DNA from: Gemella sanguinis ATCC 700632
Lineage (GTDB): Bacteria; Bacillota; Bacilli; Staphylococcales; Gemellaceae
Direction: 5' to 3'
Length of the DNA: 64,000 nt
Assembly: GCF_000701685.1 (NCBI RefSeq)
Contig: NZ_JNJO01000002.1
Coordinates: 62,001-126,000, forward strand
Shown: piece by piece, positions 1-64,000 of the stretch
How positions within the stretch are numbered: the first letter of the stretch is position 1
Layout of the letters: each line of letters begins with the position of its first letter
Program-made: the position numbers and the translations under genes
Notes under the pieces: generated by a model
Told to the model about the DNA's origin: nothing
Databases searched by the model: none
The model's input: only the letters and a program-made list of their open reading frames with translations

Positions 1-445
1 TTTCCCTGCAGAAAGAGATGTCCTTATCGATATTCTAAAAGAATATGCCGGTGGTAATAATTACATTGTCTATTGCATCTTCGATGCATACTTAACGCGT
101 TCAAAAGAATATATCAAAGAAGAAGATCCTATAACTATTGTTTATACAAAAACAGGTGAAAAAGCCGATCAATGGATTGAAAGAAAAACTCGAGAACTAA
201 GAATAGATCATTTTGTTGATATAATCGTTGTTAGTGATGACCACGATGAACGTGATGCAACACTTGGTTACGGAGCAATTTTGAGGGACTGTCATATGTT
301 TATAAAAGAATTAAAAGACAGAAAACAAGTTGTTTCAAAAATAGCAAAAAATCAAAATTCTAGAGAGCTAAAAAACAGACATATTCGTATGAGCGATAGC
401 GATAGAAAAAAACTAGAGAATTTTCTTAAAACTGGTAAATTTTAA
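1..445 (+). CDS. rae1: Rae1/YacP-type NYN-domain endoribonuclease, 5'-truncated by the window edge
   Basis: The frame is open from base 2 to the TAA at 443-445 and has no start inside the window, so about 147 C-terminal residues are visible. The order of motifs AERDVLIDILKEYAG, IFDAY, VYTKTGEKADQWIER, VVSDD and GYGAILRD is characteristic of the YacP/NYN (PIN-like) family. Its B. subtilis member Rae1 is a ribosome-associated endonuclease that cleaves mRNA in the A site. The conserved acidic residues of the NYN active site (D of FDAY, D of EKADQ, D of SDD) are present. The C-terminal tail is lysine- and arginine-rich, consistent with RNA or ribosome contact. The family assignment rests on motif recognition. 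In Firmicutes this gene usually sits after rlmB/mrnC, but those would lie outside the window. Confidence 0.85.
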   Translation, partial: FPAERDVLIDILKEYAGGNNYIVYCIFDAYLTRSKEYIKEEDPITIVYTKTGEKADQWIERKTRELRIDHFVDIIVVSDDHDERDATLGYGAILRDCHMFIKELKDRKQVVSKIAKNQNSRELKNRHIRMSDSDRKKLENFLKTGKF

Positions 446-455
446 TCAAAAAAAC

Positions 456-482
456 AAGAGATGGATTTTTTATCCATCTCTT
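456..482. terminator. Bidirectional rho-independent terminator
   Basis: A 10-bp inverted repeat (aagagatgga / tccatctctt) lies between the convergent rae1 and lipoprotein genes. It has T-rich sequence on the plus-strand exit side and A-rich sequence on the other side, so it can end transcripts from both directions. Confidence 0.8.
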
Positions 483-487
483 ACTTT

Positions 488-1231
488 TTACATAAATTTA
501 ACTTCTACTTGTCCTGTATTTGATATTGCTGTTATTTGTTTTTCTTGAGTTTTAGCTTTATTCTCTCCATAATTGACTTGATAGTCGTTTTTATCTCCAT
601 TTATTCTAGCATAAATATTTCCATTATCTGTTGTCATATGCATTGAAGTCACCTTAGTTTCATCAACTATAATGTTAGTATTATTCTTAGTTTCTATTAC
701 TGCATTGTCTATATTATCTTTAGTTATTACTACTTTTTTGTCTTCAGTATATAAATTAAGATTAACTACTTCCACACTATCAACTACAATCTCATCATTA
801 CTATTAATAATCAAATTTTCTACTTCGACATTAAATACCTTTGTAGATGCACCTTTATTTTCAACTAAGATACTTTTGTATTCTTTTCTTGGAAGATATA
901 CTGTAATCCAATAATCATTAGCTTCTTCTACTTTTGATGTAATATCTAATATATTATTTTCTGTGTTAAATTGATATTTGTCTTTTAAATCTCCCTTTAT
1001 TAAAATTTTATCATCATTATGATAATAGATTTTCACATTGCTTCTTATATTATTAAGTTTAATACTATCTATATCTTTAGCTGAAATCCATTTTTTTGAT
1101 ATATCCTGAGAATTATCTTCCATAATATTATTCTCTACTTCTTTTTTTGTATCTTTATATTTATCAACACATCCTGTAGATAATGATACTGCGAATATTC
1201 CTATAAATAATATTTTTAGAATTTTTTTCAT
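488..1231 (-). CDS. Putative lipoprotein with a DUF4097-like repetitive beta-strand body
   Basis: The 247-residue protein begins with a lysine-rich, hydrophobic signal peptide ending in the lipobox L-S-T-G-C, with Cys21 as the predicted lipidation site, so it should be anchored on the outer face of the membrane. After a polar linker, the body is a series of short alternating hydrophobic/polar strands rich in Val, Ile, Asn and Thr (for example NVEVENLIINSNDEIVVDSV). This resembles the right-handed beta-helix pattern of DUF4097-type proteins. No catalytic motif is visible. The gene stands alone, with terminators on both sides. Function is unknown; the fold is inferred only from the periodicity. 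Confidence 0.7.
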   Translation of the reverse strand: MKKILKILFIGIFAVSLSTGCVDKYKDTKKEVENNIMEDNSQDISKKWISAKDIDSIKLNNIRSNVKIYYHNDDKILIKGDLKDKYQFNTENNILDITSKVEEANDYWITVYLPRKEYKSILVENKGASTKVFNVEVENLIINSNDEIVVDSVEVVNLNLYTEDKKVVITKDNIDNAVIETKNNTNIIVDETKVTSMHMTTDNGNIYARINGDKNDYQVNYGENKAKTQEKQITAISNTGQVEVKFM

Positions 1232-1290
1232 AGATATCCCCTCCCTACTTATATTATACCTTTACAAAAATTTATTATCAAATAAAATAA

Positions 1291-1330
1291 AAAAGTATGC
1301 TTAGTTTATTTTCTAACTAAACATACTTTT
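1291..1330 (-). terminator. Terminator of gor
   Basis: Arms aaaagtatg / catactttt, with an inner ttagtt / aactaa extension, lie directly after the gor stop on the minus strand and are followed by T-rich sequence. Confidence 0.75.
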
Positions 1331-1335
1331 AATAA

Positions 1336-2688
1336 TTATCTCATTGTTACGAATTCTTCAGACCCTGTAGGGTGGATAGCTACTGTATTGTCAAAGTCAC
1401 GTTTTGTTGCTCCCATTTTTATAGCAACCGCAAATCCTTGAATCATTTCATCGACACCAAATCCAATACCATGTAATCCTATTACTTTTTCTTCTTCACC
1501 TAATACTACTAATTTCATAACACTAGGTTGTCTATTGCTTGTTACAGCTGAATACATTGGTGTAAATGATGATTTATATACTTTGATATTTTCTTCACCA
1601 AACTCTTTAATAGCCTGTTCTTCTGTATAACCAATAGATCCAATAGGTGGGTGTGCAAACACAACAGTTGCAACATTAGTATAATCTAGGTGCTCATCAG
1701 TTTTCCCATTGAATAATCTTTCAGATAAACGACGTCCTGCCGCAACAGCTACAGGTGTTAGAGCTAATCTACCAGTTACATCACCTACTGCATAAATACC
1801 TTCCACATTAGTATTTTGATATTTATCAGTTGAGATGTATCCACGTTCATCTAATTCTACTCCTGTAACTTCTAAGTTAAGATTTTCTGTTAATGGTTTT
1901 CTACCAATTGCCCAAACTAATAAATCTACAGTTTCTTCACGACCATCTTCTAATACTAGTGTTAAACTTTCATCAGCATTTTTAACTACTTTTTTAGGAA
2001 TAGCTTGTGTATGAAGTTTTGGACCTTCTTTTTCCATTACTTCTACTAACGTATTTACGATATCTTTATCAAATGTTCTTAGCGGTCTATCACGACGAAC
2101 AAAAAGATGTGTATCAACACCTAGACCGTTAAACACTCCTGCTAATTCAACAGCGATATACCCTGCTCCAACTACTGCGATACGTTTTGGTAATTGTTTT
2201 AATGCGAAGACTTCATTAGAAGTAATACCATATTCAGCACCTTCCACATTTGGAATAGTAGGTTGTCCACCAGTAGCTATAAGTATATGGTCTGCAGTGT
2301 ATTGTTCACCATTTACTACTACAGTATTTTTGTTAACAAATTTAGCATATCCTCTTATTACATCTACTTTGTTATTGCTTAGTCCACGTTCATACGAACC
2401 ATGTATTCTGTCAATATATGCAGAACGATTATCTACAAGTTTAGAAAAATCAAACTCTACATCACCAAATGTAAATCCATAGTCATTTGCGTATAATTTT
2501 AAACTCTCTGAAATTTGAGATGCATGCCACATAACTTTTTTAGGGACACATCCGACATTTACACATGTTCCACCTAGTTCATTTCCTTCAATTAATAGAG
2601 CTTTTGCTCCGTGCATTGCAGCACGATTGATAGAAGCAATTCCTCCGCTTCCTCCACCTATTGCAATGTAGTCATAATGTTTAGACAT
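1336..2688 (-). CDS. gor: Glutathione-disulfide reductase
   Basis: A 450-residue FAD/NAD(P)H disulfide reductase of full family length. The N-terminal FAD site is GGGSGGIAS (residues 11-19). The redox-active disulfide is C42-VNVG-C47 inside [13 protein letters not shown]. The NADPH Rossmann motif [11 protein letters not shown] is followed by VRRDRPLR, whose arginines are the usual NADPH 2'-phosphate contacts. The C-terminal dimerisation domain ends with HPTGSEEF, giving the catalytic His439-Glu444 pair that acts on the partner subunit. It reduces glutathione disulfide in the cytoplasm. The start is supported by a GAGAGG site. The gene is divergent from the thioredoxin-like gene, so both thiol-redox genes share one control region. 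Confidence 0.95.
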
Positions 2689-2761
2689 ATCTCTACCTCT
2701 CTTCTTTAGTAAAATAATAGCTTACTCTACTAAATTCTTATTTTTTAATTTTAACAATTAT

Positions 2762-2790
2762 ATTATGCATTATTTAAAAACATTATTCAA
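2762..2790 (-). promoter_or_regulatory. Candidate sigma-A promoter for gor
   Basis: On the minus strand, TTGAAT (2785-2790) and CATAAT (2762-2767) are separated by 17 bp, in the leader about 75 bp from the gor start. Confidence 0.45.
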
Positions 2791-2864
2791 TAAATATGCT
2801 TACGTTTGTAGTCAAAAAACTCCTATATAGAAAATTCTACTATGCTTTCCCACCTTTTTAGTGC

Positions 2865-2870
2865 TATAAT
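2865..2870 (+). promoter_or_regulatory. Extended -10 promoter for the thioredoxin-like gene
   Basis: The sequence TGCTATAAT is an extended -10 element (TG-N-TATAAT) 29 bp before the ATG at 2900. No good -35 box is seen, as is usual for extended -10 promoters. A GAGGTG ribosome site follows. Confidence 0.55.
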
Positions 2871-2899
2871 ATTACTATATTATTATATGAGGTGATTAT

Positions 2900-3226
2900 A
2901 TGTTTAGTTATATTGAAAAATTATCAACAATTGATGATTTTAAAACATTTAAAGAGAATAATGAGAAAGTAGTATTTGTTTTTTCTGCTCCATGGTGTCC
3001 AGATTGTGTAATGTTGGATAGATTTTTTGAAGATACTGTAAATAAATTTAGCGATATTAAGTTTGTATATGTTAATCGTGATGACTTCTCTGAGATTACA
3101 GAAGCTTTAGATGTTATGGGTATCCCTTCTTTTGTTGCATATAAAAACAATAAAGAAGTAAGCCGTTTTGTTTCTAAGTTTTCAAAAACTCAACAAGAAG
3201 TAGAAGATTTTCTTTCAAACATATAA
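2900..3226 (+). CDS. Thioredoxin-family protein (CPDC active site)
   Basis: A 108-residue single-domain thioredoxin fold. The motif FSAPWCPDCVMLDRFF gives the active-site pair C33-P-D-C36, in place of the WCGPC of ordinary thioredoxin. The conserved cis-proline lies in GIPSFVAY. There is no signal peptide, so it is cytoplasmic. The CPDC dithiol suggests a specialised reductant or bacillithiol/peroxide-linked thioredoxin-like protein rather than housekeeping TrxA. It is divergent from gor, which supports a role in thiol homeostasis. It ends at a strong bidirectional terminator. The exact substrate cannot be read from the sequence. Confidence 0.85.
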   Translation: MFSYIEKLSTIDDFKTFKENNEKVVFVFSAPWCPDCVMLDRFFEDTVNKFSDIKFVYVNRDDFSEITEALDVMGIPSFVAYKNNKEVSRFVSKFSKTQQEVEDFLSNI

Positions 3227-3227
3227 A

Positions 3228-3256
3228 AAAGAGCTTTGGATTTTCCAAAGCTCTTT
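3228..3256. terminator. Bidirectional terminator between the thioredoxin-like gene and the secreted repeat protein
   Basis: A 13-bp perfect stem (aaagagctttgga / tccaaagctcttt) with A-rich and T-rich flanks separates two convergent genes. Confidence 0.85.
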
Positions 3257-3262
3257 ATTCTT

Positions 3263-5425
3263 TTATCTTAGATAGTATAATGGACCTAATATTTTCCTTA
3301 TATCTTCTTTTGATTCAAATTCTAACGTTAATGCATCTTCCACAGTTTTAATCTTATTATTTTCAATCATTTCTTCTAAACCAGATGGGCATAAAGAAAA
3401 TTCAAAAATTGGTGTTAGTTTTAAATCAGAAGTAGGTATTATATTATAAATATCTTCTTCCTCTATTTTTTGACCTGCAAATATTTCTTTTGAACCTTTG
3501 TCTGTTTTAACCTTAACATTTGTTTCTGCAACAAAATGAGATAGTTTGTACCCAGCTCTTGGATCTATAATTAGCTTATTATCTTTTGTTGAATCTCCTA
3601 TACTATTAAATTCATCAACTTCTAGTATGTTTGAGTTGTCTTTTGCTAGTAATATATTTCCTGTCTGTGTCTTAGTGAATTCAACTTTAAAGATTTCTCT
3701 ATAAACTGCAGTGAATTCCAAACTTTTACCTTTTTCTGTAACAACTGACCCAAGTTCGTTAGTTTGTAGTAGTTTTTCTTTAGAAACTTTCTTAGTTTTT
3801 GAATCCTCTCCAACTATTAAATAATCATCATTAGCTCTCCAACCTAAAAACTCTCTAGATGTTTCACCTGTAGATGACGGTAGGTTAATCATGGTATCTA
3901 ATCTTGTATTTGCTAGAATCTCTTGACCATCAGATAAGAACTTATCTATTCCTCTTCCGTTGAAACGGACAGTAACCCAGTCAGATTCATTCTTTTTAAA
4001 GTAAATTTCTAATACTACATCTTTAGTAATATAATCACTATCTTTTACTACATTTTTATTAATTCTAAATACTGTTTCATAGCCGGTACTTGGTTTTATC
4101 TTGCTTCTTAATTCTTTTAATAAGTCTCCTACAGGCTTAACTTCGCTCCAAGTAAAGTCTTTATCGTTAATACTGCTATCTACTCTTCCAAAACGTTTAT
4201 TATATTCATCTTGACGAACACTTAAAGTATGTTGTTTTTCTTTGTAATTTGCTTTTACTATAATACTATTATCTATAGTCTCATCTTGTAAGTTACTTAC
4301 ATCTTTAATCTTTTCATTAGTTTCTTTATCATATAGAGTATAGTTTTCTATATAGTACTTATCTTTTTCAAAGTAACTTGTATCTATCTCACTAAGTTTT
4401 TGCCCCGTTAACAGAGTTACTTCTTTTTTATCTTTTCCATTATCTAAGATAACTTTTGTTTTAAAGACTGCTTTTATACTTTGTCCCTCTTTGATTGGTG
4501 TTGTATCATTTTGTGTTATTTTCTTATCATCTATATAATAACCATCAAAAGTATAATCACTATTTTTTTCAAATTCATGAGGTAATTTTGTTTCTTTCAC
4601 AAGTTCAGCAATAGTTGAATTTTTCTTGATACTATATTCAGTATTTTTATCTTTATATTTCGATGGATATGTTACTGATACTTTTTGCCAAAATTCTTCA
4701 TTTTTGGCAAGATCTAGAACTATCTCTTTAGCATTAAATGGTATTTCTAAATTATTGATATTGTACTCTTGGCCGTCTACTGTTACCTTCTCATTAGTGT
4801 ATGAATAGTACTTGTCTGGCTTATGGTACTTCTCTAACTCATAAGGAATTACTAACACTTTGCCATCTTTAGGTTCATTAATCAAAGTGACTTGTTTAGT
4901 TACAACTTTTTTATCGCCTTCTTTTACAATAAGATTAATAGTTTTTTGAGTATAATATTCTTTACTAGTCTTAGAATATTTTGTATTTTCTATCTTTCCA
5001 TTATTAATATCGAAACTCATAACATTCATTATTAAAGTTGAATTTGGTTTAATCATATTTAATAGGCTTCTATTAACTATCTTACCACTACCACTTTTCT
5101 CTAGTTTTATCCTGAATAATTCGGTTGGGATTTTTTTTTCATCCAGTGAATAAAATATCAGGAAATTTTGTGCATTTTTTTTATAACTTAGTAGTTCTGC
5201 TGTATAATCTAGTTCGGTAATATTTTGTGTAGAAATGTTTTTATCTATTGTTGGAAGAGAATAATTTGATGTTTCCGGTATTAAATCAAAATTAAACATA
5301 CTTTTTTGAAATACAGTATCTTCTACTGATGTATTATAATCTGTTATATAATCAGCCTTCGCTACATTATCAAAAACAATAAAACTGCTCATACATAAAA
5401 ATGTTGTAATAATAGTTTTTTTCAA
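3263..5425 (-). CDS. Secreted protein with InlB/Flg_new-like beta-grasp repeats
   Basis: A 720-residue protein with a Sec signal peptide (K-rich start, hydrophobic core, cleavage probably after VAKA at about residue 24). The rest is Lys/Asp/Glu/Thr-rich. It contains several modules with the pattern 'FxGYY/GW...xxFTAVY' (TFDGYYIDDKKIT...IKAVFKTK at about residues 285-320; EFLGWRAND...FTAVYREIF at about 545-600), typical of InlB B-repeat/Flg_new beta-grasp folds in Firmicute surface proteins. There is no LPXTG motif, transmembrane tail, choline-binding, GW or SLH module, so the surface attachment mode is unclear and it may be released. The C-terminus is a short acidic helix-like segment. Probable adhesin or envelope protein; the function is inferred from architecture only. 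Confidence 0.7.
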   Translation of the reverse strand: MKKTIITTFLCMSSFIVFDNVAKADYITDYNTSVEDTVFQKSMFNFDLIPETSNYSLPTIDKNISTQNITELDYTAELLSYKKNAQNFLIFYSLDEKKIPTELFRIKLEKSGSGKIVNRSLLNMIKPNSTLIMNVMSFDINNGKIENTKYSKTSKEYYTQKTINLIVKEGDKKVVTKQVTLINEPKDGKVLVIPYELEKYHKPDKYYSYTNEKVTVDGQEYNINNLEIPFNAKEIVLDLAKNEEFWQKVSVTYPSKYKDKNTEYSIKKNSTIAELVKETKLPHEFEKNSDYTFDGYYIDDKKITQNDTTPIKEGQSIKAVFKTKVILDNGKDKKEVTLLTGQKLSEIDTSYFEKDKYYIENYTLYDKETNEKIKDVSNLQDETIDNSIIVKANYKEKQHTLSVRQDEYNKRFGRVDSSINDKDFTWSEVKPVGDLLKELRSKIKPSTGYETVFRINKNVVKDSDYITKDVVLEIYFKKNESDWVTVRFNGRGIDKFLSDGQEILANTRLDTMINLPSSTGETSREFLGWRANDDYLIVGEDSKTKKVSKEKLLQTNELGSVVTEKGKSLEFTAVYREIFKVEFTKTQTGNILLAKDNSNILEVDEFNSIGDSTKDNKLIIDPRAGYKLSHFVAETNVKVKTDKGSKEIFAGQKIEEEDIYNIIPTSDLKLTPIFEFSLCPSGLEEMIENNKIKTVEDALTLEFESKEDIRKILGPLYYLR

Positions 5426-5546
5426 ATTTATTCTCCTCCTTTCTTAATTTCCCTTTCTCGTAATAATTATTATATTATCTATAAAATTTTTCGTCAATTA
5501 TTATAATAAATATTTCTTAAATATAGCTAAAAATTACGTTATAAAA

Positions 5547-5595
5547 AACAGGGATTCTTGTAAGTATATATTAATTACTTGCAAAAACCCCTGTT
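5547..5595 (-). terminator. Terminator after the acidic 100-residue gene
   Basis: Outer arms aacaggg / ccctgtt enclose an inner cttgtaagta / ttacttgcaa pairing. On the minus strand the hairpin is followed by a run of six T. Confidence 0.8.
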
Positions 5596-5615
5596 GTATA
5601 TTCTTTAAATGTTAA

Positions 5616-5918
5616 CTATATTTCACTTATATTTTCTAACATTATTTGATCATTAGATATACTAACTTCATCATATTCGTAGTCATAATCGTCTGCAAAA
5701 TCATACGAATACTCCTTGTAAAGGAACATCTCATTAGAGTAATCTAAAAACTCCTCATCTGGAGTGTTGAATTCTACCTCATTATAACTTTCATCAGCAT
5801 AATCAGTTAAAATTTCATCTTCATAGTCTATTTCTGTATTGAAGTCCTGGGAATATTCATCATCTTGCGAGAACCTGGGATCTGGGGACTCCAAACTAGA
5901 TAAGTTTATCGTATACAT
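5616..5918 (-). CDS. Small, highly acidic, tyrosine-rich protein of unknown function
   Basis: A 100-residue ORF with a good GAGGAG ribosome site 6-7 bases before its ATG and its own terminator, so it is probably expressed. About a third of the residues are Asp or Glu (I count 32), with only one Arg and one Lys, plus many Tyr in patterns such as DYADESYNE and DDYDYEYDE. There is no signal peptide or membrane segment. Such composition suggests a disordered polyanion, possibly a DNA mimic, a cation-binding protein or an inhibitor of a basic partner. This is only inference from composition; I do not recognise the family. Confidence 0.6.
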   Translation of the reverse strand: MYTINLSSLESPDPRFSQDDEYSQDFNTEIDYEDEILTDYADESYNEVEFNTPDEEFLDYSNEMFLYKEYSYDFADDYDYEYDEVSISNDQIMLENISEI

Positions 5919-5991
5919 AAAATCTCCTCTTTTTCTTTATATTATATTTTTATTAATTATACAAAAAATATTTGAACTTTACAAGCAAAAA

Positions 5992-7254
5992 CTATGTATT
6001 TTTTAAAATAATTTTTCTTATTTCATTTAATGCTTCAACGCTTGCTCTTGTACGAATTAGCTCTCTATTTCCAACAAATTCTACCTCAGCAACATTTATA
6101 TCACCTTTGTAATATGTCGCTATATATACTAATCCAACAGGCTTTCCACTCTCATCACTATTTGGACCAGCAATTCCTGTAGTTGCTACTGCTATATCAC
6201 TATTAAGTCTTTTGGCAATACCTTGAACCATCTCTTTAGCTGTCTGCTCACTAACTGCTCCATATTTTTCTAAAGTTTCCTCTTTCACACCTAAAGCAGA
6301 AACTTTAGATTTATTAGAATAGCAAACTATACCTTCTAATAATGAGCTTGAAATACCACTTTTATCTACTAACATAGAAGTTAGTCTTCCACCAGTTAGT
6401 GATTCAGCAATTGAGATAGTAAGCTCGTTTTCTATAAGTAATCCAGCTACTACATTATGTAGTTCTGTTTGACTAGAAGATATATCTTCTCCTCCAACTA
6501 AATAGATTTTATCTCCTACTATTTCTTCTATCTCTTTAAGTTGAGCATCTATTAATTTTTCACATTCCTCAATTGAATCTGCACTAGCAGTTATTCTTAA
6601 TAATACCTCCCCTGTTTTTGCATATAGAGCTAGAGTAGGATTATCTTGGCTATCTAAAATATGCTTAATTTTTGTCTCAAGTAGTGATTCTCCTATTCCA
6701 TAGAAACGTACATATTTAGAAACAAATTTTTTAGTACTAAATTTTTGAAGATATGGTCTTACGCTTTTTTCAAACATATCTTTCATTTCTCTAGGTGGCC
6801 CAGGCATTAATATAATTCTTTTATTTTCTTCTTCTAAAATTATACCAGGTGCTGTTCCACAAAAGTTCTCTAATATAATTGCTCCATCAGGTATCATTGC
6901 TTGTTTTTTGTTATTATTAGTTACCGTACTCATTCCAGAACGCGCAATTCTTTCTAGTATTTTTACCCATGAGTATTCATGAAAATAAAAATCACGACCA
7001 AAATATTCTGCAGCACATTCTTTTGTGATATCATCATCGGTAGGACCTAATCCTCCAGTAATAATAACCGTATCATTTTCTGAAAATGCTGTTTTTAGAG
7101 TATCAATCAATCTATCATGATTGTCACCAACTGTAGTATGACGATATACTCCTATACCTAGTGCTGCTAATTCTTTTGATAAGTATGCAGTATTAGTATT
7201 TACTATATCCCCTAATAATAATTCTGTTCCTACAGAAACTAGTTCAACTCTCAT
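5992..7254 (-). CDS. cinA: CinA competence/damage-inducible protein (NMN deamidase family)
   Basis: A 420-residue protein with the standard two-domain CinA layout. The N-terminal MoaB/MogA-like (COG1058) domain has VGTELLLGDIVNTN and ITGGLGPTDDDITKE. The C-terminal PncC domain has ESLTGGRLTSMLVDKSGIS, VCYSNKSKVSALGV and ATTGIAGPNSDESGKPVGLVYIA. The PncC domain deamidates nicotinamide mononucleotide to recycle pyridine nucleotides; the N-terminal domain carries ADP-ribose pyrophosphatase activity in some members. In transformable Gram-positives cinA is often followed by recA, but here it is followed by the small acidic gene, so that link is absent. Assignment is secure; a competence role is only by analogy. 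Confidence 0.95.
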   Translation of the reverse strand: MRVELVSVGTELLLGDIVNTNTAYLSKELAALGIGVYRHTTVGDNHDRLIDTLKTAFSENDTVIITGGLGPTDDDITKECAAEYFGRDFYFHEYSWVKILERIARSGMSTVTNNNKKQAMIPDGAIILENFCGTAPGIILEEENKRIILMPGPPREMKDMFEKSVRPYLQKFSTKKFVSKYVRFYGIGESLLETKIKHILDSQDNPTLALYAKTGEVLLRITASADSIEECEKLIDAQLKEIEEIVGDKIYLVGGEDISSSQTELHNVVAGLLIENELTISIAESLTGGRLTSMLVDKSGISSSLLEGIVCYSNKSKVSALGVKEETLEKYGAVSEQTAKEMVQGIAKRLNSDIAVATTGIAGPNSDESGKPVGLVYIATYYKGDINVAEVEFVGNRELIRTRASVEALNEIRKIILKNT

Positions 7255-7350
7255 TTTTTATTCCTCCATTCAAGTAAAAAACTTCTATTTTTTTATAAAA
7301 AAGAAATTTTATTAACCACTAATTATATTCTACATCAATGAGGGAAAAAA

Positions 7351-7379
7351 ATAAAGACCATATACTTGATGGCCTTTAT
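7351..7379 (-). terminator. Terminator of cshA
   Basis: Arms ataaagacca / tggcctttat pair with one G-U on the transcript and are followed by a run of T on the minus strand, directly after the cshA stop. Confidence 0.75.
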
Positions 7380-7402
7380 CATTCAAATTTAGTATTTGAA
7401 TT

Positions 7403-8863
<1,461 letters not shown>

Positions 8864-8972
8864 TTATTTCTCCTTGTTTTCTCATTTTTATATACTCTTT
8901 TTTATATAACTAGATTATTATATCATATTTAATTAAGTAAGTACATCGATTTCACACTGATTTTCAAAAAAA

Positions 8973-9004
8973 TAAAGAGGATAGCATTTCTACTATCCTC
9001 TTTA
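8973..9004 (-). terminator. Terminator of the serine hydrolase gene
   Basis: A 12-bp stem (taaagaggatag / ctatcctcttta) overlaps the 3' end region. On the minus strand it is followed by a run of seven T. Confidence 0.85.
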
Positions 9005-9008
9005 CCGC

Positions 9009-9959
9009 TTACATATTACTATCAGTTAATTCATTAATTGATTTAGCCATTTTTGCAATACTATCTCCAGAATGGCTTAAATTATTAGTGTAAATTAACA
9101 ACATATAATCTTCATTTCCAAATACTATTGCTGTATCATGCATATATGTACTTATTCCACCATATTTACTAGCTATTTTTTTATTTGGAATTCCTTTTTT
9201 TATCCACTCGCTATCTTCTGAGTTTTCTAAGTATTCAAGAAGTTTTGTATAACTATCTCTCTCATTATATAGTTTTGTCCATAATGCTTCCATCATTTTT
9301 GGTGTTACTCTATTGTTTTTGGCTTCTTTTGCTGGAAGAGTTACTCCTAGTTCAGCAAAATAGTTAATTAAAGTAGTTTGCGCACTAGAATTACTACCTG
9401 AAATCATTTTTGTCGCAGTATTATCTGAAAATTGAATCATATTTTGGATAACATAATCAAGTTTGTAGCTACTTTTTTTAGGTTTGTTAGTAATATCTCC
9501 TGCACCTTCCTCTAGGTCACTACTATTATATGGTATATCTGTATCTTCTGATAGTTCACCTTTTTTGATTCTATCGTAAACTTTCATAGCATAGGCAACT
9601 TTTACTGTACTTGCTGCAGTAAAATACTTATCATCATTTACAGCATATCTATAACCCGTTGAAAAGTTTTTGTATACTATTCCAATTTCATTATTACCTT
9701 TATATTTTGCTATTATTTTATTCATAGCTTCATCTAACTCAATTTTACTCATTTTTTTCTTTTCTTGAGCTGGTTGTTGTTCTTTTTCTTGTTCTTTCTG
9801 TTCACTATTATCTATTTGTTGAACACTATTATTCTGACCTTTTTCAGCATCTTTTTTTGCTTTTAAATATTCTCCAGCTGAAAAAACAACATAGGTCATT
9901 AATATTACTACAGATGTTTCAATAAAGAACTTTAATATTCTTTTAAATATTTTTTTCAT
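9009..9959 (-). CDS. Membrane-anchored serine hydrolase of the class A beta-lactamase fold
   Basis: A 316-residue protein with an N-terminal membrane anchor (about residues 10-28), a Gln/Glu/Lys-rich linker (40-70) and an extracellular beta-lactamase/transpeptidase-fold domain. The nucleophile motif is S117-T-V-K120 and the second motif S178-D-N180. The third box is K265-Y-G-G instead of K-[TS]-G. I find no E-x-x-L-N omega-loop motif after SDN, so the general base of true class A beta-lactamases is missing and hydrolysis of penicillins is unlikely. It is more likely a low-activity D,D-peptidase-like or envelope regulatory enzyme of the kind seen in streptococci. The gene is monocistronic. Confidence 0.8.
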   Translation of the reverse strand: MKKIFKRILKFFIETSVVILMTYVVFSAGEYLKAKKDAEKGQNNSVQQIDNSEQKEQEKEQQPAQEKKKMSKIELDEAMNKIIAKYKGNNEIGIVYKNFSTGYRYAVNDDKYFTAASTVKVAYAMKVYDRIKKGELSEDTDIPYNSSDLEEGAGDITNKPKKSSYKLDYVIQNMIQFSDNTATKMISGSNSSAQTTLINYFAELGVTLPAKEAKNNRVTPKMMEALWTKLYNERDSYTKLLEYLENSEDSEWIKKGIPNKKIASKYGGISTYMHDTAIVFGNEDYMLLIYTNNLSHSGDSIAKMAKSINELTDSNM

Positions 9960-10073
9960 TTTCTCTTTTTCTCACTTCCTTCGCCAAAACACTCATAATA
10001 TAAGTTTACTACAGTTTTTTTAGTACATCAATAATTTTTTTTTGAATATTCTTAAAAAATTTATATCCACAAA

Positions 10074-10112
10074 ATAAAGATACCTTTATCTTTTTATATT
10101 AGGTACCTTTAT
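10074..10112 (-). terminator. Terminator at the end of the hepS-hepT-TPR-GNAT operon
   Basis: Arms ataaagatacc / ggtacctttat (one mismatch that becomes G-U in RNA), followed by T-rich sequence on the minus strand. Confidence 0.6.
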
Positions 10113-10120
10113 TATAGATA

Positions 10121-10876
10121 TTAAAGTTTCGATTTTAAATAAAAATCTTGTTCTGAAATTTTCTTAAATCCTACTTTTTCATACATATATTTAGGTGTAT
10201 CATTAGCATCTGCAACTAAAACTATATTAGCCTTATTTTCATTTTTTATAGCATAGCTTAATAGTTGCATTGCTATACCCCTTCTTCTATATTCTTTACT
10301 AACATAAAGATTATCTATTTCAAAATAATCTGTTTTTACTATAATGTTTACAGCAGCAACAATTTTATCTTCATCTTTTGCTACTAATTGTTTAATATTT
10401 TCTGAACGAATCTCATCATACAGTAATTCCTGATTATGTTCTGCCCATTCTTCATTACTTGATTCAATATCAATTTTATACTGGAATTTTAAATATTTAC
10501 TAAGATCTTTCTTTTGTAAATATTCTACAGTATACTCTGTTTCCTCTTGCTCTATAAAATCATTAATATCTAAGTGATATAAATCCAAATTAATTTCATT
10601 ATACCCCTGTTTTTTTAAATATTTATTAAGTTTTTTAGGAAGACTAGTATTTTCTGAGGAAGCAATATGAATAAAATCAACACCTTTATCACGGAAAAAG
10701 TTTCGACAAGACGTTATATAATATTCTAAGTCTTCTATAGTTTCCGCTTCTTTCTTCATAAGAAGATAATTACCACTAAAGTTTAATTTAGATTTTAATG
10801 TTTGATAAATAACATATCTATCCGTTTCAACTGCTACTTTTGCTTTTGAATAAATATTTTTAAAACTATAATTCAT
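10121..10876 (-). CDS. GNAT-family N-acetyltransferase
   Basis: A 251-residue protein. The C-terminal half carries the GNAT fold. Motif A is FEIDNLYVSKEYRRRGIAMQLL, with the acetyl-CoA pyrophosphate loop RRRGIA, preceded by the AAVNI strand. The end has the usual N-x-x-x-x-Y-x-K-x-GF pattern (DTPKYMYEKVGFKK). The N-terminal half is an extra divergent domain with no clear motif. Cytoplasmic. It lies 33 bp after the TPR gene in the same direction and is probably the last gene of that operon. The acceptor substrate is unknown. Confidence 0.8.
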   Translation of the reverse strand: MNYSFKNIYSKAKVAVETDRYVIYQTLKSKLNFSGNYLLMKKEAETIEDLEYYITSCRNFFRDKGVDFIHIASSENTSLPKKLNKYLKKQGYNEINLDLYHLDINDFIEQEETEYTVEYLQKKDLSKYLKFQYKIDIESSNEEWAEHNQELLYDEIRSENIKQLVAKDEDKIVAAVNIIVKTDYFEIDNLYVSKEYRRRGIAMQLLSYAIKNENKANIVLVADANDTPKYMYEKVGFKKISEQDFYLKSKL

Positions 10877-10909
10877 ATTACACCTCCATTCTACTATTAT
10901 TATTTTTTC

Positions 10910-12079
10910 TTAATGATGATGACCATGAGGTCCATGGTGATGCTCAAAATGCTTAATTATTTCTAGAATTTCTTGATTTCCAGTTAAGGCATAAACATTT
11001 TTCAATGTCTCAGGATATGTAGGTTCATCATGTAATAATTCGTAATATCTTATAGCTTCTTCTGCAACAAAATCGATGTAATCCTCTTCTTCAGATAGTG
11101 CATTTAGTGCTGCTCCTAAAAGAATAGGATCATCTTGGATTAATGCATGTTGAGTATATAACTCATGAATTTTATCATATTCATATAAAGATTTCAATGC
11201 ATTTATAGAAATAAATAGAGTTTCTTCTGAAATTCCCATTGAAGTTAGTACATTTTTCATTAAGTTTCTTGTTTTATCATATTCACGATCTTCTTTATAT
11301 AAAGAGATTAAGTGTAAGTATGCACTCATTGCTAAACCTTGTAACTCTATGTATTTCTCAAGGTATTTTTTAGCTTCATCTCCTTTAGACATATGTCCTA
11401 GATGTAAGTATGCTTCTGGGAAATCTGGAGCTATTGAAATAATTTTTAATAAGCACAATTTAGAATTTTCTAAATCTTGCATTTGGTTGTAAGCAAATGC
11501 TGCTGCAAATATTACATTTGGATCTTCATAATCTTTACCATAATCTTTATAAAAATTAATTGCCTCTTCAAACATACCTAAAGCTATTAAGTTATCAAAC
11601 GCTACTTGGAAATTTTCTAATGATGGTTCTTCATGGTATATTTTTTCGCTCATGTCTTTTGCTTTTTCTTCACGACCTGTTTCCAAATAAATTGCAACTA
11701 ATTCTTTATCTATAGCTCTAACGGCTTCTTTTACATCTGTTAGTTCTCTAGCACGAACAAATTTTTCTTCTGCAATTTCAAAAAGTTCATCTTCCTTATA
11801 GATTAATCCTTCTAAATACAATACAGCAGGTGTCTTCGGTGAATTATAAAGAACCACTAACGCTTCATCTTTTTTATCTAGATACATTAAGTTGTGGACA
11901 TAACTTTCTATCGCTGCATCATCTTCTTTATTTTGATTATAAATAACTTCTGATAATTCTAATGCTTTGTCAAATAAACCATTGTCTAATAATATAGTTC
12001 GAAAACTTTCTTGTTGTTCTCTATCAATCGATTCAAAGTCAATATTTTCTAATTCATTTAAAAATTGTTCTATTTCCAT
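10910..12079 (-). CDS. Tetratricopeptide-repeat protein with a histidine-rich C-terminus
   Basis: A 389-residue helical protein made of degenerate TPR pairs (LFDKALELSEVIYNQN, LFEIAEEKFVRARELTDV, GREEKAKDMSEKIYHEE, MFEEAINFYKDYGKD, DLENSKLCLLKIISIAPDFPEAYLHLGHM). It is strongly acidic and has no signal peptide, so it is probably a cytoplasmic scaffold. It begins one base after the hepT stop, so translation is coupled. The tail HFEHHHGPHGHHH carries eight His in 13 residues, a plausible metal-binding segment. Similar TPR proteins lie near the isoprenoid/menaquinone genes of some Firmicutes, but the role here is unknown. Confidence 0.8.
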   Translation of the reverse strand: MEIEQFLNELENIDFESIDREQQESFRTILLDNGLFDKALELSEVIYNQNKEDDAAIESYVHNLMYLDKKDEALVVLYNSPKTPAVLYLEGLIYKEDELFEIAEEKFVRARELTDVKEAVRAIDKELVAIYLETGREEKAKDMSEKIYHEEPSLENFQVAFDNLIALGMFEEAINFYKDYGKDYEDPNVIFAAAFAYNQMQDLENSKLCLLKIISIAPDFPEAYLHLGHMSKGDEAKKYLEKYIELQGLAMSAYLHLISLYKEDREYDKTRNLMKNVLTSMGISEETLFISINALKSLYEYDKIHELYTQHALIQDDPILLGAALNALSEEEDYIDFVAEEAIRYYELLHDEPTYPETLKNVYALTGNQEILEIIKHFEHHHGPHGHHH

Positions 12080-12080
12080 T

Positions 12081-13028
12081 CTAATTTTCTCTCCTTGCTA
12101 ATCTATTCATAATAAAGATTAATTCTTTATTTACTTCTTCATTTATTTCAGCAATACTGTTTTCTGCTTTATCTAAATATCTTTGACTAATACTTAGAGT
12201 TTCATCTAAAATATCTTTATTATTTTTAATATAATCTATAATCACATTTTTTTTCTCAAGATTAATACTTCTATTAAAATCTAAAAATAAATTTTCGTTT
12301 TTCTCTTTAGCTATTAGGGCAGGTAGCGTTATATTACCGTTAACAAGATCCTGACCAGTTTCTTTTCCTAATGAGGCAGTTCCTCCAGCAAAGTCTAAAT
12401 AGTCGTCAATTATTTGATAACTCATTCCTAAATAGTACCCAAATCTATAACTACTATCTACATCTTCTTTTTTAGCTCCTGAAATTATGCTTCCAGAAAC
12501 TGTAGCAAAAGCAATTAAAATAGCAGTTTTTCTTTTAATTTTCCTCAAATAATCTAAGCGTCTTGTATTTAAATTATACAAACCATCTTCTTGAATTAAT
12601 TCTCCTATACAGAGCTCTTTTAATGTGGTTGCTAAATAACTATGTATAAGCTCATTTTCAAATTCTGAAACTTCCCTTAGGACAATTGAAAAAAGATAGT
12701 CACCAACTAAAAGGGCAAACTCATCTCCAAACTCTTTATTTAAAGTAATATTTCCTCTTCTAGTTTCAGCTTTATCTATTATATCATCATGAATAAGACT
12801 AGCCGTATGGATAATTTCAACAATGCTAGCCATTCGTATAATATTCTTTTTATTGTTATTAAAGTCCCCTAGTTTCGAGCAAATCAACAGAAGCAATACC
12901 CTAACTCGCTTCCCTCCTGCTGAAAAGTACTTTTTTATTACCTGATTTAATTTTTCATCTTCACTTTTAGTAATAACAAAAATATCTTCTAGGACTTCCT
13001 GAACTAGTTCATCATATTGTTTTAACAT
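12081..13028 (-). CDS. hepT: Polyprenyl (hepta/hexaprenyl) diphosphate synthase, catalytic component II
   Basis: A trans-isoprenyl diphosphate synthase. The first Asp-rich motif DDIID with a following ETRRG, and the second motif IIDDYLDF, bind Mg and the diphosphates. GGKRVR contacts isopentenyl diphosphate. It elongates farnesyl diphosphate to the long prenyl chain used for menaquinone or related quinones. The first in-frame ATG (13038-13040) directly abuts the previous stop and lacks a ribosome site. The ATG at 13026-13028 has GGAG five to six bases upstream and is preferred, giving 315 residues. It follows hepS and precedes the TPR gene, all probably translationally coupled. Confidence 0.88.
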   Translation of the reverse strand: MLKQYDELVQEVLEDIFVITKSEDEKLNQVIKKYFSAGGKRVRVLLLLICSKLGDFNNNKKNIIRMASIVEIIHTASLIHDDIIDKAETRRGNITLNKEFGDEFALLVGDYLFSIVLREVSEFENELIHSYLATTLKELCIGELIQEDGLYNLNTRRLDYLRKIKRKTAILIAFATVSGSIISGAKKEDVDSSYRFGYYLGMSYQIIDDYLDFAGGTASLGKETGQDLVNGNITLPALIAKEKNENLFLDFNRSINLEKKNVIIDYIKNNKDILDETLSISQRYLDKAENSIAEINEEVNKELIFIMNRLARREN

Positions 13029-13040
13029 TGTTTTCTCCAT

Positions 13041-13427
13041 CTATAAGCTAGTTAATTCTGTCAAATCTTTATCTTCAAACGTAAAATTATAAAATCTAAA
13101 CCATACTTCAATTATATTAATAACGAACTTATTTAAGCTAATATTATTATTAATTAAATCTAAATATCCTTTTTTCATAACATTTGTTAACAATTTTAAT
13201 TTATCTAAATCATTTTGAAGTAAACTATAATATTCAAAGCTATAGTAATCACCTAATAATAAAGATGTTGTAGATATATCTTTTACATCCTTCTTATAGT
13301 GCTCATAAACTGCACTTAATGCACAAAATATAGCTAAGTTATAATTTTCATTATTAAAATTATTCTTATTTATGAATTGTGTAATATTTAATTTTTTTAT
13401 TACTTCGTTATTATAATTATATCTCAC
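13041..13427 (-). CDS. hepS: Short HepS-like regulatory subunit of heptaprenyl diphosphate synthase
   Basis: A 128-residue ORF that starts with GTG (AAGG about ten bases upstream) and ends 12 bases before the preferred hepT start. The segment TTSLLLGDYYSFEYYSLL, followed by a helical LKLLTNVMKKGYLDL stretch, matches the recognisable 'GDYYS-x-x-YY-x-LL' core of HepS (heptaprenyl diphosphate synthase component I). B. subtilis HepS is about 250 residues, so this is roughly half length. HepS binds the allylic substrate and sets product length together with HepT. Position and motif make the assignment likely although the rest of the sequence is diverged. Confidence 0.65.
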   Translation of the reverse strand: MRYNYNNEVIKKLNITQFINKNNFNNENYNLAIFCALSAVYEHYKKDVKDISTTSLLLGDYYSFEYYSLLQNDLDKLKLLTNVMKKGYLDLINNNISLNKFVINIIEVWFRFYNFTFEDKDLTELTSL

Positions 13428-13561
13428 AATAGTTTATCCTTCTACAATTTATCTCTCTAAATTATACCATATAATCCCCATTAATAAAAATTTCATATAC
13501 TATTTTATCCATATTATCTTCACTTTTGCAAATAAAATATAAATTAATTCTTAGAAATTAA

Positions 13562-13603
13562 AAATAAGATTACCTAAATTAAAAATTTAATGTAATCTTA
13601 TTT
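13562..13603 (-). terminator. Terminator of the 154-residue membrane protein gene
   Basis: A 12-bp perfect stem (aaataagattac / gtaatcttattt), with TTTTTAATTT following on the minus strand. Confidence 0.85.
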
Positions 13604-13614
13604 CTATTAATTTT

Positions 13615-14079
13615 TTATAGATAATTAACTCTCTCTATATGTTCTTGATTTAAACCTAAAGGTGCTGGTTCTTTTCTAACAAATAGCATTATTGCAGCTA
13701 TAAAGTGTAATAAATAACAAGGTATTAATACTCCTCCTGAAGTAATTGCTGTTATTATTGCAACTAGTAAAAGTAATACACCGGCAACAATACGTTTTTT
13801 TATTGTAATTGTCGCTATTATCGCAATAATAGTTAATACTATATAAAATACTGTATAATACTTAAGCCCCAATGCCATCTGATTAATTAACTCATCTGCT
13901 GTGTAACCGATATTGGTATTTGGACGTTTTGCTAATTCTTCTTTAAATTTAACAACAAATCCTTGATCATGCAGTATATCTCTACTGTGCATATACCAAA
14001 GTACTCCAGTAAACAATATTAAAAATACATTTGCTATCCAAGACAATACTTTTTCTACTGTTCTTTTAAAAGGTTTCAT
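13615..14079 (-). CDS. DUF4064-like small membrane protein
   Basis: A 154-residue protein with about four membrane segments (residues 13-28, 74-92, 96-113, 117-135) and an extracytoplasmic loop containing FKEELAKRPNTNIGYTADELI between the first two. This layout, with a helical loop after TM1, resembles DUF4064 proteins of Firmicutes. The C-terminal cytoplasmic tail is short. It is encoded 36 bp after another small membrane protein gene, probably as an operon. Function is unknown. Confidence 0.6.
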   Translation of the reverse strand: MKPFKRTVEKVLSWIANVFLILFTGVLWYMHSRDILHDQGFVVKFKEELAKRPNTNIGYTADELINQMALGLKYYTVFYIVLTIIAIIATITIKKRIVAGVLLLLVAIITAITSGGVLIPCYLLHFIAAIMLFVRKEPAPLGLNQEHIERVNYL

Positions 14080-14115
14080 ATTTCACAACTCCAATCATTA
14101 TTTAAATTTATATTA

Positions 14116-14481
14116 TTATCCTCTTTTTTTCTTTGAAACTGCAGTAAAATCACTAGATGCTAATGCTGCTTGAACAATAAATACTACAACTAACACTACT
14201 ATATGTTGTCTAACAAATTCTCTATTGATAAATGCTTCAAATAGTAGGAACGCTAATAATACATAGTTAGCAAATACTATACTTGTACCATAATCTTTTT
14301 TACCATTTACTAATTCTTTATTAAAAACTTTTATTAAAAACGGTAAGCCAATAATTACTAATAATCCTAATGAAATTATTATTGTATTTGTGCTAAAATC
14401 AGTGTAACCTTTGCTGACCATATAAACTATTCCTGCTAGAACAAATATTCTAAATCCCAACTCAACAAGATGTTTTATCAT
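14116..14481 (-). CDS. Small integral membrane protein, unknown function
   Basis: A 121-residue protein with four predicted membrane helices (about 7-22, 33-50, 68-84, 91-108) and a lysine-rich C-terminus (SKKKRG) that should stay in the cytoplasm. A strong AGGAGG site precedes the ATG. It has no recognisable motif. It is the first gene of a likely two-gene unit with the DUF4064-like gene. Confidence 0.6.
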   Translation of the reverse strand: MIKHLVELGFRIFVLAGIVYMVSKGYTDFSTNTIIISLGLLVIIGLPFLIKVFNKELVNGKKDYGTSIVFANYVLLAFLLFEAFINREFVRQHIVVLVVVFIVQAALASSDFTAVSKKKRG

Positions 14482-14624
14482 TTTAATTTCCTCCTTACTC
14501 TTAAAAGTGATTATAAATACAAAATTTAATTACTTATATTATTAATTCATATAAGTATATTATACTAATTTTTTCATTTATATACTAGCTTTTTAAGATT
14601 AATTTTATATTTTTTAAAATAAAA

Positions 14625-14659
14625 ATAGAACTTAAAACTATTTTTATTTTAAGTTCTAT
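14625..14659 (-). terminator. Terminator of the two-component operon
   Basis: A 13-bp perfect stem (atagaacttaaaa / ttttaagttctat) after the histidine kinase stop, with a T-rich minus-strand exit. Confidence 0.85.
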
Positions 14660-14667
14660 CTATTATT

Positions 14668-15900
14668 TTATCTTCTATCATCTAATGTGAATCGCATTTC
14701 TATTTCGAAAATTCCATCTTCTGGAGCATAAGCTTTTATTACTTCTTTGTGTTTTTCAGCTATTAGTTTAGCCATAGATAAACCAATACCATAGCCTTTT
14801 ATAGTACTATTTCTAGATTCATCCAAACGGTAAAATCTATCAAATACTTTTCTTAAATCACCTTTTTTAACACTAGCTTTATTAGAAATTTTCATTGTGG
14901 CATATTTTTTATTTTTCTTTAGGGTTACATTAATATTCGTTTCTTTAGTAGCATATTTTATTGCATTTTCTAATAATATGTCCATTAGTTGAACAATAGC
15001 TTGTTGTTCCCCTCTATAAAATATGTTATTATCAATATCTGCGTTAAAATGTTTCTTTTGGAAACTCGCAAGTTCTTCAAAATCATCGATTCTTACATGT
15101 AATGCCTCAGATAAGTTAAATTTAACTTTTTCTACTGTATCTTTTTCTTCCATACGACTAAACACTACTAGACTATTTACTAAACTAGTTAATCTATCAA
15201 CTTGGTTTTGAATATTTTTCGTCCATTTTGAGTCTCCATTTTCCAACTCTAGTACATCGGTATTAGAGCGTATTATCGCTAATGGTGTTTTTAATTCATG
15301 ACTCGCATCAGTAATAAATTGCTTTTGTTTTTGGTAACTTTGTTGAATAGGTGCTATTACTTTTTTAGAAATTAATACTAATAAAATAAAAACTGAAAGA
15401 ATAACTATTAACGAAACAATAATACTATTTCTCATAAACGCATGGAATGAATCTAAATCACGCTGAGTATTTAATAATAATACTAAGTTACCTGCATCAT
15501 TATTTACTTTTAAATATCTATATGTTCCAACATAACCACTAGTATCAGATTCTTTTAAAGCCTCTGTTACTAGCTTTTGAAGGTCATCTTTACCTTTAAT
15601 TAACACGTCATCACGATATGAACGAATTACATTTTTATTTTCATCTATTTTAGCGATGGAGAATCCATTATTGTTCGGCGTTTTTGAAGCTGTATTTTTT
15701 GTAACTATCATATCTTCTTCACCATCACTAAAAATAGTTACTAGGGCTGAGGATTTTGATGCTTCATATAATGAATCATCTACCCTCTGCCCCATTTTGT
15801 AATAGTTAATAAAGTTCAAAGTACTCGCCATTAAAATTATTACTACCGCTACACTAGCTACTGATGTTGCAACAAACTTTCTTCTAAGACTCTTAAACAT
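14668..15900 (-). CDS. Two-component sensor histidine kinase
   Basis: A 410-residue kinase. TM1 lies at about residues 10-30, an extracellular sensor at about 35-155, TM2 at about 158-177. The HisKA motif ITDASHELKTPLAII has phospho-acceptor His201. It is followed by the N box (LLENAIKYAT), F region (FDRFYRLDES) and G2 box (GYGIGLSMAKLIA). The extracellular domain has no recognisable ligand-binding motif. The start overlaps the response-regulator gene by eight bases, so the two are co-translated. Architecture is close to CiaH/PhoR-type kinases, but the identity of the signal cannot be inferred. Confidence 0.92.
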   Translation of the reverse strand: MFKSLRRKFVATSVASVAVVIILMASTLNFINYYKMGQRVDDSLYEASKSSALVTIFSDGEEDMIVTKNTASKTPNNNGFSIAKIDENKNVIRSYRDDVLIKGKDDLQKLVTEALKESDTSGYVGTYRYLKVNNDAGNLVLLLNTQRDLDSFHAFMRNSIIVSLIVILSVFILLVLISKKVIAPIQQSYQKQKQFITDASHELKTPLAIIRSNTDVLELENGDSKWTKNIQNQVDRLTSLVNSLVVFSRMEEKDTVEKVKFNLSEALHVRIDDFEELASFQKKHFNADIDNNIFYRGEQQAIVQLMDILLENAIKYATKETNINVTLKKNKKYATMKISNKASVKKGDLRKVFDRFYRLDESRNSTIKGYGIGLSMAKLIAEKHKEVIKAYAPEDGIFEIEMRFTLDDRR

Positions 15901-16570
15901 CTACTATCTCCAATGTGTACCCAACATTTCTAGTTGCTTTAATTTGTACATTCGCATCTAATGCTTTTAATTTTTTTCTTAAATATGAAATATTAACCCA
16001 TACTACATTTATTTCTGAATCACTATCGTAACCCCAGATTCTTTCTAAAAATTGCTCCGTTTGAATTACATTACCTGGATTACGCATTAGCATTTCCATC
16101 ATTTGATATTCTTTATTAGATAATCTCACCTTATCTTTTTCAGTAGAAAGCTCAAAAGTATATTTACTTAGACTTACATTCCCAAGTTCTAAAACATTAC
16201 TAGTGAATGTTGTCTGTCTTCTTGTCATTGAACGAACTCTAGCTAACAACTCCTTAATTACAAATGGTTTTGTTAGGTAATCATCAGCACCGCTGTCTAA
16301 ACCATATACTTTGTCTTCTATCTCTGATTTTGCAGTAAGTAATAATACTGGTGTGCTTTTCTTATTTTCCCTTAATTTTTGAACTACTGTTACGCCGTCC
16401 ATCTTAGGCATCATAACATCTAATATTGCTCCATCATAGTCATCCAACATTAGATAGTCTAAGGCGTCTTGTCCATTATCTACAGTATCAACCGAGTAAT
16501 TATTGTGTTTTAGCATTGCTTCGAGTGCATCAGCCAAATCTCTTTCATCTTCTGCAAGTAATACCCTCAT
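15893..16570 (-). CDS. OmpR-family response regulator
   Basis: A 225-residue regulator. The receiver domain has acidic residues E7-D8, phospho-acceptor D51 (AILDVMMP), a conserved Thr in LLLTAKS and Lys in LTKPF. The C-terminal winged-helix domain (about 130-222) shows RLSNKEYQMMEMLMRNPGNVI, the recognition region INVVWVNISYLRKKLKAL and the wing TRNVGYTLE. It is the first gene of the pair with the sensor kinase. Overall similarity is to the CiaR/ArlR group; no paralogue name is given because targets are unknown. Confidence 0.92.
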   Translation of the reverse strand: MRVLLAEDERDLADALEAMLKHNNYSVDTVDNGQDALDYLMLDDYDGAILDVMMPKMDGVTVVQKLRENKKSTPVLLLTAKSEIEDKVYGLDSGADDYLTKPFVIKELLARVRSMTRRQTTFTSNVLELGNVSLSKYTFELSTEKDKVRLSNKEYQMMEMLMRNPGNVIQTEQFLERIWGYDSDSEINVVWVNISYLRKKLKALDANVQIKATRNVGYTLEIVDV

Positions 16571-16670
16571 TCCTTACACTCCAATCTATAATATATTTCA
16601 TTCTAATTATAGTAAAAGTAACTAAAATCAAGTTTAAAGAACTAATATTATTTACATAACTTACCAAAAT

Positions 16671-16705
16671 TAATGAAGTAAGTTTTTTGTAACCTTACTT
16701 CATTA
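16671..16705 (-). terminator. Terminator five bases after the distal TAA of the arsM-like gene
   Basis: A 12-bp perfect stem (taatgaagtaag / cttacttcatta). Its position relative to the TAA at 16711-16713, rather than the TGA at 16882-16884, supports 16711 as the true gene end. Confidence 0.8.
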
Positions 16706-16710
16706 TAAGT

Positions 16711-17466
16711 TTATTTTCTACCAATTAATAAACCACTTTGGATATAGTCTTTCATCCCTTTACCATAACCCCATTTTTCAGCATATTCATCTGTTACATC
16801 AGAATTAATAATTTGGAACTTTGTAAATCCTGCTTTTTTTATTATATTCGCCATCTCTTCTTCCAGAAGAGCACCTGCAACTCAAGTACAGTACAGCTTT
16901 TCAGAGTTTTTCCATTCTGTTGGTAATTCTTGTTTAAGAAGAATATCAGATATTACAAACATACCATCATCTTTTAGTATTCGATATATTTCATCATATA
17001 CTTTTTGTTTATCAGGTTCTAAGTTAATAACACAGTTACTTATTACTCTATCTACTGAATTATCTTCTAAAGGAATATCAATTAATTCTCCTTTTATAAA
17101 CTCAATGTTATCGAACTTCTTATTGTCTCGAACTTTTTTAGCTTTTTCTAACATAGAATCTAATCTATCAAGCCCATATAAAGTTCCTACTTTTGGATTT
17201 TTCATCTTTGTAATAAAGATATCCATTCCTGCTCCACAACCTAAGTCAATAAGAGATTGACCTTCTTTTATTTTCAAATGATTAACTGGGTTTCCACATG
17301 ATAACCCCATATTAATTTCGTCAGGAAACTCATTAATAATTTTTTCATCATAACCTAATGACTTACTTAGTTGTTTAGGGTCAATTTTAGTTTTTTGTTT
17401 TTTCTTTGAAATATTATCATAAAAAGAATCTACAGATAATCTAATTTTTAAATTATTATTTGACAT
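16711..17466 (-). CDS. arsM: ArsM-like arsenite S-adenosylmethionine methyltransferase with in-frame TGA (candidate selenoprotein)
   Basis: Read through one TGA (16882-16884), the gene encodes 251 residues, close to the bacterial ArsM core length. It has SLGYDEKII, GLSCGNP (Cys57), the SAM motif DLGCGAGMD (74-82), SNCVINL (Cys145), SDILL, LYCT-[TGA195]-VAGALLEEE, then KKAGFTKFQI and a C-terminal WGYGKGMKDY segment. In ArsM proteins the residue before V-A-G-A is a conserved Cys, so TGA replaces a Cys codon by a single base change. The start at 17466 has AGGAGG eight bases upstream. ArsM methylates trivalent arsenic using SAM and cysteine thiols. Candidate SECIS: see 16855-16871. If TGA is not decoded, the product is a 194-residue truncation and the gene is a pseudogene. 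A selenium or other substrate is also possible. Confidence 0.72.
16855..16871 (-). promoter_or_regulatory. Candidate bacterial SECIS hairpin downstream of the in-frame TGA
   Basis: On the transcript, CUCUUC pairs perfectly with GAAGAG around the loop UGGAA. The loop begins 16 nt after the UGA and its second base is G. These satisfy the published bacterial SECIS rules as I know them (a short stem, an apical loop of 3-14 nt, G among the first two loop bases, 16-37 nt from UGA). The stem also encodes LLEEE, so chance pairing cannot be excluded. Confidence 0.5.
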
Positions 17467-17487
17467 GCATCTTCCTCCTCTAAGAAT

Positions 17488-17519
17488 ATAGTTGCTTGAA
17501 TCAGCATCCAAGCAACTAT
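17488..17519. promoter_or_regulatory. Perfect 11-bp inverted repeat in the arsM leader
   Basis: Arms ATAGTTGCTTG and CAAGCAACTAT flank a 10-base spacer between cobW and arsM. It sits just after an extended -10-like TGGTAGAAT (17531-17539, minus strand) and before the arsM ribosome site. There is no T-run, so it is a poor terminator. It may be an operator, an attenuator or a processing stem-loop. Confidence 0.5.
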
Positions 17520-17562
17520 TACTTATTGATATTCTACCATAATTATTATTTTTTTACTAAAA

Positions 17563-18648
17563 TTACAGCTTAACGATTTCTCTATATCTAAATGTAGGAT
17601 TTGGTCGTCCAGGAATAAGTGCATTAAGTTTTTCTTGTTTATAACCTACAGCACTGAATACTCTTTCTACTTCTTCTTTAACTATTTCTACTAAAGTATC
17701 TGGGTGCACTTCAACACGTGCATTAACTGTTAAGTACACATCATCACTTTTACTATCTAGAGTACGTAAACTTCCAGTTTCTTTTTTACCAACGATATTA
17801 CCTACAATACCTTCGTTTTTACCTTGTAATAAGAATTTAACGTGTCCTACGTTTAATCCTTGTGAGTCAAAACGTTCACCTAAATTAGCTAGAAATGCAG
17901 CCGCAAGTTCATTGAAGTTTTCTTCTTTCGCTACACTATATGTTCCATTTAACCAACCAAATAGCGCTTCCCCATCAGCATATGTATCATAGTCAACTTC
18001 AACTATTCTACGTCCTACTTCTTTTTCACTATTAACGATATAGTTAAACCATTCATCTAGTCCTTCACCAGTTTTAACACTTGCTGTAAGTACATTTTCA
18101 TTGTTGAATTCTTTTTTAGTTTGTTCTACTAATTCAGATAACTCAGCTTCTGATAATAAGTCTGTTTTATTAATTAAGATTACATCTGCTTCTTCAAATT
18201 GTTTATAGATAATATAATCTCCAGGATTTGAGTGATCTTTTAGTACAGCTCTTAGGCGAGTTGGATCTGCTAATGCTGTTAATTGTTTTAAATTAACTTT
18301 ATCGCTATATTTTTCTTTTAATGGTTGCATAATTGTTGCAGATAAATCTGTACAACTACCAACAGGTTCAGCTAAAATAATATCACTGTTATTAGCTTCT
18401 TGAAGGTGTGCAATTGCTTCAGCAAATCCACCAAAGTTACAGCAGAAACAGCTTCCACTTACTTCTTCAACAATATCATTATTTGTTTCTAAAAATGAAG
18501 TATCTACTAATTCACTAGCTTGGTCATTAGTAATTAATCCTACTTTACGTCCTTTTGAGTTCAAACGTTTTGCAACTTCCCATAAAAGACTAGTTTTCCC
18601 AGCTCCTAAAAAGCCACCTACTAAAATTAAATCTGTTTTGTTTGACAT
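17563..18648 (-). CDS. CobW/COG0523-family metallochaperone GTPase
   Basis: A 361-residue G3E GTPase. Walker A GGFLGAGKTS lies at residues 11-20. The metal-binding CxCC signature of the family appears as C67-F-C69-C70 in GSCFCCNFGG, followed by AEPVGSC (Walker B-type region) and NKTDLL for guanine specificity. The C-terminal half lacks the canonical His-rich tail. It ends with RVEVHPDTLVEIVKEEVERVF and a GRPNPTFRYREIV segment, as in a COG0523 subgroup often annotated P47K in anaerobes. Such proteins deliver zinc or cobalt-type cofactors to client enzymes. It lies between glpF (45 bp upstream) and arsM (about 100 bp downstream), all in one direction. The client is unknown. Confidence 0.85.
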   Translation of the reverse strand: MSNKTDLILVGGFLGAGKTSLLWEVAKRLNSKGRKVGLITNDQASELVDTSFLETNNDIVEEVSGSCFCCNFGGFAEAIAHLQEANNSDIILAEPVGSCTDLSATIMQPLKEKYSDKVNLKQLTALADPTRLRAVLKDHSNPGDYIIYKQFEEADVILINKTDLLSEAELSELVEQTKKEFNNENVLTASVKTGEGLDEWFNYIVNSEKEVGRRIVEVDYDTYADGEALFGWLNGTYSVAKEENFNELAAAFLANLGERFDSQGLNVGHVKFLLQGKNEGIVGNIVGKKETGSLRTLDSKSDDVYLTVNARVEVHPDTLVEIVKEEVERVFSAVGYKQEKLNALIPGRPNPTFRYREIVKL

Positions 18649-18693
18649 ATTAACTCTCTCCTTTAGTTAAAAGTATATTTTATTTGTGTGATT

Positions 18694-19506
18694 TTATTTA
18701 TTTAGTTCTGATTGTTTTTTCATAGCTGGCTCTAATACTTTTGTAAAGAAATATCCAGCTAGAATACCACCAATAAGTGGTGCAAGAATATATACCCAGA
18801 AGAAGCCTCCACTTGAGTCTGGGAATGCTGCACTACCCCAACCGAACATCCACGCTACTAAACGTGGTGCGAAGTCACGTGTTGGGTTCATACCAGCTTG
18901 TGTAATTGATGCTAATAGCGCAAGAAGTGATCCTACTGTTAACCCTATTAAAATTGGAGCTGTATTATCATTTGGTCTTCCTACATTTGCACCTTCTGTA
19001 AATAAGAAAATAATAAGTACTAATAAAAACGTTCCTAAAGCCTCTACTGCAAAAGCAAGTGGCATAGATATATTATATCCACCTGGTTGGTTATAATATT
19101 CACCAAACATTTTCGCTGTTGTTACAGATTCAAAAGTACCTCTAACAATATTTTTCTTAGCTTCATATTGAGCTATTGATGAACCATATATGCCATAAAC
19201 TGTTAAAGCTCCTAATAATGAACCTATAAATTGTCCTGCTACATAAGTTGGTAATCTCTTTGCACTCATACGACCTGTTAGTACCATAGCTACTGAAACC
19301 GCTGGGTTAAAGTGAGCGTTACTTAGATGTCTAGTCATATAAATACCAAAAGTTACTGCTAATGCCCAAATCATACCAATTTGGAATAAACTTTGATGAG
19401 CATCATATAGGACAGCTGCTGCCACCGCACCTGTTCCAAAAAGAACTAAGACAAATGACCCAATTAACTCTCCTAAAAAATCATTTTTTAAAGAATAATT
19501 TTGCAT
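18694..19506 (-). CDS. glpF: Aquaglyceroporin (GlpF-type MIP channel)
   Basis: A 270-residue channel with six membrane helices and two half-helix loops. The first signature is N67-P-A69 (AHFNPAVSV). The second is N208-P-T210-R-D (QAGMNPTRDFAPR), with Ala replaced by Thr but the filter Arg and the GlpF-specific Asp kept, which indicates a glycerol-conducting rather than strict water channel. The long loop before helix 6 (FGWGSAAFPDSSGG) is GlpF-like. GlpF-type channels also pass arsenite and methylarsenite, which is notable beside arsM. It is the first gene of the cobW-arsM unit, with a promoter at 19545-19573. Confidence 0.9.
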   Translation of the reverse strand: MQNYSLKNDFLGELIGSFVLVLFGTGAVAAAVLYDAHQSLFQIGMIWALAVTFGIYMTRHLSNAHFNPAVSVAMVLTGRMSAKRLPTYVAGQFIGSLLGALTVYGIYGSSIAQYEAKKNIVRGTFESVTTAKMFGEYYNQPGGYNISMPLAFAVEALGTFLLVLIIFLFTEGANVGRPNDNTAPILIGLTVGSLLALLASITQAGMNPTRDFAPRLVAWMFGWGSAAFPDSSGGFFWVYILAPLIGGILAGYFFTKVLEPAMKKQSELNK

Positions 19507-19817
19507 TAAAGTTTTATCTCCTTTTCATATATTAATATAATTGCATTATACCGAAAAAACAATAATATTTGAACTATTATTTTTTGTTATGTAAATCAAA
19601 AATACTCCTTTTTTTCTAATTATTATTATAGAATCTGTATAATCAAAAATATAAAATATACTTCACTTATCATATATTTATATATGTAAATACTATAATA
19701 CCAAACTAATTAAAATACTCTTAAAAAAATAATCAAAATAAATAAAATTATATTATTTTTTATTAAAATATTTATAATTAAACAATTTTCTAAGGTCAAT
19801 TTACCTAATAGTTTATT
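19507..19817. other. 311-bp gene-free region between scrK and glpF
   Basis: Very A+T-rich. The only clear element is the promoter at 19545-19573. No hairpin terminator for the upstream scr operon or other RNA structure stands out; scrK may terminate beyond its stop at 19818 at a weak site. Confidence 0.5.
19545..19573 (-). promoter_or_regulatory. Promoter of glpF-cobW-arsM
   Basis: On the minus strand, TTCAAA (19568-19573) and a perfect TATAAT (19545-19550) are exactly 17 bp apart, 38 bp from the glpF ATG. An AAAGGAG ribosome site follows. Confidence 0.65.
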
Positions 19818-20756
19818 TTATATTAAATTTTTATACTCTTCTTCTGTTAAATAACTAGAAATAGCACCTGTTTTTGTCGTCGTCAAGCTAGCGTAGTTTG
19901 TTGCAAAAGTAGCCATTTCCGATAATTCTTCTTCTGTTATTTCATCAAGATTATTATGATTTAATAGTTTTGATAAAAATGAACCTGCAAAAGCATCTCC
20001 TGCCCCTGTAGTATCTATTGCCCTAACATTTGGAATTTCTGTTACGGCTTTTTTATCTTGATAATATACTTCTGCTCCATGTTCTCCTTTAGTGTAAAGA
20101 ACAACTTTTATGTGTGAAAAGTCTTTTTCTAGAGCTTCTTTAATATTTGTTGTACCAGTTAAAAATTCAAGTTCGTTATCAGCAACCTTGATTACATCAA
20201 CATATGGTAAAAATTCTTTAATTGTTTCTAAATATACTTTTTTATCTTCCCAAAGATTAAATCTTAAGTTAACATCGAAACAAATTAGAACTCCAGCTTC
20301 TTTTGCTTTTTTTAATAAAAGATGATGGCTTTCTTTTGATTCTTCTTGAATAGCAATACTAGCAAAGTGAATTGCTTCTATTTCAGATAAATCTACTTTT
20401 TCTACATCTTCTTTACTAATTTTTAAAGCTGAAGAACCTTTGAAGTAAAAACTAAATGAACGGTCTCCTGTTTCATCTAAAGATACAAATGCTAATGGTG
20501 TAAAACTATGCCCTTTTCGGCTTACATATTTACAATCTACATTTTCTTTTCTTAAAGTATTTTCTAAGAAATCTCCGAAGCCATCTTCTCCTAATGATGT
20601 TAATAGATAACTCTTATGACCTAATTTTTGAGTGACACATGCAACATTAGCTACACATCCCCCAGCTTCTTTTTTAAAAGATTTAACAGTATCGATTTTA
20701 CCTACACCTTCGCCAATAAAGTCAATTAGCATTTCTCCTATACATAAAACTGCCAT
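19818..20756 (-). CDS. scrK: Fructokinase (PfkB family)
   Basis: A 312-residue ribokinase/PfkB-fold sugar kinase. The first signature region is KEAGGCVANVA and the second DTTGAGDAFAGSF contains the catalytic Asp of the GAGD anion hole. It phosphorylates the free fructose released from sucrose 6-phosphate by ScrB. It starts one base after the scrB stop, so the two are translationally coupled, and it is the last gene of scrA-scrB-scrK. The PfkB-type sequence differs from the ROK-type fructokinase found in many streptococcal scr loci. Confidence 0.92.
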   Translation of the reverse strand: MAVLCIGEMLIDFIGEGVGKIDTVKSFKKEAGGCVANVACVTQKLGHKSYLLTSLGEDGFGDFLENTLRKENVDCKYVSRKGHSFTPLAFVSLDETGDRSFSFYFKGSSALKISKEDVEKVDLSEIEAIHFASIAIQEESKESHHLLLKKAKEAGVLICFDVNLRFNLWEDKKVYLETIKEFLPYVDVIKVADNELEFLTGTTNIKEALEKDFSHIKVVLYTKGEHGAEVYYQDKKAVTEIPNVRAIDTTGAGDAFAGSFLSKLLNHNNLDEITEEELSEMATFATNYASLTTTKTGAISSYLTEEEYKNLI

Positions 20757-20757
20757 T

Positions 20758-22068
20758 CTAGTTCTCCTCTCTAATTTCTATCTTTCCTAGTTTTTGTGCT
20801 ATATAATTATTTGCTGAAATTTTCACATTGTGATTATCTGGATAAAATCTTGTTGATAATGCAAAAGATCCGTCATTAGCAAATAATTCTATTGATGAAC
20901 TATCAAAAACTATTTCTACATTTTCTATATTCACTTTATAATTTCTATTATCACGACCATAGCCACTAGTCCCAAAATCTACTTTTAATTCATTATCATT
21001 GTAGCTCACTTTAAAATCAGCTATTTCGATTTCAAACTCTTGACCATGCTCTTGTTTATAATACCATGTTTTCTCAGTAAAATCACTATCTTTTATACTT
21101 TCTCCTAATAATTCTTTTACTGACTTGTGCAATGTTTGGCGTACTTTACCATCTTTATAATTTACTACACGAGGTATTGTTAAACAGTTTTGATATCCAA
21201 ATTTTGATGTTGGGTTTGTATAACTACTATCTGGAACATACATCCATCCTATTAGTACACGATTATTATCTTCATCTAAAAATGTTTGCGAAGCATAAAA
21301 ATCATGACCGTAATCTAATAGACTAAAGTTATTTATTTTTTCTACATTCTCAATTCCTTCTTCTACAACTGAATATCCAATTTGATACATATTCTCATAA
21401 TTAGGATACATTCTAGATATTCCTTGAGGAGAGAACATAAAGATTTCTTTTCCATCTACTTCAAAATAGTCTGGACATTCCCACATAAAACCTAGATTTT
21501 TCTCAGAGTAAATAGTTTTGTATGGTTCTAAAGTATCATTATCATATACTAATAAGCATCCATAATCATTACTATCTCTAGCTCCAAGCACTAGATAGTT
21601 TTTACCATTTTTTTCGAATACTTTTGGGTCCCTAACATGGTTTGACATATTAGGATAATCATCTGTCGTTAAAAGACATTTTTTCTCAGTAAAGTTTACT
21701 CCATCCTCTGTTGAGAATGATATGGTATTATGACCACGCCCAGCATGAACGTAGTCATAATCTCCTTTATATTTCACATTTCCTGTGTAATAGAAAACTA
21801 ACTTATCACCTTCTACATTAGCACTTCCAGAGTAAACACCACTTTTTTCTTCTTCAATTGTTGGTGTTAAGAATACGCCTTGATCTTCATATTTTTTAAG
21901 ATCGCTACTTGTATAGTAATACCATAGTTTCAATCCACCATTTACTTCATATGAGTATTGATGAAATATATGATATTTACCTTTAAAATAAGCTAGTCCG
22001 TTTGGATCATTTAGCCAACCTTTTTCTGGTTCTAAATGAAGATTTTGCTTCCAATTATTAGCTAGCAT
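20758..22068 (-). CDS. scrB: Sucrose-6-phosphate hydrolase (GH32 invertase)
   Basis: A 436-residue GH32 enzyme with the three catalytic motifs: WLNDPNG (nucleophile Asp, near residue 20), RDPKVF (transition-state Asp) and WECPDYF (acid/base Glu). The five-bladed propeller domain is followed by a C-terminal beta-sandwich ending with FDSSSIELFANDG. It is cytoplasmic, without a signal peptide, as expected for an enzyme that cleaves the phosphorylated sucrose delivered by the PTS into glucose 6-phosphate and fructose. Its start overlaps the end of scrA by 11 bases. Confidence 0.95.
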   Translation of the reverse strand: MLANNWKQNLHLEPEKGWLNDPNGLAYFKGKYHIFHQYSYEVNGGLKLWYYYTSSDLKKYEDQGVFLTPTIEEEKSGVYSGSANVEGDKLVFYYTGNVKYKGDYDYVHAGRGHNTISFSTEDGVNFTEKKCLLTTDDYPNMSNHVRDPKVFEKNGKNYLVLGARDSNDYGCLLVYDNDTLEPYKTIYSEKNLGFMWECPDYFEVDGKEIFMFSPQGISRMYPNYENMYQIGYSVVEEGIENVEKINNFSLLDYGHDFYASQTFLDEDNNRVLIGWMYVPDSSYTNPTSKFGYQNCLTIPRVVNYKDGKVRQTLHKSVKELLGESIKDSDFTEKTWYYKQEHGQEFEIEIADFKVSYNDNELKVDFGTSGYGRDNRNYKVNIENVEIVFDSSSIELFANDGSFALSTRFYPDNHNVKISANNYIAQKLGKIEIREEN

Positions 22069-23560
22069 TCACAAGCTCTTTCTTAGTTTTGAAGAAGTAT
22101 GCTGTTACTGAGAATGCTACTATGAATGATAATGCTATACCAATGGCAAATACTGACCAGTGATTTGCAGGAATTGAGATGAATCCTGGAAGCCCTGCTG
22201 CACCTAAAGCTGATGCAAATACTTTGTTAAATCCAATCCATGCACTACCTACAGCACTTCCTGCTATAGCTCCGTAGAATGGATATTTAAGTCTTAAGTT
22301 AACCCCAAACATCGCTGGTTCTGTAATACCTAGTAAAGCAGAAATACCTGATGCTGAAGAAATTGATTTCATTTTTGTGTTTTTAGAGAATACTAATACT
22401 GCTAGAACTGCTGCCCCTTGAGCTACGTTTGACATAGATGCAATAGGGAAAATAAATGTTAGTCCTGTTGCAGCTAATAATTGAGTTTCGATAGCTGCGA
22501 AACTTTGGTGAAGACCAGTAATAACGATTGGTGCATATAATAGACCAAAGATACCAGCTCCAATAAATCCACCATTAGTGTATAACCATTGTAATCCTTC
22601 TCCAAGTAGAGTACCTGCTTCACGAAGAACTGGCCCCATCCATGCAAATGTTACAAATCCAGTTACGAATAATGAAATTAATGGTGTAGTTAAGTTATCT
22701 AACCATGATGGTGTTACGCGACGTAAGAATTTCTCGATAGTCGCAAGAATCCATGCTGCCGCTAAGATAGGCAATACTGTACCTTGATATCCTACTTTTG
22801 CAATCTTAAATCCAAATACATCCCAATATTGTAGAGTTGTTACTTTTTGTAAACCTTCTACTACTTGCCCACTTTGGTTAACAATATCTACAGCTGGTGC
22901 TAATAGTTGATTAGTAGCTGGATCTAATTTACCAAATGTATAGAAGTTCATAATATCTGGGTGAACCATTAACATTGCAAGTGCTGCCCCAAGATATGGG
23001 TTACCACCAAAACGCTTAGTTGCAGAAAAACCAATTAATACTGGTAAGAATACGAACGGTGCATTAGCAAAAACGTTAACCATATCAGCAAGTCCAGCAA
23101 TACTTGGGTTAGCTTCAATAACTGATTTACCAGTATAGAATAAATCTTTAGATGTTAATACGTTATTAATCCCCATTAATAACCCTCCAGCAACAATCGC
23201 TGGAATGATTGGTACGAAGATATCACTTAACATTTTAACAAAACGTTGAATAGGATTTCCTTTTGCTTTTTTTACTGTATCTGAAGAATCTTCTTCACTA
23301 TTAACATTATTTCCTTTATAAGCATCGTTATAAGCAGCATATACTTGTTGAACTAAACCACTTCCGAAGATTAATTGAAGTTGTCCATTATTAAAGAATA
23401 CACCTTTAACCCCTTCAATATCCTCTAACTTATCCTTATCATATTTTTCCTCATCATTTAATTCTAAACGAAGACGTGTTGCACAGTGAACTACACTACG
23501 AATGTTGCTTTCGCCACCACTGTGTTCTACAACTTCATTAACAACTTTTTTTAAATCCAT
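22058..23560 (-). CDS. scrA: Sucrose-specific PTS permease, EIIBC
   Basis: A 500-residue permease. The N-terminal IIB domain has the phospho-acceptor Cys26 (VHCATRLRLEL) and ends near residue 85. After a charged linker, the IIC domain has ten or so membrane helices, with GITEPAMFGVNLRLKYPF and GLHQSFAAIE conserved in the sucrose/beta-glucoside family. There is no IIA domain, so phosphate must come from a separate glucose-type EIIA. It imports sucrose as sucrose 6-phosphate. First gene of the operon; its promoter is bracketed by two identical operators. Confidence 0.93.
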   Translation of the reverse strand: MDLKKVVNEVVEHSGGESNIRSVVHCATRLRLELNDEEKYDKDKLEDIEGVKGVFFNNGQLQLIFGSGLVQQVYAAYNDAYKGNNVNSEEDSSDTVKKAKGNPIQRFVKMLSDIFVPIIPAIVAGGLLMGINNVLTSKDLFYTGKSVIEANPSIAGLADMVNVFANAPFVFLPVLIGFSATKRFGGNPYLGAALAMLMVHPDIMNFYTFGKLDPATNQLLAPAVDIVNQSGQVVEGLQKVTTLQYWDVFGFKIAKVGYQGTVLPILAAAWILATIEKFLRRVTPSWLDNLTTPLISLFVTGFVTFAWMGPVLREAGTLLGEGLQWLYTNGGFIGAGIFGLLYAPIVITGLHQSFAAIETQLLAATGLTFIFPIASMSNVAQGAAVLAVLVFSKNTKMKSISSASGISALLGITEPAMFGVNLRLKYPFYGAIAGSAVGSAWIGFNKVFASALGAAGLPGFISIPANHWSVFAIGIALSFIVAFSVTAYFFKTKKELVNAS

Positions 23561-23635
23561 TATATTTTTTCTCCTTTTTTATTTTTATTTATTTTTAATA
23601 ATAACACTTCGGTAAAAACCGATAAAATATAAATG

Positions 23636-23645
23636 GTAACGTTAC
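23636..23645. promoter_or_regulatory. Scr operator O1 (GTAACGTTAC)
   Basis: A perfect 10-bp palindrome with central CG, typical of LacI/GalR-family operators, placed 7 bp downstream of the scrA -10 box. An identical copy lies 55 bp away, upstream of the -35 box. Confidence 0.75.
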
Positions 23646-23652
23646 TTTTTAT

Positions 23653-23681
23653 ATTCTATATTACTTAAGTAGATTTGTCAA
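23653..23681 (-). promoter_or_regulatory. scrA promoter
   Basis: On the minus strand, a perfect TTGACA (23676-23681) and TAGAAT (23653-23658) are 17 bp apart, lying between the two operators. Repression by an ScrR-type protein is expected. Confidence 0.8.
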
Positions 23682-23690
23682 TAGAAAAAA

Positions 23691-23700
23691 GTAACGTTAC
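23691..23700. promoter_or_regulatory. Scr operator O2 (GTAACGTTAC)
   Basis: Identical to O1 and nine bases upstream of the scrA -35 box. The 55-bp centre spacing (about five helical turns) would suit cooperative or looping repression. Confidence 0.75.
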
Positions 23701-23780
23701 CTAAATTTTTTATTTTTATTTTTTTAAACTGAAAAACAATCATTATTTTAGCGATTGATTTTTAAAAAATAGTATATTTC

Positions 23781-23810
23781 TTGCTTATAGGATTTTAACT
23801 TTGATATAAT
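23781..23810 (+). promoter_or_regulatory. Promoter of the membrane GDPD gene
   Basis: TTGCTT (23781-23786) and a perfect TATAAT (23805-23810) are 18 bp apart, 39 bp before the ATG at 23850, with GGAAGG as the ribosome site. Confidence 0.65.
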
Positions 23811-23849
23811 CAAAGCAGCTTTATAATTAACTTAACGGAAGGAACTTCA

Positions 23850-25619
23850 ATGAATATATCTATTCTACGGCTTTTTAGCAAAATATGGACTAATATCTAT
23901 AAAAATAAATCAACCTATCTTGCAGTCGCTACCGTATTACAATTAACATTACTATGTGGTATTTGGTTAATTTCCAATATATTTCGTTTAGCTTTAAACT
24001 TTGCAGGAGAAGATAATCTAGATAAAAATAATATTTACCATATTATTTCAAACCCTATTAGTTTTATACTACTCATAGTCTTAATTCTCACTGCAGCATT
24101 TTTTATGTTTATAGAATTTTCTACATTAACCTTTACTATTTACGGTCAATTAGTAGAGAGCACCTATTCTATTCGTAACATTGCTGGTAACGCATGGAAG
24201 AAAATGAAAAATTTAATAGGTATTCAAATCATATTTTTCATTGGTTACTTTATTTTATCTATCCCTGTTGCTAATATTGGTATAAAATCAATACTCTCAC
24301 AGAATTTTTATATTCCTAAATTTATCACAGATGAACTTTCTAAATCTAATTCTGGAAGTTTGATTTTAGCTGCTGTTGTTATACTATCTACATATATACA
24401 TATTAGATTGATATTTACTCTTCCTCTAACAGCTATAAGTGATAAGAAAATTTTAGATAGTATAAAAGAAAGTTGGAGACTCACTAAAAAAGGTAAATTT
24501 AAATTCTTTATTACTATAGGTATATTTGAATTAATTTATGCCATAATTTCATTTACCACAGTAAGTTTAACAGTATCATTATTAGCTTTTATTGATCCAA
24601 AAGGCAATAATTTTATTATCGAAACAGTATTCTTTACTATCCTAAGTGCAACTATCTTTTTCTTTGGAGCCCTTTCTAAAGTAACGAGTATAACCGCAAT
24701 TATTACAGTATTAATAGAACAAGATCAGATATCTAAAGAAATGGTTATAAATAAAAAAGAAGATAAGAAAAAATCGCGAGTTCTTCTTTTCTTATCAACA
24801 GTTTTAGTTTTAGGAATAATTATTTTTAATGGTTTTACTTTATACTCTAATGGAGTTAATGACAATATCAAAACAATTGCCCATAGAGGATATGTAGAAA
24901 AAGGTGTAGAAAATTCTATTGAATCTCTTGAAGCTGCAGCTGAAGCTGGAGTCGATTATGTTGAGATGGATGTTCTTATGACAAAAGATAATAAGTTTAT
25001 AGTAATGCACGATTATAATTTAAAACGTCTTGCAGGTATAAATAAAAAAGTTCAAGATATGACATATAATGAATTAGTAGGTTTACCTATTTCCCAATCA
25101 GGTCATACAAGTAAGATACCATCTTTTGAAGAATATGTAAAAAGAGCTAAAGAACTTAACATGAAACTTGTAGTAGAATTAAAACCACATGGTGGTGAAC
25201 CAAATAACTATGTTGATATATTCCTAGAGAAGGTAAAAGAGTTAGATATAGAAAAAAATTATAAATATATGTCCCTAGATTTAAAAATTATGGAAGAATT
25301 AGAATCTAAAGCGCCTCAACTAGAAACTGGATATATAATTCCTTTCCAGTTTGGTAAGTTTTCTAATAATAATGTTGACTTCTTTGCTATAGAAGACTTT
25401 TCATTTAGTAATAGTTTAGTGGAACAAGCAAAAAAACAGAATAAAAGTGTTTATGTTTGGACAATAAATGAACCTAGCTTAATTACTAAATATTTACAAA
25501 GTCCTGCAAATGGTATAATAACAGACGAACCTACTCAAGTGAAAGAAACAAAAGAAAAATTAGAAAAAAACAACTCTTATTTTGATCGAGTATTGAGGTT
25601 AGCGGGACTAGAAGATTAG
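23850..25619 (+). CDS. Membrane-bound glycerophosphodiester phosphodiesterase
   Basis: A 589-residue protein. The first about 330 residues form a membrane domain with seven or eight helices (GDPD membrane domain family). The rest is a GDPD TIM barrel with the catalytic HRG (IAHRGYVEKGVENS), the metal ligands in YVEMDVLMTKD and the second catalytic His in VMHDYNLKRL, then VELKPHG and the C-terminal VYVWTINEP and GIITDEP motifs. It hydrolyses glycerophosphodiesters to glycerol 3-phosphate and an alcohol, probably at the membrane surface, acting on lipid or teichoic-acid-derived substrates. It is monocistronic with a strong terminator. The same two-domain layout is widespread in streptococci and relatives. 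Confidence 0.9.
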   Translation: MNISILRLFSKIWTNIYKNKSTYLAVATVLQLTLLCGIWLISNIFRLALNFAGEDNLDKNNIYHIISNPISFILLIVLILTAAFFMFIEFSTLTFTIYGQLVESTYSIRNIAGNAWKKMKNLIGIQIIFFIGYFILSIPVANIGIKSILSQNFYIPKFITDELSKSNSGSLILAAVVILSTYIHIRLIFTLPLTAISDKKILDSIKESWRLTKKGKFKFFITIGIFELIYAIISFTTVSLTVSLLAFIDPKGNNFIIETVFFTILSATIFFFGALSKVTSITAIITVLIEQDQISKEMVINKKEDKKKSRVLLFLSTVLVLGIIIFNGFTLYSNGVNDNIKTIAHRGYVEKGVENSIESLEAAAEAGVDYVEMDVLMTKDNKFIVMHDYNLKRLAGINKKVQDMTYNELVGLPISQSGHTSKIPSFEEYVKRAKELNMKLVVELKPHGGEPNNYVDIFLEKVKELDIEKNYKYMSLDLKIMEELESKAPQLETGYIIPFQFGKFSNNNVDFFAIEDFSFSNSLVEQAKKQNKSVYVWTINEPSLITKYLQSPANGIITDEPTQVKETKEKLEKNNSYFDRVLRLAGLED

Positions 25620-25622
25620 AAA

Positions 25623-25660
25623 AAACCTATATAAGTTGGTAAATTAACTTATATAGGTTT
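25623..25660 (+). terminator. Terminator of the GDPD gene
   Basis: A 15-bp perfect stem (aaacctatataagtt / aacttatataggttt), followed by ACTTTTTTAT. Confidence 0.9.
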
Positions 25661-25697
25661 ACTTTTTTATTAATCATTATTAGAAATTATCATGAAC

Positions 25698-27719
25698 TTA
25701 TTTCTCAACTAAATCAATATTAACAAGTGGTTCTTCAGTACCTAATACAAATAGTATTGCTTCGCCATCCTCATCATGAATTTCTATATCTTTTTGATAC
25801 GAGTATTTTTTACTATTTTTTATTCTTAACGTATAGACATTTCCCATTTTAACATTAATATTAGATAGCATACTCTGAGAACTTCTTATCGCTATAACAT
25901 CATTAGGATTCTTTTTACTGACTAACTCAAATTCTAGTTCATCAAATACTGGTTGTTCTTTATTCATTACCACTATTTGTGAAATAGTTCCTATTTTCAC
26001 TTTGTCTTTTTCTTCTTTTGAACTAGCACTATCTTTTTTAATTTTTTCTAATTCTTTTTCTATATCTTTAAGATAACCATTCACATATATCGGTAGTGTC
26101 TCTGGTTTTGCAAGTTCTTCTTTAGCTGAGGTTACTAAATCACGTAATTGTTTTGAATCTTTAGTATTTAAAACTTCTTCTGCTTCTTTTATTTTATTTG
26201 CTAAATCAGTTTTTAAATGATTTAAATCAACTTTTTTAACTACAAATACGGGTATTTCTTTTCCTTCATAGTTAAAAGTTGAATAGCTAGTTGCTTTACC
26301 ATATTCAATTATTCCATCTTCTGATACACTTACATTTATTGAATCTGGTTTAAATTCCCAGTTAAACTGATCATTTTTTGAGACATTAACTATATATTCT
26401 ACTCCATTTACTTTACCTTCTAAATCTAATTCAACTATACCATTTTTATTTGATTTACTGTTTTTTAAAGTAGTTATTTTCGTTCTTATTCCACTTACAG
26501 ATAATTCAACATTTTCAACTGGGTTTCCTTTTTCATCAACAACTCTAAACTGTGATTTTACCACTTTAACATTTTGATCATTTTTTACTTCTTCTTTAAA
26601 TTCAACTACATCAGATGTTTTATCTGTAACAGCCTTATTATCTAAATTATTTATTCTTCCTTTATCATCAGTTGTAAATACTAGACTTTCCCTACTAAAT
26701 GCAACATCTCTTTTTTCTATTCTTAACTCATACTTAGTATTTGGTTTTAAATCATTTGATTTAACTGTCACTGTTCCATCTTTTGAAGTTTTAGGTTGTT
26801 TCACAATATTAGGTATATTTCCATCATATTCAAATAATCTAAATTGTACATTTTCCGATACTTGATTATTCTTATCTAGTACTTTTGCAGATATACTATC
26901 TAAAGATAAATGTTTACTTGTTGAAGTAGCACTCTCTTTTTTGGCTTTTAAGTCTAAATGATTTATAATACGTTCTGTTTTTGCATCATAAAGAATATAA
27001 TAACCTTCTTCTTTTTTAAGTACTACATCTATTGGATCAAACGAATATTTTTTATTATCTTTTATAGATATATTATATTCTTCATTTGTATACAGTTGGG
27101 AACTAGTTAGCATCCCATCTTTTGATGTTATCTCAACAACTTCCTCAGGATGCTTTTTATTTGCAAATTTGAATGTTAATGTATCAGATATTGGTTTATT
27201 AGCACTAGTTAATACTAAGAAATCTAATTTTGCATTTTGTCTTGTTGATCCATTATTATTTTCGGTTTGTGACGATGTTGCTTCTACTTCTCCTTCAACA
27301 TCATAACTCACTTTAACTTTGAATATAGTATCATGTACTATTGCACTTTTTTGTAAAGATTTTCTAACAATAGCTGTGTTAGGTAATACCCTATATTTTT
27401 TTATCTTTTCAAGTTCATCTTTAGATATTTCCCTTTGCTCGATTTCTCCTGCTGCTAGTTTATCTATATGGTAATTTATAGTTTTTTTGCCATCTAATGT
27501 TATTTTTACATCAATATTTTTTATGTCTTTAATAGCTTTTATTTCAAGTATAGCACCCTCATCATTCTCTATAATTCTAACTTGTGCATCTTGATTTACT
27601 TCTACTTCAATATTTTCCTTAGCGTGAACTTCTACTTTCCCAAACTGCGGTATTCCAGATAGAACTAATACACCACCTAAAATTCCACTCGATAATTTTA
27701 ATATAATTTTTTTATTCAT
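25698..27719 (-). CDS. Secreted surface protein with duplicated beta-sandwich modules
   Basis: A 673-residue protein with a signal peptide (cleavage probably near VHAKE, residue 34). The body is made of Cna-B/transthyretin-like modules such as VVDEKGNPVENVELSVSG and LDKNNQVSENVQFRLFEYDG. Two modules near residues 165-260 and 580-673 are clearly related to each other (KKHPEEVVEITSKDGML versus KKNPNDVIAIRSSQSML, then KDNKKYSF versus KNSKKYSY). Between them lies a helical, coiled-coil-like segment (about 500-570). There is no LPXTG or membrane tail at the end, so anchoring is unclear. Probable adhesin or envelope protein; no enzyme motif. Confidence 0.7.
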   Translation of the reverse strand: MNKKIILKLSSGILGGVLVLSGIPQFGKVEVHAKENIEVEVNQDAQVRIIENDEGAILEIKAIKDIKNIDVKITLDGKKTINYHIDKLAAGEIEQREISKDELEKIKKYRVLPNTAIVRKSLQKSAIVHDTIFKVKVSYDVEGEVEATSSQTENNNGSTRQNAKLDFLVLTSANKPISDTLTFKFANKKHPEEVVEITSKDGMLTSSQLYTNEEYNISIKDNKKYSFDPIDVVLKKEEGYYILYDAKTERIINHLDLKAKKESATSTSKHLSLDSISAKVLDKNNQVSENVQFRLFEYDGNIPNIVKQPKTSKDGTVTVKSNDLKPNTKYELRIEKRDVAFSRESLVFTTDDKGRINNLDNKAVTDKTSDVVEFKEEVKNDQNVKVVKSQFRVVDEKGNPVENVELSVSGIRTKITTLKNSKSNKNGIVELDLEGKVNGVEYIVNVSKNDQFNWEFKPDSINVSVSEDGIIEYGKATSYSTFNYEGKEIPVFVVKKVDLNHLKTDLANKIKEAEEVLNTKDSKQLRDLVTSAKEELAKPETLPIYVNGYLKDIEKELEKIKKDSASSKEEKDKVKIGTISQIVVMNKEQPVFDELEFELVSKKNPNDVIAIRSSQSMLSNINVKMGNVYTLRIKNSKKYSYQKDIEIHDEDGEAILFVLGTEEPLVNIDLVEK

Positions 27720-27880
27720 TTATTTCACCCCGTTTTAAAAATAACACAAAAAATATTTCTCCTAAATATATTTCTATCATTATCTTATCTGATATAACAT
27801 TAATCATCTTCGTATTTTGTTTTATATGTACCATATTACAACAAAATCTTATCGTTTTCAAAAGTTTCTATAATAAGCTC

Positions 27881-27892
27881 TAAAACGTTTTA
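27881..27892. promoter_or_regulatory. Palindrome TAAAACGTTTTA, possible LacI/CcpA-type site
   Basis: A perfect 12-bp palindrome about 160 bp upstream of the surface-protein start. It has the A-rich arm and CG centre of LacI-family operators but does not fully match the cre consensus. Confidence 0.35.
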
Positions 27893-28020
27893 TATATTTA
27901 CGATATATTATTTTTATACTTTTCTCAAAGGAACTGCCATTTTAAAAATAGTTGATTACAAATAAATTTTTATTATAGTTATATTTAGAAAAATAAAAAT
28001 TATCTTATGTTTTAAAAAAA

Positions 28021-28053
28021 GAATGATAATCTTTTTTATTTGGATTATCATTC
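28021..28053 (-). terminator. Terminator of gapA
   Basis: An 11-bp stem (gaatgataatc / gattatcattc), followed on the minus strand by seven T. Confidence 0.9.
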
Positions 28054-28069
28054 TCTCTTAATTTTTTTA

Positions 28070-29089
28070 TTATTTAACTAATTTTACGAAATGTTTTAAT
28101 GTTCTAATTAATTGTGCTGTATATGACATTTCATTATCATACCATGCTACAACTTTTACTAATTGTTTATCTCCTAAACCTATTACTTTAGTTTGAGTAG
28201 CATCGAATAAAGATCCATAACTCATACCTATAATATCAGATGAAACTATAGGATCTTCTGTATAACCGTATGATTCATTTGCTGCTTTTTTCATAACTTC
28301 GTTGATTTCTTCAACAGTTACTTTTTTCTCAACATTGGCGAATAATTCTGTTAATGATCCAGTTGGTACTGGTACACGTTGTGCAGCACCATCTAATTTA
28401 CCATTTAATTCCGGAATTACTAGTCCTATTGCTTTAGCTGCACCTGTTGTATTAGGTACAATATTTTCTGCAGCTGCACGTCCTCTTCTAAAGTCTCCTT
28501 TATTATGAGAACCATCTAAAGTATGTTGATCTCCAGTATAACCATGAATTGTAGTCATTAGTCCTTGAACAATTCCAAAATTATCATGAAGCACTTTTGC
28601 CATTGGAGCTAAACAGTTAGTTGTACAAGAAGCACCTGAAATAACAGTTTCTTCCCCTGTTAATATTTCATGATTAACATTATAAACTATTGTTTTTACA
28701 TCATTACCACCTGGTGCAGATAATAGTACTTTTTTAGCTCCAGCTCTAATATGTGCTTCAGCTTTTTCTTTACTATTGAATCTACCACTACATTCTAAAA
28801 CGATATCAACACCTAATTCTTTCCAAGGAAGGTTTTCTGGATCTGGTTCCCCAAATACTTTAATTTCTTTTCCATTAACTATAAATGCTCCTTCTCCCTC
28901 TTCTACAGTTCCTGGAAAAGCTCCTTGAGTTGTGTCATATCTTAATAAATATACTATCTGATTAATTGGTCTCATTCTTGATCTATTTACTGCAACAACT
29001 TCAATATCATCAGCATGTTGTGCTTGTATCTGTCTCAAGACTAATCTCCCAATTCGACCAAAACCATTAATAGCAACTTTTATTGTCAT
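28070..29089 (-). CDS. gapA: Glyceraldehyde-3-phosphate dehydrogenase, type I
   Basis: A 339-residue GAPDH with NGFGRIGRL at the N-terminus, catalytic Cys155 (SGASCTTNC) and His182, and a full C-terminal domain ([17 protein letters not shown]). It oxidises and phosphorylates glyceraldehyde 3-phosphate in glycolysis. The coenzyme-specificity loop is odd: instead of the usual V-N-D-L-T-D, with the Asp that binds the adenine ribose of NAD, it reads V-N35-R36-S-R-M-R. Loss of the Asp and gain of Arg residues could allow NADP use. It is monocistronic with a strong terminator, and is the only GAPDH gene in this window. Confidence 0.93.
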
Positions 29090-29226
29090 GTGTTTTTTCC
29101 CCCTAAAAATTTATTTTATTACTATAAGTTTCTTAAAAATTCATTTTGATTAAATCACGTTTTTATAGTAAAATAAACTTTTTAATTTTATTTAAATTCA
29201 TAATGTACATTCTATAAGCAAACTTA

Positions 29227-29241
29227 TAGTAAGCGTTTCAA
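29227..29241. promoter_or_regulatory. Possible cre (CcpA) element upstream of gapA
   Basis: TAGTAAGCGTTTCAA keeps the AA-N-CG-N-W core of the cre consensus with two mismatches at the outer positions, 140 bp upstream of the gapA start. Confidence 0.35.
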
Positions 29242-29455
29242 AACACCTAAACACAGTATATCATATCAAAATAGTAATTTCAATATCTTAAAACTTAAAT
29301 TACAGACTTTTATGATATAAATATTTATGAAATAAAAATTTATATTTTTCATCAAAATTTAAAACCTTTTATTATAAGGGAATTTTTTGCATTGCTAATA
29401 TTTTAAATAAATTTTATATTAAAATATTTTTTTGTTTCTTAACTTTTGAAAGGGC

Positions 29456-29484
29456 TTGATTTTTGTATTTTCATGTTCTATACT
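29456..29484 (+). promoter_or_regulatory. Promoter of the e(P4)-family phosphatase gene
   Basis: TTGATT (29456-29461) and TATACT (29479-29484) with a 17-bp spacer, 38 bp before the ATG, followed by an AAGGAG ribosome site. Confidence 0.75.
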
Positions 29485-29522
29485 TAATATTAGATAACAT
29501 AAAAAGGAGTTAATAACTAACT

Positions 29523-30377
29523 ATGAAAAGAAAAAAAGTTGTTGTCACTATGACATCATTATTAGCATCTGTTGTTTTAGCAACTGGATGTGCTCAAAAA
29601 TCTGATAACAGTTCAAAAGAAGAAAATAAAAATTCTGATAACAAGATTACTCTTTCTTACGATGAACTAAGATCTAGAGAAAACACTATGGGAACTCTGT
29701 GGTATCAAAATGCTGCAGAAGTAGATGCACTATACCAACAAGGTTATAACATAGCAACAGCTAAGTTAAAAGAATATTTAAAAACACCTTCAGAAAAGCC
29801 ATACTCAATTGTATTAGACTTAGATGAAACTGTATTAGATAATACCCCATATCAAGTTCAAAATATTAAAGATGGAACTGCATTTAACGCTAAAGATTGG
29901 GATGAATGGGTTCAAAAAGCAGCCGCAAAACCTGTTGCTGGAGCTAAAGAATTCCTTCAATTCGCTGATAAAAATAAAGTTCAAATCTACTATATTTCTG
30001 ATAGAACTGATTCTCAAATAGATGCAACTATTAAAAATCTTGAGGAACAAGGTATTCCTGTTCAAGGACGTGATCATTTAATGTTTAAAAAAGAGGGAGA
30101 TAAATCTAAAGAACCACGTCGACAAGAAGTTATGAAACATACTAATTTAATTATGCTATTTGGGGATAATCTAGTAGACTTTGCTGACTTCTCTAAAACA
30201 TCAGAAACTGATAGAGAAAAATTATACGAAGAATTAAAAGGTGAATTTGGTGAAAAATTCATTATCTTCCCTAACCCTATGTACGGATCATGGGAATCTG
30301 CAGTTTATAAAGGTGAGAAAAAAGACGCTAAAGGTCAATCTGAAGCTCGTATGAATGCTCTTAAAGGTTATAAATAA
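29523..30377 (+). CDS. 5'-nucleotidase, lipoprotein e(P4) family (class C acid phosphatase)
   Basis: A 284-residue lipoprotein with lipobox L-A-T-G-C23, so it is tethered on the outer membrane face. The HAD-type acid phosphatase core shows the class C signature I-V-L-D99-L-D101-E-T-V-L-D-N, then YYISDRTD and, towards the C-terminus, IMLFGDNLVDF with the Mg-binding Asp pair. Related enzymes remove phosphate from nucleotides such as NMN and 5'-AMP outside the cell so that the nucleoside can be taken up. Its length is typical. The gene is followed by a terminator and then by another surface-protein gene. Confidence 0.92.
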   Translation: MKRKKVVVTMTSLLASVVLATGCAQKSDNSSKEENKNSDNKITLSYDELRSRENTMGTLWYQNAAEVDALYQQGYNIATAKLKEYLKTPSEKPYSIVLDLDETVLDNTPYQVQNIKDGTAFNAKDWDEWVQKAAAKPVAGAKEFLQFADKNKVQIYYISDRTDSQIDATIKNLEEQGIPVQGRDHLMFKKEGDKSKEPRRQEVMKHTNLIMLFGDNLVDFADFSKTSETDREKLYEELKGEFGEKFIIFPNPMYGSWESAVYKGEKKDAKGQSEARMNALKGYK

Positions 30378-30391
30378 TCTATATTTTATTA

Positions 30392-30420
30392 AAGAGGAGG
30401 TGGACCTCACCTCTTCTTTT
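30392..30420 (+). terminator. Terminator after the e(P4) gene
   Basis: AAGAGG-AG-GTG pairs with CACCTCTT around a short loop, followed by CTTTTTATA. Confidence 0.65.
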
Positions 30421-30440
30421 TATATTTGAAAACATTTTCC

Positions 30441-30469
30441 TTGATTACATTATTTTTCAAGAGTATAAT
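30441..30469 (+). promoter_or_regulatory. Promoter of the surface amidase gene
   Basis: TTGATT (30441-30446) and TATAAT (30464-30469) with an exact 17-bp spacer, 42 bp before the ATG. An AAGGAG site lies next to the start. Confidence 0.75.
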
Positions 30470-30511
30470 ACAAACTAGAAAATATTTCTATATATATTTA
30501 AGGAGCATAAA

Positions 30512-32500
30512 ATGAAAAAAAACAAATTAAAATACGTACTTATACCTGCATTTACAACAGCAGCAATGTTCCCTATATTTGCAGACAATAACGCTAAAGC
30601 AAATGATGAAAGTACTACAGTTGCAGCTACTCAACCAGCCGCTCAACCAACTTTTCAAAAAGAACCTAAGGAAATTAGTAATAAAATTCCTATGACTGTT
30701 TCTGAGTACAAGCAAAAAAGTGCCTTGGAGCTAGCTCAATTAATTCGCGAGAAAAAAGTAACTAGTGAAGAGCTAGTAAACCTTGCATATAAAACAATTG
30801 ACCAAGAAAATCCAAAACTTAATGCTGTACTTACAACAGAAAATGGAAAAATTCCAGCTGCTATTAAAGAACAAGCTTATTCTGACGCTAAGGAAATTGA
30901 TAATCGTATAAAAGCAGGAACAGCTTCTTCTAACCCTGTTAACTGGGATGAACAACCATTTTTAGGTGTACCTACACTTATTAAAGGGTTAGACCAAATC
31001 AAAAATGGTGATGCATCAAATGGTGTTTACTTTAACAAGGGGAAAGTATCAAAAAACGACTTAATGGTAGCAAAAGAATTCAGAAAATTAGGATTTGTCA
31101 TTTTAGGTCAAACTAACTATCCTGAGCTAGGAACTAGAAATATTACAGATTCTAAATTATTTGGACCTGCGGGAAACCCTGCTGATCCATCACGAAATAC
31201 TGGAGGTTCTTCAGGAGGAAGTGCTGGTGCTGTAGCTAGTGGTATGGTTCCAATTGCTAGTGCTAGTGATGCTGGAGGATCTATCCGTATTCCAGCTTCT
31301 TGGACAGGTTTAATCGGTTTAAAACCTACAGGACATGTAGTTAAATTCCCTCTTGTTAAAACTATTGAAGATGCTAAAGTTTACTTTGATAAAACTAACA
31401 TTAGTAAACCTAAAACACTTGAAGAAGTACCAAGCGACTTAAAAAAACTAAAAGTAGCTTATACTCTTAAAACCCCACTTAAAGATGTTGAATTAAGTGA
31501 AGACGGTAAAAAAGCAGTTCTAAAAGCTGTAGATTTCTTAAAAGCTCAAGGTTTTGAAGTTGAAGAAGTTAATGAGTTCCCTGTTGATGGATATGAAGGA
31601 ATCAGAACATATACAGTTGGTGCTATAGGTGGTGCATACGCCCAAGCAGCAAAACTTGCAAATGAGACAACAAAATATGAACTTGATCCTGCTACATATG
31701 CATTAGGAACATCAACTATTTCAAGAGGAAAAGTGGTAGGTAATACTGATATTTCTTCTGCTAAACCAGCTAGCACATATATAAAACAAATGGATGATTT
31801 CTATAAAAAATATGATTTATTCTTAATGGCTACTAATGCTGTAACAGCGCCTTCAAATGATAAGAGCATTGACCCTTATGTAGATCCTGAAGTAGAGAAA
31901 AAATTATATAACATTAATAATATTAAAGACCCTAAAGAACGCTTTGATTTATTAGTAAAACAATGGGAACCTATGATGAAGAGAACTCCATTTACATGGC
32001 TATTCAACCTTACAGGTAACCCATCTATTTCTCTTCCTGTATACAAAAACGAAAGTAACTTACCACTAGGTGTTATGTTCGCTGGTAGAAATAATTCAGA
32101 GAAAATATTACTTGAAATGGGACAATTATTCCAAGATAATAAGCAATTCATTATGAATTCAAGTATTAGAAATACTGCATTATCTGAAAATGGAAATAAA
32201 GTTGGAGTTAATGATTACAATACTAAATTTGAATATACTACACCTAATTATGCTCCTGTAGTTGAAGAATTACCTATTTTAAATATTGATAGTGTTAAAC
32301 CATCAGCTAATCCCGATACTACTAAAGCAGATAAAAATATTGTTAGCAATTATCCAAAATTTAGTAAAGTAGAAGCAAATAATAACTCTACTGTTAAAGC
32401 TTTACCAAAAACTGGGGTAACTAACACTACTTCATTCACTACAATTGCTGCGTTAGGTTTAATAGCCCTAATGCTATATAGAAATAAAAAGAATAACTAA
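30512..32500 (+). CDS. LPKTG-anchored surface amidase (amidase signature family)
   Basis: A 662-residue secreted enzyme with a signal peptide (cleavage near NAKAND, residue 30), a short Gln/Pro/Ala linker, then an amidase-signature domain. The Ser-cisSer-Lys triad is visible: Lys158 (GVPTLIKGL), cis-Ser233 in NTGGSSGGSAGA and nucleophile Ser257 in DAGGSIRIPA, with spacing like that of peptide amidase. The C-terminus has LPKTG, a hydrophobic segment and a positive RNKKNN tail, so sortase A should attach it to peptidoglycan. Its substrate, peptide C-terminal amide or wall amide, is unknown. Confidence 0.88.
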   Translation: MKKNKLKYVLIPAFTTAAMFPIFADNNAKANDESTTVAATQPAAQPTFQKEPKEISNKIPMTVSEYKQKSALELAQLIREKKVTSEELVNLAYKTIDQENPKLNAVLTTENGKIPAAIKEQAYSDAKEIDNRIKAGTASSNPVNWDEQPFLGVPTLIKGLDQIKNGDASNGVYFNKGKVSKNDLMVAKEFRKLGFVILGQTNYPELGTRNITDSKLFGPAGNPADPSRNTGGSSGGSAGAVASGMVPIASASDAGGSIRIPASWTGLIGLKPTGHVVKFPLVKTIEDAKVYFDKTNISKPKTLEEVPSDLKKLKVAYTLKTPLKDVELSEDGKKAVLKAVDFLKAQGFEVEEVNEFPVDGYEGIRTYTVGAIGGAYAQAAKLANETTKYELDPATYALGTSTISRGKVVGNTDISSAKPASTYIKQMDDFYKKYDLFLMATNAVTAPSNDKSIDPYVDPEVEKKLYNINNIKDPKERFDLLVKQWEPMMKRTPFTWLFNLTGNPSISLPVYKNESNLPLGVMFAGRNNSEKILLEMGQLFQDNKQFIMNSSIRNTALSENGNKVGVNDYNTKFEYTTPNYAPVVEELPILNIDSVKPSANPDTTKADKNIVSNYPKFSKVEANNNSTVKALPKTGVTNTTSFTTIAALGLIALMLYRNKKNN

Positions 32501-32508
32501 TTATAAAA

Positions 32509-32541
32509 AGAGTGACCTGAATTTAAAATTCAAGTCACTCT
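32509..32541. terminator. Bidirectional terminator between the amidase and glutamate dehydrogenase genes
   Basis: A long imperfect stem (agagtgac-ctgaattt / aaattcaa-gtcactct) with T-rich flanks on both strands between the two convergent genes. Confidence 0.8.
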
Positions 32542-32569
32542 CTTATTATAAAGTTAATAAAAAATTTAG

Positions 32570-33829
32570 TTAGCTTAATCTACCTTTTAGTCTCATATTT
32601 TTTACAATTTTCTCAATAGAGTTTACATAAGCAGCTTTTCTCATTGGAATAGTGAATCTTTCTTTTACTTCCCAAATATCGTTAAATGCTTTTGTCATAA
32701 CTTTATCTTGTTTTTCAACAACTTCTTCTTCACTCCAATAGTATCCTTGTAAGTTTTGAACCCATTCAAAGTATGATACAGTAACACCACCGCTATTAGC
32801 TAGTATATCAGGAATTACAACAATACCTTTTTCTTGTAAAGCTTTATCTCCTTCAAGAGTAGCTGGTCCATTAGCACCTTCTGAAACAATAGGTGCTTTA
32901 ATTAAGCTTGCTTCATGAGAATCAATAGCATTTTCTAAAGCACAAGGACATAATACATCTACATCAAGAGCCCAGAATTCATCTAATGATAGACGTTTTG
33001 TATTTGGTAAAGTATGGAATCTAACTTTAGTATCTTTACAATTTTGTAATTCTTCGTATGATAGTCCTTCTTCACGATATACTGCATATTGAACTCCATC
33101 ATCATCACGTTCTGTTACTGCAACGACTGTAGCTCCATATTTTATGGCTGTATCTACTGTATAACTTCCTACATTACCAAATCCTTGTACAGAAAATTTA
33201 GCTCCCTCAACTGTTTTACCAGTTTTTTCTAAAGCAAGTTTGGCAGATAATGCAACCCCATGACCTGTAGCCTGTGTTCTTCCTAATGATCCGCCCATTT
33301 CTAATGGTTTTCCTGTTAACGTACCTATTCCTTGTTCTCCAGTAAGTACGTTATATTCATCAATCATCCAAGACATAATTTGACCATTTGTATTAACATC
33401 TGGTGCTGGAACATCTTGTTTCTCTCCTAAGTATTTATATAATCCACGGATATATCCACGTGATAGTCTTTCTAATTCACCTTTTGATAGTTCTTTAGGG
33501 TCAACTATAACCCCTCCTTTTCCTCCACCATATGGTAGATTAGCAACTGCACATTTGAATGTCATCCAAATTGATAATGCCTTTACCTCATCTCCTGTTA
33601 CTAATGGATGGAATCGAAGTCCACCTTTTGTTGGCCCTATCGCATCATTATGTTGTGAACGGAACCCTTTAAAATACTTCACTTCTCCACTATCCATTTT
33701 CACCGGAATAGTAATCTCAATAAATCTTTGAGGATCTTTTAGTGATTCGTAAACTTCCTCTTTATAACCTAATATATCACAAGCACTTTTGATTTGTTCT
33801 CTTGCGTTAATTAATGGATTGTTGTTCAT
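32570..33829 (-). CDS. gudB: Glutamate dehydrogenase (GudB/RocG-like)
   Basis: A 419-residue hexameric-type GDH. The substrate-binding PTKGGLRFHP and catalytic lysine in GGGKGGVIVDP are present, as is the Rossmann motif FSVQGFGNVGSY, with GFG-N-V-G. It interconverts glutamate and 2-oxoglutarate plus ammonium. Length and sequence resemble the NAD-linked Bacillus/Staphylococcus enzymes RocG/GudB rather than the NADPH-linked GdhA. It is monocistronic. The extended -10 element TGTTATAAT (33884-33892, minus) is its likely promoter. Confidence 0.92.
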   Translation of the reverse strand: MNNNPLINAREQIKSACDILGYKEEVYESLKDPQRFIEITIPVKMDSGEVKYFKGFRSQHNDAIGPTKGGLRFHPLVTGDEVKALSIWMTFKCAVANLPYGGGKGGVIVDPKELSKGELERLSRGYIRGLYKYLGEKQDVPAPDVNTNGQIMSWMIDEYNVLTGEQGIGTLTGKPLEMGGSLGRTQATGHGVALSAKLALEKTGKTVEGAKFSVQGFGNVGSYTVDTAIKYGATVVAVTERDDDGVQYAVYREEGLSYEELQNCKDTKVRFHTLPNTKRLSLDEFWALDVDVLCPCALENAIDSHEASLIKAPIVSEGANGPATLEGDKALQEKGIVVIPDILANSGGVTVSYFEWVQNLQGYYWSEEEVVEKQDKVMTKAFNDIWEVKERFTIPMRKAAYVNSIEKIVKNMRLKGRLS

Positions 33830-33883
33830 AGCATTATCTCCTTACAATTAAATTTTACATTTAATAATGTATTCGTTTACTAT

Positions 33884-33892
33884 ATTATAACA
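33884..33892 (-). promoter_or_regulatory. Extended -10 promoter of gudB
   Basis: On the minus strand the sequence TGTTATAAT is an extended -10 element (TG-N-TATAAT), 55 bp before the gudB ATG. Confidence 0.5.
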
Positions 33893-34090
33893 AATCTCTA
33901 ATACTTTTTAAAAAAGTATATTTTTCTAAAATTACATAGACAAATAATATTTTTTTATTATTTATAATATTATTTTTCATATGCTTTTTAAAATAGAAAT
34001 CCTCATAACTTTCAATATAAATATTACTTTATTTTTTCATTTAAATAATATATTATTTATATTTATTATTTTTATTAACTAGTACAATAA

Positions 34091-34124
34091 AAAACAGCTT
34101 TGATCTCGTATCAAAACTGTTTTT
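34091..34124 (-). terminator. Terminator of polA
   Basis: A 14-bp stem (aaaacagctttgat / atcaaaactgtttt, one mismatch) with a T-rich exit on the minus strand. Confidence 0.85.
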
Positions 34125-34139
34125 TACTATATTTATTAT

Positions 34140-36779
34140 TTATTTTGCTTCGTACCATGAAGGTCCACTACTTGCTTCAGCTTTTAGCTTAACATCTAGG
34201 TTAGCCGCTTCTTCCATTATAGCTACCATTTTATCAGTAAATTCTTCTAAAATATCTTTACTAACATCAAAAATTAGTTCGTCGTGTACTTGTAACAGTA
34301 GTTTTGCATCAACCTTACTTTCTTCGATGTAGTTATATGCACTTATCATTGCTATTTTTATAATATCAGCCGCAGTTCCTTGAATAGGTGTATTCATAGC
34401 AATACGTGCATTAAGATTTGCAATTATTTTGTTTTTAGCAGTGATTTCAGGCAAACTTCTTCTTCTGTTATATAAAGTTTCTACGTACCCATGCTCTTTA
34501 GCAAATTCTACAATGTCAGTCATATATTTATCAACACCTTTAAATGTTTCTAAATACTTTTCAATAAATTCTTTTGCACGTTTTCTAGTAATTCCAAGGT
34601 TGTTTGATAATCCAAAGTCAGATATTCCATAAACTATTCCAAAGTTTACTGCTTTAGCTTCCCTTCTCATAGTTGGTGTTACTTCATCTAGTGGTACACC
34701 ATTGACATCACTTGCTGTTTTTGTATGTATATCTACATCATGTTTAAATGCATCAATCATACCTTTATCTTGGGCAATGTGAGCTAAAACACGTAATTCT
34801 ATTTGTGAGTAGTCTATAGATAAAATTACTCTATCACTAGAAGCCGGGATAAATGCTTTTCGTATCTTTTTACCTTCTTCTATTCTTGTTGGAATATTTT
34901 GAAGATTCGGATTTACTGAAGATAATCTACCCGTTTGTGTTAATGTTTGTTCATAACGAGTATGGATTTTCCCTTCACGTGTAATATCTTTTACTAAACC
35001 TTTTGCATATGTTGAATTTAACTTTGTTAAAGTACGATACTCCATAATTAATGGAATAATATCATGTTTATATTGTAACTGCTCTAGCACTTCAACGGCA
35101 GTAGAGTAACCTGTTTTTGTTTTCTTAACTACCGGTAACCCTAAGTCTTCAAATAGAACTACTCCAAGCTGCTTAGGTGAAGCTATATTAAATTCTGAAC
35201 CAGCAAGAGTATAAATACTACCTTCTAAGACTTTAATTCTTTCATCAAACTCCTGACTCATTTCATCTAAAGCTTTTTTACTAACATGGATTCCTTCAAA
35301 TTCCATATTAGCTAACACTCTAGCCACTTTAATTTCAATATTTTTATATAGGTCTAGCATATTTTCTTCTTCAAGCCTTTTTATCATTAGAGGCTTAACT
35401 TCTAAAATACTAGCTGCTATCTTGGCTATATATGAATTTAAAACTTCTTGAGTAGGTAAGGAACGTTTAGCTCCTTTTCCATAGATTTCTTCATTACTAC
35501 TAATTATCTCACCTAGATAATTAAATACTATTTTATCTATTTCACTTTTTGATGTAACATCTATTAGATAATTAGCAATCTTAATATCAAATACATCTCC
35601 ATTAATTTCTATATTATTCTTTTTAGCTATATAAATGATTTTTTTTATATCATAAACTGTTTTTTCTTCTTGGCTTTGCAGATATTCAATAACATATTTA
35701 TTATCAAAGAAATTCTCCTCACTAAAAATATATACAATGTCATCTACATATACAGAAACACCTAGCACATCAGAATTTTGATAATCTTCAGTATAGCATT
35801 CTATATGTAATGCACTATTTTTAAAATCTAATTTAGTGTCTTTATCAGCTATTTGAATTTTTATATCTTTTTTAATATTTTCTTCCTTAGTTTCAGATTC
35901 ACCTGCGTCTTCAGAGCTATTTTCTTGGGATAATTTTCTCAAAAATGAAACAAACTCTAATTTCTCAAATAACTCTTTTTTCTTCTCTCTATCTTCTTTA
36001 AAAGTAAGGTCCTCTATTTTATTATCAACAGGAACATCAGTAAAGATTGTGGCTAGTTTTTTACTTAATATAGCATCTTCTTTACCTTCAGTTAATCTTT
36101 CTTTTAATTTTTTACCACTAATATTATCAATATTTTCTAGTACATTTTCTACAGTTTCATATTCAGTTAATAATTTTATAGCAGTTTTTTCTCCAACCCC
36201 TGGAATACCTGGAATATTGTCAGATTTATCCCCCATTAATCCTTTCATATCGATTATTTGTTGAGGTGTTAGTCCGTATTTCTCATTAATAAACTCTGGG
36301 GTATAATAATCAATTTCTGTAACTCCACGTTTAGTATAGTAAACTGTAATATTATCACTAGCAAGCTGAGTTAAGTCTTTATCTCCTGATACTATAATAA
36401 CTTCTAACCCTGCTTTTTCGGCTATTTTCGCATAACTACCTATTATATCATCAGCCTCGTAATCTAAGTGCTCTTCATATTTTATACCATATGAATCTAA
36501 TAATTCTCGAACATATCCAAACTGTTCTACTAATTCATTAGGGGTTTTGTCCCTAGTTCCTTTATAAGCTCCATAGCTTTTATGACGAAATGTCTCTTTT
36601 CCTTTATCAAATGCTACTAATGCATATTTAGGTTTGGTATCTTCTAATATTTTTTCTAACATCAAAGTAAAGCCATATACACTATTTGTATATAAACCTT
36701 TTTTATTTTTTAGAGCTGGCATAGCATAATAAGCACGATAACTTAAGCTATTCCCATCTAATAAAATTATTTTATCCAT
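34140..36779 (-). CDS. polA: DNA polymerase I
   Basis: An 879-residue Family A polymerase. The N-terminal 5'-3' exonuclease/FEN domain has DGNSLSYRAYYA, YEADDIIGS, VSGDKDLTQL and GLMGDKSDNIPGIPGVGEKTA. The middle 3'-5' exonuclease domain lacks the D-x-E catalytic pair (ALHIECYTED in its place) and is expected to be inactive, as in Bacillus PolI. The polymerase domain has motif A DYSQIELRVLAH, motif B RREAKAVNFGIVYG and motif C QVHDELIFD. It fills repair gaps and removes Okazaki primers. AGGAGG precedes the ATG. Confidence 0.97.
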   Translation of the reverse strand: MDKIILLDGNSLSYRAYYAMPALKNKKGLYTNSVYGFTLMLEKILEDTKPKYALVAFDKGKETFRHKSYGAYKGTRDKTPNELVEQFGYVRELLDSYGIKYEEHLDYEADDIIGSYAKIAEKAGLEVIIVSGDKDLTQLASDNITVYYTKRGVTEIDYYTPEFINEKYGLTPQQIIDMKGLMGDKSDNIPGIPGVGEKTAIKLLTEYETVENVLENIDNISGKKLKERLTEGKEDAILSKKLATIFTDVPVDNKIEDLTFKEDREKKKELFEKLEFVSFLRKLSQENSSEDAGESETKEENIKKDIKIQIADKDTKLDFKNSALHIECYTEDYQNSDVLGVSVYVDDIVYIFSEENFFDNKYVIEYLQSQEEKTVYDIKKIIYIAKKNNIEINGDVFDIKIANYLIDVTSKSEIDKIVFNYLGEIISSNEEIYGKGAKRSLPTQEVLNSYIAKIAASILEVKPLMIKRLEEENMLDLYKNIEIKVARVLANMEFEGIHVSKKALDEMSQEFDERIKVLEGSIYTLAGSEFNIASPKQLGVVLFEDLGLPVVKKTKTGYSTAVEVLEQLQYKHDIIPLIMEYRTLTKLNSTYAKGLVKDITREGKIHTRYEQTLTQTGRLSSVNPNLQNIPTRIEEGKKIRKAFIPASSDRVILSIDYSQIELRVLAHIAQDKGMIDAFKHDVDIHTKTASDVNGVPLDEVTPTMRREAKAVNFGIVYGISDFGLSNNLGITRKRAKEFIEKYLETFKGVDKYMTDIVEFAKEHGYVETLYNRRRSLPEITAKNKIIANLNARIAMNTPIQGTAADIIKIAMISAYNYIEESKVDAKLLLQVHDELIFDVSKDILEEFTDKMVAIMEEAANLDVKLKAEASSGPSWYEAK

Positions 36780-36816
36780 TTTTTCCTCCTATAAAATAAT
36801 TTCTATAAATCACAAA

Positions 36817-36870
36817 TGAAGTGACTCAAACAATGATTTCAAAATAATCATCGTTATTAAGTCACTCACA
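36817..36870 (-). terminator. Terminator after the glycosyltransferase gene
   Basis: A long imperfect hairpin with outer GTGACT / AGTCAC arms and inner caatgattt / aatcatcg pairing, just after the glycosyltransferase stop. Confidence 0.6.
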
Positions 36871-36889
36871 TTTATAACAATATTACTTC

Positions 36890-38092
36890 TTATAATAAAT
36901 TATGAATTAGTTCTATTTTACTCTTCCAAGAATGACGTTTTATTTCTTCCATTAACTCTTTTGGAATCTCACGCTGTTTTCTTGTTCTTTCTATCATTAA
37001 TTCTAGAGCAGCCACTATTCTCTCAATAAAAGCAGGTTTTTCCTCTTCTACCGCTTTATCCGTATCATAAATAGTTGGCATAGCTATATACTCTATTATA
37101 TCTGAGTTATTAATTTTATCACCTAAAAACTCAATAAGTCCTTCTATTTCAGTAGCAACTACTCTTAATCCACTACCTAATGCTTCTACTGCAATTAGCC
37201 CTAAACCTTCAAAGTATGATGGTAAGATAAAGATATCTTTCTCACGCATTATTTCTCCAAGATGAACTTGATCCATGGCATTATAAATATTTATATTTTT
37301 TGAATCTCCAACAAGACGTTCAATTCTATCTCTATCTTGCTCTTTAAGGTTTCCTATTAATTCTATTTCAATATTATCAACTTTTGTTTCTAATATTCTA
37401 AAAGCTTTAATTAATTCAAAAAATCCTTTAGATTCATCAAATTTCCCTGCATATACTATCTCTACTTTATCTTTTTTAGGATATTCTTTTAAAGGGAAAA
37501 AGACTTTTTCATTATATCCTGCTCCAAGATTTATTATATTTTCCTTTGGATAATCAAATTCTTTTGCAATTTCATCAATTTGCCCACTACTTAAGGCTAA
37601 TACTTTGTCAAGTTTACCTAGATTCAATACATATTTTTCTTTCATTATAGGATTTTTTTCAGCTTGTCTTATGTCTGTATTGTGACACACCCCTATAATT
37701 TTTCTATCATCAAAAATTTCACAAACTATTGAACTTAAAATCCAAAGATGGTGAGTGATAACTACATCAGGATTAAATTCTTCTTTTGCTTTTATTAATT
37801 TTTCTTTAAATGCGTTTTGCCAAGAATTTACCATATCTTCTGTCATATCTTTGTAAAGAGTATTATTGTAAGGCATAATATCACTCATTCCCACTATAGG
37901 AAAGTCTAGGTCTTCTCCTTCAAATTCTACTTCATACACAGTATCTAATATATTAAAATTATATTCAGGAGTAGTACCATAGACAGCCGCTTGTTCATGA
38001 TTAAAGCTTTCTAATCCCTCTATTACATTTGTAAAATAAACTCCACTTCCTGTTTTTGCAGGTAATTGTGCTAAAACGTGTAACACTCGCAT
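36890..38092 (-). CDS. GT4-family glycosyltransferase
   Basis: About 400 residues in the GT-B fold. The N-terminal acceptor domain includes LPAKTGSGVYFTNVIEGL and a THHLW segment. The C-terminal donor domain has IVYAGKFDESKGFFELIKA, a typical GT4 loop, and the retaining-GT motif FILPSYFEGLGLIAVEALGSG, whose E-x7-E carries the donor contact. The start at 38092 (MRVLHVL) is chosen because GAGG lies nine bases upstream; an ATG five codons longer would lie inside the spacing region. Sugar donor and acceptor cannot be told. There is no export gene beside it, so a capsule role is not supported. Confidence 0.82.
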   Translation of the reverse strand: MRVLHVLAQLPAKTGSGVYFTNVIEGLESFNHEQAAVYGTTPEYNFNILDTVYEVEFEGEDLDFPIVGMSDIMPYNNTLYKDMTEDMVNSWQNAFKEKLIKAKEEFNPDVVITHHLWILSSIVCEIFDDRKIIGVCHNTDIRQAEKNPIMKEKYVLNLGKLDKVLALSSGQIDEIAKEFDYPKENIINLGAGYNEKVFFPLKEYPKKDKVEIVYAGKFDESKGFFELIKAFRILETKVDNIEIELIGNLKEQDRDRIERLVGDSKNINIYNAMDQVHLGEIMREKDIFILPSYFEGLGLIAVEALGSGLRVVATEIEGLIEFLGDKINNSDIIEYIAMPTIYDTDKAVEEEKPAFIERIVAALELMIERTRKQREIPKELMEEIKRHSWKSKIELIHNLL

Positions 38093-38142
38093 AAATTTCA
38101 TCCTCAACTTTTTAATTATTCTATCATACTATTATACCACAG

Positions 38143-38175
38143 AAAAAAGGAATTCTTAATCAAGAACCCCTTTTT
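38143..38175 (-). terminator. Terminator after the rhodanese-like gene
   Basis: Arms aaaaaggaattctt / aagaacccctttttt, with one central mismatch and T-run flanks. Confidence 0.7.
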
Positions 38176-38216
38176 GTTTTATTAACGATAACCTATCGTT
38201 TTAATAATCTCTAACC

Positions 38217-38942
38217 TCAAGCGCTACATTCAGAAGCTTGTTCTGCCGGATTCGCATCATAATCTTTTGGATTATAAAATGCATCACGATATTTTTTAGT
38301 ATAAAATGGTTCTATTAAATTAATAATAGTATAGCCATTTTCCCCTAGTTTTTTACAAACTTCTTTACTTTCTTCCGGATTATTATTATAGACAAAAATT
38401 GTAGTATCTTTATCTAATTTTTCTAAAACCGAATCGATTTCTTTAGGTGAAACTTTTATTTCGTCATCTGACAATACTTCTTCCCCTAAATTTAATAATT
38501 GTTTTTTAGAAGTTTTTGTGATTCTATATTTAAACTCAGATAGTAAAACATTTGTATATATAGCTTTTCCATAATCATACTGTTTTACCCCATCACCTAT
38601 ATGTAATTTCGTAAATCCTCTTTCACGTAATAATTTCTCTGTGTTTCGTGAAGTAACATCTACTACACAATATAGAATAATATCCTTATCTTTATAATCA
38701 TCTAGAATATCGCTACCATCTTTAAATAATTTAATCGGTAAACTTACTGCATTAATGGCATGCACCCTGTCATACTCTTTTTTCCAACGAGTATCCACTA
38801 CTAGTGCTTCTTCATAAGTTTTTTTCTCTACTTCAGCACCCGGTACTCGACCTGGTTTTCCTTTTAGTAGTTTTTGCCAAAATGCGTATAGTCCGATTAC
38901 AATTATTAATAGAATTATACAAATAATTAATAATACATTCAT
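38217..38942 (-). CDS. Membrane-anchored protein with two rhodanese-like domains
   Basis: About 241 residues from the start at 38942, chosen for its AAAGGGG ribosome site. The N-terminal membrane helix (about 2-22) is followed by a rhodanese-like domain in which EALVVDTRWKKEYDRVHAINAVSLP and IILYCVVDVTSRNTEKLLRERGF are recognisable. The active-site Cys is kept in LYCVVD. A second, degenerate rhodanese-like half (DTTIFVYNNNPEESKEVCKKLGENGY) follows. The C-terminus is AEQASECSA. Sulfur transfer at the membrane is possible, but the partner is unknown. It has its own terminator downstream. Confidence 0.72.
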   Translation of the reverse strand: MNVLLIICIILLIIVIGLYAFWQKLLKGKPGRVPGAEVEKKTYEEALVVDTRWKKEYDRVHAINAVSLPIKLFKDGSDILDDYKDKDIILYCVVDVTSRNTEKLLRERGFTKLHIGDGVKQYDYGKAIYTNVLLSEFKYRITKTSKKQLLNLGEEVLSDDEIKVSPKEIDSVLEKLDKDTTIFVYNNNPEESKEVCKKLGENGYTIINLIEPFYTKKYRDAFYNPKDYDANPAEQASECSA

Positions 38943-39128
38943 CGCTATACCCCTTTCTGTTACTTTTAATTTTAACATATTTTATTATATATTTGTACTA
39001 AAAGAAACAAAATATCTTTGATTTTTTATATAATTAGGAGTAAAATGATATTAGTATTTATTTTATTATCATTAATTTAATAAAATAGTAATAATTAGAT
39101 GTTTAATTTTCTAGAAAGGAGGTATTTC

Positions 39129-40652
39129 ATGAAAATAAGTAAAATTAACAATATTGATAATAAAAATCTTAAAACAGAGGCTACTCTACTTCTTAATGGT
39201 ATTTTAGTTGGAATTTTTGCTGGTATTGTTGGAGCAAGCTATAGGTTACTTATTGGTTTTAGTGAAAAGTTAGTTCATTTTACTGCAGATTTTATAAAAA
39301 CCGGCTTTATTTGGAAAGTTATTTTATTAATTGTCCTTATTTTACTTGGACTGATTTCTGGATTTTTACTAAAAAGAGAACCAATGGCTAGTGGAAGTGG
39401 TATTCCTCAAGTTTCTGCAGAGATTACAGGTAGATTAGACTCTAACCCACTCAGGGTTCTTGTATATAAAATCACTGGTGGTTTAGTTGCTAGTCTTGGT
39501 GGTTTATCATTAGGACGTGAAGGACCATCTATTCAGCTAGGAGCCATGAGTGGTAAACTCGTTTCAAGAGTTTTAAAAAGAAACCCAGTCGAAGAAAAAT
39601 ATTTAATAACATGTGGAGCTAGTGCTGGTCTTTCTATAGCATTTGGAGCACCACTTGCTGGGGTTTTATTTTCAATTGAAGAAGTTCATAAAAACATTAC
39701 TAAGAAGATTGTTATTTGTTGCTTTAGTGCAGCAGTTGTAGCAAACATAATAGGACAATACATTTTTAGTTTGAAGCCAATATTTAATTTCCCTAGTATA
39801 GATTATGTAGGACCAGAAATATATCCTGCTGTTGTTATATTAGGAATTCTTCTTGGAATTTTTGGGACATTTTATAATACTACTATTAAAGTTTTATTTA
39901 AAATTTATGAAAAATTAAACTTAAATATAGTATTTAGACCTCAAGTTGCATTTATAATTTCATTTATTTTATTTATAGTTTATCCAATAGTCCTAGGTAG
40001 TGGGCATAGTTTAGTGGAGGTTCTTATCAAAAATAAATTTAGTATAGCATTTTTATTAATCCTATACTTTATTAAGACATTATTCTCACTAATATCATTT
40101 ACTTCAGGAGTTGCAGGAGGTATTTTCCTTCCTATACTTATACAAGGTGCGGTATTAGGTGCTTTGTTTAGTAATTTTTTTGATGCTAAATATGCTGCAC
40201 TATTTATTATCTTATCAATGTCAGGATACTTAACTGCCATTGTGCGAAGCCCTATTACTTCTATTATTTTATTATTTGAAATGACTCAAAAACTAAATTA
40301 CTTCCTTCCCATTGCATTATGTTGTTTATTAGCTTATTTTACAGCAAATATATTAGGAACAAAACCTGTATATGAGTATTTATTAGATCGCATACTTACA
40401 AGTAATAAACTTAATGATAATGAATTAGAAATGGAAGTCGAAATAATTACAAATATTTCTAACGACAGCAATCTAATAGGAAAAACTATTAGTGAGGTAC
40501 CGTGGACTAAAGGAATATTAATTTCTAATATTGAGCGTTCAGGACGAGAAATTGTACCAAAAGGATCAACTAAATTAGAAGCCAATGACAGACTCACTGT
40601 AATTATGTATAAAGAAAGTGTCGAGGAATTTATAAAGAAATTTGGAGAGTAA
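39129..40652 (+). CDS. clcA: ClC-family chloride/proton antiporter with a C-terminal TrkA-C domain
   Basis: About 507 residues from the ATG at 39129, chosen because AAAGGAGG lies directly before it. The selectivity motifs of ClC proteins are present: SGSGIPQV, GREGPSIQLGAMSG and GVAGGIFLP, with the gating Glu in GREGP. Ten or more membrane segments follow. The last about 75 residues form a cytoplasmic regulatory domain of the RCK/TrkA-C type (NDSNLIGKTISEVPW...GREIVPKGSTKLEANDRLTVIM), as in a known ClC subgroup. It probably exchanges chloride or fluoride for protons; the kept Glu favours exchange. Confidence 0.9.
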   Translation: MKISKINNIDNKNLKTEATLLLNGILVGIFAGIVGASYRLLIGFSEKLVHFTADFIKTGFIWKVILLIVLILLGLISGFLLKREPMASGSGIPQVSAEITGRLDSNPLRVLVYKITGGLVASLGGLSLGREGPSIQLGAMSGKLVSRVLKRNPVEEKYLITCGASAGLSIAFGAPLAGVLFSIEEVHKNITKKIVICCFSAAVVANIIGQYIFSLKPIFNFPSIDYVGPEIYPAVVILGILLGIFGTFYNTTIKVLFKIYEKLNLNIVFRPQVAFIISFILFIVYPIVLGSGHSLVEVLIKNKFSIAFLLILYFIKTLFSLISFTSGVAGGIFLPILIQGAVLGALFSNFFDAKYAALFIILSMSGYLTAIVRSPITSIILLFEMTQKLNYFLPIALCCLLAYFTANILGTKPVYEYLLDRILTSNKLNDNELEMEVEIITNISNDSNLIGKTISEVPWTKGILISNIERSGREIVPKGSTKLEANDRLTVIMYKESVEEFIKKFGE

Positions 40653-40692
40653 AAAAACACATAAGGAACGAATCTGTTCCTTATGTGTTTTT
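40653..40692. terminator. Bidirectional terminator between clcA and the HAD phosphatase
   Basis: A 17-bp perfect stem (aaaaacacataaggaac and its complement) overlaps the end of both genes, with A/T runs on each side. Confidence 0.9.
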
Positions 40693-41488
40693 ATAATACA
40701 TTATAATGTTTTAAAGCATTAGTAATTCCATCATCATCTACACTAGTTGTAATAAAATCTGCAATTTCTTTTACATCATCTCTGGCATTCTCCATAGCAA
40801 TACCTATTCCAGCATGTTTTAACATGTCTATGTCATTACCACCATCACCAAAAGCCATAGTTTCTTCTAGTTTAATTCCAAAATGATTAATAATTGCATC
40901 AATTCCTTTATTTTTCCCACCATTCTTTGGTATTATATCCGTAAAATGGCTTGTCCAACGTGCAGTTTTTGAATTAGGCATAAGATGCATAAAGTCCCCT
41001 TCTTCCTCTTCAGATACAAAAACATTAAGTTGATACACTTTCTCTTTTAATGCTCTTTCATATGCATCTTCTACAACAACAAATCTAGTAGGATCTCCTA
41101 ATTCATCTTCTAGCCATTGCACTCTTTCATTTTTTAAATTTAAAAATGCACCATCTAATAATGCAAAATCACACGCTATATTATGTTCTTGAAAATATGG
41201 TAAAGTTTGCTTTATGTCTTCTTTTGATAAAACTTTATCGTTTAAGACCTCTCCTGTATTTAAATAACAGTACTGTCCATTTATTGTGACATATCCATCA
41301 AATTTGAAATCAAGTAAATCATCTAAAAATTTTGTATGAAACGGCGCACGCCCTGTTGCAACAAAGATTTTTATTCCTTTTTCTCTTAATTTTTTCAAAG
41401 TTTCCTTAGTATTTTCCGGAATTGTTTTAGTTTTAAAACTTCTAATAGTTCCATCAATATCAAAAAATATTGCTTTAATTTTTGTCAT
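40691..41488 (-). CDS. Cof-type HAD-IIB family sugar-phosphatase
   Basis: A 265-residue phosphatase. Motif I is FFDIDGTIR (nucleophile Asp near residue 10), motif II is VATGRAP, motif III is the lysine region around KNKGIDAI and motif IV is AFGDGGNDIDML. The IIB cap lies between. Cof-type enzymes dephosphorylate sugar phosphates and some cofactors. It starts only seven bases after the LacI regulator, so the two are probably co-transcribed and the enzyme may act on a sugar phosphate of the same pathway. Confidence 0.88.
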   Translation of the reverse strand: MTKIKAIFFDIDGTIRSFKTKTIPENTKETLKKLREKGIKIFVATGRAPFHTKFLDDLLDFKFDGYVTINGQYCYLNTGEVLNDKVLSKEDIKQTLPYFQEHNIACDFALLDGAFLNLKNERVQWLEDELGDPTRFVVVEDAYERALKEKVYQLNVFVSEEEEGDFMHLMPNSKTARWTSHFTDIIPKNGGKNKGIDAIINHFGIKLEETMAFGDGGNDIDMLKHAGIGIAMENARDDVKEIADFITTSVDDDGITNALKHYNVL

Positions 41489-41495
41489 TATTTCT

Positions 41496-42503
41496 CTACT
41501 TTCTATTATAATTATTAAGATCTACTACACTCTTTCTAGTTTTTAGATCATAACCTATTAATATTTTCATTTCAGTTTCTTCTTCTTTAATAACCTTTAA
41601 TAACATTTCAACTGTTTTTTTTGCAGCTTCTTTTAAATCAAATTTGATAGTTGTTAATGGAGATTTTAAAAGTGATGAAGAGGCATAATCACCAAACGCT
41701 GCAACAGAGAAATCATCTCCCACACTTAAACCATGTTCTTCAAGTGCTTTTATAGCACCATATGCTAGATTATCTGTAGCACATATTAAACATGTATTCT
41801 CTCTAATTCTATCTATATTCTCATCGACAAGTTTATAACTATTTTCTAAACCAAAGTTTGTTATAAATACATCTTTAGGTTCTAAATTATATCTTTCCAG
41901 AGTACGCATTACTCCTAATTTTCTGTAGTACCCTACTGCTATATCTTCTTCCCCTACACCTATATACGCTATTTTTCTATGACCACTAGCTAAAACAAAA
42001 TTTGTTAAGTCTCTTGCTGCGTTAAAGTCATTGTATTCTACACTATAGGTATATTCTCCTTCTTGCCCTAAAAGCACTACAGGTACATCTATAGATTTTA
42101 TAGTATCTTCATAGCTTTTACTCATAGTTGTCGGTAATAGAATTATCCCATCAACATTCATTCGCGCTAGCTTTCTAATGTATTCAAGCTGTTTTTCTTC
42201 ATCAAAATTTGCATTCATAATTAATGTTTCATAATTACTTTTCTTCAAATATTCATCAATATATTTTAACGTATTAGAACTAACATATGAATGTAAACAT
42301 GGAACAATTACACCTATTATTTTACTATCTGTACTTTTTAATGCTTTAGCAAAAGTATTTGGTGTATAGTTATATTTGTCTACAACTTCTTTAATTTTCT
42401 CTTTTGTATCTTTTTTTAAATTACCACCATTAAAATACCTTGAAACAGTAGTAGTTCCTACCCCTGCCATTCTGGCTATATCCACTATAGTCAATTTTTT
42501 CAT
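41496..42503 (-). CDS. LacI/GalR-family transcriptional regulator
   Basis: A 335-residue repressor with an N-terminal helix-turn-helix (TIVDIARMAGVGTTTVSRYFNGG), the hinge helix NYTPNTFAKALKST and a periplasmic-binding-like core (GVIVPCLHS, SGHRKIAYIGVG, CATDNLAYGAIKALEE, TTIKFDLKEAA). It binds CG-centred palindromes, and several such sites occur in this window (23636-23700, 27881-27892, 51320-51333), but no pairing can be proved from sequence. Gene order with a HAD phosphatase does not identify the sugar. Candidate ScrR or MalR. Confidence 0.9.
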   Translation of the reverse strand: MKKLTIVDIARMAGVGTTTVSRYFNGGNLKKDTKEKIKEVVDKYNYTPNTFAKALKSTDSKIIGVIVPCLHSYVSSNTLKYIDEYLKKSNYETLIMNANFDEEKQLEYIRKLARMNVDGIILLPTTMSKSYEDTIKSIDVPVVLLGQEGEYTYSVEYNDFNAARDLTNFVLASGHRKIAYIGVGEEDIAVGYYRKLGVMRTLERYNLEPKDVFITNFGLENSYKLVDENIDRIRENTCLICATDNLAYGAIKALEEHGLSVGDDFSVAAFGDYASSSLLKSPLTTIKFDLKEAAKKTVEMLLKVIKEEETEMKILIGYDLKTRKSVVDLNNYNRK

Positions 42504-42666
42504 AAAAATTTATAGCCCCCTTTTTCACTTCTGTAATTATATTTACAACCATATCTAATTATAAACTATCCTTTAAAATAAATAAAGTCGAAACAGGTTT
42601 AATTTTACTAAAATTAAATAAATTTTACATTATATGTTACCTGTACTATCTCGAATCTTTTCAGAA

Positions 42667-42672
42667 TATAAT
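42667..42672 (+). promoter_or_regulatory. Possible -10 of metNIQ
   Basis: A perfect TATAAT in an otherwise A+T-rich 298-bp leader of metN, with no convincing -35 box. A short hairpin (AGTGT...ACACT, near 42716-42734) follows. No S-box or T-box consensus is seen. Confidence 0.35.
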
Positions 42673-42801
42673 ACAGTTTTAAAAATATTGATTTAACAAC
42701 TTTATTTGAATGAAGTGTATTTTTTAAAAACACTAAGACAGCATAAGCATTTATCTTGAAATCATTTACTAAAAGTGATATATTTTTTTTTGGAGGTAAT
42801 T

Positions 42802-43536
42802 ATGCTAGTTCAATTAAAAAACGTATCTAAACAATATAAAAATGCTAATTTTAAACTAAATAATATTTCTTTTGATATAAACAAGCAAGAAGTTATTGGT
42901 ATAATCGGAAGAAATGGTACTGGAAAAAGTACAATTTTAAAAATGATTAATGGAATTGTTAGTTTTGATAGTGGAGATATTCTCTATAAAGAAAAATCTT
43001 TAAAATCAATGACAAATAAAGAACTTAGAAGTACAAGAAAAAATTTAGCATACATATTTCAAAACTCTAATCTTTTAGATAATAAGAGCGTCTATTATCA
43101 CCTTAGTCTTGTTTATAAATTAAACAATGTAAGTGTTAATAATAAAAAAATAGATGAAATACTGGAGTTTATGAATATTACTAGACTTAAAAATAGTCTT
43201 TGCGGAAGTCTTAGTGGTGGTGAACAACAAAAAGTTGCTATAGCGATGGCTCTACTTCAGGAACCCGAGATTTTATTATGTGATGAAATAAGTTCTGCTC
43301 TTGATACTAATAGTGAAAAAGAGATTTTTGCTCTATTGAATAAACTTCGAGAGACTACAAATATTTCTATATTGATGATTTCACATAGCTTATCATTATT
43401 AAAAAACTTTTGCGATAAAGTTATTATAATAGATGACTCTACTATAAAAGATGTTATCGTGCCAAAAAGAGATAATGAAAAAGATTATGATGAAAACTAC
43501 TATAATTATGTAAAGGAGTTTTTGCTAAATGATTGA
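42802..43536 (+). CDS. metN: Methionine ABC transporter, ATP-binding subunit
   Basis: About 244 residues from the ATG at 42802, chosen for its GGAGG site. Walker A is GIIGRNGTGKST, the ABC signature LSGGEQQKVAIAMAL, Walker B ILLCDEISSALD and the His switch SHS. The permease start overlaps the end of metN by eight bases. Compared with full-length MetN (about 340 residues), the C-terminal ACT-like regulatory domain that mediates inhibition by methionine is absent here, so this transporter would lack trans-inhibition. Assignment to methionine rests on the neighbouring MetI- and MetQ-type genes. Confidence 0.85.
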   Translation: MLVQLKNVSKQYKNANFKLNNISFDINKQEVIGIIGRNGTGKSTILKMINGIVSFDSGDILYKEKSLKSMTNKELRSTRKNLAYIFQNSNLLDNKSVYYHLSLVYKLNNVSVNNKKIDEILEFMNITRLKNSLCGSLSGGEQQKVAIAMALLQEPEILLCDEISSALDTNSEKEIFALLNKLRETTNISILMISHSLSLLKNFCDKVIIIDDSTIKDVIVPKRDNEKDYDENYYNYVKEFLLND

Positions 43537-44200
43537 TTTATTAATTAAAAACTCTGATGGGATTATAAAAGCATTTTGGGAAACTAACTTTATGATGGCA
43601 GTCTCAATGTTAGTATGTCTTATTTTCTCTCTACCATTGGGAATACTTTTATTTTCATTAGAAAAAGATTATTTATTAAAAAATAAGTTTATTTATCAAA
43701 TACTTAGTATATTACTTAATGCTTTACGCAGTGTACCATTTTTAATATTTATATTTATTTTAATACCAGTAAATAGATTTTTATTTAAAACTGCATTCGG
43801 TAACTTAGCTGCAACTTTACCACTAGCATTAGTATCCATAAGTATATATTCACGTTTTGTTGAACAGGCTCTACTTAATGTTCCTAAAAAAATTATTGAT
43901 AGAGCTATAAGTATGGGGGCAACTAAATTACAAATAATTCGTTACTTCCTATTACCATCTATAAAAAGCGATTTAATCTTGTCATTCACATCTGTAACAA
44001 TAAGTTTACTATCATATTCAACTGTAATGGGTGTTATTGGTGCAGGAGGACTAGGTGAATTTGCCTATAGATACGGTTACCAAGAATATGACTACAATCT
44101 TATGTATCTTGTAGTTATCATATTTGTTATCTATGTTTTCATTATTCAATCCATAGGTTATGGATTAGCAAAAAATTATATAAATAAAAAGGAGAAATAA
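43529..44200 (+). CDS. metI: Methionine ABC transporter permease
   Basis: A 223-residue permease with five membrane helices and the ABC-permease EAA motif in the last cytoplasmic loop (DRAISMGATKLQIIRYFLLP). It matches MetI-type permeases in length and in VMGVIGAGGLGEFAYRYGYQEYD. It overlaps metN by eight bases and ends two bases before the metQ ATG, so all three are translationally coupled. Confidence 0.9.
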   Translation: MIDLLIKNSDGIIKAFWETNFMMAVSMLVCLIFSLPLGILLFSLEKDYLLKNKFIYQILSILLNALRSVPFLIFIFILIPVNRFLFKTAFGNLAATLPLALVSISIYSRFVEQALLNVPKKIIDRAISMGATKLQIIRYFLLPSIKSDLILSFTSVTISLLSYSTVMGVIGAGGLGEFAYRYGYQEYDYNLMYLVVIIFVIYVFIIQSIGYGLAKNYINKKEK

Positions 44201-44202
44201 TA

Positions 44203-45024
44203 ATGAAAAAACTAATTTCAATTTTTACAAGCTTATTAGCACTTGCACTTGTTCTTACTGCTTGTTCTAGCAAATCAGATTCAAAAAGTGAGAAAAAAGA
44301 AAATGTTACTGTTAAAGTAGCTTCACATACTGCCCCAATGACAGATATGTTAGAAATGATTAAAGATGACCTTCAAAAAGAAGGATATAATCTTGAAATC
44401 GTAAAAGTTTCTGACAACGTTCAAGCTAACGTCGCATTAAATAATAAAGAAGTTGATGCTAACTTCTTCCAACACAAACCATTTATGGAACAATTTAACC
44501 AAAAAAATGGTGCTCATTTAGTAGCAGTTCAACCTATATATAACGCAACAGTAGCTTTTTATTCTAAAAACATTAAAGATATTAAAGAGCTTAAAGATGG
44601 TGCAGATGTAGCTATTCCATCTGACCCAACTAACCTAGCTCGTGCTTTACGTTTATTAGACAAAAATAAAGTAATCACTCTTAAAGATCCTAACAGTTAT
44701 ACTGTAACAACAGCAGATATTAAAGAAAACCCTAAAAATCTTAAATTTACTGAAGTTGCATTATTAAACCTTAATGAAGCATATAACGAAAAAGACTTAG
44801 TATTCAACTACCCTACTTACATTGCTAAACTAGGTCTTACACCATTAAAAGATGGTATCATAGTTGAAGATCAAAATGATTCTACATTTGCAGTAAGTTT
44901 AGTTGCAAGAGAAGATAATAAAGATAGCGATGCTGTAAAAGCTGTTAAAAAAGCTTTAGCTAGCGAAAAAGTTAAAAACTTCATCAACGAAAAACTAAAA
45001 GGACATGCTACTCCAGCATTCTAA
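44203..45024 (+). CDS. metQ: Methionine-binding lipoprotein
   Basis: A 273-residue lipoprotein of the NlpA/MetQ family. The signal ends in the lipobox L-T-A-C21. The body shows VKVASHTAPMTDMLEMIKDDLQK, then VDANFFQHKPFM, a signature of MetQ, and IPSDPTNLARALRLL. It captures methionine (or its derivatives) at the outer face and passes it to MetI. It ends with a terminator at 45039-45070. The binding pocket cannot separate L- and D-methionine specificity. Confidence 0.93.
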   Translation: MKKLISIFTSLLALALVLTACSSKSDSKSEKKENVTVKVASHTAPMTDMLEMIKDDLQKEGYNLEIVKVSDNVQANVALNNKEVDANFFQHKPFMEQFNQKNGAHLVAVQPIYNATVAFYSKNIKDIKELKDGADVAIPSDPTNLARALRLLDKNKVITLKDPNSYTVTTADIKENPKNLKFTEVALLNLNEAYNEKDLVFNYPTYIAKLGLTPLKDGIIVEDQNDSTFAVSLVAREDNKDSDAVKAVKKALASEKVKNFINEKLKGHATPAF

Positions 45025-45038
45025 TACACTAATCACAA

Positions 45039-45070
45039 AAAAGCGAGTTGAAAATATCAACTCGCTCTTT
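45039..45070. terminator. Bidirectional terminator between metQ and the maltose PTS gene
   Basis: A stem aagcgagttga / tcaactcgct with A-run and T-run flanks between convergent genes. Confidence 0.85.
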
Positions 45071-45075
45071 TTATA

Positions 45076-46665
45076 TTATTTTAATAATTTTTCAAATGAT
45101 TCTCTTACTTGACCTACAGAGAATCCGATAATAACTTGGATAGCTTTACCATTACGAGCTACACCAAGAGCCCCTGATTTTTTCAAGAAGTTATCATCTT
45201 TAACTAGACTTTCATCTTTAACGTTAACACGTAATCTTGTTACACAGTTGGTAACATCAACAATATTGTCTTTTCCACCTAAACCTTCAAGAATAATTAC
45301 TGCTTGGTCATCGTGTGTTGCAGAATCATCTCTAACTTCTGGTTTAGCTTCAGCATTTCCTTTACCTTTTTCACGATATTCTTGTTTAGAATATAGTTTT
45401 GTTTCAGCATCGTCATCTTCACGACCTGGTGTATTTAAATTGAATTTCAGAATCATAAATCTAAATACGAAGAAGTAAATTACTGAGAATGTTAAACCTA
45501 CTGCTATTTGAACAAACATTTGTGATGAATGGTTTTTAAACATTGGAATCCAGTTAAGTGCTAAGAAGTCGATTAATCCACTTCCAAAGTTACCTACTAC
45601 TCCAAATCCATACATAGTTGCTGACATTGCTGCACCTAATACTGCGTGTGCAACGAATAATGCTGGTGCTGCAAATAAGAATGTGAACTCGATTGGTTCA
45701 GTAATACCAGTTAAGAAACCTGTTAATGCAGCTGGAAGTAATAGACCTGCTACAACTTTTTTCTTTTTATCTTTAGCTGTTACATACATAGCTAAAGCTG
45801 CTGCTGGTAAACCGAATACTTTAGAGTTACCGTGTAATGAGAATCCACCTTGAGGGAATAATTCTTTTAATGGAGTTGTGCTTTGAGAGAACTCTTGAAT
45901 ATGTTGTACCCAGAAAGCTGTAATTCCATTTTCTACTACTGCTGGTCCAAACATAAATGGTCCATAGATAAAGTGGTGTAATCCAGTAGGAATAAGTATT
46001 CTTTCTAAGAATGTATATGAAAATACTCCAATTACTCCTGATGCTTTTAAGAATCCTTGTAAAGCAGCAATTCCTAATTGAACTTTAGGCCATAATAATG
46101 CTGTTAAGTATGCCATAGGAATCATTAATAAGAAACCAATAATAATAACAAATGTAGTACCTTGGAAAATTCCTAATAATTCAGGAAGTTTTTTATCAAA
46201 GTATTTATTATGAATCCAAACGGCAATTGATGCAATAAGGATAGAACCGATAATTGAAGTATCTAATGTGATAACTCCTGCGATTCTAGTTAAACCTGTT
46301 GGTAATTTTAAAGCTGGTGTTACATCTACTCCAAATGATGGGAATACTGTTAAAAATCCATTGATAAAGTAGTTAAAAGCCATATAAATTAAGAATGCTT
46401 CAAGTGCTGCACGACCATTTGCTTTTTTTGCAAGACCAATCGGAATACCAAGTGCGAATACTACTGGCATTTGATTGAAGATTGTCCATCCCCCTTGCTC
46501 TACTACGAACCAGAAGTTATACCATAAAGTACCTTCTGTCGCGATGCTCCCTACTAAGTTAGGGTTTTTAAATATTGAAGTTAAACCTACTACTAACCCA
46601 AAGAATGCGAAGATTATCGATGGCATTAGCATAGCGCCTCCAAAACGCTGAATCTTTTGTAACAT
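45076..46665 (-). CDS. malP: Alpha-glucoside/maltose PTS permease, EIICB
   Basis: A 529-residue permease of the glucose/maltose family. The N-terminal IIC domain has ten or so helices with ERILIPTGLHHFIYGPF and GITEPIEFTFLF. A flexible charged linker (REDDDAETKLY...) leads to the C-terminal IIB domain with the phospho-acceptor Cys474 in DVTNCVTRLRV. No IIA domain is present. The order IIC-IIB and the H-H-F-I-Y motif fit alpha-glucoside importers such as MalP/AglA of Bacillus and relatives. It is the last gene of the malQ operon and probably imports maltose as maltose 6'-phosphate. The symbol malP here means the PTS permease, not the phosphorylase. Confidence 0.85.
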   Translation of the reverse strand: MLQKIQRFGGAMLMPSIIFAFFGLVVGLTSIFKNPNLVGSIATEGTLWYNFWFVVEQGGWTIFNQMPVVFALGIPIGLAKKANGRAALEAFLIYMAFNYFINGFLTVFPSFGVDVTPALKLPTGLTRIAGVITLDTSIIGSILIASIAVWIHNKYFDKKLPELLGIFQGTTFVIIIGFLLMIPMAYLTALLWPKVQLGIAALQGFLKASGVIGVFSYTFLERILIPTGLHHFIYGPFMFGPAVVENGITAFWVQHIQEFSQSTTPLKELFPQGGFSLHGNSKVFGLPAAALAMYVTAKDKKKKVVAGLLLPAALTGFLTGITEPIEFTFLFAAPALFVAHAVLGAAMSATMYGFGVVGNFGSGLIDFLALNWIPMFKNHSSQMFVQIAVGLTFSVIYFFVFRFMILKFNLNTPGREDDDAETKLYSKQEYREKGKGNAEAKPEVRDDSATHDDQAVIILEGLGGKDNIVDVTNCVTRLRVNVKDESLVKDDNFLKKSGALGVARNGKAIQVIIGFSVGQVRESFEKLLK

Positions 46666-46692
46666 AACATTATCCTCCTTTTTTTCTTTTTT

Positions 46693-47484
46693 TTATTCTG
46701 CTATTGTTACTTCTAAACCATTGTGATCTGATATTATTGGATAATTAGTATTATTAAAAATAACACTACTTTCCGTAACATTAAGTTCACGATTACTAAA
46801 TATATAATCTAGTTTTTTCTTGTTCATTGAATCTTCCCAACCACTAATGTTTTTATATACTGTTACACCATCATCTTTTTTCTGAGCCATTTCGTAAGTG
46901 TCAAAAAGTCCCATTTCTATAATCATGTTGTAATCTTCTTTTTGATTAAAATAATCTGTGTTAAAGTCACCCATAAAGATTTTCAAATTAGAGTTATCTG
47001 TGTGATTAACTAAATTATAAAGATTTTCTCTAATGTTTTCATCTTCACAAGTAGGTAGATTCATATGGCAACTATAAAATTCTATTGTCTGATTATTTAT
47101 TTGTAACGTTACCTTTAATATTTTTCTAGAAGATATAGAGTGGATATCTTTGTGTGATGTACAGTAAAAATCCTCTACATCACACACTTTACCCTTAGCT
47201 AGTATTGCTAGACCCTCCTCATATTTGTCAAAACCAATATGAGAATAAGTCCAGTAATAATTATAGCCACTTTCCCCATAACTATTTATTTTATCCAATA
47301 ACATCTTTCCAAAGTTATCTTTTTTTATGTTCGAATAAACATTTTCACTATTAATCAGCTGATTAACTTCTTGCATTGCGATAACATCATATTGTTTTTC
47401 TACGATAGTTTTTGCTAAGGTATCAAGTTTTTCAAGCTGATTATTTTCTAACCAACTATGAACGTTAATCGTTAATAGTTTCAT
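46693..47484 (-). CDS. Endonuclease/exonuclease/phosphatase-family hydrolase
   Basis: About 263 residues from the ATG at 47484, chosen for its AGAGGG site. The EEP fold is shown by INVHSWLENN at the N-terminus, AMQEVNQL (metal-binding Glu), SCHMNLP, MGDFNTDYF (catalytic D-x-N) and ISDHNGLEV (catalytic His) at the C-terminus. There is no signal peptide. Members cleave phosphodiester or phosphate-ester bonds in nucleic acids, sphingolipids or sugar phosphates. It lies inside the malto-oligosaccharide operon, 27 bp before the PTS gene, so a sugar-phosphate substrate is an attractive but unproven idea. Confidence 0.8.
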   Translation of the reverse strand: MKLLTINVHSWLENNQLEKLDTLAKTIVEKQYDVIAMQEVNQLINSENVYSNIKKDNFGKMLLDKINSYGESGYNYYWTYSHIGFDKYEEGLAILAKGKVCDVEDFYCTSHKDIHSISSRKILKVTLQINNQTIEFYSCHMNLPTCEDENIRENLYNLVNHTDNSNLKIFMGDFNTDYFNQKEDYNMIIEMGLFDTYEMAQKKDDGVTVYKNISGWEDSMNKKKLDYIFSNRELNVTESSVIFNNTNYPIISDHNGLEVTIAE

Positions 47485-47506
47485 ATTCTTTCCCTCTTTC
47501 ATATAG

Positions 47507-49762
47507 TTATTTATTCCAAATTTCTTTGTTATATTGATCTATTGTACGGTCAGATGAGAAGAATCCGGCTTTAGCAATATTAACAATTACTTTTTTAAGC
47601 CATAATTCACGATTTTCATAGTCTGCTAACATTTCTTCTTTTTTAGCGTAATATTCTTCAAAATCAATTAGTGTCATAAACCAATCTTTATTTAATAACT
47701 CATTGTATAGTCTTTCTAATCTTTCTTTGTTTCCTAGTTTTACTAAGTCATCAGAAACGATAAAATCAACTACTTCTTTTACACCAGCTTTTTTGTAATA
47801 ATCTTTAGATACATATCCGCTAGTTTCATAAAGTTTAATAATTTCATCACTTTCTTTACCAAAGATATAGATGTTTTCACGTCCTACTAACTCATCGATT
47901 TCAACATTTGCTCCATCTAGAGTTCCTAATGTTAATGCTCCATTTAACATAAATTTCATATTACCAGTTCCACTAGCTTCTTTAGATGCTAATGAGATTT
48001 GTTCACTAATATCAGTTGCTGGAATTAATTTTTCCGCAACACTTACATTATAGTTTTCAACTAGGAATACATTTAAGTATTTGTTTACTTCTGGATCATT
48101 ATTAATTAATTCTGATAAGCAAAGAATTAAGTGAATAATGTCTTGAGCTATTATATAAGCTGGTGCTGCTTTACCACCAAAGAATACAGTAATTTTTCTT
48201 TCTGGTAATTTACCATTTTTAATATCTAAGTATTTTTTAATTACATATAAAGCATTCATTTGTTGACGTTTATACTCATGGAATCTCTTGATTTGTGTAT
48301 CGATAATACTATTTTCATCTAATTCAATTCCTTGAGTTTCTTTTAGATATTCTTTAAGAACAAGTTTATTTTCATGTTTTATTTCTTCTAGTTTAGCTGC
48401 TACTTCTTTACTATCAACAAATTCTAATAGTTTTTCTAATTTTGTTGCGTCTGTTAGGTACTCATCACCAATTAGTTCTTTTAAATAAGCTGCCAATGGT
48501 CTATTAGAGAACTCTAACCAACGTCTGAAAGTAATACCATTTGTTTTGTTATTGAATTTTTCTGGATATAACTCGTAGAAGTGTTTTAATTCAGAATTTT
48601 TAAGTATTTCTGTATGTAAGTATGCTACTCCATTTACACTATTTGAGAAGTGAATATCCATATTAGCCATATGTACTTTATCATCTTTATCGATAATTTG
48701 GATATCTTCACCTTCGTATTTCTCACGAATAACTGCATCAAGTTTTTTAATAATTTTAACAAGATGAGGAACTACTTCTTCTAAATACTCTAGCGGCCAT
48801 TTTTCTAATGCTTCTGCTAAAATTGTGTGGTTTGTATAACCAGTCATTTTTTGCACAATAGTGTATGCTTCTTCAAATCCAATTCCGTGTTTTTCAGTTA
48901 ATAATCGAATTAATTCAGGGATTACCATACTTGGATGAGTATCGTTTATTTGAACATAAGCATATTCATATAAATCATGAACGTTACTTCCTTTTGCGAT
49001 AGCTTCATCTAAAATTAATTGTGCTGCATTAGATACCATAAAGTATTGTTGGTAAATACGTAGTAATTCACCATTTTTATCACTATCATCTGGGTATAAG
49101 AATAGTGTTAAGTTTTTCTCTATTTCTGTTTTATCAAAGCTAATTCCATTTTCAATAATATTAGTATCTACTGAATCAATATCGAATAAGTTTAAATAAT
49201 TTTTTGTATCTTTTTTATATCCTAGAACATCTATTCTTTTCAGTGTAGATGTTAGGTTGAAGTTTTTGAATGGAACTGTATATTTAATATCAGTATCTCT
49301 TAACCATGAAGAATCTTCAATCCAGAAGTTTGGTTCAGCATGTTGTTCATTTTTCACAAATACCTGTCTAAATAATCCACAGTGATAATTTAATCCAACT
49401 CCGTCACCATTAATCCCTAGTGATGAAATAGAATCGATAAAGCATGAAGCTAGTCGACCTAGACCTCCATTACCTAATGATGGTTCTAACTCCTCTTCTT
49501 CTACCTCACTAAGACGCTTATTAGCTGCTGATAATTCTTTTTCAACTTCCTCATAAATCCCTAAGTTTATTAAGTTATTTGATAATAATTTACCAATTAA
49601 AAACTCAGCAGAAATATAATAAACTTTTTTCTTATCAGTATTTAACGCCTTCTTATCAGCTTCTTCTTTAACATAGTTTAATAATTGTATATAGATTTCT
49701 TTATTATTTAAAGAACTTAATTCTTTTCCTGTTTTATCTAATACATAGTTACTAAATTTCAT
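47507..49762 (-). CDS. glgP: Glycogen/maltodextrin phosphorylase
   Basis: About 751 residues from the ATG at 49762, chosen for its AGAGGAAAA site and its 11-base overlap with the end of malQ. The GT35 phosphorylase family is clear from [71 protein letters not shown] and [16 protein letters not shown], whose Lys binds pyridoxal phosphate. It releases glucose 1-phosphate from alpha-1,4-glucans. Beside MalQ and a maltose permease it most likely acts on maltodextrins. Confidence 0.93.
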
Positions 49763-51257
49763 CGTTTTCCTCTCTTTCTCTCGCATATCTATTTGTTAGA
49801 TCTTTTAAAAATTCTTTTTTCTCTTCTGTAAGATCTTCCGCAAGCATTCTCCATTCCCAGTTTCCACCTACTGTTGAAGGAACATTCATTCTACTACTTG
49901 CATCTTTATCTAATAAATCTTGCATTGTTACAATTGAATAATCACTAACTGATGAATGAATACCACGTATCATTGCTTGTGTAATAGTTTCATCATCACG
50001 TTGATTTAAATATTCAGCTACTAATTTTTGTTCATCTTCATTTAGTTTTTCATACCAACCATTCACAACATCATTATCATGTGTACCAGTGTAAGCCACA
50101 CTATTAGCTGTATAATTATGTGGTAAATCTAAACTATCGTGATCAGGGAACGCAAATTGAAGTATTTTCATACCTGGGTATCCTGAATCATCTAATAATT
50201 TTTCTGCTTTTGCATCAATGAATCCAAGATTCTCTGCAATAATTGGTAAGTTACCTAATTGTTCTTTTATTTTTTCAAACAATTCAATACCAGGACCTTC
50301 TTCCCATGTACCATTTACAGCATCTTCTGCATCTCTATCGATTTGCCAAAAATCTGAAAAACCTTTAAAGTGATCTATTCTTAGTACATCATAAATTTTA
50401 AAACTCTCTTGTACTCTATAAACCCACCAAGAATAATTTTGTTCTTTGTGCTTTTTCCAATCATATATTGGGTTCCCCCAAAGTTGACCAGTTGGACTAA
50501 AGTCATCAGCTGGACATCCTGCTACATATAGAGGTTCATTGTTCTCATCAATTTTAAATAGCTCTGGCATTGTCCACATTTCAACACTGTCACCACTAAC
50601 ATAAATTGGCATGTCCCCTATTATTTTTATACCTTTTTCATTTGCATATTTTTTAAGCTCTAGCCATTGTTTAAAGAAGAAGTATTGAGTTACAGTATAG
50701 TATCTAATACTATCTTTTAATTCTGCTCTATATCTTTCTCTAGATTGTTGTTCACCACGTTTTATATCTTCGTCCCAGTGATTAAGGCTTTGATATCCAA
50801 AACTTTCTTTTATAGCCATATATTCTGCATAATCAGGTAACCAACTTGTATTTTCTTGTTCGAATTTTTCTATTTCTTCTAAAATGCTGCTATTTTGTTT
50901 TGTATTTTCTACCGCTTTTTCTAGTATAGGTCTTCTTGCATTGAATAATAATTCATAATCTACTTTTTCTTTATTATCACCAAAGTTTACTCCTTCGTAA
51001 TCACCTTTTTCTAATAATCCAGATTCACTAAGTAATTCAAAATCTATTAAATTTAAATTCCCAGCTACTGCAGAAAAACTTTGGTATGGCGAATCTCCAT
51101 AACTTGTAGTTGTTAATGGTAATATTTGCCAATATGTTTGATCTGTTTCTTCTAAAAAGTCAACAAATTCATAAGCACTTTTACCAAAAGTACCGATACC
51201 AAATTCACCTGGTAATGATGTAATATGCATTAAAATACCACTTGAGCGTTTTTTCAT
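49752..51257 (-). CDS. malQ: 4-alpha-glucanotransferase (amylomaltase)
   Basis: A 501-residue GH77 enzyme. Visible motifs: [21 protein letters not shown] at the start, the active-site loop [12 protein letters not shown] (nucleophile Asp in RIDH), PIIAENLG (acid/base Glu) and [12 protein letters not shown] (third Asp). It transfers glucan segments between malto-oligosaccharides, giving glucose and longer chains for the phosphorylase. First gene of the minus-strand operon; its promoter is perfect (51313-51341). Its end overlaps the phosphorylase start. Confidence 0.95.
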
Positions 51258-51312
51258 CTATAAATCCTCCATAAGTTTGCTATTAACATAATCTTATATC
51301 TCAACACTAATT

Positions 51313-51341
51313 ATTATAATTAAAACGGTTTAATTTGTCAA
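51313..51341 (-). promoter_or_regulatory. Consensus promoter of the malQ operon with operator-like spacer
   Basis: On the minus strand, perfect TTGACA (51336-51341) and perfect TATAAT (51313-51318) are 17 bp apart. The spacer holds AATTAAA-CCGT-TTTAATT, seven-base inverted arms around a CG, a LacI/CcpA-type operator. Such a consensus promoter needs tight repression. Confidence 0.85.
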
Positions 51342-51389
51342 TACATTTATGTAATTCTTTTATTATATTTTTTATACATTTACGTATAT
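51341..51389. promoter_or_regulatory. Repeated ATACATTTAYGTA sites, likely GntR-family operators
   Basis: Two copies of ATACATTTAYGTA begin at 51341 and 51374, 33 bp (about three turns) apart. Each carries outer ATAC / GTA(T/A) half-sites around six bases, the size of UTRA-GntR operators. They lie just upstream of the malQ -35 and face the divergent regulator gene. Confidence 0.5.
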
Positions 51390-51485
51390 GTTAGAATTTT
51401 ATATTAACTTTTTATTAATAGTTGCTTTTTTTATTAAAGACATTTATAATATTTAATTGATAAATATAAAAGGATAAATATAAAA

Positions 51486-52193
51486 ATGAGTAAATATAAA
51501 ATAGTATACAATGATATAAAAAACAAAATAGATACACGTTATTATAAACGTAATACAGAATTACCAAGTGAAAATGAATTAGTTAAAGAATATGGATACT
51601 CTAAGGATACTATAAGAAAAGCTTTATCTTTACTTGAAATTAATGGCTATATCCAAAAAATAAAAGGAAAAAACTCTTTAATTCTTGGACATGGACGTAT
51701 AAAAAATAATTATCTTGGAAACATAAAAACTTCTTCGGAATTAAATATTGATGGAAAATATGAAATAACAACAAACCTTGAATCTCTTTATATAATTCAA
51801 GGTGAAGAAAAAATAATGAAAATTTTTGGGGCTAAAGAGAACGAAGATTTTTACCGAGTTAGTCGAAGTAGAACTATTAATGGTGAACGTCTAGAATATG
51901 AAGTTTCATATTTTAATCGCAAATTGGTACCTTTCTTAAATAAAGAAATAGCCGAATCATCAATTTATAAATATTTAGAAGATGAACTAGGTCTAAAAAT
52001 TACTCATTCAAGACGAGCGATTTCTTTCCGATACGCTAATGAAGAAGAAAGAACACATATGGACCTAGGAGAATATGATATGGTTGCTGTTGTTGAAAGT
52101 ACTACATATTTATCAAATGGAAATATACTACAATACGGAATACTAAGTTATCGACCAGATAAATTCACCTTTGTTACTATGGCTAAAAGATAA
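51486..52193 (+). CDS. GntR/HutC-family transcriptional regulator (TreR-like)
   Basis: A 235-residue regulator with an N-terminal winged helix (YNDIKNKIDTRYYKRNTELPSENELVKEYGYSKDTIRKALSLLEINGYI) and a C-terminal UTRA ligand-binding domain (EDFYRVSRSRTINGERLEYEVSYFNRKLVP...SIYKYLEDELGLKI). In this subgroup (TreR, NagR and others) the effector is usually a sugar phosphate. It is divergent from the malQ operon with operator-like repeats between, so it probably controls malto-oligosaccharide use with a phosphorylated sugar as inducer. It ends at a bidirectional terminator. Confidence 0.9.
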   Translation: MSKYKIVYNDIKNKIDTRYYKRNTELPSENELVKEYGYSKDTIRKALSLLEINGYIQKIKGKNSLILGHGRIKNNYLGNIKTSSELNIDGKYEITTNLESLYIIQGEEKIMKIFGAKENEDFYRVSRSRTINGERLEYEVSYFNRKLVPFLNKEIAESSIYKYLEDELGLKITHSRRAISFRYANEEERTHMDLGEYDMVAVVESTTYLSNGNILQYGILSYRPDKFTFVTMAKR

Positions 52194-52227
52194 AAAAGAT
52201 GCTAATTTTAAATTAGCATCTTTTTTT
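52194..52227. terminator. Bidirectional terminator between the GntR gene and pgi
   Basis: A perfect stem (aaaagatgctaattt / aaattagcatctttt) with A-run and T-run flanks. Confidence 0.9.
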
Positions 52228-52233
52228 ATAGTT

Positions 52234-53583
52234 TTATTTTAATCTATCTTCTAATTCTGCTTTTAAATCTTCAAATCCAGGTTTACCTAGTAAAGCAAAC
52301 ATATTTTTCTTATATGCTTCTACTCCTGGTTGGTCAAATGGATTTAATCCTTGCATATATCCAGAAATAGCTACTGCTTTTTCAAAGAAGTATACTAAGT
52401 ATCCAAATGTAAATTCACTCATATCTGGAAGTTCTACTACAAAGTTAGGTACTCCACCATCTGTGTGAGCAAGTAATGTTCCTTCGAATGCTTTAGTATT
52501 AACAAAGTCCATAGTTTTACCAGCTAAGTAGTTTAGACCATCTAAATTATTATCTGCTTCTTTTAACTCGATATCTTTATTTGGAGTTTTAACCTTAAGA
52601 ATAGTTTCTAATAAGATACGACGTCCTTCTTGAACATATTGCCCCATTGAGTGTAAGTCTGTTGAGAAGCATACACTTGATGGATATAATGCTTTTCCAT
52701 CTTTACCTTCAGATTCACCATAAAGTTGTTTCCACCATTCATTAAAGTAAACCATTGAAGGTTCATATGAAACTAATATTTCTATTAATTTCCCTTTTTG
52801 TTGAAGAATATTTCGCATTACTGCATATTGGTAAGCAATATTTGTACTTAAATCTGGTGTAGAAAGTTGATCTTGAGCCAATTTAGCTCCAGCCATCATT
52901 TTATCAATATCAACTCCACTAACTGCTATAGGTAATAATCCTACCGCTGTAAGAACTGTAAAACGTCCACCTACATCATCAGGAACTACAAATGTTTCAT
53001 ATCCTTCATCATCCGCAAGAGATTTTAGAGCTCCTTTAGCTCTATCTGTTGTAGCAAAGATTCTTTCTTTTGCACCTTCTTTTCCATATTTTTCTTCTAG
53101 TAATTCTTTAAAAATACGGAATGCAATTGCAGGTTCAGTAGTAGTTCCTGATTTAGAAATTACATTTACTGAGAAATCTTTACCAGTAGTTTTTAAGTAA
53201 TTCACTAATTCCGCTGTATATGTTGAAGAAATAGTATGTCCTACAAAGAATACTTGTGGTGCTTTTCTATCTTTTTCATAGAAATTATAGAAATTATCAT
53301 TTAACATTTCAATAGCTGCACGAGCCCCTAGATAAGAACCTCCAATTCCGATAACTACAAGTACATCAGAATTGTTTTGAATTTTTTTACTTGCTTCTTT
53401 GATTCTAGCAAATTCTTCTTTATCATAATTAGTTGGTAATTCTAACCATCCTAAAAAATCGTTACCTACACCAGTTTTGTTATGTAATTGCTCATGAGCT
53501 ACTTTTACATAACCTTCCATATTTTTAACTTCTTGTTCATTAAAGAAATTTAATGCTTTTGAATAATCAAAATTTAAATGCAT
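52234..53583 (-). CDS. pgi: Glucose-6-phosphate isomerase
   Basis: A 449-residue Pgi of the Gram-positive type. Substrate and catalytic motifs: [40 protein letters not shown] and HTDGGVPN, with [17 protein letters not shown] and [16 protein letters not shown] near the end. It interconverts glucose 6-phosphate and fructose 6-phosphate, receiving product of the adjacent malto-oligosaccharide and sucrose systems. It starts 25 bp after the yvcK stop, in the position where whiA commonly follows yvcK. Confidence 0.96.
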
Positions 53584-53608
53584 GTTCCTTCTCCTTTTTT
53601 TATAACTT

Positions 53609-54592
53609 TTACTTTTTATTATAAATCATTGTTGGCTTGTCGTCTATAATATAATTATAAATTAATTCAGAAACTTTTTCTGCATTATGTCTAATCGTAT
53701 TATTCTCAACGATTCCAACATCATAATTTTCTATTAATTTAATTCCTAATTCAGCTATTTTTTCATAATCTATTTCAACCGCTTCTTGTTTTTCTTTGCG
53801 ATATCTTGCTAAAACATCTTCATCAAATACTCTTGAATTAGCTATAACTATATCAAAAATATTCTCTCCTACATGTTTATTGATTGCTTCAATGTGGTCT
53901 GAGACTTTAAAATTATCAGTTTCACCATGTTGAGTCATTACATTACTAATATATATTTTTTTTGCAGCACTTTCTCTTATTTTTTCAGAAACTTGCGAAA
54001 TAACTAAGTTTGGTATTATCGAGGTATATAAGCTACCTGGTCCCATAACTATATAATCAGCATTTTCTATAGCTTTTAGTACGTCTTCATTCGCTTTAAC
54101 TCTAGATGGTGTTATATATACATGATCAATAACCCCTCCAGCTTTAGTTATAGATGACTCCCCCCTTATTATCTCTCCAGTTGATAGAACCGCATTTAAA
54201 GTTGCTATATCATTAGTTGTAGGTAATACAGTACCTCTTACATTTAATATCTTACTCATAACCTTGACCGCAGTTGAAAAATCACCATGTATATCTGTCA
54301 TGGCTGCTAGCATAAGATTTCCTACTGGATGCCCTTTTACTTCACCACTGTCAAATCTATACTGGAACATTTTTTCCAAATATGGTTCCACATCTGATAA
54401 TGCAGCTATTACATTTCTTATATCTCCTGGAGATGGAATGTTCATGTCACTTCTGATTTTACCAGAACTTCCTCCATCATCTGCTACAGTAACTATCGCT
54501 GTTAAATCAAGGGGATACTTTTTTAATCCTCTAAGAAGAACAGATAATCCTGTTCCCCCTCCTATAGTTACTACTTTTACTTTTGCTCTCAT
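53609..54592 (-). CDS. yvcK: YvcK/CofD-family gluconeogenesis factor
   Basis: A 327-residue protein with [41 protein letters not shown] at the start (nucleotide-binding loop), followed by [35 protein letters not shown] and [14 protein letters not shown]. In B. subtilis and staphylococci YvcK binds UDP-sugars and is needed for growth on gluconeogenic carbon sources and for normal cell-wall synthesis through PBP1 placement. It follows rapZ with a six-base gap, a conserved pair. The partner whiA is not next in line here. Confidence 0.93.
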
Positions 54593-54598
54593 TACTTA

Positions 54599-55459
54599 CT
54601 ACCTACCCTTATCTATATCTCTATGTTCAAGATAAACTCTATAGCCTAATTTCGCTATATCTTCATGTAGTTTTCTTGCTACACTTACAGAGCGGTGTTT
54701 CCCACCAGTACAACCTACTGCTATAGCCACTTTATCTCGTCCTTCATATTGGTATTTATCTATCATAAAGAATATTAATTCTTTATATTTCTCATAAAAT
54801 TCTTTTGTTACTTCATCATCAAAAACATAGTTAAACACATCCGCATCTTGTCCTGTTTTTTCTCTAAGTTCATTTATATAAAATGGATTTTTTAAAAAGC
54901 GAACGTCAACAATATTATCAGCATCTATCGGTACTCCATATTTATATCCGAAACTTGAAACCGTAATATGATAACTGTCTTTTTTCTCAATACCAAAATC
55001 ACCTAAAATTTTACTTTGAAGATCCTTGACACTTAATGCAGTTGTGTTGTAGATATAATTTGCTAAACCTTTTATATCTTCCATATCCTTTCTTTCTTGT
55101 TTTATACCTTCAAGTAACCCAAACTCTGATGAAAGTGGATGATTTTTTCTTGTTTCTTTATATCTATTTACAATTACTTGATCATCACAATCTAAAAAGA
55201 TAATTTTTGTATCAAAGTACTCATTTTGCTGAATCTTCTTAAGTACATCTTTTAAATCTACAAAAAGATGTTTACTTCTTATATCAATACTTATAGCTGT
55301 TTTATCTAATTCTTTTTCCTCAATAATTCTTAAAAAATCTTCAACTACAAGTCCAGGTAAATTATCAGTACAAAAATATCCTTGATTTTCAAAAATATTC
55401 AATGCTGTATTTTTACCTGCCCCACTCATTCCTGTGATTATTACTAATTTCTTTTTCAT
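54599..55459 (-). CDS. rapZ: RapZ/YvcJ-family P-loop RNA-binding regulator
   Basis: A 286-residue protein. The P-loop is IITGMSGAGKNTALN, in which the usual Ser/Thr after GK is Asn. Other family signatures: GYFCTDNLP, IDIRSK, FLDCDDQVIVNRYKETRKNHPLS, DVRFLKNPFYI and AVGCTGGKHRSVSVARKL. In E. coli RapZ is an RNase adapter for GlmZ; in Gram-positives YvcJ hydrolyses nucleotides and affects competence. It is the first gene of a unit with yvcK, so its product links to cell-wall precursor metabolism only by analogy. Confidence 0.93.
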   Translation of the reverse strand: MKKKLVIITGMSGAGKNTALNIFENQGYFCTDNLPGLVVEDFLRIIEEKELDKTAISIDIRSKHLFVDLKDVLKKIQQNEYFDTKIIFLDCDDQVIVNRYKETRKNHPLSSEFGLLEGIKQERKDMEDIKGLANYIYNTTALSVKDLQSKILGDFGIEKKDSYHITVSSFGYKYGVPIDADNIVDVRFLKNPFYINELREKTGQDADVFNYVFDDEVTKEFYEKYKELIFFMIDKYQYEGRDKVAIAVGCTGGKHRSVSVARKLHEDIAKLGYRVYLEHRDIDKGR

Positions 55460-55568
55460 AACTACACATCCATTTGATTAATAATTAGTTATTTTGCAAA
55501 ATAAAATGCAAAATTCTATTTCTTATTTTACACTAAATACTTAATTTTGTGAAATATTAAAGAATAAA

Positions 55569-55616
55569 AAACTACAAAGAAGAGAATATTTTTCTATATC
55601 CTCTTCTTTGTAGTTT
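55569..55616 (-). terminator. Terminator of the class A PBP gene
   Basis: A stem aaactacaaagaagaga / tcttctttgtagttt with a T-rich exit on the minus strand. Confidence 0.85.
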
Positions 55617-55625
55617 AATTAATTA

Positions 55626-58169
55626 TTAGTTATTATTGCCGCTCCGTGTGCTTGGCTGGTTATTCCTACTATTCTGATTTCGAGAACTATTGGCGTTATT
55701 GTTACTTCGACTATTATTTGAGTTAGTATTGTTGCTATTATTATTGTTATTATTGCTACTATTACTATTATTATCATTATTGTCGTTGTCATTATTGTCA
55801 TTATTGTTATCATTATTCTGATTTTTCTTAGAATTTTCTTCTTGTTGACGTTTTTGTTGTTCTTCTATTTGACGTCTTTCACTTTCAGTAATAATTTTAA
55901 CTCCACCATTTATAGATCCCACATTCTTAGGAACAGAGAATCCACCCGGTCTATGTATACTAACAATATTTTGCATGTTTATTCTATATAGAATTTGTGT
56001 CTTTTGTGTATCCGACTCTGTCATATACTTAGTAGGACCATCTATAGAATCAAATCCTTGCCATACTGCTAGTGTATAGTTACTCGTATAACCTACTACC
56101 CAAGAGTCCTTAGAGTAGTTGTCAGCATCAAATTTATATTTATCTATTTCTGCTTGACCAAATGTTGTTGTCCCTGTTTTAACCGCCATATCAGCACCAC
56201 TAATTCTAGCATTTTTTGCAATTCCATTTACAACATTTCTTAACATAGAAGTCATTATATAAGCAGTAGAGTCTTTTATGACTTGTTTTCTATCATCAGT
56301 ACTAAAGCTTTTAACTTCTTTTCCTTCATTATCATATACTTTTTTAATTGCTTTTGGAGTAGCGTAATATCCATTATTACTAAATGGTACATAGGCTGCC
56401 GCCATTTGAAGTGGAGAATATCCATCGCTACTTCCTCCAATAGGTGTAGTTAGAGAGTCATCTGTTACACTCATACCTACTTTACTTGCGTATTCTTTAA
56501 CTCTATTAAACCCAACTTCTTGATAAGCTTTTATAGCAGGTATATTATACGACATCATCAAAGCATTATTAATAGTAATATTTCCATGGAACTGTCTATC
56601 CCAGTTTTGAATTTGTGTCCCTTGAATTTTACTATCATTAATAGTGTGATCAGAACCCCAATTTAGATACTCAATAGCTGGTCCATAAGCCAGTATTGGT
56701 TTAATAGCTGATCCTGGTTGTAATTTTGACTGAGTAGCAATATTATATCCATTGAATTTTTGATTTTTACCACCATATATAGCTGCTATTCCACTATTGT
56801 CATTTTTCAGTACAACCATAGCAACATCACTTGCTTGCTTAATGCCAGCAGAATTATTTGTTACACTATCAGTTACTGATTTTTGAATATCAGGATCTAG
56901 ATTTGTATAAATTTTTAGACCTAGGTTTAATACGTCACCTTCATAATCTTTATACTCTTTACTATTTTTCAATTCATTAACAATTTGGTTCATATAACCA
57001 GTGTATCTACTATCAAATTCACTTGACATAATTACTCGTTCATCTGAGCTTCTAGATACTATACCATCCATAATATTAGTTTTCTTAGCTGCTTCTGCCT
57101 CTGCTTCTGTTATTTTACCATGGTATTGCATTAAGTAAAGAACTGTATCACGTCGTGCTTTTGCAGCTTCAGGATTGTCATATGGATTATAAGTATTTGG
57201 ATGCTGTGGAATACCAGCAAGCAATGCTTTTTGTGGTAAAGATAATTGATCTAAATCTTTATTATAATAATATTTCGCAGCCGTTTTTAAACCATATACA
57301 CCATCAGAATAATAAATTCTATTAACGTACATAGTAAAAATACTTTCTTTATCATAATTTTGCTCAAGTTTATAAGCTAAATATGCTTCTTGAACTTTAC
57401 GTTTAACACTCTTATTATCATCTAAAAATGTTCTTTTAATAAGCTGTTGAGAAATAGTTGATCCACCTTGTGAACCAAATCCACTTGTAAGGTTAGATAC
57501 TACCGCCCCTACTAAACGTCTATAGTCTACTGCACCGTGTTCAAAGAATCTATTATCCTCTGTAGCAAGTATTGCATCTTGCATTTGTTGCGGTATATCA
57601 GCCGTCTCTAAGTTTTCTCCCACTTGATTTCCTAGTTTAGCAATTTCGTTATTATTAACATCATAAACTATTGTTCTAGAATTATTATCTAATATTTTTG
57701 AATCAAATGCAGGTGCTTGGTATATCCAAAATACGCATTGGAAAAATATAGCTATTATCGCTGCACTTGCTGCATATAAACCATATTTTAAAGCTTTCAT
57801 CCATTTACTATTTTTAATTTTTTTAGTATTTGGATTGCTTATTCTATTTGGTTTCTTATTATTTGGATTAGGCCCTTTCCCACCACCACCTGGTCTTCCC
57901 ATTTGTTGCTGTCTTAAAGGATTTTGTCTTTGTTGGGAATTTGATCTTTGTTGAGAACTTGATCTTTGATTAGCTCCAATTGGTCTTTGATTATTCCCAC
58001 TAGACCTAGTTCCACTTCTTCTCATTTCTTCGCCATTTAAAGGTCTTCTTTGTTGACCGCTTGACTGAGAATTATTTCCTCTAGATATATATCCACCTGG
58101 CATAACACTTTTCTTACCTTGGGAAATTCTATTCCTCCTTGAAAGACGATTATTATTATTTTCCGCCAT
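55626..58169 (-). CDS. pbp1A: Class A penicillin-binding protein with an Asn/Ser-rich tail
   Basis: About 847 residues from the ATG at 58169, chosen for its AGAGAGG site. A cytoplasmic Asn/Gln/Arg/Ser-rich N-terminus (about 1-125) is followed by one membrane helix, a GT51 glycosyltransferase domain (ATEDNRFFEHGAVD, QGGSTISQQL, KVQEAYLAYKLEQ) and a transpeptidase domain with SAIK (catalytic Ser), SYN and KTG (VKTGTT) motifs. It polymerises and crosslinks peptidoglycan. After the KTG region comes a tail of about 90 residues that is almost pure Asn, Asp and Ser, encoded by trinucleotide repeats. Confidence 0.93.
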   Translation of the reverse strand: MAENNNNRLSRRNRISQGKKSVMPGGYISRGNNSQSSGQQRRPLNGEEMRRSGTRSSGNNQRPIGANQRSSSQQRSNSQQRQNPLRQQQMGRPGGGGKGPNPNNKKPNRISNPNTKKIKNSKWMKALKYGLYAASAAIIAIFFQCVFWIYQAPAFDSKILDNNSRTIVYDVNNNEIAKLGNQVGENLETADIPQQMQDAILATEDNRFFEHGAVDYRRLVGAVVSNLTSGFGSQGGSTISQQLIKRTFLDDNKSVKRKVQEAYLAYKLEQNYDKESIFTMYVNRIYYSDGVYGLKTAAKYYYNKDLDQLSLPQKALLAGIPQHPNTYNPYDNPEAAKARRDTVLYLMQYHGKITEAEAEAAKKTNIMDGIVSRSSDERVIMSSEFDSRYTGYMNQIVNELKNSKEYKDYEGDVLNLGLKIYTNLDPDIQKSVTDSVTNNSAGIKQASDVAMVVLKNDNSGIAAIYGGKNQKFNGYNIATQSKLQPGSAIKPILAYGPAIEYLNWGSDHTINDSKIQGTQIQNWDRQFHGNITINNALMMSYNIPAIKAYQEVGFNRVKEYASKVGMSVTDDSLTTPIGGSSDGYSPLQMAAAYVPFSNNGYYATPKAIKKVYDNEGKEVKSFSTDDRKQVIKDSTAYIMTSMLRNVVNGIAKNARISGADMAVKTGTTTFGQAEIDKYKFDADNYSKDSWVVGYTSNYTLAVWQGFDSIDGPTKYMTESDTQKTQILYRINMQNIVSIHRPGGFSVPKNVGSINGGVKIITESERRQIEEQQKRQQEENSKKNQNNDNNNDNNDNDNNDNNSNSSNNNNNNSNNTNSNNSRSNNNANSSRNQNSRNNQPSTRSGNNN
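55680..55830. repeat. Trinucleotide (AAT/AAC/GAC-type) low-complexity tract in the PBP gene
   Basis: On the minus strand this stretch is a long run of AAT, AAC, GAC and AGC codons (Asn/Asp/Ser). Length change in triplets keeps the frame, so it can vary in length rather than switch the gene off. Confidence 0.75.
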
Positions 58170-58335
58170 TGTATATCCTCTCTTTATCGAATTATTTACT
58201 TTCCTTCGCAAAATATAAGTTTACTATATTAATTTTAATTTAAATTAAAAAAAAAATCAATTTTATTAGTATAATATTTCAACTTATCTTTATTTTTTAA
58301 TATTTTTGTAATATAAATTACTAATTTCAAATAAA

Positions 58336-58371
58336 AATGGGATAACTTTTTTTTTATAAGTTATCCCCATT
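58336..58371 (-). terminator. Terminator of the MalY/PatB gene
   Basis: A stem aatggg-ataactt / aagttat-ccccatt, with T-rich sequence on the minus-strand exit. Confidence 0.75.
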
Positions 58372-58393
58372 ATATATCTATAACTGTAAATTA

Positions 58394-59560
58394 TTATTTT
58401 TCTTTTTTATATAACTCTACACCTTTTTTAAATCTTAATAGAGCATCTTCCAGAACTTCTCTAGTACATGCAAAATTCAATCTTGTTTTTCCTTCTCCAC
58501 CTTTTCCAAATTCACTACCTGGATTAAGTTTTAATTTTACATTATCATATAAAAAATTACAAAATTCATCAGAATCTGTTGAAATAGCAGAAAAGTCTAT
58601 CCATTCTAGATAAGTTGCATATGTTGGTGTTAATTTAATTTCTGGTATCTCTCTAGCAAAGAACTCTTTCACATATTCTCTATTTTCTTCTAATACTCCC
58701 ATTAGTTCATCAAACCATTCTCCACCTTTATTATATGCAGCAGTTGTTACTGGCCCTGATAAAAAGTTATTAGTATTTGTTTTATTCTTAATTAGTACTT
58801 TTCTAATTTTTTCACGGTATTGTTCATTTGGAACTATTATATTTGATGTTCTTGCTCCAGCAATATTAAATGTTTTTGTAGGTGCTATATAAGTAATAGT
58901 ATTATTTATTGCCCAATCTGATAGAGAATGTGACATTACATGTGTTTTTTCTTTAAACGTTAAATCACAATGAATTTCATCAGAAATTAAAATTACATTG
59001 TATTTTTCACATAATTTAGTTACTTTTAATATCTCTTCTTTACTCCAAACTCTTCCTAGTGGATTATGAGGGCTACATAATATCATCATTTTCACATTAC
59101 TATTTGATAATTGGTTTTCTAGTCTTTCATAGTTAATATAATAGTCATCTGAATAATCTAGTTCACATTGGACAAAGTTTCTTTCACATTCATTAATGTT
59201 CGTAAAGAAATAAGCGTACACAGGTGTAAAAAGTAAAATCGAATCCCCTTTTTCTGTTAAAGCTTCTATAGTAGCATTTATCGCTGGTCGAACCCCTGTC
59301 GCATACAACAACCATTCTTTCTCTAAATTAACTTTATGTACTTTTTTATACCAGTTTACCACAGAATCATAGTATGCATCATCTAAAACATCATAGCCAT
59401 ATATCCCATGGGCGACTCGCCTTAAAATCTCCTCAGTTATTTCTGGGGCAACAGGAAAGTCCATATCTGCTACTGTCATAGAGATAAACCCTTCTCCTAC
59501 ATCCCATTTTTTTGAGTTTTTTCCAACTCTATCTATAACTTCAGAAAAATTGTATTTCAT
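58394..59560 (-). CDS. patB: MalY/PatB-family cystathionine beta-lyase / aminotransferase
   Basis: A 388-residue fold-type I PLP enzyme. The pyridoxal lysine lies in YIAPTKTFNIAGARTS. The family signatures SPHNPLGRVWSKEEI (Asn that contacts PLP) and ISDEIHCDLTF are present, as is the N-terminal MTVADMDFPVAPEI of MalY/PatB C-S lyases. It cleaves cystathionine or cysteine to a thiol, pyruvate and ammonia; similar oral-bacterial enzymes make hydrogen sulfide. Monocistronic. The repressor function of E. coli MalY is not implied. Confidence 0.92.
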   Translation of the reverse strand: MKYNFSEVIDRVGKNSKKWDVGEGFISMTVADMDFPVAPEITEEILRRVAHGIYGYDVLDDAYYDSVVNWYKKVHKVNLEKEWLLYATGVRPAINATIEALTEKGDSILLFTPVYAYFFTNINECERNFVQCELDYSDDYYINYERLENQLSNSNVKMMILCSPHNPLGRVWSKEEILKVTKLCEKYNVILISDEIHCDLTFKEKTHVMSHSLSDWAINNTITYIAPTKTFNIAGARTSNIIVPNEQYREKIRKVLIKNKTNTNNFLSGPVTTAAYNKGGEWFDELMGVLEENREYVKEFFAREIPEIKLTPTYATYLEWIDFSAISTDSDEFCNFLYDNVKLKLNPGSEFGKGGEGKTRLNFACTREVLEDALLRFKKGVELYKKEK

Positions 59561-59766
59561 ATTAATGATCTCCTTGTCATTTATTATTTAGTGTTATATT
59601 AAAGTTAATTTTGAAAAAAATTAATAATTTATAAAAGCGTTTTACAGCTATATTTTAACATAAACTCAAATATTTTCCTAGACATTTCAGCTCAAAAATA
59701 CATATTTTTGAAAACCTTTTACTAATTTACATAATGAAGCTCTATAGCGATAATTATATTTATTTT

Positions 59767-60168
59767 TTAATTTTTTTTAATAAATTTTTCTGCTATAGCT
59801 AAACTAATTACTAATAGTAAAATAGCTCCTGACCATATTAAGACACTTTTCGGATCATCGTGCTCAACTATTATTAACCTTACAATCGCTGTTATACCAA
59901 TATATATAAAATATCTAAGAGGAAAGTGATAATTATTTTTAAAATATTTTACAATAAGCGCTACAAACTCAAAGTATAAAAAGAAAACTAAAATTTCTTC
60001 AATAAAATGTTGGTAACTACCAGTATCTGTTATAAATTTCATTCCTTCAACAACAATTTCTTTTAATTCAATTAACAATCCAAATGATAATAAAATACCT
60101 ACTGTTAATAATCCAATATTCATTATCCACAAAAATAAGTTTGATATTTTTTTACTAAAATTTTCCAT
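59767..60168 (-). CDS. psiE: PsiE-family phosphate-starvation-inducible membrane protein
   Basis: A 133-residue protein with about four membrane helices (12-32, 57-70, 83-100, 107-125). The pattern QHFIEEILVFFLYFEFVALIVKYF, NYHFPLRYFIYIGITAIVRLIIV and DDPKSVLIWSGAIL is typical of PsiE. Members respond to phosphate limitation in enterobacteria; a Pho role in Gram-positives is not established. There is no Pho box that I could recognise in front. No clear terminator follows. Confidence 0.85.
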   Translation of the reverse strand: MENFSKKISNLFLWIMNIGLLTVGILLSFGLLIELKEIVVEGMKFITDTGSYQHFIEEILVFFLYFEFVALIVKYFKNNYHFPLRYFIYIGITAIVRLIIVEHDDPKSVLIWSGAILLLVISLAIAEKFIKKN

Positions 60169-60267
60169 TAAGACTCCTTTTTTATTTATTTATTTAAAAA
60201 TTAATTTTAACACAACAATTTTTTTATTCATATAATCTTGCTCATAGTATCTTAGCATTCAATATGT

Positions 60268-60273
60268 TATACT
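60268..60273 (+). promoter_or_regulatory. Extended -10 for the GNAT-budA pair
   Basis: TGTTATACT is an extended -10 element (TG-N-TATACT), 27 bp before the GNAT ATG, with a TGGAGG ribosome site after it. Confidence 0.5.
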
Positions 60274-60299
60274 TATTATATGTATATATGGAGGTTTTT

Positions 60300-60830
60300 A
60301 TGATAGAACTAAAAAAAATATTACCCGATAACTTAACAGAACTTTATAATATTATGTATAACTCTAAAGAGCCTGAATGGACGAAACTTAACGCACCTTA
60401 CTTCAATGAATTTAAATTTTTAGACTTAGATACATTTTTACTGAAAAATCACAATGAATTTTTCTTGAGTGATAGAGTACTTGGTATATTTGTAAATAAT
60501 AACTTAGTAGGCATTGTTACTAAACATTGGGAAAGTTTTATTACAAGATGGCTAGAAGTCGGTATTGTTATTTATAATGAAGAATATTGGTCTAAAGGGA
60601 TCGGAGAAAAAGCTTTGAAGGAATGGTTTGACATTTGCTTTAAAGAACATCCAGAAATTGCCAGACTAGGTTTAACAACTTGGAGTGGTAATATAGGAAT
60701 GATGAAACTTTCAGAAAAGTTAGGATTAAAACTTGAAGGTAGAATTCGTAAAGTTAGATACTATAAAGATGTCTACTATGATTCTGTAAAATATGGTATT
60801 TTAAGAGAAGAATATTATAAATTAAAATAA
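60300..60830 (+). CDS. GNAT-family N-acetyltransferase (RimJ/RimL-like)
   Basis: About 176 residues from the ATG at 60300, chosen for its GGAGG site. It resembles the RimJ/RimL group: EVGIVIYNEEYWSKGIGEKALKEWFD (motif A with the pyrophosphate loop), LGLTTWSGNIGMMKLSEKLGLKLEGRIRKVRYYKDVYYDSVKYGIL at the C-terminus. The substrate could be a protein N-terminus, an antibiotic or a small amine. It is 16 bp before budA on the same strand, though a shared job is not obvious. Confidence 0.85.
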   Translation: MIELKKILPDNLTELYNIMYNSKEPEWTKLNAPYFNEFKFLDLDTFLLKNHNEFFLSDRVLGIFVNNNLVGIVTKHWESFITRWLEVGIVIYNEEYWSKGIGEKALKEWFDICFKEHPEIARLGLTTWSGNIGMMKLSEKLGLKLEGRIRKVRYYKDVYYDSVKYGILREEYYKLK

Positions 60831-60846
60831 TTTTGGAGGTCTTTTT

Positions 60847-61545
60847 ATGTTATTTCAATATGGTACAATGGCAGGAATAATGGAGGGAGCATTTAGTGGA
60901 TCAATTACCCTGGAAGAACTTTTAAAACATGGTAACTTTGGTATAGGTACCTTTGATGGGTTAGATGGAGAAATGATAATAGTCGATGGGAAAGTCTATA
61001 AAACTGATTATTATGGTAACTCTACAATTCAACCTACATCTACCACTACCCCATTTGCTAGTACTACAACTTTCAAAGCTGAATATAAAAAAATTGATAA
61101 TTATACTTTTAACAATTTAATTTCTAAAGTAAATGATTATTTAAACCCAAATTATTTTTACGCAATAAAAATAACTGGTACTTTTAAGAAAATACATACT
61201 CGTTCTCCTGAAAAGCAAGAAAAACCCTATCCACCACTTCTAAAAGTATTAGAAAGTCAAAATATATTTAAATATAAAGATTCTACAGGAGTTGTAGTAG
61301 GTTTCTATTCTCCCGATTGTGCTCACGGTATTGGTGTGGGAGGTCTTCATTTGCATTATATAAGTGATAACCTAAAAAACGGTGGGCATGTATTTGATTT
61401 TGAAATAGAAAATGCACAAATAGAAATTTCGAAACCTTTAGATTACTTTTTGAAATTTCCTCAAACGAATGAATATAGGAATCTTAATATCGATACCGAG
61501 ACTCTTGGCGAGCAAATACATAAAGCTGAAGTGAATATAGAATAA
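60847..61545 (+). CDS. budA: Alpha-acetolactate decarboxylase
   Basis: A 232-residue enzyme. The family pattern is clear: LFQYGTMAGIMEGAFSGSITLEELLKHGNFGIGTFDGLDGEMIIVDGKVY at the start, then FYAIKITGTFKKIHTRSPEKQ and GFYSPDCAHGIGVGGLHLHYISDNLKNGGHVFDF, in which the three His residues (L-H-L-H and G-G-H) bind zinc. It converts acetolactate to acetoin, away from pyruvate, keeping pH neutral. It is preceded by a TGGAGG site and ends at a bidirectional terminator opposite the E3 gene. Confidence 0.95.
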   Translation: MLFQYGTMAGIMEGAFSGSITLEELLKHGNFGIGTFDGLDGEMIIVDGKVYKTDYYGNSTIQPTSTTTPFASTTTFKAEYKKIDNYTFNNLISKVNDYLNPNYFYAIKITGTFKKIHTRSPEKQEKPYPPLLKVLESQNIFKYKDSTGVVVGFYSPDCAHGIGVGGLHLHYISDNLKNGGHVFDFEIENAQIEISKPLDYFLKFPQTNEYRNLNIDTETLGEQIHKAEVNIE

Positions 61546-61547
61546 AA

Positions 61548-61582
61548 AAGATGGCTAGCAATAATAATTGCTAGTCATCTTT
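61548..61582. terminator. Bidirectional terminator between budA and the E3 gene
   Basis: A stem aaagatggctagcaat / attgctagtcatcttt (one mismatch) with A- and T-rich flanks between the convergent genes. Confidence 0.85.
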
Positions 61583-61595
61583 CTTTTATAAAAAA

Positions 61596-63344
61596 TTATT
61601 TATTTTTTTTCTTAGGTGCATGGATACACATGTCGATACAGTCTGCCATTGCTTCATATAAAGCTTCAGAGTATGTTGGGTGACCGTGAATAATATCCAT
61701 AACATCATCAATTGTCATTTCTGTTTGTAGAAGTGTTGAACCTTCATTAATTAATTCAGCTGCAACTGGTCCTACAATGTGGATACCTAAGATTTCTCTG
61801 TATTTAGTATCCATAATTACTTTAACAAATCCTTCACCTTGGTTTGATGCTAATGAACGTCCGTTAGCTGCAAAGTTAAATCTTCCAACTTTAACATCAT
61901 ATTGTTCACGAGCTTGTTCTTCAGTTAAACCAACCATTGCAATTTCAGGGTGAGTGTAGATTGCTGCTGGAGTAGCTTTTAGATCAACTTTTTTATGGTG
62001 ACCCATTGCATTTTCAGCTGCAACTTCTCCCATCTTGAATGCTGCGTGAGCTAACATCTTAGTTCCGTTGATATCTCCAGGAGCGTAAATTCCTTTAATT
62101 GAAGTTTCCATGTATTCATCAACTTTAACACGTCCACGTTCCATTTCGAATTTCTCAGCTAATTCACCAAGACAAGTGTTATCTGGAACACGTCCAATTG
62201 ATAATAATACTTTATCTGCAACGATATCTTCTTTACCTTCAACTTTAACTACTACTTCGTGACCTTTATCAACGATTTCTAGTAATTTAGTTGATGTAAG
62301 AACATTAATTCCTTGTTTTCTAAATTGTTTTTCTAATGCTACAGAAGCATCTTTATCCATAGCAGCTATTAAACGATCTGCCATTTCAACGATAGTAACT
62401 TTAGATCCGAAAGTAGCAAATGCTTGACCTAACTCAGATCCGATTACTCCACCACCGATTACTGCTAAACGAGATGGTACTTCTTTAATATCTAAGAACT
62501 CATCACTTGTAAGAACTTTATCACTATCCATTCCTGGAATATTGATTCTACTTACTTTTGATCCACCAGCTAAAATTACGCTATCAGCATCAATTGTAGT
62601 TTTATCATCAACAACAACTTTTTTATCTGCAGTTAATTGACCTACTCCGTTAAATACTTTAACACCGTAAGATTTAAGTAATCCTGCTACACCACCTGAT
62701 AAAGTTTTAGCAACTTTATTTTTAACAGCTACAGTTTGTTCCATATCAACTGAAAATGCATCATTTACAAGTTTGATACCACGATCTTTAGCTGAACGAA
62801 TGTGGTTGATAATTTCTGCATTGTGTAAGAAAGTTTTAGTTGGAATACATCCACGGTTTAGACATGTACCACCTAATTCGCGGTTTTCTACTAACGCTAC
62901 TTTTCCACCTAATTGAGCTGCTTTAATAGCTGCTACATAACCAGCAGGACCACCACCTACTACTGCTACATCGTACTCTCCACGACGTTCACGTTTAGGT
63001 GCAACCTCTTCTTGTTTTGTTTCAGGAACTTTTACATCTGCTGCTACTTCTTTTACAACCTCTGCTGCAGCTGCTGTAGAACCACTTTCTCCAGGAATTT
63101 CTTCACCTGGTTGTCCAATCCATGCAATTGTTTGAACTACAGGTACTGTAGATCCTGCAGGATGAACGATTTTTAATAATGTTCCGCTTGCTTCAGCTTC
63201 AACTTCCATATTTACTTTATCTGTTACGATTTCAAGAAGGACTTCACCTTCTTTTACCTCGTCACCTTCTTGCTTAAACCATTGTACGATTTCGCCTTCT
63301 TCCATTTCACTTCCGGCTTTTGGCATAATAACTTCTACTGCCAT
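61596..63344 (-). CDS. acoL: Dihydrolipoyl dehydrogenase (E3) with an N-terminal lipoyl domain
   Basis: A 582-residue protein. A complete lipoyl domain comes first, with modifiable Lys43 in VTDKVNMEVEA, followed by an Ala/Glu/Lys linker (about 85-120). The flavoprotein domain has the FAD motif VVGGGPAGYVAAIKA, the redox disulfide C161-LNRG-C166, the NAD motif GGGVIGSELGQAFA and the C-terminal dimer motif HGHPTYSEALYEA (catalytic His-Glu). E3s with a lipoyl domain occur in Firmicute acetoin and pyruvate dehydrogenase complexes. The neighbouring E2 and convergent budA suggest acetoin or pyruvate metabolism. AAGGAGTG precedes the ATG. Confidence 0.93.
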   Translation of the reverse strand: MAVEVIMPKAGSEMEEGEIVQWFKQEGDEVKEGEVLLEIVTDKVNMEVEAEASGTLLKIVHPAGSTVPVVQTIAWIGQPGEEIPGESGSTAAAAEVVKEVAADVKVPETKQEEVAPKRERRGEYDVAVVGGGPAGYVAAIKAAQLGGKVALVENRELGGTCLNRGCIPTKTFLHNAEIINHIRSAKDRGIKLVNDAFSVDMEQTVAVKNKVAKTLSGGVAGLLKSYGVKVFNGVGQLTADKKVVVDDKTTIDADSVILAGGSKVSRINIPGMDSDKVLTSDEFLDIKEVPSRLAVIGGGVIGSELGQAFATFGSKVTIVEMADRLIAAMDKDASVALEKQFRKQGINVLTSTKLLEIVDKGHEVVVKVEGKEDIVADKVLLSIGRVPDNTCLGELAEKFEMERGRVKVDEYMETSIKGIYAPGDINGTKMLAHAAFKMGEVAAENAMGHHKKVDLKATPAAIYTHPEIAMVGLTEEQAREQYDVKVGRFNFAANGRSLASNQGEGFVKVIMDTKYREILGIHIVGPVAAELINEGSTLLQTEMTIDDVMDIIHGHPTYSEALYEAMADCIDMCIHAPKKKNK

Positions 63345-63403
63345 CTTATAATCACTCCTTAATACACTTTTCTTATGTTTTTTCTTAATATATTATATCA
63401 CTA

Positions 63404-64000
63404 TTATATTAGTAATGACAATGGATTTTCTATTGCTTCTTTCAGAGTCTTCATGAATTTAGCTCCTTCTAATCCATCTACCACACGGTGGTCAGCTGTT
63501 AATGTTAATGTCATAATAGGTCTTACAGTCACTTCACCATTATATACTACTGGTTTTGGTACAGTAGCACTTACACCTAAAATTGCTGTGTTAGGTTGGT
63601 TAATAATTGGTACGAAACTTTTAACTCCGTACATACCTAAGTTACTAATTGTAAATGTTGAATCAGCCATTTCATCTGGTTTTAATTTACCATTTAAAGC
63701 TTTAGTTGTAATTTCTTTAGATGCTACAACAAGCTCTTTAAGGCTCATTTTGTCTGCACCTTTAATTACAGGTACTACTAAACCACTGTCCATACCTACT
63801 GCAATAGATAAGTTAACATAGTGGTGTAAGTACATTTCTTTTTCATCACTTGATAATGAAGCATTTACATATGGGTGTTTCATTAATGATTTAATTACAG
63901 CTAATGAAATAAAGTCAGTAACTGTTGCTTTTTTACCAGTTTCTTCAATAATAGCGTCAACAACTTTTTTACGTAATGCTAGTAATTCAGTCATATCTAC
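63404..64000 (-). CDS. acoC: Dihydrolipoamide acyltransferase (E2) catalytic domain, partial
   Basis: The minus-strand frame is open to the window edge and reads V-D-M-T-E-L-L-A-L-R-K, so the N-terminal lipoyl and subunit-binding domains lie outside. The 2-oxoacid dehydrogenase catalytic domain is recognisable by VTDFISLAVIKSLMKHPYVNAS, YVNLSIAVGMDSGLVVPVIKGAD, FTISNLGMYGVKSFVPIINQPNTAILGVS and the catalytic DHRVVDG. It passes the acyl group to CoA. It is 59 bp upstream of the E3 gene on the same strand. Whether it is PDH or acetoin dehydrogenase cannot be decided without the E1 genes. Confidence 0.88.
   Translation of the reverse strand, partial: VDMTELLALRKKVVDAIIEETGKKATVTDFISLAVIKSLMKHPYVNASLSSDEKEMYLHHYVNLSIAVGMDSGLVVPVIKGADKMSLKELVVASKEITTKALNGKLKPDEMADSTFTISNLGMYGVKSFVPIINQPNTAILGVSATVPKPVVYNGEVTVRPIMTLTLTADHRVVDGLEGAKFMKTLKEAIENPLSLLI

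Follow-up and report, generated by a model that had tools for sequence, protein, structure and literature searches.

A predicted selenocysteine-containing ArsM-like methyltransferase in Gemella sanguinis

Gemella sanguinis ATCC 700632 carries an ArsM-like gene that is interrupted by an in-frame TGA. Here, we argue from sequence comparisons that this TGA is almost certainly decoded as selenocysteine (Sec), yielding a selenium-containing relative of ArsM. The gene lies in the 64,000-nucleotide stretch of DNA that was analysed (the window), which belongs to contig 2 of a 1.80-Mb genome rated 100% complete. We put at roughly 90% the probability that it encodes a short-ArsM-type selenoprotein of 251 residues, in which UGA 195 is decoded via SelB and a stem-loop, and which acts in metalloid methyl transfer. 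The Sec coding, its conservation, the fold and the ligand positions are supported by computed evidence.

Results

The reading frame runs on the minus strand from the ATG at 17466-17464 to the TAA at 16713-16711. These 252 codons (16711-17466; MSNNNLK...LYCT*VAGALLEEE...LLIGRK*) contain one in-frame TGA, codon 195 at 16884-16882, and 56 sense codons separate it from the TAA, as the first-pass annotation had described. That the full-length frame is the coding sequence is supported by its orthologues and by dN/dS. A Shine-Dalgarno sequence, AGGAGG (17474-17479, minus), stands ahead of the ATG. Inspection of the sequence beyond the distal TAA shows a terminator-like 11-bp inverted repeat, AATGAAGTAAG...CTTACTTCATT, followed by TTTT and a T-run (16666-16704, minus); the terminator had been noticed before, but it begins 6 nt past the TAA and not five. 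Across all 64 kb, no TGA other than that at 16882-16884 links an open stretch of at least 150 codons to one of at least 50, and TGA is therefore not generally reassigned in this DNA.

An orthologue was found in all nine congeneric genomes searched. Codon 195 is TGA in eight of them, never TAA or TAG in these eight species, and TGT in the ninth (G004). The seven other congeneric TGA proteins are 84-93% identical to the window protein, and a more distant relative (G014, 59% identity) has TGT at this codon. Among 109 further relatives, the position is TGA in 9 and Cys in 100; the nine come from Tissierellia, Falseniella, Clostridium, Faecalicatena, Paraclostridium and one further Firmicute. Position 195 is thus Sec or Cys in every aligned relative and never Trp. 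Synonymous sites are highly diverged among the eight TGA orthologues, and their pooled dN/dS falls from 0.069 upstream of the TGA to 0.044 downstream. Together with the conservation of the TGA, these values argue that the gene is neither a pseudogene nor truncated.

In a maximum-likelihood tree of 118 proteins, all 17 TGA rows were grouped with the Cys rows of G004 and G014 (support 80/96), so that the Firmicute Sec clade holds two Cys rows and the tree needs three Sec/Cys label changes. This topology is most simply read as a single gain of Sec that would have been followed by two reversions to Cys, apparently independent of each other. Both reversions (L019 in G004, L021 in G014) go with loss of the hairpin described below, and both genomes keep the Sec machinery.

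Just 3' of the UGA is a candidate bacterial SECIS apical stem-loop, CUCUUC-UGGAA-GAAGAG, at 16855-16871 on the minus strand (loop 16861-16865). Its stem of 6 bp begins 10 nt and its loop 16 nt from the UGA, and G is the second base of the UGGAA loop; in stem, loop and spacing to the loop it agrees with the hairpin proposed at first pass. When protein sequence and local codon usage are kept as they are, a stem of 6 bp or more is expected at this exact position with a probability of about 0.013 per sequence, and the fold z-score is -2.0. Taken alone the hairpin is modest evidence, and its weight comes from being conserved together with the TGA. A stem recurs at the same place in all eight TGA genes, and the codons that encode it (GCT CTT CTG GAA GAA GAG ATG) are the most invariant seven-codon stretch of the gene. 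Six of the seven are identical across the eight genes (p 0.00045 for that place by shuffling). One of the six is CTG, fixed here although only 1.3% of the Leu codons in the window are CTG. The only change, GAA to GGA in G003 (E-to-G), retains a U.G pair. The TGT gene of G004 specifies an almost identical peptide, AILEEE, through the codons GCT ATT TTA GAA GAA GAA, which form no hairpin, and a hairpin was also absent after the TGT codon of G014. Among the congeneric genes and G014, the stem-loop is therefore present where the codon is TGA and missing where it is TGT. The nine distant TGA relatives have stem-loops 15-20 nt downstream of the TGA, and the mean stem is 5.7 bp in distant Sec relatives versus 3.9 bp in Cys relatives.

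The first-pass annotation had seen no sel genes, which holds for the window but not for the genome, as the Sec machinery lies on the same contig, 55-70 kb past the window end. Genes for selB and selD stand in one cluster with yedF (YedF), a DUF3343 Se/S carrier and a cysteine desulfurase; selA was found in the genome (5.9e-157), as was tRNA-Sec (selC) with a TCA anticodon. A genome without these genes would have spoken against a selenoprotein; with all four present, that reading stands.

The idea that the ArsM-like gene is the sole Sec client was rejected, since at least SelD, GrdA, GrdB, PrdB and a PrdC-like protein are also read through TGA. SelD itself is TGA-interrupted (CGG-U-NSKIGPG) in all 11 genomes read. 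In G. sanguinis (G000), its frame, MSEKKMNMIVCGG-TGA-NSKIGPGALSDIL, extends upstream on the minus strand of contig 2 (L010:14655-15602), and its hairpin also has a G-rich loop 16 nt from the TGA. ORF callers begin selD at a downstream TTG, and the N-terminus is lost. A second region (L206 and L207, contig 14) holds GrdA (CFVUTAAG), GrdB (UGTC), PrdB (UGTC) and the PrdC-like protein (CQDUTN), and their in-frame TGA codons are retained in the congeneric copies read. These four are selenium-dependent Stickland genes; G001, G005 and G006 have no full-length GrdB match and keep a shorter PrdB-like one. Searches for a molybdopterin oxidoreductase (formate dehydrogenase) and for SelU found neither above cut-off. 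With the full machinery and these other clients, the organism is equipped for selenoproteins regardless of the ArsM-like gene. One genome of a sister genus (G010) has a selA fragment only (L053, G010:C1:30910-31143, a 109-codon frame) and no tRNA-Sec, and G011 and G012 have neither; this pattern would reflect a recent loss of the Sec trait.

The protein matches Pfam PF13847 (113 bits), and its AlphaFold model has a pLDDT of 93.6. Its fold is that of a class I SAM methyltransferase, closest to ArsM: sequence and fold comparisons alike find their best PDB matches among ArsM enzymes (best Foldseek match E 5.7e-18), and the structural match to 4fr0 covers 210 residues at 2.5 Å with a Z of 24.6. 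Alignment to the crystallised enzyme CmArsM (4kw7, 4fr0) places U195 (16882-16884, motif CTUVAGA) at Cys224, Cys145 (17032-17034, ISNCVINL) at Cys174 and Cys57 (17296-17298, GLSCGNP) at Cys72, all three codons being on the minus strand. Cys145 is invariant in both of our alignments (A1 and A2). The N-terminal Cys44 of CmArsM has no equivalent in the alignment. A further conserved residue, Cys193, gives a CTU motif that is missing from CmArsM.

The first methylation by CmArsM requires Cys72, Cys174 and Cys224 (PMC6950371). As summarised in the same article, the only Cys residues required by the ArsM of Bacillus sp. CX-1 are Cys145 and Cys195 (Huang et al. 2018). Taken with the alignment, these requirements, the latter as given in that summary, would place Sec at one of the two most important residues.

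Discussion

We have described an ArsM-like gene whose in-frame TGA is shared with most congeneric relatives. The proposal that it is a candidate selenoprotein, made in the first-pass annotation, is supported by our results: the genome has the sel genes, relatives in the genus mostly carry TGA together with a conserved hairpin, and dN/dS downstream of the TGA is about 0.04 and not near 1, so that the sign of a pseudogene is absent.

How Sec may be used is suggested by the position it takes in the fold. UGA 195 would be decoded by SelB and Sec-tRNA-Sec, aided by the stem-loop just downstream. Sec195, at the position of the As(III) ligand Cys224 of CmArsM, could hold a trivalent metalloid with Cys145 and Cys57, and the metalloid, most likely arsenite, would be placed beside S-adenosylmethionine for methyl transfer. 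Being more nucleophilic and reducing, the selenolate may favour binding of the metalloid or its re-reduction between methyl transfers. In this scheme, we infer both arsenite as the substrate and the catalytic role of Sec.

It is possible, though we think it the less probable case, that the protein is a selenoprotein that acts on something other than arsenite. It could then methylate selenium, a different metalloid, or some small thiol or organic compound, and Sec would serve either as the nucleophile or as a ligand to metal. Scored with Cys in place of Sec, the protein reaches 227.8 bits against the arsenite methyltransferase model NF008823, below the curated NCBIfam cut-off of 263 bits. The closest kin (the proteins of G004, G014 and L084) also fall below it, whereas Sec forms from clostridia, Falseniella and Faecalicatena exceed it, at 282-312 bits. 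Acr3 and ArsB were searched for across the genus and none was found, nor are there ars genes beside the ArsM-like gene; an arsenic role is thus without genomic context here. The Cys orthologue of G014 begins 12 nt past selA and closes the sel cluster (L064:9817-11970, contig 4), a layout that suggests that the two are co-transcribed and would fit a link to selenium, although such adjacency may reflect co-regulation only. The extra conserved Cys193, in a motif not found in CmArsM, points the same way.

On the other hand, the three thiol positions of the As(III) site are all kept, one of them as Sec, the fold best matches ArsM, and two distant clostridial Sec-ArsM genes are near or beside a gene for an ArsR-family regulator. 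Arsenite is therefore the likeliest substrate, with others possible; because of the score below the NF008823 cut-off and the lack of Acr3 and ArsB in the genus, we infer it rather than assign it. A further speculation, and a rather improbable one, is that the Gemellaceae-type CTU branch has left bulk arsenic detoxification for the metabolism of selenium or another metalloid; its enzyme might, for instance, be a selenium methyltransferase that itself depends on selenium.

The neighbouring genes encode a CobW/COG0523-type metal GTPase with a CFCC motif (17563-18648, minus, directly upstream; Pfam PF02492 and synteny), an MIP channel and a two-component system. The CobW gene is adjacent in 5 of 9 congeneric genomes, and for this reason we regarded it as a weak functional clue.

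That the TGA is a recent nonsense mutation, leaving a pseudogene or a truncated protein of 194 residues only, is suggested by the interrupted frame itself, and we reject it for practical purposes. The TGA is common to eight species and is never replaced by TAA or TAG, purifying selection is strong downstream of it, distant relatives have TGA at the same codon, and the genome has a full Sec system. That the TGA is simply read through, or stands for Trp or Cys in an altered code, is just as improbable, for this idea has nothing in its favour beyond the open frame, while tRNA-Sec with a TCA anticodon and SelB are present, Trp never occurs at position 195 in aligned relatives, and the single TGA junction of its kind in 64 kb led us to reject general reassignment. 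Decoding as Sec is thus the reading we adopt.

Sec-containing ArsM is already known. An 'arsenite methyltransferase' with a UxxG motif is a listed bacterial selenoprotein family (PRK11873/NF008823; PMC9312934, PMC13188914, PMC5029168) with 41 proteins in 39 organisms (PMC5029168), and its verified entry WP_011987699.1, motif UxxG, cites Fomenko et al. 2007. The Gemella protein resembles this family in having a single Sec in UxxG (here UVAG), in the kind of machinery and stem-loop that accompany it, and in falling within the same Firmicute clade as the clostridial members. It differs in that its branch is at most 45% identical to those members and scores below the NF008823 cut-off, in the extra Cys before Sec (CTU), and in a genome without Acr3 or ArsB. 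The novelty lies in the branch itself, which is divergent and of the Gemellaceae type, scores lower than the curated ArsM threshold and occurs in genomes without Acr3 or ArsB. We found no Gemella entry for the family in the literature library, and the case that the gene is a previously unremarked member of it is convincing.

Other known enzymes are related at a greater distance. CmArsM (PDB 4fr0, 4kw7 and 6cx6) and human AS3MT (8xt7) are the best structural matches, and Cys72 and Cys174 of CmArsM are conserved with Sec at the position of Cys224; unlike them, the Gemella protein has no Cys44 equivalent and no C-terminal domain (251 residues versus about 380). In the two-Cys ArsM of Bacillus sp. 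CX-1, as far as it is described in the summary cited above, Cys145 and Cys195 look equivalent to Cys145 and Sec195 by numbering, not by alignment; that enzyme has Cys and not Sec, and a counterpart of Cys72 is retained in the Gemella-type protein as well. The families NF041536 (ArsM_DUF2284_UU), NF041537 (ArsM_AhpD_UU) and NF047649 (MTase_UXPK_star) share an ArsM-like domain with a UxxG Sec, but they have extra domains and further Sec, whereas the Gemella protein, which scores far below all three cut-offs, has a single domain and one Sec.

We would like to point out that annotation pipelines would end this gene at codon 194, which the reading of the TGA as Sec corrects. We found no paper in the literature library that links Gemella with selenoproteins, and SelD, GrdA, GrdB, PrdB and the PrdC-like protein would give a fuller selenoproteome to a genus lacking a selenoprotein report in that library. 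With Cys in place of Sec and the hairpin gone, the orthologue of G004 would serve as a naturally occurring test of the contribution that Sec makes to catalysis by ArsM.
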